Assembly (NCBI GenBank): GCA_018333895.1
Contig: JAGXSJ010000047.1
Location: 1 to 32,598 of the forward strand
Origin: Truepera sp.
GTDB taxonomy: Bacteria; Deinococcota; Deinococci; Deinococcales; Trueperaceae
DNA length: 32,598 bases
Direction of reading: 5' to 3'
The notes beneath the pieces were generated by a model. The model searched no databases. It saw only the letters and a list, made by a program, of their open reading frames with translations, and was not told the origin of the DNA. Of this stretch, positions 1 through 32,598 are shown piece by piece. Every line of letters begins with the position of its first letter. Positions within the stretch are counted from its first letter, which is position 1. The translations under genes were made by a program, and so were the position numbers.

Positions 1-750
1 ATCGGCATTTTTGACACCCAGTTCACGACCTTCCTCGTCAATTTAGCCCAAGGCGACCTGGGGACCTCAGCCCGCACCCGCAGCCCGGTACTTACCGAGC
101 TAGGCAACTTCTATCCTGCAACGCTCGAGCTAGCGCTAGGTGCTATGATCGTTGCGCTGCTGATCGGTATCCCAGCGGGCCTTATCGCCGCGGTCAAACC
201 CAACACCATCGTCGACTACTTCGTCACCCTAGGGGCGTTGATCGGCGTCTCGATGCCGGTCTTCTGGTTCGGCCTGTTGGCTATCCTGTTCTTTTCGGTG
301 CAGCTCGGCTGGTTCCCGGTAGCCGGGCGCGGCACGCTGGCACACCTGGTCTTGCCCGCCATCTCACTGGGCGCCGGTTCGGCTGCCATCATCGCCCGCA
401 TGACCCGCAGCGCTATGCTCGAAGTCCTGAGCCAAGACTACGTGCGCACCGCCAGGGCTAAAGGCCTGGCGCAGCGCCTAGTGATTAACAAGCACGCTTT
501 TCGCAATGCCCTGATTCCGGTCGTCACCATCACCGGCTTGCAGTTTGGCACGCTGATGGCCGGCGCAGTGCTGACCGAGACGGTCTTTACCTGGCCCGGC
601 ATCGGCTCGCTGCTCGTCACCTCGATTCTGGCCCGCGACTACCCGGTGGTGCAGGGGGCGGTATTGCTGATAGCCATCTCGTTTATCGTCATTAACTTAC
701 TGGTGGACATGATCTATGGCGCTATCGACCCGCGCATCCGCTATGACTGA
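1..750 (+). CDS. ABC transporter permease, DppB/OppB family (5' truncated by window edge)
   Basis: Reading frame is open from base 1 (IGIFDTQFTTFLVNLAQGDLGTSARTRSPV...) to the stop at 748-750. Contains the BPD_transp_1 EAA-type motif 'DYVRTARAKGLAQRLVINKHAFRNALIPVVT'. Confidence 0.93.
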   Translation: MGIFDTQFTTFLVNLAQGDLGTSARTRSPVLTELGNFYPATLELALGAMIVALLIGIPAGLIAAVKPNTIVDYFVTLGALIGVSMPVFWFGLLAILFFSVQLGWFPVAGRGTLAHLVLPAISLGAGSAAIIARMTRSAMLEVLSQDYVRTARAKGLAQRLVINKHAFRNALIPVVTITGLQFGTLMAGAVLTETVFTWPGIGSLLVTSILARDYPVVQGAVLLIAISFIVINLLVDMIYGAIDPRIRYD

Positions 751-1795
751 CATCGCCCCCAGACCCGCTCCGCGCCGCTGGCTCCGCCAGCTGCTGCGCC
801 GCCCCTTAGCGGCCACCGGCTTTGCTATCATCGGCCTGTTCTTGCTGATAGTAGCCTTGGCACCGTTTCTAGCCCCTTATAGCCCTACCCGCGAAAACCT
901 GCGCACCCGCTACCTGCCCCCTGGCGAGGGCGTAAGCTGGCGCGGGCCAGACGGCCAGTTTGGCCTCTGGGTCAGCCCGGTGACGCGCCATCCCACCCAG
1001 GGGATTACGCTTGATGCAGGTCGCCAGTACCCGGTTAGGCTGCTGGTACGCGGCGAGTCCTGGACGTGGCTGTTTGGGCTGCTGCGGAGCGACCTGCGCC
1101 TTTTTGGCGTCGATGGCCCGGTCCGCTTCCACCTCCTGGGCACCGATGAGCTAGGGCGCGATGTGTTGAGCCGCTTAATCCATGGCGCCTGGATCTCGCT
1201 CTTTATCGGCGGCATCGCCGTTATCATCGGCATCGTGGTCGGCGTGCCGGTCGGCGCCCTGTCCGGCTATTACGGCGGCAAGTTCGACCTGGTAGTGCAG
1301 CGGCTCATTGACATTGTGCTCGCTTTCCCCGGCATCCTGCTAGCTATTGTGCTGGTCGCCACCTTAGGCACCGGCTTAACTAACGTGATGATCGCGGTTG
1401 GGATCGCCTCGATCCCCATCTATGCCCGCCTGGTGCGCGGCTCGGTCCTCTCGCTGCGCGACCGCGAATTCGTCGATGCTGCTCGAGCGCTGGGCAGGCG
1501 CGACCTGGGGACCTTGTTCCGCCACGTCCTGCCCAATGCCTTGGCACCAGTAATCGTGCAGTCGAGTTTGCAGATGGCGGTAGCTATCCTCTTTGCTGCG
1601 GGCCTCGGGTTCCTCGGCTTGGGCGCCCGCCCACCCGAGCCCGAATGGGGTTTGATGTTGGCGCGAGGGCGTGAATATCTGGCTACTGCGCCGCACGTAG
1701 CGACCTTTCCAGGGCTGGCTATCATGCTGGTGGTACTCGGCTTTAACTTAGTCGGCGACGCGCTGCGTGACGCGCTCGACCCCCGTATGAAATGA
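743..1795 (+). CDS. ABC transporter permease, DppC/OppC family
   Basis: ATGACTGA overlap with upstream permease stop; 'FVDAARALGRRDLGTLFRHVLPNALAPVIVQ' EAA motif; 'HLLGTDELGRDVLSRLIHGA' DppC signature. Confidence 0.93.
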   Translation: MTDIAPRPAPRRWLRQLLRRPLAATGFAIIGLFLLIVALAPFLAPYSPTRENLRTRYLPPGEGVSWRGPDGQFGLWVSPVTRHPTQGITLDAGRQYPVRLLVRGESWTWLFGLLRSDLRLFGVDGPVRFHLLGTDELGRDVLSRLIHGAWISLFIGGIAVIIGIVVGVPVGALSGYYGGKFDLVVQRLIDIVLAFPGILLAIVLVATLGTGLTNVMIAVGIASIPIYARLVRGSVLSLRDREFVDAARALGRRDLGTLFRHVLPNALAPVIVQSSLQMAVAILFAAGLGFLGLGARPPEPEWGLMLARGREYLATAPHVATFPGLAIMLVVLGFNLVGDALRDALDPRMK

Positions 1796-2826
1796 TCACT
1801 GTCTACAGCGAGGCCCACCAGCAGCACCACGGTGCGGCTGAGCTCGACCGGGGCCGCCTGGTGCCGTGCGTGGAACAACCGGCTCGAGCCGAGGCTGTCT
1901 TACAGGCGCTCACCGCAGCAAATCTCGGCCCCATCGTCTCCCCAGATGATGTGCCGATCGACATCCTGGCCCGGCTCCACGAAGTCGGCTATCTGCATTT
2001 CCTCAAGACAGCTTTTACCCGCTGGCGGCAGGTCCACCCCGACAGCGACGCTCTCCCCTACTGCTGGCCGCCTAGCGGTAGGGGCCATCCCCCACCCAGC
2101 CTTTACGGGCAGCTAGGCCATTACGCCTATGACGCCGGTACGCCGATCACGGCAGGCACCTGGGAGGCGGCTACCGCCGCCGTTCGGGTTACCCTCAGCG
2201 CCCTTAGGCACCTACACGCCGGCGCACGGATGGCTTTTGCCCTCTGTCGGCCGCCCGGCCACCATGCCGGGCCGGACTATTACGGCGGCTACTGCTTTTT
2301 CAACAACGCTGCCGTGGCTGCACAGGCCTGGGCCGAAGCGGGGGCCCGCGTAGCCATCCTCGACGTGGACTACCACCACGGCAACGGCACCCAAGACCTC
2401 TTCTACCGGCGCGACGACGTGCTGGTGATATCGATCCATGCCGATCCTGCCGAGGAGTACCCGTTCTACTGGGGCCATGCCGACGAGCGCGGTGAAGGGT
2501 CGGGGCGCGGCTATAACCATAACCTCCCCTTACCCTGGGGGACCGGCTGGACAGGCTATCGGGAGGCGCTTGACCAGGCGCTGAGCCTAGTCGCTGCCTT
2601 TAAGCCCGACGGGCTGGTGGTGTCGCTGGGGCTCGACACCTACGCGCAGGATCCGATCGCCCGCTTTGCGCTAACGAGCGACGACTACCCCTTGCTGGGG
2701 CGGGCCATCGCCACGCTAAACCTGCCGACGCTGTTCGTGTTAGAGGGCGGCTATCACCTGGCAACCCTGGGCCACCACACGGTAGCGGTGTTGCGCAGCT
2801 TTGCGCTTCAGGCCGCTACGAGCTGA
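1792..2826 (+). CDS. Histone deacetylase family protein / acetylpolyamine amidohydrolase-like
   Basis: 'CRPPGHHAGPDYYGGYCFFNNAAVAAQ' and 'ILDVDYHHGNGTQDLFY' zinc-amidohydrolase motifs; ATGA overlap with upstream permease. Confidence 0.93.
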   Translation: MITVYSEAHQQHHGAAELDRGRLVPCVEQPARAEAVLQALTAANLGPIVSPDDVPIDILARLHEVGYLHFLKTAFTRWRQVHPDSDALPYCWPPSGRGHPPPSLYGQLGHYAYDAGTPITAGTWEAATAAVRVTLSALRHLHAGARMAFALCRPPGHHAGPDYYGGYCFFNNAAVAAQAWAEAGARVAILDVDYHHGNGTQDLFYRRDDVLVISIHADPAEEYPFYWGHADERGEGSGRGYNHNLPLPWGTGWTGYREALDQALSLVAAFKPDGLVVSLGLDTYAQDPIARFALTSDDYPLLGRAIATLNLPTLFVLEGGYHLATLGHHTVAVLRSFALQAATS

Positions 2827-3473
2827 CCGTCTAACAGGTGGTAGCGCTCATCGACGTCGCTGACTAGTCCCTCATCATGGGTCACCAGCAAGACGGCGCT
2901 TCCCTCGTGACGCGCCAGGGTCACCAGCAGTTGAAAGACCGCTCGAGCATTGTGGCGGTCCAGACTCCCGGTCGGCTCATCGGCTAGCAGCAGCGCCGGG
3001 CGGTTATAGAGGGCTCGAGCCACCGCTACCCGCTGTCGCTCGCCGCCCGATAGCTTGTTGGGGAGGTAGTGAGCACGATCTTGCAAGCCGACCTGCCATA
3101 ACAGCGAAGAGGCCCGCTCGGGGTCGAGCTGGCCGCTGATCCGGCCCGGTAACATAACGTTGTCATGCACGCTTAAGTCGGCCAGCAGGTAGTGCTGCTG
3201 AAAAACCAGCCCTAAGTGCTTAGCCCGTAGCGCCGCCAACATCTCCTGGCTAAGGGCATGAACTGGCTGTTTAAGCCAGTAGACCTCCCCTGAACTGGGC
3301 CGCTCCAGGCCCGCCAAGAGGTGTAGCAGGGTGCTCTTGCCCGAACCTGACGGTCCTAGCACCGCGGCTACCTGAGCGGGTTCAAGGGCCAGCGTCACAC
3401 CCTTTAACACGCGCAACGCCTCACCAGCGCTGTAAAAGGTGCGATGCAGGTCGATCGCGCGCAATACCGCCAT
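2808..3473 (-). CDS. ABC transporter ATP-binding protein, LolD/MacB-type
   Basis: Walker A 'GPSGSGKST', signature 'LSGGERQRVAVARAL', Walker B 'LLLADEPTG'. Start set at MAVLRAIDL behind a TATAGT box. Confidence 0.92.
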   Translation of the reverse strand: MAVLRAIDLHRTFYSAGEALRVLKGVTLALEPAQVAAVLGPSGSGKSTLLHLLAGLERPSSGEVYWLKQPVHALSQEMLAALRAKHLGLVFQQHYLLADLSVHDNVMLPGRISGQLDPERASSLLWQVGLQDRAHYLPNKLSGGERQRVAVARALYNRPALLLADEPTGSLDRHNARAVFQLLVTLARHEGSAVLLVTHDEGLVSDVDERYHLLDGQLVAA

Positions 3474-3479
3474 AGTTTC

Positions 3480-3485
3480 ACTATA
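3480..3485 (-). promoter_or_regulatory. -10 box TATAGT, 6 nt before ATG of LolD-like gene
   Basis: TATAGT-gaaact-ATG on the minus strand. Confidence 0.6.
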
Positions 3486-3586
3486 CGGCCTCAACCTAAT
3501 CAAAACGGGTTCTCGGCTCTTGACCCCTAAGGCTAGCAGCTATGGTAACCTTAGCCCAACTCCTATGTGCCGCCAGGAGCCCCGCC

Positions 3587-4279
3587 ATGTTCGACCTTAA
3601 AGCCTTCTTGCGCCAGGTCCCGCTCTTTAAGGACGTCCCCCAGCGAGCCATCGACATCGCCGCCGAAGCCATGCAGCTGCGCAGCTTCGAGGCTGGTTCT
3701 ACGCTCTTTCGTGAAGGTGACACCGGCGAAGCGCTCTACATCCTGGTGAGCGGTCTGGTCAAAGTCTCTAAAGTCGATCTGGATGGGCACGAGAAGACGC
3801 TAGCCATCTTCCAGTCCTCCGAGGTACTAGGCGAGATGGCGCTGCTGAGCGAAGATCAGCGGAGCGCCACCGCGCTGGCGCTGAGCAAGGTCGAGGCGCT
3901 GGTGCTTTACCGAGACGACTTCTTGAAGTTGCTGACCAACTATCCCATTATCAACCTGAACTTAACCAGCACGCTGGCGCAGCGCCTGCGCGGGATGAGC
4001 GACGAGGCGCAGGTCCTGTCATATAAGGACGCTCAGGGGCGCGTGGCTTACGTGCTACTAAGGCTCTATCGCGGTGGGGTGCTGGAGTTTAATAAGGGGG
4101 GCCAGGCTGTTGTGCGTTTAACCCATCAAGAGCTAGCCAGCCTCGCCGGCACTAGCCGCGAGACAGTTACCAGAGCTCTCAAGGTGCTCGAGGACGAGGG
4201 AGTGATTCAGACCCGACCCAAAGAGGTGCTAATCAGCGATCCGGACGGCCTCGAGGAGATCTTGCACGGCATCCGCTGA
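3587..4279 (+). CDS. Crp/Fnr family transcriptional regulator
   Basis: cNMP-binding fold 'FEAGSTLFREGDTGEALYILVSGLVKVSK' and C-terminal HTH 'THQELASLAGTSRETVTRALKVLEDEGVI'. The frame also opens from ATG 3542, so the start is uncertain. Confidence 0.92.
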   Translation: MFDLKAFLRQVPLFKDVPQRAIDIAAEAMQLRSFEAGSTLFREGDTGEALYILVSGLVKVSKVDLDGHEKTLAIFQSSEVLGEMALLSEDQRSATALALSKVEALVLYRDDFLKLLTNYPIINLNLTSTLAQRLRGMSDEAQVLSYKDAQGRVAYVLLRLYRGGVLEFNKGGQAVVRLTHQELASLAGTSRETVTRALKVLEDEGVIQTRPKEVLISDPDGLEEILHGIR

Positions 4280-4295
4280 GGTTCCCGCGGGCGGA

Positions 4296-4916
4296 TCAGC
4301 CAGCGCTAGCATTCCAGTGAAGCGCCGCCAGCTTAACCTCCAGCCGCGCCGCTAGTTGCGCCTTGACCGACGGCCAATCGAGGTCGGTGATGGCAAAGAC
4401 CACGGTATCGCGGATAAAGTCATCTTTAGCGATCATATGCCGCCGCAACACACCCTCATAAACCGCGCCGAGCCGCCGGATGGCCTCTTGAGAGCGGAGA
4501 TTGCGGGCATCGGTATGAAGCTGCACGCGCAAAAAGTCCTGCTCTTCAAAGAGATACTTAAGCATCAGGTACTTACTCTCCACGTTGGCGGCCCCCCCCT
4601 GATAGCGCGGGTCGAGCCAGGTGTAGCCCAGTTCGCAGTTGCGGTGCTGCCAACGGATGTCGGCGTAGCGGCTAGTACCGATCAACCGGCCGGTGAGCGC
4701 CTCTTTGATCACGAAGGGATACGCTTCACCGCACGTGCGGTCGCCAAAAGCCTTGTCAAAGTAGGCGTCGCGCTGGGCCTCCGTTACCGGAGTAGAGGTG
4801 TAGACAAAGGCCTCGGGCGTGGCCTGGGCGATAGCCATCAGCGGGGCGATATGCTCAGGTTCTAGGGGCTCGAGCCTAACGAAGCGGCCACACAGCGTGA
4901 GCGGGTGAGCAATCAT
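4296..4916 (-). CDS. GNAT family N-acetyltransferase (RimJ/RimL-like)
   Basis: 'LCGRFVRLEPLEPEHIAPL', 'IGTSRYADI', 'NCELGYTWLDPRYQGG', 'LHTDARNLRSQEAIRRLGAVYEGVLRRH'. Confidence 0.92.
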   Translation of the reverse strand: MIAHPLTLCGRFVRLEPLEPEHIAPLMAIAQATPEAFVYTSTPVTEAQRDAYFDKAFGDRTCGEAYPFVIKEALTGRLIGTSRYADIRWQHRNCELGYTWLDPRYQGGAANVESKYLMLKYLFEEQDFLRVQLHTDARNLRSQEAIRRLGAVYEGVLRRHMIAKDDFIRDTVVFAITDLDWPSVKAQLAARLEVKLAALHWNASAG

Positions 4917-4923
4917 GCCCCAT

Positions 4924-4929
4924 AGTTTA
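4924..4929 (-). promoter_or_regulatory. -10 box TAAACT, 7 nt before ATG of GNAT gene
   Basis: TAAACT-atggggc-ATG on the minus strand. Confidence 0.55.
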
Positions 4930-5574
4930 AGCTACCTCGCTTAACGAGTCGGTCAACTCCAGGTCATAGGGCATAATGGCGGCAAAATCGACCGGGCGCT
5001 GCAAGCCGATAAAGCTGGCGATCACCACGGCATGAGTGACTACTGCTATGGTTTGGCAACGCCCGTAGCGCTTAAGCACCCCGGTCACACGGGCGCGAAC
5101 CTCCTCTAAGCTCTCCCAGGAGCGCTCCTCGGGCGGCGGCACCTGGCGCGCTTCAGCCGGGCGGCGCCGCTCGCGCTCCAGTGGGTAGGGGCTGCTCTGG
5201 CGCGGAGCGCGGCGATCCGGGAAGGTGATCACACCGGTGTAGTAGCTCAGCTCGCGGTTAGCCCTGGCGATCACCGCTTCGTCTACTTCGGCCAGCGAGT
5301 CTTTTTGCGGGAGCCATTCGTGCAGGTCGTACTCAACGTAGAGCGGCTTACCGAGCACCTGATTGAGCCTTGCTGCCGACTCGAGCGCCCGCGTGTAGCT
5401 GCTGCAGAGCACCACCTCGGCCTCCTGCAAGCGGAAATCGCGGGCGATGGTCTCCATCTGCAGGCGGCCTAACGGGGTCAGGGGGGCGAACGAACGCGCC
5501 CAACCGCGCACCCCGCGCCGCTCTAAGAGCCCCCAATCGGTCTGGCCGTGCCGGATGAAATAGACCTTCACCAC
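4927..5574 (-). CDS. Histidine phosphatase family protein
   Basis: 'VYFIRHGQTDW' RHG motif, 'LTPLGRLQ', 'VVTHAVVI' second catalytic His. GTG start; 5571 is an alternative start. Confidence 0.9.
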   Translation of the reverse strand: MVKVYFIRHGQTDWGLLERRGVRGWARSFAPLTPLGRLQMETIARDFRLQEAEVVLCSSYTRALESAARLNQVLGKPLYVEYDLHEWLPQKDSLAEVDEAVIARANRELSYYTGVITFPDRRAPRQSSPYPLERERRRPAEARQVPPPEERSWESLEEVRARVTGVLKRYGRCQTIAVVTHAVVIASFIGLQRPVDFAAIMPYDLELTDSLSEVA

Positions 5575-5666
5575 TTACCTCGCTCTTACCCCCCCCGCAC
5601 TAGGCTTAGCCTACGCCGACATGGCCCCTCTGGCTGTCGGAAGTTTTACTTTGTGCTCGCTAGGGC

Positions 5667-5672
5667 TATAAT
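5667..5672 (+). promoter_or_regulatory. Consensus -10 TATAAT upstream of proline dehydrogenase
   Basis: TATAAT in 'gctagggctataatggatagcactATG'. Confidence 0.6.
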
Positions 5673-5714
5673 GGATAGCACTATGGAACCAGGTGATTTT
5701 TGCGAGGTGCCGTT

Positions 5715-6647
5715 ATGCTCGAGCTAACCTATCGCCGCAGCCTGTTAGCGGTGGCCAACCTGCCGCCGGTAGCCGGCTTCGTCAAGCGCTTCGGCTGGCG
5801 GCTCGGAGTCGGGCGTTTTGTAGCCGGGGAGGATTTGGACAGCGCCGTGGCTGTGCTTAAGCGGCTTGATGAGCAGGGCCTAGCCAGCATCCTCGATCTG
5901 CTCGGTGAGTTCGTGGCCAGCCCCGAGGGGGTTTCGGCCATGGTCCAGGAGATCGAAACGGCGCTAACGCGGCTTGCTAGTGCTCCACAAAGAGCCATGA
6001 GTGTCAAGCCGACTCAGCTCGGGCTGGGGCTAAGGGAGGGGGCCATTGATACCGCCCTAAAGAACGCCCGCCGCCTGGCCCGGCGCGCTCAGGAGGCCGG
6101 GGCACGGCTCTGCTTCGACATGGAGAACCACCCCTATGTGGACGGCACCCTAACTATCTATCGCACCCTCCATGCTGAAGGGTTTGACAACGTCTCCACC
6201 GTGTTGCAGAGCTACCTTAAGCGGAGCCTGCAAGACCTTGACGACCTCCTTGCCCTAACCCCCAAGCCGGTGCTGCGGTTGGTTAAGGGCGCTTATCTTG
6301 AGCCGGAGCAGATCGTGTATCGGGACCTAGCCCAGGTCGATAGATTGCTGCGCGAGATGATCTATCGCGGGCTCGAGGCCGGGGCACACATCGACATCGC
6401 CACCCACGACGAAACGTTGATTCGGGAGACTGAGGCCTTTGTACGAGGGGCTAAAATCCCTCCGGAACAATACGAGTTTCAGCTCCTCTACGGCGTTAAA
6501 CCGAAGCTCCAACAGGCCTTGCGCCAGCGCGGTCACACCGTGCGCATCTACGTCCCTTACGGCAAGGACTGGTACGGCTACTACAGCCGCCGCCTGGCCG
6601 AGCGCCCAGCCAATCTGGCGTTCGTGCTGCGGGGGCTGTTCGGTTAG
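5715..6647 (+). CDS. Proline dehydrogenase (monofunctional, PutA/FadM type)
   Basis: 'QLGLGL', 'DMENHPYVDGTL', 'LVKGAYLEPE', 'IATHDE', 'YEFQLLYGV', 'VRIYVPYGKDWYGYYSRRLAERPAN' proline dehydrogenase motifs; followed by P5C dehydrogenase. Confidence 0.95.
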   Translation: MLELTYRRSLLAVANLPPVAGFVKRFGWRLGVGRFVAGEDLDSAVAVLKRLDEQGLASILDLLGEFVASPEGVSAMVQEIETALTRLASAPQRAMSVKPTQLGLGLREGAIDTALKNARRLARRAQEAGARLCFDMENHPYVDGTLTIYRTLHAEGFDNVSTVLQSYLKRSLQDLDDLLALTPKPVLRLVKGAYLEPEQIVYRDLAQVDRLLREMIYRGLEAGAHIDIATHDETLIRETEAFVRGAKIPPEQYEFQLLYGVKPKLQQALRQRGHTVRIYVPYGKDWYGYYSRRLAERPANLAFVLRGLFG

Positions 6648-6695
6648 CCAACGCGAGGGACGCAAAGCTTTCTCTTTTGGAAAGGAGCCGAACAG

Positions 6696-6917
6696 ATGGA
6701 AGGTGTGAAAGTTGCCGATTTGAGAATAGACGAGTTTAGGGAGCTTGTTCGGGAAATTGTCGTGCAAGCGCTCTCAGAGGCGCTCATAGATCCCGATCAA
6801 GGATTGGAATTGCGGGAGGACTTCGTCAAAGAGCTTCAACGTTCCCTCGCGACCTTGAGAGCCAGGGCTAGGCTATTGCCCGCACGAGAAGTTGCTGAAA
6901 GGTTGGGGCTAGCTTGA
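6696..6917 (+). CDS. Small antitoxin-like protein (73 aa) between proline dehydrogenase and P5C dehydrogenase
   Basis: Preceded by a strong SD (aaaggag). Protein 'LRIDEFRELVREIVVQALSEALIDPDQGLELREDFVKELQRSLATLRARARLLPAREVAERLGL' resembles small antitoxin-like proteins often paired with RelE/ParE-type toxins (recalled, not searched). TGATG overlap with the next gene. Confidence 0.72.
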   Translation: MEGVKVADLRIDEFRELVREIVVQALSEALIDPDQGLELREDFVKELQRSLATLRARARLLPAREVAERLGLA

Positions 6918-8467
6918 TGGAGCTATTTGAACCTTTTCGTAACGAGCCTTATTCGGACTTCACCCAAGAGGGACCGCAGCAGGCCTACCGCCAAGCACTG
7001 GCTGAGGTGCGCAATCAACTGGGGCGCGATTATCCGCTCATCATCGGGAACAAACCGCTGGAGACGGGGCAGTGGATCGTCTCTTCTAACCCCTGCGCCA
7101 AGGATGAGGTGATCGGCCGTGCCGCCAAAGCGCAAGCCGCGCAGATTGAGCCGGTGATGGCGGCGGCCTACCAGGGCTACCATGAGTGGTCGGGCTGGAG
7201 CATGGCCGAGCGGGCCCGCACGCTGGTCAAGCTGGCGGCTATCATGCGGCGGCGCAAGCTCGAGCTAGCGGCCTGGATGACCTTGGAAGCGGGTAAGAAC
7301 TACGCTGAAGCCGAAGCCGACACCGCTGAAGCCATCGACTTCGTTGAGTACTACGCCCGCCAGTCGTTGCGCTTAGCCGAGCCCCTCCCTACTTACCCCT
7401 ATCCCGGCGAAGAGAACACCTCGTTCTTGATCTCCATCGGCGTCGGCGTGGTTATCCCGCCCTGGAACTTCCCGCTGGCCATCCTCACCGGCATGACTAT
7501 CGGCCCGGTAGCGGTCGGCAACGCTGTCATCGTCAAGCCGGCTTCAGATACCCCCGTTATCGCCGCCAAGTTCATGGAGTGCGTGCTGGAGGCTGGCTTC
7601 CCGCCCGGTGTGATCAACTACTTCCCCGGCGGCGGGAGCGATATCGGCGACGCGCTGGTCGACCACCCCAGGACGCGCTTTATCAACTTTACCGGCTCGC
7701 TGGCGGTCGGCCTGCGCATTAACGAGCGCGCCGCCAAGGTGCAGAGTGGCCAGACCTGGCTCAAAAAGGTCTATCTGGAGCTAGGCGGCAAGGACGCCCT
7801 CATCGTAGACGAGAGTGCCGATCTGGACCTAGCCGCGGCGGCGGCGGCAGCCAGCGGCTACGGCTACCAGGGTCAGAAGTGCTCAGCTATGAGCCGCCTG
7901 ATCGTAGTCGATAAAGTCTACGACGCCCTGCTGAAAAAGTTCTTAGCTAGAGTCGGCGCGCTTAAGCTCGGCCCGGCAGAGGGGAACTATCCGGTCAACG
8001 CAGTAATCAGCGCTAAGGCCCAGGAGAGCATTCTCGGCTACATCGCCAAGGGCAAGGAGCAGGCGCGCCTGGTCTTAGGCGGCAAGACCGCACGGCCTGA
8101 CGGCCACTACCTCGAGCCGACCGTGTTCGCCGACGTTCCTGAAGACGCCGCCATCGCCTGCGAGGAGATCTTTGGCCCGGTGGTCGCCGTCATGCGCGCC
8201 AAAGACTTTAGCGATGCCTTGCGTATCGCTAACGACTCACCCTATGGCCTCACCGGCGGAGTAATCAGCCGCCAGCGCGAACACATCGAGCGGGCCCGCC
8301 GCGAGTTCATGGCCGGTAACCTCTACGTCAATCGCAAGATCACCGGGGCACTGGTAGGGGTGCAGCCCTTTGGCGGCTTTAAGCTCTCAGGCTCTAACGC
8401 CAAGGCCGGCGGGCCGGACTACCTGCGGCTGTTTATGGAGATGAAGACCGTCACCGAGCGGTTTTAG
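6917..8467 (+). CDS. 1-pyrroline-5-carboxylate / L-glutamate gamma-semialdehyde dehydrogenase
   Basis: Aldehyde dehydrogenase motifs 'VIPPWNFPLAI', 'FTGSLAVG', 'LELGGKDALIVD', 'GYQGQKCSAMSR'; paired with proline dehydrogenase. Confidence 0.95.
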   Translation: MELFEPFRNEPYSDFTQEGPQQAYRQALAEVRNQLGRDYPLIIGNKPLETGQWIVSSNPCAKDEVIGRAAKAQAAQIEPVMAAAYQGYHEWSGWSMAERARTLVKLAAIMRRRKLELAAWMTLEAGKNYAEAEADTAEAIDFVEYYARQSLRLAEPLPTYPYPGEENTSFLISIGVGVVIPPWNFPLAILTGMTIGPVAVGNAVIVKPASDTPVIAAKFMECVLEAGFPPGVINYFPGGGSDIGDALVDHPRTRFINFTGSLAVGLRINERAAKVQSGQTWLKKVYLELGGKDALIVDESADLDLAAAAAAASGYGYQGQKCSAMSRLIVVDKVYDALLKKFLARVGALKLGPAEGNYPVNAVISAKAQESILGYIAKGKEQARLVLGGKTARPDGHYLEPTVFADVPEDAAIACEEIFGPVVAVMRAKDFSDALRIANDSPYGLTGGVISRQREHIERARREFMAGNLYVNRKITGALVGVQPFGGFKLSGSNAKAGGPDYLRLFMEMKTVTERF

Positions 8468-8497
8468 CGCAAGTTGAAAAGTTCTGGGCTGTCGAGG

Positions 8498-9940
8498 CTA
8501 AAGCTCGGCATAGACACCTGTACCTGATAGCCGACGGAGTACAAGCTGCGCTGCCTGCTTGCCCGACAATAGCGCCAGCGGAATGCCGCCACCAGGGTGG
8601 ACAGTGCCTCCAGCCAGCGCCAGGTTGCGTAGGCCCGACAGGGTCTGCCTGGGTCGCAGCGTAGTTATGAGGCTGTGCGGAGCGCTGCCGTAGATACTGC
8701 CGCGATATCCGAGCCTAGCCAGGTCTTGGGGGGTGCGGTAGATGCGAAAACAGTGGCGCTCACGCACATCCAGGCCGCGCTGAGCCAGCACCCGCTCGAG
8801 GTGTTCAGCATAGGCCAAACCAGTAGCAGACCAGTCATCACCCGGTCTCAGGGCCGGGGCATTAGCCATCACAAACCAGTTCTCGCAGCCTGCCGGAGCC
8901 TGCTCGGGATCGCTTTTGCAGCTCAGCGACAGGTAGAGGGTGGGGTCCTGGGGCGGCTGGCCGCGTGCGATAGCGGCAAACTCGGCGGGGTAGTCGGCAG
9001 TGAAGCTGATGGTGTGGTGCGCTAGCTGTGGGGTCTCCCCTGCTACCCCAAGGAGGAGCACGAACCCCGACAGCGACGGCTCGCGGCTAGCCAGCGGGGT
9101 GGCTCGGCCTAGCAGCTCGTGGGTGCGAACGATGTCAAGTGCCGAGATCACCGCCTCGGCACGATAGCTGCCTTGGTCAGTTACCACCTCGCTGACACGG
9201 TCCCACTGGACCACCAGACGCTCCACCGTCACGCCGGTACGAATCATGACCCCCAAGCGCCGGGCCAGCGCCTCGAGCGCTCGCACCACCCCTTTGACGC
9301 CGCCCTGGGGGTAGTAGACACCTAGCCCTAGCTCAACCCAGGCCACATTGTGGAGGATGGCCGGAGCGCGATAGGGGTTGGCACCGAGGTAGGTAGCAAA
9401 GCGCAAGAAGAACTGGCTCAGCTCGGGGCCGGGGTTAAAGCGAGCCAGGAGCTGCGGCAGGGTACGGGTTGGGTGGGCCTTGAGGCCGTACCGGAGAGCG
9501 TAGCAAAGTAGCGCCAGCGGCCCTGGCGCAGCTCCTAACACAAAAGTCGGCGCGGCGTCTTCATAGAGGCGGCGGGCCTCTTCAAGTAGGTCGCGGTAGG
9601 CCTTAGCGTCACGTTCGGCTAGCTGAGCGGTGGTTTTACCGACATCGCGATAAACATCCCACACAAAGCCGGAGGGGAACAGGTAGCGGCACAGCGGCGC
9701 AAGCGGGGTAAGGCTAACGGGCAGATCCTCTCCCGCCGCCATGAAGATGTCGCTCAGTACCTGCGGAAGTGTGAACACGCTAGGACCAGTATCGAAGCAG
9801 AAACCGTCCTGTACAACCTCCCCAGCCTTGCCGCCGATCTGTGGGAGCTGCTCGATAAGCGTGACTTCTACCCCCGCTAGCGCCAGCTGGATGGCCGCCG
9901 AAAGACCCGCAAAACCGCCTCCCAGCACCAGCGCGGTCAT
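8498..9940 (-). CDS. CrtI/CrtD-family carotenoid desaturase (FAD-dependent oxidoreductase)
   Basis: 'ALVLGGGFAGLSAAIQLALAGVEVTLIEQLPQIGGKAGEVVQDGFCFDTGPSVFTLP' FAD-binding N-terminus; C-terminal 'GSAPHSLITTLRPRQTLSGLRNLALAGGTVHPGGGIPLALLSGKQAA'. Which desaturation it catalyses cannot be told from sequence alone. Confidence 0.85.
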   Translation of the reverse strand: MTALVLGGGFAGLSAAIQLALAGVEVTLIEQLPQIGGKAGEVVQDGFCFDTGPSVFTLPQVLSDIFMAAGEDLPVSLTPLAPLCRYLFPSGFVWDVYRDVGKTTAQLAERDAKAYRDLLEEARRLYEDAAPTFVLGAAPGPLALLCYALRYGLKAHPTRTLPQLLARFNPGPELSQFFLRFATYLGANPYRAPAILHNVAWVELGLGVYYPQGGVKGVVRALEALARRLGVMIRTGVTVERLVVQWDRVSEVVTDQGSYRAEAVISALDIVRTHELLGRATPLASREPSLSGFVLLLGVAGETPQLAHHTISFTADYPAEFAAIARGQPPQDPTLYLSLSCKSDPEQAPAGCENWFVMANAPALRPGDDWSATGLAYAEHLERVLAQRGLDVRERHCFRIYRTPQDLARLGYRGSIYGSAPHSLITTLRPRQTLSGLRNLALAGGTVHPGGGIPLALLSGKQAAQLVLRRLSGTGVYAEL

Positions 9941-11034
9941 GTTCCTCCCCTGTATGCCCGTCCCTTCCAGATGTAGCCGCTGCCCTGCCTCAAGGCGCGG
10001 ACGACGATGCGCCACAGCGGCCAGGCCAGCAGCGGCTGTAACAGCGCCTCCCACGGCTCGCGCTGGGTCTTGAGGGCCACTAAAGCACGCTGCGACAGGC
10101 CCAGGGCAGCAACCCACAACCAGGTGGGGTCTAGCAAAGCGAGTGGCCAGGCCGCGGTATAGGCCAGGGTATTGAGCCCGGTGGAGAGAAGTAGCAACAG
10201 GCGGCTGCTGCCATGCGCCGCCAGGATGTTCTTGCTGAACCCCGCGATCACTTCGGCATCGCTGCGGTACATGCGGGCGCTGATTAGTTGCCCGCCGATG
10301 GCCAGCGCCACCTTAAGCCCTAGCGCTTTAGCCCGCTGACCCATCCGCACATCCTCAAGCACCTGTGACTTAACCGCCGTGTGTCCACCTACACGCTGAT
10401 AAGCTGGGCTTGTCCAGAGCATGAGCTGACCGTTGCCTGCTGAAAACCCTCCAATGGGAAGGTACTTGACCCCCAGGTACGGCAGCCAGCTCAAGAGAAT
10501 CAGGTCGATGACCGGCACCGCCAGACGCTCGGCCAACGTACCGGTGAGCTGGCGCGGCCAGACGCTGACGAAGTCGGCACGCTCACGGGCCTGGAAAGCC
10601 AGCAGTGCCTGCAAGGCGCCAGGCTCCCAGAGGACATCTGCATCGGTGAAAATTAAGACCTGGCCACTGGCGGCTTGGGCCAGCTGCTGACAGGCCCAGT
10701 TCTTGCCGCTCCAACCGCTCGGCAGGGCTTGGCCCCGAAGCAGCTTCAACCGCGACTCAGTCTTAGCCAGTTCAGCTATCAGCTCGGCGGTACCATCGGT
10801 CGAATAGTCATCGAGCACCACCACTTCATGAGCTGGCTGAGCCAGCAGCCGTGGCAGCGTTGCGGGCAGGTTGTGCACCTCATTGCGGGCCGGAACAAGT
10901 ATCGATACCTTCGGCAAGTTCGGGGGTAACGCCCCGGATGCTAAACGGAGCACCGGGAAGGCCAGCAGATTACTAAGCAAGGTCAAGAGCTGCACAGCCA
11001 AAAAGCCGAGCGCCAGCCCCATCAGCGCGTCCAT
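9937..11034 (-). CDS. Glycosyltransferase family 2, CruG-like carotenoid glycosyltransferase
   Basis: GT2 motifs 'VSILVPARNEVHNLPATLPRLL', 'VVLDDYSTDGTAELI', 'FTDADVLWEPGAL'; position next to cruF; ATGA overlap with the next gene. Confidence 0.85.
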   Translation of the reverse strand: MDALMGLALGFLAVQLLTLLSNLLAFPVLRLASGALPPNLPKVSILVPARNEVHNLPATLPRLLAQPAHEVVVLDDYSTDGTAELIAELAKTESRLKLLRGQALPSGWSGKNWACQQLAQAASGQVLIFTDADVLWEPGALQALLAFQARERADFVSVWPRQLTGTLAERLAVPVIDLILLSWLPYLGVKYLPIGGFSAGNGQLMLWTSPAYQRVGGHTAVKSQVLEDVRMGQRAKALGLKVALAIGGQLISARMYRSDAEVIAGFSKNILAAHGSSRLLLLLSTGLNTLAYTAAWPLALLDPTWLWVAALGLSQRALVALKTQREPWEALLQPLLAWPLWRIVVRALRQGSGYIWKGRAYRGGT

Positions 11035-11729
11035 AGCCGCTCCACCCAGGCCATCTTGTTATGCGTGCTCCGCGCTCCGCCAAGCAACCTGTCACAGCCT
11101 GGCGGCGGCTGTTCGGGATCTCCCTTAAGCCGCGCTTCCAGATCGGCTAGGAGCGTGTTTAGGGTTTCGCTTAACCTTAGCGTTGACGCTTCGCGGTCCC
11201 CAGCCAACAACAACGGCTCGCCTAAGCGCAACAACGCTTCGGGGTGCTCGGCGCCGCGCATCAGCACACGGATGGCGAGCGGCACGATAGGGGCTTTAGC
11301 GCGTTCGGCCAGGAAGACTGCGCCAGGCTGGAGATTCTCGACCCACCCGGCGGGTCTGAGCGCCGCTTCGGGAAAGATCAGCACCACCTCGCCACCAACC
11401 AACCGACGCAGTGCCAGGCGAACTTCGGTATGAGCGATAGCGCCCAAGTGCCGGAAAAAGCGGAAGCGTTTAAGCTGCTCTCGGTCCATCATCACCGTCA
11501 GCTTGCGCCCCAAACATTGCAGCAAGAGCCAGACTAGATAGCCGTCCCACCAGCTATGGTGATTGGCCACTAGCACTACCCCTCCCGGAGGGAGCTGAGC
11601 GGGCTGTGCTAGGTAGACGGCGTGGAGCTTAGTGGCCAGCGAGCGGCGGATCAGCCACGGTAGCGTCCTAGCGATAGCGGCTTCTACTTCACGCGCCAGC
11701 AGGGTGCGCAGATGCTTGGCATAGCTCAT
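11022..11729 (-). CDS. Lysophospholipid/1-acyl-glycerol-3-phosphate acyltransferase-like protein (candidate carotenoid-glycoside acyltransferase)
   Basis: 'LVANHHSWWDG' HX4D motif and 'VLIFPEAALRP' motif; embedded in the carotenoid operon. Confidence 0.82.
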   Translation of the reverse strand: MSYAKHLRTLLAREVEAAIARTLPWLIRRSLATKLHAVYLAQPAQLPPGGVVLVANHHSWWDGYLVWLLLQCLGRKLTVMMDREQLKRFRFFRHLGAIAHTEVRLALRRLVGGEVVLIFPEAALRPAGWVENLQPGAVFLAERAKAPIVPLAIRVLMRGAEHPEALLRLGEPLLLAGDREASTLRLSETLNTLLADLEARLKGDPEQPPPGCDRLLGGARSTHNKMAWVERLWTR

Positions 11730-12487
11730 GAGGCACGGCCCAGCCTCTTAGCTCGCCACTGGCCTAGCAGCGGCAGCAAAAACAGGCCCATTGCCAGCAG
11801 CGTAACCACGGCTGCTCCGACCAATCCGAAAAATACCAGCCCCAGGGTCATGAAAAACGCCTGTGCCAGGTAGACCAGTTGCAACTCGGGTGCGGCGTCG
11901 CGCTTAAGGCGCGGCTCGAGCCTCATCAGCAGCGCCGAGAGCAGCCAGCCCGAGAGGTACCAGCCCAGAAAGTTGCTCAGGGGGACGCCATAGTACCATC
12001 CACCGGCCTCAAAGACCCAGAAGCCCTTGGCCACCATCAAGGGGTCGAGGCCCAAGTCCCAGGCTACCAAGGCCAGCGGTGCCAACCACAGGCGATGGGC
12101 GGCACCGACAACCGACAGGGCTACCATGGTCAGGGCCCACCAACCGAGCGGCACCAACAGCGGCACCCCGAATAGGCTCGGGCCGGGCGCAGTGTACTGG
12201 AAGGCGCCAAACGGTAGGCCAGTGGTAAACCCCACCCACTCGATCGTTACGCCAAAGGTCAGGGCGGCAGCAAATAGCCCGAGCACCCGTAGACCGTAGC
12301 GCTCGAGCGCATAGCCCAAAACCCCGAGTGCCAACAGGCTGGTGCTGAGGTAGGCCAGCAGCGGAAACTGCTCCGGGATGAGCGGAGCCGGGACCATGCT
12401 AACAGCCCATAACACCAGCACCCCACGCCACCAGGGGCGGAGCAGCAAGGTGGGCGATCTAAGCGACTCAAAGAAGAAAGGTGTCAC
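11726..12487 (-). CDS. cruF: Carotenoid 1,2-hydratase, CruF family
   Basis: Polytopic membrane protein with 'TIEWVGFTTGLPFGAFQYT' and 'WDLGLDPLMVAKGFWVFEAGGWYYGVPLSNFLGWYLSG', characteristic of CruF-type proteins; carotenoid context. GTG start. Confidence 0.85.
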   Translation of the reverse strand: MTPFFFESLRSPTLLLRPWWRGVLVLWAVSMVPAPLIPEQFPLLAYLSTSLLALGVLGYALERYGLRVLGLFAAALTFGVTIEWVGFTTGLPFGAFQYTAPGPSLFGVPLLVPLGWWALTMVALSVVGAAHRLWLAPLALVAWDLGLDPLMVAKGFWVFEAGGWYYGVPLSNFLGWYLSGWLLSALLMRLEPRLKRDAAPELQLVYLAQAFFMTLGLVFFGLVGAAVVTLLAMGLFLLPLLGQWRAKRLGRAS

Positions 12488-12488
12488 G

Positions 12489-14024
12489 CTAAGCCCGTTT
12501 TCCTAGCGCCTTTAGCACCACCCGCGCCGCGTTGCGGCCCGAGGCGCCCATAATGCCGCCACCCGGATGGGTGCTGGCACCGGTGAGGTAGAGCCCTTTA
12601 AGGTGGGTCTTATATTCTGCCGCCCCTAAAAAGGGGCGCAGTGCAAACATCTGATCGAGACTCATCTCCAGGTGCATCACATTGCCGCGATAGAGGCCAA
12701 GCTCGCGCTCGAGCCATAAGGGGTGCTGAAAGAGCGAGCCGACGATCTTCTCCTTAGTGCCGGGGGCATAGGCCTCAAAAGCCTCGAGGATTGAGGCCTC
12801 GACCGTCGGAGCGATATCATCCCAGGACTTAGCGCCTGCTAGCTCATAAGGAAAGTACTGCGCCCACAGCCAGAGCACCTCGCCGCCAGGCGGGGCCAGC
12901 GTGTCATCGACCGCACTAAAACTCATCGCCACAATCGCCGGGTCACGGCTCGGTTCACCCCGGAGGTAGTCGCCATAGGCGGCATTAATCTGGGCCCGGT
13001 CGCGGCAGATCAACTGCAAGGCGCGCCGCGCCTCATCGCCGGGATGGGCAGCGTAACGGATCTTGTCGCTTAAGGCCAGGCGGATGATAGCCCCAAAGCC
13101 GTTGCCAACTCGCATATTGACCGCACCGGGCGGGCGCTCTTCGGGTGCCAGTAGCTTGGTAAACGTCTCCACGGCATGGCTGCCAGCTAGCACCGCCTTG
13201 GCGGTGTAGGTCTGTCCGGCCACAACCACACCGGTAGCGCGATTAGCCTCGACCAGAATGCGCTCGACCGGCGCGCTAGTAAAGACCTTGCCGCTGTGGG
13301 CTGTAATATGCTTGGCCAGGGCCTGGGTGAGTTGCCCTGAGCCGCCGCGTGGCCGCGCCATGCCACCCTGATGGTAGAGCGGGTGCCAGAGCAAGAACGG
13401 AGCGCTGAGCGGCTCGCTAGGCGGCGGTCCGGACTGCGCCGCCATCCAGACTAGCGGCGCCTTGACCTTCTCCTCCTTAAAGTAGTGGTCCACCACCTCG
13501 CCGTAAGGCTTTAGTATCATTGGCAGGGCGCGTTGCCAGTCCTTGCGAAAGGCCTGGCCAAAGACCAGCTTTCGCCCCAGATTGAGCGGGCTGGGGCTAG
13601 TTAAAAATAGTTCCTTAACCGCGTTGGCAAAGGGCCGCCAGTAATTAAGGAAGCGCCGGTAGGCCTCGCCCTCGCCAGGGAACTTGGTTTCTAGCGCCTG
13701 AGCGGTCTGCTCCTCACTGCGGTAGATGAACACCGCATCGCCGTCGGGGTAGGGTGCAAAAAAGAGCGGATCGATATCGATATACTCCAGGCCGAACCGT
13801 GCCAGCCCTAACTCCTCGACGATCGGTGTCAGGCGGATCAGGATATGGGCGCTGCCACCTAGATCGAAGCGGTAGCCAGGCACCAACTCCTTAGTGGAGA
13901 CCGCCCCGCCAACCATGTCGCGGCGCTCAAAGACCGCCACCTTATGGCCTGCCTGGGCCAGGTAGGCGCTACTGATCAGGGCGTTATGCCCGGCGCCGAT
14001 GGTGATCACGTCGTAGTCCGGCAT
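12489..14024 (-). CDS. crtO: CrtO-type carotenoid ketolase / phytoene desaturase-family oxidoreductase
   Basis: '[72 protein letters not shown]' closely resembles the recalled Deinococcus CrtO N-terminus; C-terminal '[21 protein letters not shown]'. Confidence 0.82.
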
Positions 14025-14034
14025 ACCGAATAGC

Positions 14035-14919
14035 TTACGCCAGGCTTTGGCTGAGCACGCCAAAGATGGCTCGTGGGATCAGGGCTAGGCGCTCGAGCGG
14101 CCTTAAGTGCGCACGGCGGGTCAGGTTGTCGTAACCGTTCTGCCGCAGTTTATGCAGAATCTCCTCGTAGTTCAAAGCTGCTAACGCCACTGCGCTAGCG
14201 GCCGGCCCGCGCAACTTGGGGATGCCGCGCCAACCCTGCCGGTAGAGCTGACGGCAGAGCTCCGCTAGCTCTTCCAGGAGTGCGCGGTAGCTATCGGTCA
14301 CGCGGCCTTCGCGCAGCATCTCGACAGTTACGCCGTGCCGCTCTAAGAGTGTCTTAGGCAAGTAGCAGCGGCCCCGTGCCAGATCCTCACCGACATCGCG
14401 CAAGATGTTGGTCAGCTGCATGGCTTGCCCCAAGGCTAAGGCGTCTTGCAGCGTCGCCTCGCCGCCGCGATAGCCGGCGATCGGCGCCACCATCAAGCCC
14501 ACCACCCCGGCTACCCGGCGGCAGTAGAGCAGCAACGCATCGAGCTCTTCAAACGGTTGCGGGTCAAGGTCGGAGCGAAAACCCAGATAAAGCTCGGCAA
14601 AGGCCTCTTTAGGCACATCATAACGCTTAAGCACCCAAGCCAGGGCCAGCTCGAGCGGCTCATCCGGGCAGTGCTCGCCGGCATAGACACGCTCAACCCC
14701 CCGCCACCAGCGCGCTAACCGCTCTCGCCCCGCGGTCGCCGACGCAGCCTCATCCACGGCGTCATCACCGCTGCGGCAGACGGCATAGACCACACGCACC
14801 GCCTGGCGCTGCCGGTTCGGAAACAGGCGTGAGCCAAGGTAAAAGGTGCTGGAGTGCCGCCGGGTCAGCTCATCGCAATAGCGCAGAGCTTGCTTAAGCG
14901 CAATGTCGCTGCCTCGCAC
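14035..14919 (-). CDS. crtB: Phytoene synthase
   Basis: '[38 protein letters not shown]' and '[24 protein letters not shown]' squalene/phytoene synthase signatures; GTG start. Confidence 0.95.
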
Positions 14920-14926
14920 AGCCGTA

Positions 14927-14932
14927 AGTTTA
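14927..14932 (-). promoter_or_regulatory. -10 box TAAACT, 7 nt before GTG of crtB
   Basis: TAAACT-tacggct-GTG on the minus strand. Confidence 0.65.
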
Positions 14933-15009
14933 CGGGAGGCTGCTCACAAGCAAAATTAACGCTCGCCACAATCGAAAGCTGTTAGCTAGTGGCTGCTGGG
15001 GCAATTATC

Positions 15010-15085
15010 AGGAAGTGGGAAGTGGGATGCAGGAAGTGGGATGTAGGAAGTAGCAAAACCCCTACTCCCCACCACCCACTACCCG
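15010..15085. repeat. Imperfect AGGAAGTGGGATG tandem repeats followed by their C-rich complement (strand-asymmetric inverted structure)
   Basis: caggaagtgggaagtgggatgcaggaagtgggatgtaggaagtag, then caaaa, then cccctactccccaccacccactacccg. Confidence 0.85.
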
Positions 15086-16309
15086 CTACTCTATCTGACC
15101 AAAGCGCTCTTGCACGTAAGCTTCCAGGAGCCGGTTGAACTCCTGGGCGATAGCCGGGCCTTGCAGCGTGGTAAAGAGCTTACCGTCGCGGTAGACCGGG
15201 GCACGCGGGTCCTCGCCGGTGCCAGGGAGCGAGATACCGATATCGGCGTGTTTAGATTCGCCTGGTCCGTTGACCACACAGCCCATCACCGCTACCTTAA
15301 GCGTCTCAATACCGGGGTAGAGGCCGCGCCAGACCGGCAGCTGGGCCTTAAGGTAGGCCTGAATATCGCGGGCCATCTCCTGAAACAGCGTACTGGTGGT
15401 ACGGCCACAGCCAGGGCAGGCGGTCACGCTGGGGGCAAACTGGCGCAAGGCTAGCGCCTGCAACACCTCCTGAGCCACCTCAACCTCTTTAGTGCGCGAG
15501 GCACCCGGCTCAGGCGTGAGCGAGACGCGGATGGTGTCGCCGATCCCTTCGGCCAGCAGGACCGACAGCGCGGCAGCGCTAGCGGTAATCCCCCTGACCC
15601 CCATACCGGCCTCGGTGAGGCCAAGGTGTAGCGGATAGTCGCAGCGCGCGGCCAACCGGCGGTATACCTCCCACAGGTCGCGCACCACGCTGACCTTGGT
15701 GCTAATCACGATCTGGTCGTGGGCTAGCCCGTAGGACTCAGCCAACTCGGCCGATCTAAGCGCCGATTCGATCATGGCCTGGATGGTGACCTCGCCCGCT
15801 GTTAAGGGCTGAGCTAGCTTGGCGTTGTCGTCCATTAAGCGGGTCAGTAGCTGCTGATCGAGCGAGCCCCAGTTGACGCCGATCCGCACCGGGCGATCAA
15901 ACTCCAGCGCCACCTCGATCATGGTCTTAAAGTTAGCGTCGTGATACCTCCCCGCACCCACATTGCCAGGGTTGATGCGGTACTTAGCCAGCGCCGCGGC
16001 AGCAGCGGGAAACTCGCGCAGCAGAATATGGCCGTTATAGTGAAAGTCGCCCACAATCGGCACGTGCAGCCAACCCAGGTCATCAAGGCGGCGGCGGATC
16101 TCCGGCACCGCCTTAGCCGCCTCGCGATTATTGACGGTGATGCGGACGATCTCGCTCCCGGCCTGCGCCAGCTCCGCCACCTGCTGCGTGGTCGCGGCCA
16201 CATCAGCGGTATCGGTGTTAGTCATCGATTGCACCACGATGGGGTAGTCCGAGCCGACCGGCACCCCCCCTACCCAGACGGTCACAGTCTTGCGGCGGAC
16301 GATCTCCAT
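15086..16309 (-). CDS. ispG: 4-hydroxy-3-methylbut-2-enyl diphosphate synthase (MEP pathway)
   Basis: '[34 protein letters not shown]', 'RINPGNVG', '[10 protein letters not shown]', '[25 protein letters not shown]'. Confidence 0.97.
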
Positions 16310-16315
16310 GGCACC

Positions 16316-16321
16316 AGTCTA
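16316..16321 (-). promoter_or_regulatory. -10 box TAGACT, 6 nt before ATG of ispG
   Basis: TAGACT-ggtgcc-ATG on the minus strand. Confidence 0.65.
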
Positions 16322-16359
16322 ACCAATGCGTGTCAGCCAGATAGCAGCCGGCGCACCGG

Positions 16360-17130
16360 TTAGTCGCGCTCACCGATGAGCCGCAGCACCTCGGGTAAAA
16401 GCGCCTTGGTAGTCGCTAACCCCTCTTGAGCGTAGACGGTCTCGTTGCCGGCCCAGTCGCCGAAATAGCCGCCCGCCTCGCGCATGATGACCGGAAACGG
16501 CCCACAGTCCCAGGGGTTCATGACCGGGTCGAGCATCAGCTCGAGCCTACCGGTAGCGACCAGCAGGTAGCCGTAAGCATCCGACCAGCCGCGCCGGTCG
16601 TAGCAGGCCGCCTGCAAGCGGGCAAAGGCCGCCGCGCGGCCATGGCGAGCAAAGCTCGCTATATCGGTAAAGGAGAGCGTAGCGGCGGCTAACGTGTCAA
16701 TCGGCGATACTTTAGCCGCTCGCCCGTTCCAGTAGCACCCCTGGCCGGAGGCGGCGCACAGCATCTCGTCAAGGGCCGGGAAGTAGGCCGCTCCCACCTC
16801 GATCCGCCCTGCGATCTCCAGACCGATCAAGACCGCATAGAGCGGCACCCCACGGGCAAAGGCCTTGGTACCGTCGATGGGGTCGATCAGCCAGCGGTGG
16901 CTGTCGCCCTTAAGCTCGCCGTACTCCTCGCCGACGATGGTGTGGTGCGGGTAGCGTGCCACAATGCGTTGGCGGATTAGCTCCTCGGCCTGGCGGTCGG
17001 CAGCGGTCACCGGGGTGTCGTCGTCCTTAGCGGCCACCGCAAAGCCGGTCTGGTAGTGACCGAGCGTCAGGCGACCGGCCAGGTAAGCGGTCTCGGTGGC
17101 GAAGTCGAGGTAGTCACGGAGCGGCGGCAT
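16360..17130 (-). CDS. Inositol monophosphatase family protein (possibly histidinol-phosphatase-type)
   Basis: 'VGEEYGE', 'WLIDPIDGTKAFARGVPLYAVLIGL' and 'NPWDCGPFPVIMREAGGYFGDW' IMPase motifs. Confidence 0.92.
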   Translation of the reverse strand: MPPLRDYLDFATETAYLAGRLTLGHYQTGFAVAAKDDDTPVTAADRQAEELIRQRIVARYPHHTIVGEEYGELKGDSHRWLIDPIDGTKAFARGVPLYAVLIGLEIAGRIEVGAAYFPALDEMLCAASGQGCYWNGRAAKVSPIDTLAAATLSFTDIASFARHGRAAAFARLQAACYDRRGWSDAYGYLLVATGRLELMLDPVMNPWDCGPFPVIMREAGGYFGDWAGNETVYAQEGLATTKALLPEVLRLIGERD

Positions 17131-17136
17131 GGCCCA

Positions 17137-17142
17137 AGCATA
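17137..17142 (-). promoter_or_regulatory. -10 box TATGCT, 6 nt before ATG of IMPase-family gene
   Basis: TATGCT-tgggcc-ATG on the minus strand. Confidence 0.5.
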
Positions 17143-17173
17143 CGCCGGACCGCGCCCGATGCTAGCATCAGCC

Positions 17174-18319
17174 ATGATCGTCACCCGTGAGATGCTCGAA
17201 GGGCGTGAAGCAGCCACGCTGGCGCCCTACGCATGCTGGGCCGCCCGCAGCCGGGGCCGGCTCTACCCCGAAGCCGAGTCGCTGCACCGCACCTGCTTCC
17301 AAAAAGACCGCGACCGCGTCATTCACACCACCGCTTTCAGGCGGCTGGAGTACAAGACCCAGGTGTTCGTCAACTACCAGGGCGACTACTACCGCACCCG
17401 GCTGACCCACACCCTGGAGGTAGTACAGGTCGGCAAGTCGATCGCCCGCGCCTTAGGGCTTAACGAAGACCTTACCGAGACCATTGCCCTGGCTCACGAC
17501 TTAGGGCATCCGCCGTTCGGCCACGCCGGCGAGCACACCCTCAACCGCTTAGCCGAGGCAGCCGGAGGGTTCGACCACAACCGGCAGTCGCTGCGGGTAG
17601 TCACCAAGCTCGAGCGGCGCTACCCGGAGTTCCCAGGGCTCAACCTGACCCATGAGACGCTCGAGGGGATCGCCAAGCATGAGACCGATTACGACGTGCC
17701 CAACACCGGCTGGGAACCAGGGCGGCCCAGCCTGGAGGCCCAGGTAGTCAATGTCGCCGACGAGTTTGCCTACAGCGCCCACGACCTCGACGACGGCTTG
17801 CGCAGCGGACACTTAACCCCTCAGCAGATCGTCGCCGTGCCATTGCTGAGTAGGCTCCTGGAGCAGCTAGCGATCGACCCCCACCGATTTACCGATCAGC
17901 ATCGTTACCTGCTGATCCGCAAGCTACTCGGCGAGATCATTACCGACTGCATCCACAACAGCGGTGCTGCGCTTACGGCAGCTGGGATAGCGACCTTGCA
18001 CGACGTGCGAGAGCACCCGCGGACGCTAGTCGGCTCCTCGGCGGCCATGGCGGCACAGCTACGAGAGCTTAAGGATTTTTTGTACCAGAACCTCTACTGC
18101 CACTACCGGCTGATCCGCATGACCCGCAAGGCCGACCATCTCCTGGAGCGGCTGTTTGAGGCCTACCTGGCTAGCCCTGAGATGCTCCCCGGCGAGATTC
18201 GGGCCAACGCCGAGGAGCGCGGGCTGAGGCGGGCAGTCATCGACTATCTAGCTGGGATGACCGACCGCTACGCGGGCGACGAGTACCGCCGCCTCTTCGA
18301 TCCACACACCCTGACCTGA
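17174..18319 (+). CDS. dgt: Deoxyguanosinetriphosphate triphosphohydrolase-like protein (HD domain)
   Basis: 'DRDRVIHTTAFRRLEYKTQVF', 'RTRLTHTLEVVQVGKSIARALGLNEDLTETIALAHDLGHPPFGHAGEHTLN', 'HNRQSLRVVTKLERRYPEFPGLNLT'. Confidence 0.95.
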   Translation: MIVTREMLEGREAATLAPYACWAARSRGRLYPEAESLHRTCFQKDRDRVIHTTAFRRLEYKTQVFVNYQGDYYRTRLTHTLEVVQVGKSIARALGLNEDLTETIALAHDLGHPPFGHAGEHTLNRLAEAAGGFDHNRQSLRVVTKLERRYPEFPGLNLTHETLEGIAKHETDYDVPNTGWEPGRPSLEAQVVNVADEFAYSAHDLDDGLRSGHLTPQQIVAVPLLSRLLEQLAIDPHRFTDQHRYLLIRKLLGEIITDCIHNSGAALTAAGIATLHDVREHPRTLVGSSAAMAAQLRELKDFLYQNLYCHYRLIRMTRKADHLLERLFEAYLASPEMLPGEIRANAEERGLRRAVIDYLAGMTDRYAGDEYRRLFDPHTLT

Positions 18320-18320
18320 T

Positions 18321-18460
18321 AGCGGTTTTCACAAATACTGAGTCGCCTTAGCGCAGGTATCATCTCTGCAAAGGCGCCCTGCGAGTAAACCGCAGGATAG
18401 AGAACGATTCGCAGTCCTGCGAGCACCCGCAGGATCAAACCAGATGATACCTGCTATTAG
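18321..18460 (+). repeat. 140-bp structured repeat, copy 1
   Basis: Aligned by eye to 20749-20888 with one difference (C at 18377, T at 20805). Contains a 13-bp perfect inverted repeat (18353-18365 / 18442-18454) enclosing two hairpins with CCTGCG/CGCAGG stems. Confidence 0.95.
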
Positions 18461-18462
18461 GG

Positions 18463-19524
18463 TTAGAAATCGCGGCGGGCCACAGCAAACAGCTCGCCGG
18501 TATCAGCGTTGCGGAACCAGGCCACCGGGACGCCGGGACGCTGGATGCGCAACATCAGCCAGGGGCTGGTCAGGGCCTGGGTGACCATGGCGCCAGGCGA
18601 GGGCTGGGTGAGCCGCACCTCAAGATAGACCTCGTTATTCTCCAACAGCAGGTCGGTGACGCTAACGCCGTAGCCGCCGGTCGGGCGCTGGCCGATAAAG
18701 ATGGCCACTACGCTCTCGCGGCGGAAGTCCACCTCGGGTAAGGGTGGTAGTGTTAGCTGCGCCCCGTGCGCTTGCTTCCAGAGGCCGATCAGCTGCGACT
18801 GGTCGGCAACGATACGGTAGAGCGGCCCTTCGGCCACCACCGCCTGGTTCCCTTGCGCCAACACCTCCCACACCAGCTCGCGGGGCGGCGGCTCGAAAGC
18901 GGCCAGATCGGTAGGGAGGCCTAGCTGCACTACCAGCGCGGTGCGCAGATAGTCGCCGATACCCTCTACCTGTTGCGCCGGCGTCACCGGGCGAGGCAAC
19001 ACCGCGACCGCCAGCGGACCGCGGGCCTTCAGCTCGGCGGAGAGCATATCGGCCAGGGCGCTATTTAAGTTACCCACCCCGCGCAGCCCCTCGACCCGTT
19101 CACGCGGCACCACGCGGGTGTTAAAGCCCGGCCCGGTCGCGGGGGCCAGCGTGAACCAGAGGCGGCCGTCGGTGTAGATGACCTCCTGGGTCTCAGTACG
19201 AGAGCGCACCACCAGGTCGGTAGAGAGGGGGATGCGCTGCACCGAAAAGAGGTTGCGCGGCAAGGGCGGCAGCGGCTCGCGGAAGTACGGCGCACCGCCG
19301 ACCGCCAGGGCCTCCGGTACCGCCAGCGGCCCTGCGGTCCGGCCTTGGCGCAGCTCATACTGCCGACCTCCTACCGTCACTAAACCGGGCGCTCCAAAGA
19401 AGTAGCTGTAGCGAAAATCGTGTCCTAAACCGTAAAGCGATACCTCATGCAGGGTAGGAAGCTCAGCCACTTCAGGCACGCAGGCCAGCAACAGCAGCAG
19501 CGCCACTACGGGAATGATTCGCAT
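18463..19524 (-). CDS. Secreted lipoprotein with C-terminal PrcB-like domain
   Basis: Lipobox-type signal 'MRIIPVVALLLLLAC'. C-terminus 'FIGQRPTGGYGVSVTDLLLENNEVYLEVRLTQPSPGAMVTQALTSPWLMLRIQRP' matches the recalled PrcB_C pattern. Confidence 0.78.
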   Translation of the reverse strand: MRIIPVVALLLLLACVPEVAELPTLHEVSLYGLGHDFRYSYFFGAPGLVTVGGRQYELRQGRTAGPLAVPEALAVGGAPYFREPLPPLPRNLFSVQRIPLSTDLVVRSRTETQEVIYTDGRLWFTLAPATGPGFNTRVVPRERVEGLRGVGNLNSALADMLSAELKARGPLAVAVLPRPVTPAQQVEGIGDYLRTALVVQLGLPTDLAAFEPPPRELVWEVLAQGNQAVVAEGPLYRIVADQSQLIGLWKQAHGAQLTLPPLPEVDFRRESVVAIFIGQRPTGGYGVSVTDLLLENNEVYLEVRLTQPSPGAMVTQALTSPWLMLRIQRPGVPVAWFRNADTGELFAVARRDF

Positions 19525-19597
19525 ATCGTCCTCCTAGGCCCATCATGCCTAGTTATGCTAGCAAAGATATGAGAGGGTGTTTCATCGAGCAGATTGC

Positions 19598-19603
19598 TAG
19601 ACT
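19598..19603 (+). promoter_or_regulatory. -10 box TAGACT, 6 nt before GTG of GT28-like gene
   Basis: TAGACT-ataggg-GTG. Confidence 0.65.
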
Positions 19604-19609
19604 ATAGGG

Positions 19610-20743
19610 GTGGCTACTCCCCAGCGCTTGCTGATTGTCTCCGCCTCGATCGGGGGTGGACACGTAGCGGCAGCTAAAGCGCTCGAGCAGGCCGCTTTAG
19701 AACGTGCGCTAAGTGTCCAGCACGTCGATCTACTCGACTATACTACCCTCCCCTTCCGCCGCCTCTATCAGCAGACCTATTTCGACTTAGTGCGCACCGC
19801 TCCCGATCTGGTGGACTGGTTGGCCAAGCGCCTCAACCGTCTGCCGGGCGAACGCCGGTCACGGCGGCAAAAGGTGCGGGCCAAGCTGATCCAGATGATC
19901 TCCTACCGCCTGCCGCGCTTAATCCGCGTCTATCAGCCCGATGTGATAGTACACACCCACTTCTTACCGCCGGAGATCCTCAGCGCCCTCGGCGGCAAGC
20001 AGCTCGCCCCGCAGGCGGTAGTAGTCACCGACTTTGTCGCTCACAGCCTGTGGTTACAGCCTGGCGTCGGGCGCTACTTCGTGGCCAGCGACGAAGTGGC
20101 GGTGCATCTGCATGCTGCGGGCGTCGAACTTGGGCGGATCAACGTCAGCGGCATCCCCATCGATCTCCGCTACAGCCAGCTGCTACCCCAAGCCCTAGCG
20201 CGACAAGGCCTGGGACTGCCCCAAGATCGCGAGCATCTCTTGATTATGGCCAGCGGCCTCGACGATAAGACCCTAACTGCGCTGCTTACGCAGCTCAAGG
20301 CCTTTCGCTGGCCGCTCTTTACCACCATCGTCTGTGGTCGCAGTCCGCACCTGGCCAGCTTGGTCAAGCAGCAGCTAGGCGACTATCAGGGGCTAATCCA
20401 GTTCCAGGTGCTGGGCTTTACGCTGGATATGCCGCAGCTGATGGCCTCGGCAGACCTGCTGGTGGGTAAGCCAGGCGGGCTTACTAGCAGTGAGGCTTTA
20501 GCGGCCGGCCTCCCCTTCGCGGTGGTTCAGCCCTATCCGCTCCATGAGGAGGCCAACGCCAACTATCTGCTCGAGCACGGGGCGGGGATGCGGATCGAAC
20601 CGCTGACACTGCTTAACCACAAGCTCAAGAGCTTTTTTGAGGACACCGACAAGCGCCAGAACATGCGCGCCGCCGCTCTTAAGCTCGCCAAGCCCGAGGC
20701 GGCCCAGACGGTGGTGGAGTCGCTGCTCAAGCAGCCGTTATGA
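19610..20743 (+). CDS. GT28-like glycosyltransferase (diacylglycerol glucosyltransferase / MGDG synthase-like)
   Basis: 'LIVSASIGGGHVAAAKALEQAA' and 'ADLLVGKPGGLTSSEALAAGLPFAVVQPYPLHEEANANYLLEHGAG' typical of UgtP/MGDG-synthase-type enzymes; GTG start. Confidence 0.87.
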   Translation: MATPQRLLIVSASIGGGHVAAAKALEQAALERALSVQHVDLLDYTTLPFRRLYQQTYFDLVRTAPDLVDWLAKRLNRLPGERRSRRQKVRAKLIQMISYRLPRLIRVYQPDVIVHTHFLPPEILSALGGKQLAPQAVVVTDFVAHSLWLQPGVGRYFVASDEVAVHLHAAGVELGRINVSGIPIDLRYSQLLPQALARQGLGLPQDREHLLIMASGLDDKTLTALLTQLKAFRWPLFTTIVCGRSPHLASLVKQQLGDYQGLIQFQVLGFTLDMPQLMASADLLVGKPGGLTSSEALAAGLPFAVVQPYPLHEEANANYLLEHGAGMRIEPLTLLNHKLKSFFEDTDKRQNMRAAALKLAKPEAAQTVVESLLKQPL

Positions 20744-20748
20744 CCTTC

Positions 20749-20888
20749 AGCGGTTTTCACAAATACTGAGTCGCCTTAGCGCAGGTATCATCTCTGCAAA
20801 GGCGTCCTGCGAGTAAACCGCAGGATAGAGAACGATTCGCAGTCCTGCGAGCACCCGCAGGATCAAACCAGATGATACCTGCTATTAG
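20749..20888 (+). repeat. 140-bp structured repeat, copy 2
   Basis: Second copy of the 18321-18460 element in the same orientation, one mismatch; ends 3 bp before the TAGACT box of mqnC. Confidence 0.95.
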
Positions 20889-20891
20889 TGC

Positions 20892-20897
20892 TAGACT
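20892..20897 (+). promoter_or_regulatory. -10 box TAGACT, 7 nt before ATG of mqnC
   Basis: TAGACT-cagcgcc-ATG; starts 4 bp after the end of repeat copy 2. Confidence 0.65.
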
Positions 20898-20904
20898 CAG
20901 CGCC

Positions 20905-22053
20905 ATGACGCTGCTCGATAAGGCGGCCTCGGGCAACCGGCTCAGCCCCGGCGAGGCCGAACAGCTCTACCACCTCCCGCTCTTTGCTTTAGCCGCCGCA
21001 GCGGACGCCGTCCGGCGGCAGCGCACCGAGCCGGAGGTTGTCACCTACCTGATCGACCGCAACATCAACTACTCGAATATCTGTAACGTGGGTTGTTCGT
21101 TTTGCGGTTTCTACCGCACCCGCCGCCAGGCGGACAGCTACGTGCTGAGCTTGGCGGAGATTTCCGCCAAGGTGCGCGAGCTCGAGGCGGTTGGTGGCAC
21201 GCGCATCCTGATGCAAGGCGGCGTCAATCCGTATCTGCCTTTTAGCTGGTATCTCGAGCTGCTAGCACACCTCAAGCGCCAGCACCCCGCCATCCGCATC
21301 GAAGCCTTCTCGCCCGAGGAGATCAAGGGGATGGCCGGCCTGACCGGGATGACCACCTTCGAGGTGCTTAAGGAGCTCCAAGCTGCCGGGCTCGACGGCC
21401 TGCCGGGCGGTGGCGGTGAGATCTTAGTCGATGCTGTGCGCAAGGCTAAACATATCTCCCCGGCGCGCATCAGCGCCGACGAGTGGATCGGCGTCATGGC
21501 CGAGGCGCAGCGCTTAGGGCTCTATACCACCGCTACTATGGTGATCGGCTTTGGCGAGACGTTTGCCGAGCGGATCGCCAGCATGAAGCGCGTGCGCGAC
21601 CTGCAAGACGCGGCGCTGGCGACTCACGGCAACGGCTTTTCGGCCTTTATCTCCTGGACCCTGCAGTCCAAGGGGGTGCGGATCGAGGGGAAGGTGCCTG
21701 GCGCTGGCGCCCACGAGTACCTGCAGAACGTAGCGGTCAGCCGCCTATGGCTGGATAACATCGTCAACTTCCAGGCTAGCTGGCCGACTATGGGTTACAA
21801 GGTGGCCCAGACCGCACTCTATTTTGGCGCTAACGACTTTGGCTCCACCATGCTGGAAGAGAACGTGGTCAGCCAGGCCGGTGCCAAGCACCGCCACACT
21901 CCCGAGCGCGAGATCGTGCGCCAGATCGTTGATGCGGGTTTTATCCCCAAGCAGCGCGACAGCCTCTACCGCATCGTCCGCACCCCCGATGTGGCCGCCC
22001 TCTTGGCCGCCAAACCGAGCATAGACTTTAGCTCGCTGCCGGCGATTAGCTAG
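20905..22053 (+). CDS. mqnC: Cyclic dehypoxanthinyl futalosine synthase (radical SAM, menaquinone biosynthesis)
   Basis: 'NINYSNICNVGCSFCGFYRTRRQADSYVLSLAEI' CxxxCxxC radical-SAM motif; 'ILMQGGVNPYLPFSWYLELL'; 'GLPGGGGEILVD'; MqnC/MqnE/CofH family features. Confidence 0.9.
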   Translation: MTLLDKAASGNRLSPGEAEQLYHLPLFALAAAADAVRRQRTEPEVVTYLIDRNINYSNICNVGCSFCGFYRTRRQADSYVLSLAEISAKVRELEAVGGTRILMQGGVNPYLPFSWYLELLAHLKRQHPAIRIEAFSPEEIKGMAGLTGMTTFEVLKELQAAGLDGLPGGGGEILVDAVRKAKHISPARISADEWIGVMAEAQRLGLYTTATMVIGFGETFAERIASMKRVRDLQDAALATHGNGFSAFISWTLQSKGVRIEGKVPGAGAHEYLQNVAVSRLWLDNIVNFQASWPTMGYKVAQTALYFGANDFGSTMLEENVVSQAGAKHRHTPEREIVRQIVDAGFIPKQRDSLYRIVRTPDVAALLAAKPSIDFSSLPAIS

Positions 22054-22724
22054 AAAGGCCAGTAAGAGATCGGGCGCGGTGTCCAGAGCGGCTCGCCGTA
22101 CTGGGCGCCGATAAAGGTCCCCCAGTAGGCCGCTCGAGCCCGCCGCCGCCTGAAGATATCCGGCGTCACGGTCTCGGAGGCCGCCTCGCCGGTGAACTGG
22201 CTCTGGTAGCAACGCAACGCCTCTTCCCAGACCTCGATATAGGCGCTAGTATCGACTACCAGCGTGGCTTCAAAGGGTCCGTTACCCATGTAGCAGAGGA
22301 GCTGCTGGGGCTTGCACGGCTCGCCCGCCAGGGGGCTATTCTTAAGGCCCGCCAAGTGTACCGCCGCCGGCACGATCTGCGCCGCTGCTACATGATCGGG
22401 GTGCCGGTCGTGGCCGTGTGGCGACACTACCAACGTCGGCCTCAGCTCGCGCAAGACGCCGGCCAAAGTCAGCCGCCGCTCCTCGCTGTCCATAATGCGC
22501 GAATCCGGCCAGCCCAGATTGAGGCGCAGAGCCAGGCCGAGCACCCGCGCCGCCGCTTGGGCCTCTTGAGCGCGCAGCTCAGGCGTCCCCTTGGTGGCCG
22601 CTTCGCCTCGCGACAGGTCGATAATGGCGGTGCTGCGCCCCTCGGCCTTGGCTCTGGCCAAGGTGCCGCCCATCCCCAACTCAGCATCGTCAGGGTGCGG
22701 GCCGATCACCAGCAGATCGATCAT
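22050..22724 (-). CDS. bshB1: Bacillithiol biosynthesis deacetylase BshB1 (LmbE/PIG-L family)
   Basis: 'MIDLLVIGPHPDDAELGMGGTLARAKAEGRSTAIIDLSRGEAATKGTPELRAQEA', 'SPHGHDRHPDHVAA'. Confidence 0.92.
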   Translation of the reverse strand: MIDLLVIGPHPDDAELGMGGTLARAKAEGRSTAIIDLSRGEAATKGTPELRAQEAQAAARVLGLALRLNLGWPDSRIMDSEERRLTLAGVLRELRPTLVVSPHGHDRHPDHVAAAQIVPAAVHLAGLKNSPLAGEPCKPQQLLCYMGNGPFEATLVVDTSAYIEVWEEALRCYQSQFTGEAASETVTPDIFRRRRARAAYWGTFIGAQYGEPLWTPRPISYWPF

Positions 22725-23329
22725 TGTCGCCTCATTCCCAAGCGTCGCTCGGTCCCCAGCGACAGCCGCCCCAGGTTATCGCGGTGCCGGAGCATGGCTA
22801 AAAAGAACAGCGCCGTTGCCAAGAACAGGCTGGATGGACTCCAGTGACCCATAACCAGCAGTAGCGGGGCGCTGAACATCCCCACCAGCGAACCGAGCGA
22901 CACGTAGCGCCCGATCGCAATGGCAAAGATACCGATACCGGTGGCAGCCAAGGCAGCTACCGGCGCAATAACCAGAAACACCCCGATACTGGTGGCGATC
23001 CCCTTGCCACCGCGCAGCCGCAAAAAGATGTTGAAGTTGTTGCCTAGCACGGCGGCCAGCCCAGCCAAAGCCATCCCCCACTCGCTCAGACCTAGCAGCA
23101 TAGCTAACAATACCGCCAGCGCCCCCTTGAGCGGATCAAAAACTGCCACCATCAACGCCGGTAGCGCCCCAACTGCCCTGAGTACGTTGGTGGCGCCAAT
23201 GTTACCCGAACCGACTCGCTGAATATCGATGCCCCGCACCCTGGCCACCAGGTAGCCGGTTGGGACGCTGCCCAACAGGTAGCCCAGCACCACGCTCAGT
23301 GCGAACAACAGGGCTTCAGTCACCACCAA
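22721..23329 (-). CDS. plsY: Glycerol-3-phosphate acyltransferase PlsY
   Basis: 'YLLGSVPTGYLVARVRGIDIQRVGSGNIGATNVLRAVG' and 'LRGGKGIATSIGVFL' PlsY signatures; ATGA overlap with bshB1; TTG start (or GTG 23326). Confidence 0.94.
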   Translation of the reverse strand: MVVTEALLFALSVVLGYLLGSVPTGYLVARVRGIDIQRVGSGNIGATNVLRAVGALPALMVAVFDPLKGALAVLLAMLLGLSEWGMALAGLAAVLGNNFNIFLRLRGGKGIATSIGVFLVIAPVAALAATGIGIFAIAIGRYVSLGSLVGMFSAPLLLVMGHWSPSSLFLATALFFLAMLRHRDNLGRLSLGTERRLGMRRQ

Positions 23330-23438
23330 CTCCTCGCAGCCTAATCAACTCAATTCTAGTGGGCCAGGCCGATCTACTAGCAGCGTAAAGCCTCTTCATG
23401 AACGACTCCCCAACACACCTTACCGCCTATCGACACGG

Positions 23439-23444
23439 TAGGCT
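23439..23444 (+). promoter_or_regulatory. -10 box TAGGCT, 7 nt before an ATG that opens a 14-codon uORF ahead of the rhomboid gene
   Basis: TAGGCT-aacagct-ATG. Confidence 0.55.
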
Positions 23445-23492
23445 AACAGCTATGAGGTACACCGACCCTTGTCCTGAGCCCGCTCGCCAGTC

Positions 23493-25034
23493 ATGAGCCA
23501 AGAGCAGCTCCTGCTGGCAATTCTAATCGCTGTCGGCCTACTGGCCAACCGCTATCTGGTGCGCCTGGCCCCGGCGTTTAGCGAGCTACCGCTCAAAACG
23601 CTGTTAGCCACGACGCTCTCGGCACTAGCGCTGGCCTCAAGCTTTGGCCTCTTGCCCCTTTCGTTTGTTACCCCACTAGCTTTGCTAGCAGCCCTGCTCT
23701 TTACCGTTGTGCCCCTTAGTCTACCCACCCTGGTTAGGGCGCGCCTCGATCGGCTAGCCGCAGCACTTATTACCCTCTTTTACTGGACCCCCGCAGGCCG
23801 TCACGGCCTCTACCGACTGCTGGCGCAAACAGCGCTGCAACGGGGCGACCATGCTGTGGCGCTGCGCTACCTAGGCGGCGCCGAGGACGACCTCTTGCGT
23901 GCCCAGGCCTATGCCCTACAAGAGCGCTGGGAAGAGATGCTGGCGCTGACACTGCCCAGCGAAGGGGATAATGCCTATCTCGGCCGGGCGGCCCGCGTCC
24001 AGGCTTACCTGGGTCTAGGCCGCTGGGACGAGGCTGAGCTTGAGCTAGGCAATCTGGCGGCCCTTTGGCAACGCGGCCCCCAAGGACCGCTCGGCTACCG
24101 CGCCTTGACTCTGAGCAAAGCTCGGCTACAAGCGGCTCGCGGCAACTTTGAGGCCACCCGCCAACTATTGGCCACTCCGCTGTCGGGCGTAGCCGGCTAC
24201 CAGCTCTTCGATATCCTCGGCCTAGCCGCAGAGCGCGCTCAGCAACCTTCATTGGCCGCACAGATCTATGCCCAAGCCTATGCCAACGCTCCCAGCGGGC
24301 AGCAAGGTAGGTTTGCCGCTAAGCTTAAGCGCTATGGCCAGCCTCTCCCAGCAGCCGTGCGCCGCTTTGGGAGCGCCTCCCTGACTCTCACGCTGGCCAT
24401 TATCGGCAGCTATCTGCTCCAGCTGCTGATCGATCAGCGCTTTGGTACTAATGCCGGCAGCCTCACCGCAGGCTTTCTGCTCAACATCCCCGGTATACCC
24501 GAGGCAGATGCCCTCTGGCGTATGCTCTCCTACGCCTTCGTGCACGGTAACCCGCTGCACATCGCCATGAACAGCTGGGTGCTGTTCGATATTGGCCGGG
24601 TTTACGAGAGCCGCCGCCATTGGGGGAGCCTACTCGGCGCCTTCGTCTTCGGTACGGCCATGGGCGCCTACCTGACCATCATCGCCCAGCGCGGCGACCA
24701 GGTGATCCTAGTCGGCGCCTCGGCAGGGGTGTTGGGCATCGTCGGCGCGCTGCTAGCCGACGCCTGGCGCAGCCCTCACCCACAAGACCGCCAACTTACC
24801 CGAGGGCTGTTGCAGTGGATCGCCATTATCGGGCTGTTCTCGCTGCTGCCGGGTATCTCATTTTGGGGGCACGCTGGTGGGCTGGTCGGTGGTCTGCTGT
24901 GGGGCTTTATCCGCCAGGGGTTACCGGCTAACAGGTCGATCGACCTGCTCGTGGGGGGCCTTAGCATCGGCGTACTGGCCTTCGGCCTGACCAGCGCCGC
25001 GCAGTGGTTCTTCCGCTATAGCGCGCAGCTTTAG
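23493..25034 (+). CDS. Rhomboid-family intramembrane serine protease with N-terminal membrane segments and a helical-repeat (TPR-like) region
   Basis: 'HGNPLHIAMNSWVLFDIGRVYE', catalytic 'VGASAGVLGIVGALLAD' and 'WGHAGGLVGGLLWG'. Preceding ~200 aa are helical-repeat-like. Confidence 0.9.
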   Translation: MSQEQLLLAILIAVGLLANRYLVRLAPAFSELPLKTLLATTLSALALASSFGLLPLSFVTPLALLAALLFTVVPLSLPTLVRARLDRLAAALITLFYWTPAGRHGLYRLLAQTALQRGDHAVALRYLGGAEDDLLRAQAYALQERWEEMLALTLPSEGDNAYLGRAARVQAYLGLGRWDEAELELGNLAALWQRGPQGPLGYRALTLSKARLQAARGNFEATRQLLATPLSGVAGYQLFDILGLAAERAQQPSLAAQIYAQAYANAPSGQQGRFAAKLKRYGQPLPAAVRRFGSASLTLTLAIIGSYLLQLLIDQRFGTNAGSLTAGFLLNIPGIPEADALWRMLSYAFVHGNPLHIAMNSWVLFDIGRVYESRRHWGSLLGAFVFGTAMGAYLTIIAQRGDQVILVGASAGVLGIVGALLADAWRSPHPQDRQLTRGLLQWIAIIGLFSLLPGISFWGHAGGLVGGLLWGFIRQGLPANRSIDLLVGGLSIGVLAFGLTSAAQWFFRYSAQL

Positions 25035-25960
25035 CTTAACGCTGCCATGAAGCGCACTAACTCGTCGCGATATGGCGGCTGCGCTCCAGCCCGCGTGCAA
25101 TTAATAGCCGCCGCAGCGGCAGCAAAGGCTAGGATAGCTAACCAGTCTGACTCTGCGATAGTGGCAAGGTCGGTAACGTCGTGCTCTAGGAGCGCCACCA
25201 TCAAGGCGCCGGTAAAGGTGTCGCCCGCCCCTACGGTGTCCTTGACCTCGACCTGTGGCGCGGGTACGGTCAGTGTCGGCTTACCAGCCCGCAACAGGCT
25301 TACACCGCGCCAACCTTGGGTAACGATCACCGCCTGAGGACCGTGCGTAAGCCATTCCGCCGCGGCTCTAGCAGGCTCTTGATCAGGGTAGAGCCAGCTT
25401 AGGTCCTGAGTGCTGACCTTAACGAGCCGGCTGAGGCTGAGCCAGCGGGGAAGTTGCGCCAGATAAACGTCCCGGTCATGAATCAGCGCCGGGCGCACGT
25501 TGGGATCAAAAATCACCGCGCAGCGGTCTTGGTGCGCGGCGACGATATCGGTAATCGCGCTCGCGGTCGGCTCACAGAGCAGGCTGATTGAGCCGAACTC
25601 CAGCAGGCGCACCGAGGCCGGGAGCTGCGGGCGCGGCTGCGGGTCGTAGAGGGTATCGGCAGCCCCGTTTGATAGGAAGCTGAAATGCACATCGCCAGCA
25701 AGCTCCGACACGAACGCCAGGGTAGACGGCGCATCGCTTTGCCGCACCAGCGACATATCGATGCCGTTTTCCACCATAGCCCGGCGGATAGCGTCGCCGA
25801 ACATATCGCTCGACAACTGCGAAACAAAGCCGACCGGGACACCTAAGCGCGAGGCTGCTACCGCCACGTTCAAGGGCGAACCGCCCACATAACCCTGAAA
25901 GGCTAATGGGCCGGTCGCCTTAAAATCGATCAACGCCTCTCCACAACAGACAATGCGCAT
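25031..25960 (-). CDS. PfkB family carbohydrate kinase (fructokinase-like)
   Basis: 'GGSPLNVAVAASRLGVPVGFVSQLSSDMFGDAIRRAM' and 'VEVKDTVGAGDTFTGALMVALL'; SD (aggaggagcc) before MRIVCCGEAL. Confidence 0.93.
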   Translation of the reverse strand: MRIVCCGEALIDFKATGPLAFQGYVGGSPLNVAVAASRLGVPVGFVSQLSSDMFGDAIRRAMVENGIDMSLVRQSDAPSTLAFVSELAGDVHFSFLSNGAADTLYDPQPRPQLPASVRLLEFGSISLLCEPTASAITDIVAAHQDRCAVIFDPNVRPALIHDRDVYLAQLPRWLSLSRLVKVSTQDLSWLYPDQEPARAAAEWLTHGPQAVIVTQGWRGVSLLRAGKPTLTVPAPQVEVKDTVGAGDTFTGALMVALLEHDVTDLATIAESDWLAILAFAAAAAAINCTRAGAQPPYRDELVRFMAALS

Positions 25961-26216
25961 GGCTCCTCCTTGCCCCATCAAGTACCCTAGCCTACCACCC
26001 GGCTCGAGGGTTAGCTCCCCTCGTCAGTAAGCGCTGCACACACCACCAACAACTTGGCTGACAAAGCGGTGACAAAGCCCCAATACGCTTTAAGAGGTTG
26101 AGGCTGTCACCTGATCCGGGCTACGCCGGACGGCACTGGCCTCCCCGCCCAGCGGGCGCTCGTCCTTTGCCGCAGCGGCCAGCTGCAGCTCTTTGAGGTA
26201 TATTTGATATTATTGG

Positions 26217-27062
26217 GTGAGGTCAGTGGCGGTGATTAAGCAGATCAACCAAGGGGTGCTTCGCGCGCTCTGCTATGCCGTGCTCATTGTCGGTGCAGCC
26301 GTTATGCTGCTCCCACTGGTGTGGATGGTCGCTACCTCTTTTAAGACCTTTGCTGAAGCGCTGGCCATACCACCAATCTGGCTCCCCGAGCGGTTAGCCT
26401 GGGAGAACTACCCCACCGCATGGGCGATGGCGCCATTTGGCCGGTTCTTTCTCAATAGCGTAATAGTGGCGGTAGCAACAGCCCTGGGAGGAGTCATCAT
26501 CTGCGCCCTGGCAGCCTATGCCTTTGCCCAGATGTCGTTTTTTGGCAAAAATATCCTTTTCGCGATGGCGCTTGGCACCATGATGATCCCGGGGATCATG
26601 ATGCTGGTGCCAAACTTCATTACCATGACTCGGTTGGGCTGGATCGATACCTATCAGGCGCTAATTGTTCCGTGGCTGGTCTCGGTATTCATTATTTTCA
26701 TGCTGCGGCAGTTTTTTATGTCTATGCCGCGCGAGCTGTGGGATTCAGCGCAAATGGATGGCTGCTCTCGACTCCGTTTCTTGTGGCAAATTATCGTCCC
26801 TCTTGCCAAACCTGCCCTATTTACCGCGTTTTTGCTCAACTTTGTTACGAGTTGGAACTCTTTCCTATGGGTTCTACTGATGACTAACCGCACGGAGATG
26901 CGAACTCTACCACTAGGCCTGGCCCTGTTTGCTCATGAAGCGGGAATCCGATACGAGTTACAGATGGCTATGGCCACCGTAGCTATCATTCCGATCCTGT
27001 TAGTGTTCCTGAGTTTACAGCGATATTTCGTTCAAGCTTGGCTAAGAACGGGCATCAAATAA
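26217..27062 (+). CDS. Carbohydrate ABC transporter permease (MalG-type)
   Basis: 'ALAAYAFAQMSFFGKN', 'MPRELWDSAQMDGCSRLRFLWQIIVPLAKPALFTAFLLNFVTSWNSFLWVLLMT'. GTG start; start uncertain. Confidence 0.92.
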   Translation: MRSVAVIKQINQGVLRALCYAVLIVGAAVMLLPLVWMVATSFKTFAEALAIPPIWLPERLAWENYPTAWAMAPFGRFFLNSVIVAVATALGGVIICALAAYAFAQMSFFGKNILFAMALGTMMIPGIMMLVPNFITMTRLGWIDTYQALIVPWLVSVFIIFMLRQFFMSMPRELWDSAQMDGCSRLRFLWQIIVPLAKPALFTAFLLNFVTSWNSFLWVLLMTNRTEMRTLPLGLALFAHEAGIRYELQMAMATVAIIPILLVFLSLQRYFVQAWLRTGIK

Positions 27063-27148
27063 AGGGGGTGAGACTAAGGAATAGCCCAAGCTGTGGCAAC
27101 AAGAAGGCCGAGTTCCAGAAAGCGGAAAGAAAATGAAGGGAGAAAGCG

Positions 27149-28378
27149 ATGAAGCTTGCTAGAATTTTAGGTCTGCTTTGCGCGATGGTAATTCTCACGC
27201 CCGCCTCAATAGCCCAGGGGGTGACTGAGATCACCCTCTGGCACATCTTCACCGGCGGCCATGCCGAGGCTTTGGACAGCGCCGTAGCGCGGTTCCAGGC
27301 GGCCAATCCCGATGTCCGTGTCGTTACCGTCCATCAGGGGGCCGCCTGGGGTGATCTCAGGACTAAGCTACTAGCGGCAACTGCCGCTGGCACACCGCCA
27401 ACCATAGGCCTCTTTAAAACTGGTTGGGTGCCAGGAGCATTTGAAGATGTACTCATGCCGCTTGACAACGTGATCCCCCCGGCGCTGATAGGCGATATAT
27501 TGCCGACCTTTGTGGCTGATAGCACCTTCAATGGCGTGCTCCGCACGGTGCCCCTGGCTCGGTCAGCAGACGTCCTGTTCTACAACACGGCCTTGGTCCC
27601 TGAGCCTCCGCGCACCTGGGACGAGATGCTAACCATGGCCCAGGCTCTAAACGCTGACCGCGATGGGGACGGCAGCATAGATCGGTGGGGCGTCGGCATC
27701 CGCCCTGGGCCAGAGCAGTTCGCGTTCCTGTTCTTGCAGGCCGGTGGGGAGTGGTTTAATCCTGACGAGACGGCGTTCTTGGTCGACAGCCCGGCTGGCA
27801 TCAAGGCGATGGAGCACCTGCTCGCCTTAAGGGAGGTCGGGCTCTTCCAAACCGGCTTCTTTAGCGGGCCGTTTGGAGCGGGAGACGTGGCAATGTACTG
27901 GGGCTCCACCGCCGGGATCCCCTTCGTGGCCGAAGCTGCCGCCGCCCATGGCACCCCCTGGAACGTTGCGCCAATTCCGGCCGGACCCCTGGGGATGGGC
28001 TACTCGATCCTGATGAGCGCCAGTGCTGGGATTTTTCAAGTGGGGACCACTGAGGCCGCGCAGGAAGCGGCGGCAAGGTTCCTCCTCTTTCTGCTGTCGC
28101 CAGAAGAGCACCTGCAATGGATCACCCAGACCGGGTACTTGCCATACCGGCAGAGCGTGATCGACTCACCAGAATGGCAGGCTTTTTTACACGAGAACCC
28201 CTTCATGGCGGGGGTGACCGAGCAGGCCACCTTGGCGCTTGCATATCCCCATCACGTGGAATGGGACAGCTTGCGGCGGCTGCTCTCGGAGGCAGTGGAT
28301 GCTGTATTGCATGGACAACTTGCCCCGGCAGAAGCGCTGCATAGAGCAGTCGCTGAGGCCCCCGATTACCTGGAGTAG
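27149..28378 (+). CDS. Extracellular sugar-binding protein of ABC transporter (solute-binding family 1)
   Basis: Signal peptide 'MKLARILGLLCAMVILTPASIAQG' then 'VTEITLWHIFTGGHAEALDSAVARFQAANPDVRVV'; 'FYNTALVPEPPRTWDEMLTMAQAL'. Confidence 0.93.
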   Translation: MKLARILGLLCAMVILTPASIAQGVTEITLWHIFTGGHAEALDSAVARFQAANPDVRVVTVHQGAAWGDLRTKLLAATAAGTPPTIGLFKTGWVPGAFEDVLMPLDNVIPPALIGDILPTFVADSTFNGVLRTVPLARSADVLFYNTALVPEPPRTWDEMLTMAQALNADRDGDGSIDRWGVGIRPGPEQFAFLFLQAGGEWFNPDETAFLVDSPAGIKAMEHLLALREVGLFQTGFFSGPFGAGDVAMYWGSTAGIPFVAEAAAAHGTPWNVAPIPAGPLGMGYSILMSASAGIFQVGTTEAAQEAAARFLLFLLSPEEHLQWITQTGYLPYRQSVIDSPEWQAFLHENPFMAGVTEQATLALAYPHHVEWDSLRRLLSEAVDAVLHGQLAPAEALHRAVAEAPDYLE

Positions 28379-28385
28379 CGGCGAG

Positions 28386-28413
28386 CCGGCCGGCAAGTTA
28401 TCTTGCCGGCCGG
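28386..28413 (+). other. Intercistronic stem-loop (12-bp perfect stem, TTAT loop)
   Basis: CCGGCCGGCAAG-TTAT-CTTGCCGGCCGG, 7 nt after the binding-protein stop codon. Confidence 0.92.
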
Positions 28414-28428
28414 GGCCAGGCCGGTAGG

Positions 28429-29337
28429 GTGATGAGAATGGCTAAGAAGGCGCTCCGAGATACCGGGGAAGCTTACCTGTACCTCCTGCCAGCTTTTCTC
28501 ATCCTTGGCGCCTTCACCATCTATCCTATAGTTTATGCCCTTTACTTGAGCTTTCATGACTGGCCGCTGATTGAGACGGCGCGGCGCCCGCGCGAGTTTA
28601 TCGGTGTTGAGAACTATCTTCGGCTGCTGGCCAGTCCGCGGTTCTTGGGCTCGCTCCAGAATGTCACCATTTACGCCATCTTCTCCGTTCCTCTCTCGAT
28701 CTCCCTAGCCGTTGGCCTGGCCGTGCTGCTTAATATGCAGCTGCGCGGACAAGCTTTTTTCCGGTTGGCCTTTTTCATCCCCTTCGCCACCCCAGCCGTG
28801 GCCGACGCCCTCATCTGGCGCTGGTTGCTCGATGAGCGCTTCGGCCTGGTTAATTATCTGTTGAGCGTCATTGCTATCTCGCCGATCGGCTGGTTGACAA
28901 CCCCGGCCCTCGCTATTTTGGTGTTAGTAATGCTTAACTCGTGGCAGACTATGGGCTTCCAAGCATTGATCCTCTTGGCTGGCTTGCAGGGTATCGACAA
29001 GCATTACTACGAGGCAGCAAAGATTGATGGGGCCAGTGCCTGGATCCAGTTTCGCCACATTACTGTCCCGCTCCTCACCCCGCAGATCTTCTTCCTCTCG
29101 GTCACCTCCGCCATTGCTGCCCTGGGGCTGTTCACCCCGATTTTTGTCCTGTGGATGGGCAGCCCTGGTCCGGTCGCTAGCGCCCTCACACCGGTTTTCT
29201 TCATCTTCGAAACCGCCTTTCAACGACAGCGGATGGGTTTGGCGACGGCGGCGTCCTATATCCTGTTTGTGATCATCATGGTCTTGACACTGCTCCAGTT
29301 TGTGGCTGCCAAGAAGCGGGTCCACTACGACCAGTGA
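28429..29337 (+). CDS. Carbohydrate ABC transporter permease (MalF-type)
   Basis: '[30 protein letters not shown]', '[36 protein letters not shown]'. Confidence 0.93.
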
Positions 29338-29428
29338 GACCGTTTACCGTCTTCGCTGGTACCAAGGCCGCTTTCGCCACCCCGCCATCCGAGTAAGCGC
29401 TGCACCACACCCGTGCAGCTATGGGCTG

Positions 29429-29434
29429 TATAAT
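29429..29434 (+). promoter_or_regulatory. Consensus -10 TATAAT of typA promoter
   Basis: TATAAT, with a leader of about 55 nt to ATG 29496 and SD-like 'gaaggaagg'. Confidence 0.6.
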
Positions 29435-29495
29435 CACCGCTTGGCCCCGTGCCGTCATGGGCGGCACGTTCCCTTGTGGCCTGAAGGAAGGCTGG

Positions 29496-31298
29496 ATGTA
29501 TCGCAATATCGCTATTATCGCCCACGTCGACCACGGCAAGACCACCCTGGTCGACGGTATGCTCAAGCAGTCGCAGATTTTTCGCGACAACCAGCTAGTC
29601 GCCGAGCGGGTCATGGACTCCAACGCTTTAGAGCGCGAGCGCGGCATCACCATTTTGGCCAAGAACACTGCCGTAAACTGGCGCGGTGTCAAGATCAACA
29701 TCGTCGATACCCCCGGACATGCCGACTTCGGCGGCGAGGTCGAGCGCGCCCTGGGGATGGTGGACGGGGTCTTGTTGCTGGTCGATGCCGCCGAAGGGCC
29801 GATGCCGCAGACCCGCTTTGTGCTCAAGAAAGCTCTGGGTCATGGGCTCAAGCCGGTAGTAGTGATCAACAAAGTCGACCGCAAGGACGCTCGGCCCGAT
29901 CAGGTCGCCGGCCTCACCTTCGATCTGATGGTCGAATTGGGGGCCAGTGACGAGCAGCTAGACTTCCCCTTGGTCTACGCCATCGCCCGCGAGGGGCGAG
30001 CCTGGACCGAGTTGGCGCAGCCCGGCCACGACTTAACGCCGCTTTTTGAGGCGATCCTGGCCCACCTTCCAGCGCCCAAGATCGATCTTACCGCGCCGTT
30101 TCAGCTCCAGGTGGCCAACCTCGACTATTCGGACTATTTGGGTCGCATCGCCATCGGCAAGGTGCGGCACGGTCGCCTAGCGCGGGGCGAGACCATAATC
30201 CGCCTGGCGCAAGATGGCAGCAGTGAGCAGGCCAAGGCCACTAAGCTGTTCACCCATCTTGGGCTAGCGCGCGGCGAGGTGGCCGCGGTGGGAGCGGGCG
30301 ACATCATCGCTATCGCCGGGCTCGAGCAGGTGCAGATCGGCGATACGCTTTGTGACCTCGGCCATGCGGAGGCGCTGCCGGTAGTCGCGGTCGACGAGCC
30401 CACGGTCAGCGTGACGTTTAGCCCCAACACCAGCCCACTCGCCGGCCTGGAGGGGCGGTACGTCACCAGCCGACATATCAAAGAGCGGCTGGCCCGCGAG
30501 CTGCTTACCAACGTGGCGCTGCGCGTCACGGAGCTGGGCAGCGAGCAGTTTCGGGTGTCGGGGCGCGGCGAGCTACACCTCAGCATCTTGATCGAGACGA
30601 TGCGGCGCGAAGGGTACGAGTTCAGCGTGTCGCGGCCTGAGGTGATCATGAAGCAGGTCGCTGGGGAGTGGCTCGAGCCCTTCGAGCAGGTGGTGATCGA
30701 CATCCCCGAGTACACGTTAGGCGGCGTGATCGAGTCGCTCTCGAGCCGCAAGGGGAAGCTGCTGGCCATGCGCCAGGAGAACGGCACTATGCGGCTTGAG
30801 TTCGCTATCCCCAGCCGCGCCCTGTTTGGTTACCGCACCAACTTCTTGTCGCTGACGCAGGGAGAGGGGCTACTGAGCCATGTCTTCGACGGCTACGCGC
30901 CGTTCGCCGGCGAGTTCCGCGCCCGTCAAGGCGGCTCGCTGGTAGCCATGGAGGCGGGCACCGCCTTCGCCTATGCTATCTGGAAGCTCGAGGACCGCGG
31001 CACCTTCTTCATCGATCCCGGCACCGAGGTCTACGTCGGCATGATCGTCGGCACCAGCGCTAAAGCCGGCGACCTCAACGTCAACGTCTGCAAGAATAAG
31101 AAGCTCACCAACGTGCGCGCTGCCGGCTCAGACGACAACATTCTGCTCACCCCGCCTAAGCGGCTGACTCTCGAAGAGGCCTTGGAGTACATCGCCGATG
31201 ATGAGCTCTTGGAGGTCACGCCCAACAGCCTCCGCCTGCGCAAGCGCGTGCTCGAGCCAAACCTGCGCAAGCGTGAAGAAAAGGCGGCGTCAGGCTAA
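29496..31298 (+). CDS. typA: Translational GTPase TypA/BipA
   Basis: '[26 protein letters not shown]', '[15 protein letters not shown]', '[17 protein letters not shown]', '[30 protein letters not shown]'. Confidence 0.97.
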
Positions 31299-32521
31299 TC
31301 CTCGCCGGCGCGTGCTCCGCTAGCGGCACGCCTTGGCGCGAAAACAAGCTGTATCACCACCAACAGCCCCAGCCCGATAGCTCCCCCGTACCAGAACGAG
31401 GTCGTAGGCAGAGCGCTGCCCAACCAGCCCGCCAAAGGATAGGCCCCAGCCCACCACAGGTGGCTCCAGGCAAAATGCGCACCATAGACCCGCCCTTGCA
31501 CCGCTTCGGGTATGCGATCGGCGATCAGCGTCTGTACCGGCAGGTTGACCCAGTTCTGCCCTGCCCCAGCAACGAACCACAGCGCCAGCAGGGGGGCGAA
31601 ATTTGCCAGATTGGCGGGTAAGATGGCGAGGCTGGTGACCAGGGCGCCGAAAAATATAAAGGTGGTGCGAGGCCAGCGCCTATCCAGTGCGCCGACTGCT
31701 AGCGCTGCTATAGTGGCGCCCAAGCCAAAAACAGCCATCACCCAGCCAAAGTGCAGGTCGCCCAGGGCGAGGTTTCCCTTGACATGCACCACGGTGTTGA
31801 CCAGCACCCAGGCGCCGGCTACCGAGGCGACCAGCTCCAACAGGAGCCCATAGCGTATCGGCCCGTCGCGCCAGAGCCGGCTAGTACCCTCCTTAACGTC
31901 TGACCAGGTGGTAACGGCAGGCCCGTTACGGGCCACCTTCAGCTTGGCGCGCACGGTGAGGATCAGCACGGCTGAGGCCAGCAAGGCGGCGGCACTGAGC
32001 CAGAAGAGGCTACGTCCGCCCATCACCACGGCCAAGGCGCCGGCGATGCCGGGCCCCAGTACCCCCAGCATTTCGAAGGTGGCGCCGGATAAGGCGATGG
32101 CCTGGGGATAGTCGCGTCTGCCAGTAACGAGCGGGATAGTGGCCTGGAAGGTGGGGGTGAAAAAGGCGGTGAAGGTGTTCAGCGCAAACATGAGCACGTA
32201 GACCTGCCAGGTTTCAGTCACTAGGGGCAGCAGGCTGAGTAGGCCGACGCGGGCCAGGTTGGCGGTGACCATGATGACTTTGCGGCTCAGGCGGTCGGCC
32301 AGGGCGCCTGCTAAAGGCGAGAAGACCACAAAGGCGGTAACTCTCAGCGTTAAGGCGACGCCCAGAACAAGGGCGGCCTGCAGCCCGGCCAGCTCAAAGG
32401 CTAACAGGGCCAGCGCTACCCAGATCAGCGCGTCACCCAACAGACTGGCGGTCTGGGCGGCGTAGAGCCGGGCGAAAACGGGGTTTTTCAGGCTGCTGAA
32501 GACCGCCAAGGCCCCTCTCAT
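31295..32521 (-). CDS. MFS transporter (12-TM, enterobactin exporter/multidrug-like)
   Basis: '[20 protein letters not shown]' and '[33 protein letters not shown]' MFS motif. Confidence 0.9.
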
Positions 32522-32598
32522 GAGTGGGCCTCACTTTCAAGCAGCCCTAAGCGCTCGTGTTCGGCGTGGGCAAACGCCTCGTATACCAGGTCGCCGAC
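32518..32598 (-). CDS. C-terminal 26 codons of an unidentified upstream protein (truncated by window edge)
   Basis: Open minus-strand frame [26 protein letters not shown] ending in TGA that overlaps the MFS ATG (ATGA). Confidence 0.6.
   Translation of the reverse strand, partial: VGDLVYEAFAHAEHERLGLLESEAHS

Follow-up and report, generated by a model that had tools for sequence, protein, structure and literature searches.

The window, by which we mean the whole 32,598-nucleotide stretch that was analyzed, belongs to a Trueperaceae-like MAG of 2.84 Mb in 178 contigs and contains a conspicuous repeat whose two copies, at 18321-18460 and 20749-20888, are collinear over 140 nt with one mismatch (C18377/T20805). 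The first-pass annotation had described the pair in these terms, and as having unrelated flanks, and direct comparison bore the description out. A repeat search of the window extended the match to 147 nt at 98% identity (18321-18467 and 20749-20895), and no second repeat pair within the window approaches it. Copy 1 has an HD-domain gene on one side and a PrcB-domain gene on the other; the neighbors of copy 2 are an MGDG-synthase-like gene and a radical-SAM gene of the CofH/MqnC family. The open reading frame of the CofH/MqnC-family gene, listed as 20872-22053, begins within copy 2, and an in-frame ATG at 20906, just outside the element, is the likelier start. Each copy contains a 13-bp inverted repeat (18353-18365 and 18442-18454 in copy 1; 20781-20793 and 20870-20882 in copy 2) and two hairpins with TCCTGCG stems, all exactly as first reported, and the four perfect occurrences of the 12-mer GCAGGTATCATC in the window are confined to the two copies. 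The features are as follows.

18317-18319, unstranded: TGA, 5' flank of copy 1; the HD-domain gene upstream uses it as its stop codon
18320-18456, plus strand: copy 1 of the putative MITE, TAGCGGTTTTCAC...GATACCTGCTA, 137 nt, boundary by flank comparison of 62 copies
18353-18365, plus strand: internal arm GCAGGTATCATCT of copy 1, an inverted copy of the right-end motif
18377-18397, plus strand: hairpin 1 of copy 1, CCCTGCG-agtaaac-CGCAGGA, its first pair lost relative to copy 2
18415-18434, plus strand: hairpin 2 of copy 1, TCCTGCG-agcacc-CGCAGGA
18440-18455, minus strand: right-end motif AGCAGGTATCATCTGG of copy 1, conserved across Trueperaceae, a candidate transposase-binding site
18457-18459, unstranded: TTA, 3' flank of copy 1, which does not match the 5' TGA
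20746-20747, unstranded: TT, left target-site duplication of copy 2
20748-20884, plus strand: copy 2 of the putative MITE, CAGCGGTTTTCAC...GATACCTGCTA, 137 nt
20781-20793, plus strand: internal arm GCAGGTATCATCT of copy 2
20868-20883, minus strand: right-end motif AGCAGGTATCATCTGG of copy 2
20885-20886, unstranded: TT, right target-site duplication of copy 2

We collected 66 copies with both ends from the assembly, 62 of them unique and with usable flanks. Comparison of these flanks and of the target duplications places the mobile unit at 137 nt and assigns the final bases of the 140-bp repeat to the target site, outside the element; the extent first given thus holds for the repeat and not for the mobile unit. 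The unit begins with T or C followed by AGCGG and ends in CTGCTA (short end signatures, AGCAGGTATCATC and AGCGGT). The left end is YAGCGGTTTTCA, and the right end, in the inward direction, is TAGCAGGTATCA. The terminal inverted repeats are short and imperfect: with the first base set aside, AGCGGTTTTCA and AGCAGGTATCA agree at 8 of 11 positions. Copies range from 97 to 162 nt, with main forms of 119 and 137 nt, which without the variable first base measure 118 nt (31 copies) and 136 nt (27 copies). The 18 nt missing from the 118-nt form take in most of hairpin 1, which is therefore dispensable for spread. The element is less than 500 bp long and without coding capacity, and it is AT-rich only in relative terms (52% GC, as compared with 62% for the window).

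The annotation had proposed a BLAST search of the host genome, and that search did reveal further copies: some 40 were already found with 40 of 121 candidates in the assembly scored. The 5' end YAGCGGTTTTCACAAAT matched 93 sites at ≤3 mismatches, about 80 of them exactly or with one difference (control, 8), and the 3' end AGATGATACCTGCTAT matched 134 sites at ≤2 mismatches, some of which represent the internal inverted copy (control, 1). We estimate from these matches that the MAG holds approximately 75 elements. This count is a lower bound because nine contigs (C45, C46, C64, C88, C92, C103, C104, C137, and C168) break inside an element. The MAG is also partly redundant (contamination 8%), with identical stretches on C152/C154/C173, C5/C53, and C129/C131 (G000), and raw copy counts therefore need deduplication by flanks. 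Among the 351 pairs of the 136-nt form, 47 consist of identical copies at unrelated loci; on this sequence comparison, a recent burst in this genome is demonstrated. With genes called by a simple codon-usage method, 52 of 54 classifiable copies are intergenic, lying between convergent (13), divergent (13), or tandem (26) genes with no orientation bias.

The two window copies, judged from their relatives elsewhere in the genome, are independent insertions and not a local duplication, since their flanks are unrelated and each has identical counterparts on other contigs. Copy 1 has the same sequence as the C32 copy, down to the unusual first T, and nine copies elsewhere in the genome match copy 2 without a difference over 136 nt. 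A recent duplication of, or gene conversion between, the window copies, as first suggested, is contradicted by this pattern. Similarly, the mismatch in the hairpin 1 stem of copy 1 is real, but it is not a loss peculiar to that copy, being a subfamily state held in common with the C32 copy. It is extremely unlikely that both copies and the genes between them were moved or duplicated together as a local segmental duplication or a composite mobile segment: two direct copies do bracket a two-gene segment, but they differ from each other, the intervening genes (PrcB-domain and MGDG-synthase-like) are not obvious cargo, and the outer flanks do not match (TGA and TT), which argues against a composite transposon of the window segment.

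Insertion is recorded in target-site duplications, the presence of which the annotation had recommended checking. A perfect duplication flanks 54 of the 62 unique copies, 32 of them with 3 bp and 22 with 2 bp; when flanks were re-paired, the number of matches was 14.5±3.1, with a maximum of 28 in 10,000 trials. The 3-bp duplications conform to TSA (TCA, 20; TGA, 12), and the 2-bp duplications are TA in 10 of 22 cases and TT, TG, AA, AT, or CA in the others. The target logo is C-T-S-A-G. Targets are mostly CTSAG for the 3-bp class and CTAG or C-NN-G for the 2-bp class, and the most common are CTCAG (15), CTGAG (8), and CTAG (4). Insertions often fall at stop codons because TGA and TCA belong to the target. 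No matching duplication was found for the remaining eight copies, copy 1 among them. The mobility and MITE character that the annotation had raised as a possibility are thus upheld by some 75 dispersed copies, by target-site duplications, and by a nested insertion on C11 (3852-4120; L072), in which a complete copy sits in the CTGAG of another, flanked left and right by TGA. The inner copy is followed by the remainder of the outer one and preceded by two extra 22-nt 5' ends. The 5' end is also doubled on C117 (L138), and 3' ends are doubled or tripled at L017 (C94), L136 (C112), L148 (C156), and L130 (C91). The 5' arrays could have arisen in two steps, an insertion at the internal CTGAG, which lies 18-22 nt in from the end, and then recombination of the nested copies with one another.

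Other repeats were also seen. At L155 (G000:C40, about 12700-12980), a different element of approximately 250-300 bp, with ends CACCAGTCTCCAG... and ...TCGAAAAGCCCTA, sits within a MITE copy, at its CTGAG, and is bordered left and right by TGA; its transposase may be that of the MITE or a similar one. A palindrome-rich repeat of 150-200 bp (GGCGAAGCGCC, CCCGAACGAAGTGAGG) occupies L155:2495-2695 and has copies of 71-88% similarity on C43, C139, C30, and C108. Finally, a dispersed 17-mer, TTGTCGGGCGAAGCCTT, was found with ≤1 mismatch at L026:1522, L005:315, L022:80 (minus), L130:2166 (minus), and L141:2968 (minus); at L026 it is inserted within a MITE copy directly after CTGA.

We looked for a transposase that could mobilize the element. 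At the loci examined of five transposase families, PF01609 (DDE_Tnp_1), PF13358 (DDE_3), PF13586 (DDE_Tnp_1_2), PF13359 (DDE_Tnp_4), and PF01797 (Y1), no matching ends were found; the search of the genome itself for PF13586 and PF13359 gave no hit. The TA duplications prompted a look at an IS630-type gene on C125, which was dropped as a parent for want of matching ends. A search by element ends in the genome itself and in its relative Trueperaceae bin86 yielded no parent, and most of the inspected 5'-end matches at 3 mismatches from outside the family proved to be coding sequence. Plasmid and phage collections held no match to the element; in IMG/VR a 19-nt end pattern gave zero matches and the 16-nt 5' end gave six raw pattern matches. 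The parent may lie on contigs missing from the MAG.

These searches bear on the suggestion that the repeat is a REP/BIME-type palindromic element, mobilized by a RAYT (Y1 HUH) transposase and inserting without target duplication. The element is indeed palindromic, intergenic, and present in high copy number, and a gene of the kind that the annotation had proposed looking for does exist, a Y1 (IS200/RAYT-type) gene on contig C110. That locus merely has a copy of the element on the same contig, and the Y1 loci do not have matching ends of their own; no link between the gene and the element was seen. Moreover, bin86 has about 49 related elements yet no Y1 hit, and perfect duplications of 2-3 bp at the great majority of copies are unlike HUH insertions. 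We consider a REP-type origin highly improbable.

It is also very unlikely that the repeat is a structured noncoding RNA or riboregulator that became repeated by chance, the other identity that had been entertained for it. The fold is strong on both strands (z about -5), beating dinucleotide shuffles as RNA and as DNA (z of -4.6 to -5.2), and the copies are intergenic. The RNA minimum-energy fold is a closed stem formed by pairing of one TCCTGCG/CGCAGGA unit with the other, and in the DNA minimum-energy fold a branched form that uses the third palindrome wins. However, covariation across copies, which had been proposed as a check, does not exceed the level of shuffles: one double change was seen in 27 stem pairs among 42 distinct copies, a comparison in which low divergence limits power, and most stem changes break pairs. 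Rfam gave no relevant match either at gathering or at E≤1, half of the family (31 copies) lacks hairpin 1, and copies have no preferred orientation relative to genes. A promoter and terminator scan of the element found no such site and no sign of either role. Rather than forming an RNA gene, the internal palindromes probably represent additional copies of a transposase-binding motif, or sequence that promotes folding.

The right end of the element is conserved beyond this genome. The 15-mer GCAGGTATCATCTGG (≤1 mismatch) occurs in 13-84 copies in 6 of 37 family genomes, representing four genera, and as a single copy in each of two more distant genomes; control hits in the bearing genomes were zero. 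A scan of genome collections identified as carriers Trueperaceae bin86 (CP070651, G016), Ww127, HKST-UBA01, and uncultured Truepera AVDCRST_MAG86, and its five matches in unrelated phyla are about the number expected by chance for such a pattern. From this distribution the host probably belongs to Trueperaceae as well. Beyond its own MAG, related elements with the end AGCAGGTATCATCTGG are present in four or more Trueperaceae assemblies, and some of these have tandem arrays of that end. The approximately 49 elements of bin86 are about 100 nt long and have the common plan TA-AAGCAGGTATCATCTGG...GATGATACCTGC...GGCAACCGCTT-TA, the duplication being TA in 34 of 36. No long version was seen in bin86: for every right end found, apart from one by a masked stretch, a left end lies about 100 nt away. 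Ww127 and HKST-UBA01 have related elements together with tandem arrays of the left end in units of 20-25 or 32 nt. Arrays of AGCAGGTATCATCTGG with such units were found at L335, L336, L312, L303, L296, and L307 in Ww127 and at L343 and L291 in HKST-UBA01, and several of these stand alone, without a complete element.

Such conservation raises the question of whether the 16-mer is a site for a host protein (a regulator or a nucleoid or segregation protein) that is carried by the mobile element, the arrays of the relatives being functional. The exactness of the 15-mer core in dozens of copies across the four genera, its absence from controls, and the stand-alone arrays are in keeping with this idea. 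On the other hand, the motif lies 1-2 nt from the element end, beside the TA/TNA target base; searching by exact motif favors conserved copies; and arrays can also be produced when the element inserts into itself at TNA sites located 18-22 nt in from the ends, as at L072. We therefore regard a host-protein site as unlikely.

We conclude, with a probability of about nine in ten, that the repeat is a nonautonomous DNA transposon (MITE) of approximately 137 nt. It is short and noncoding, and it has many dispersed, near-identical copies, terminal inverted repeats, and a target-site duplication. The short, imperfect ends would be recognized by a DDE-type transposase acting in trans, with the 16-mer as its candidate binding site; the element would then be cut or copied and joined to a staggered cut, C-TSA-G giving a 3-bp duplication and C-NN-G, such as CTAG, a 2-bp duplication. 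Counting against the MITE reading are the lack of a parent with the same ends in our searches, the short and imperfect inverted repeats, and the eight copies without a duplication. In addition, a duplication of variable length (2 or 3 bp) strictly fits few IS families. Conceivably, if speculatively, the mobilizer is a transposase of a type linked to no known IS family, one that tolerates staggers of 2 or 3 bp and binds a 16-bp end motif common to Trueperaceae genera, with repeated self-insertion at TNA sites a short way in from the ends generating tandem arrays of that motif, which may serve the host as sites for protein binding.

A MITE accounts for the visible repeat in the window and for part of the fragmentation of the MAG. 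For the Deinococcus-Thermus phylum it is a clear instance of a MITE that has recently undergone a burst and whose target rules, CTSAG and CTAG, can be read, and its family-wide end motif offers a handle for finding the transposase. The nested insertions and tandem ends suggest a testable path from transposon ends to minisatellite arrays. The annotation had recognized no named family, and in this it was correct: besides the lack of an Rfam match, the literature searched contains no relevant paper that pairs Trueperaceae or Truepera with MITEs and none in which the end motif appears. The family is new in the sources searched and recently active, and it is an element of a known type.

How does it compare with known systems? 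The small noncoding repeats (SNR) of Deinococcus, in the same phylum, are short, dispersed, and intergenic, and the Trueperaceae MITE resembles them in these respects. Elements of the IS427/IS1031 type in the IS5 superfamily generate TA or TNA target duplications. Those of the MITE are mostly TA or TNA and resemble those of this type, of which the MITE is a possible member; among the elements examined in the genome and the family, no IS5-superfamily ends matched those of the MITE. In G012 (3,260,398 bp), a multi-copy, 825-bp IS5-type element (PF13586; for example, L248:954-1779) is likewise found in CTAG, and its ends, CTAGGTTCTGTTGACAC, differ from those of the MITE.

Prokaryotic MITEs are described as gene-less elements of <500 bp with short terminal inverted repeats, flanked in younger copies by direct repeats, located between genes, able to form stem-loops, and mobilized in trans (PMC10969869). 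The Trueperaceae element falls within this definition, and it differs in that no parent IS was found for it and in its asymmetric ends, with the terminal motif repeated in inverted form inside. A precedent for the association of a MITE with a minisatellite is BrickBuilt of Porphyromonas gingivalis, a host-limited, intergenic MITE tied to a 23-nt tandem repeat (PMC4596501). We claim no sequence relation between the two; the arrays of Trueperaceae are made up of repeated element ends, in units of 20-25 or 32 nt, and are found mostly in the relatives.
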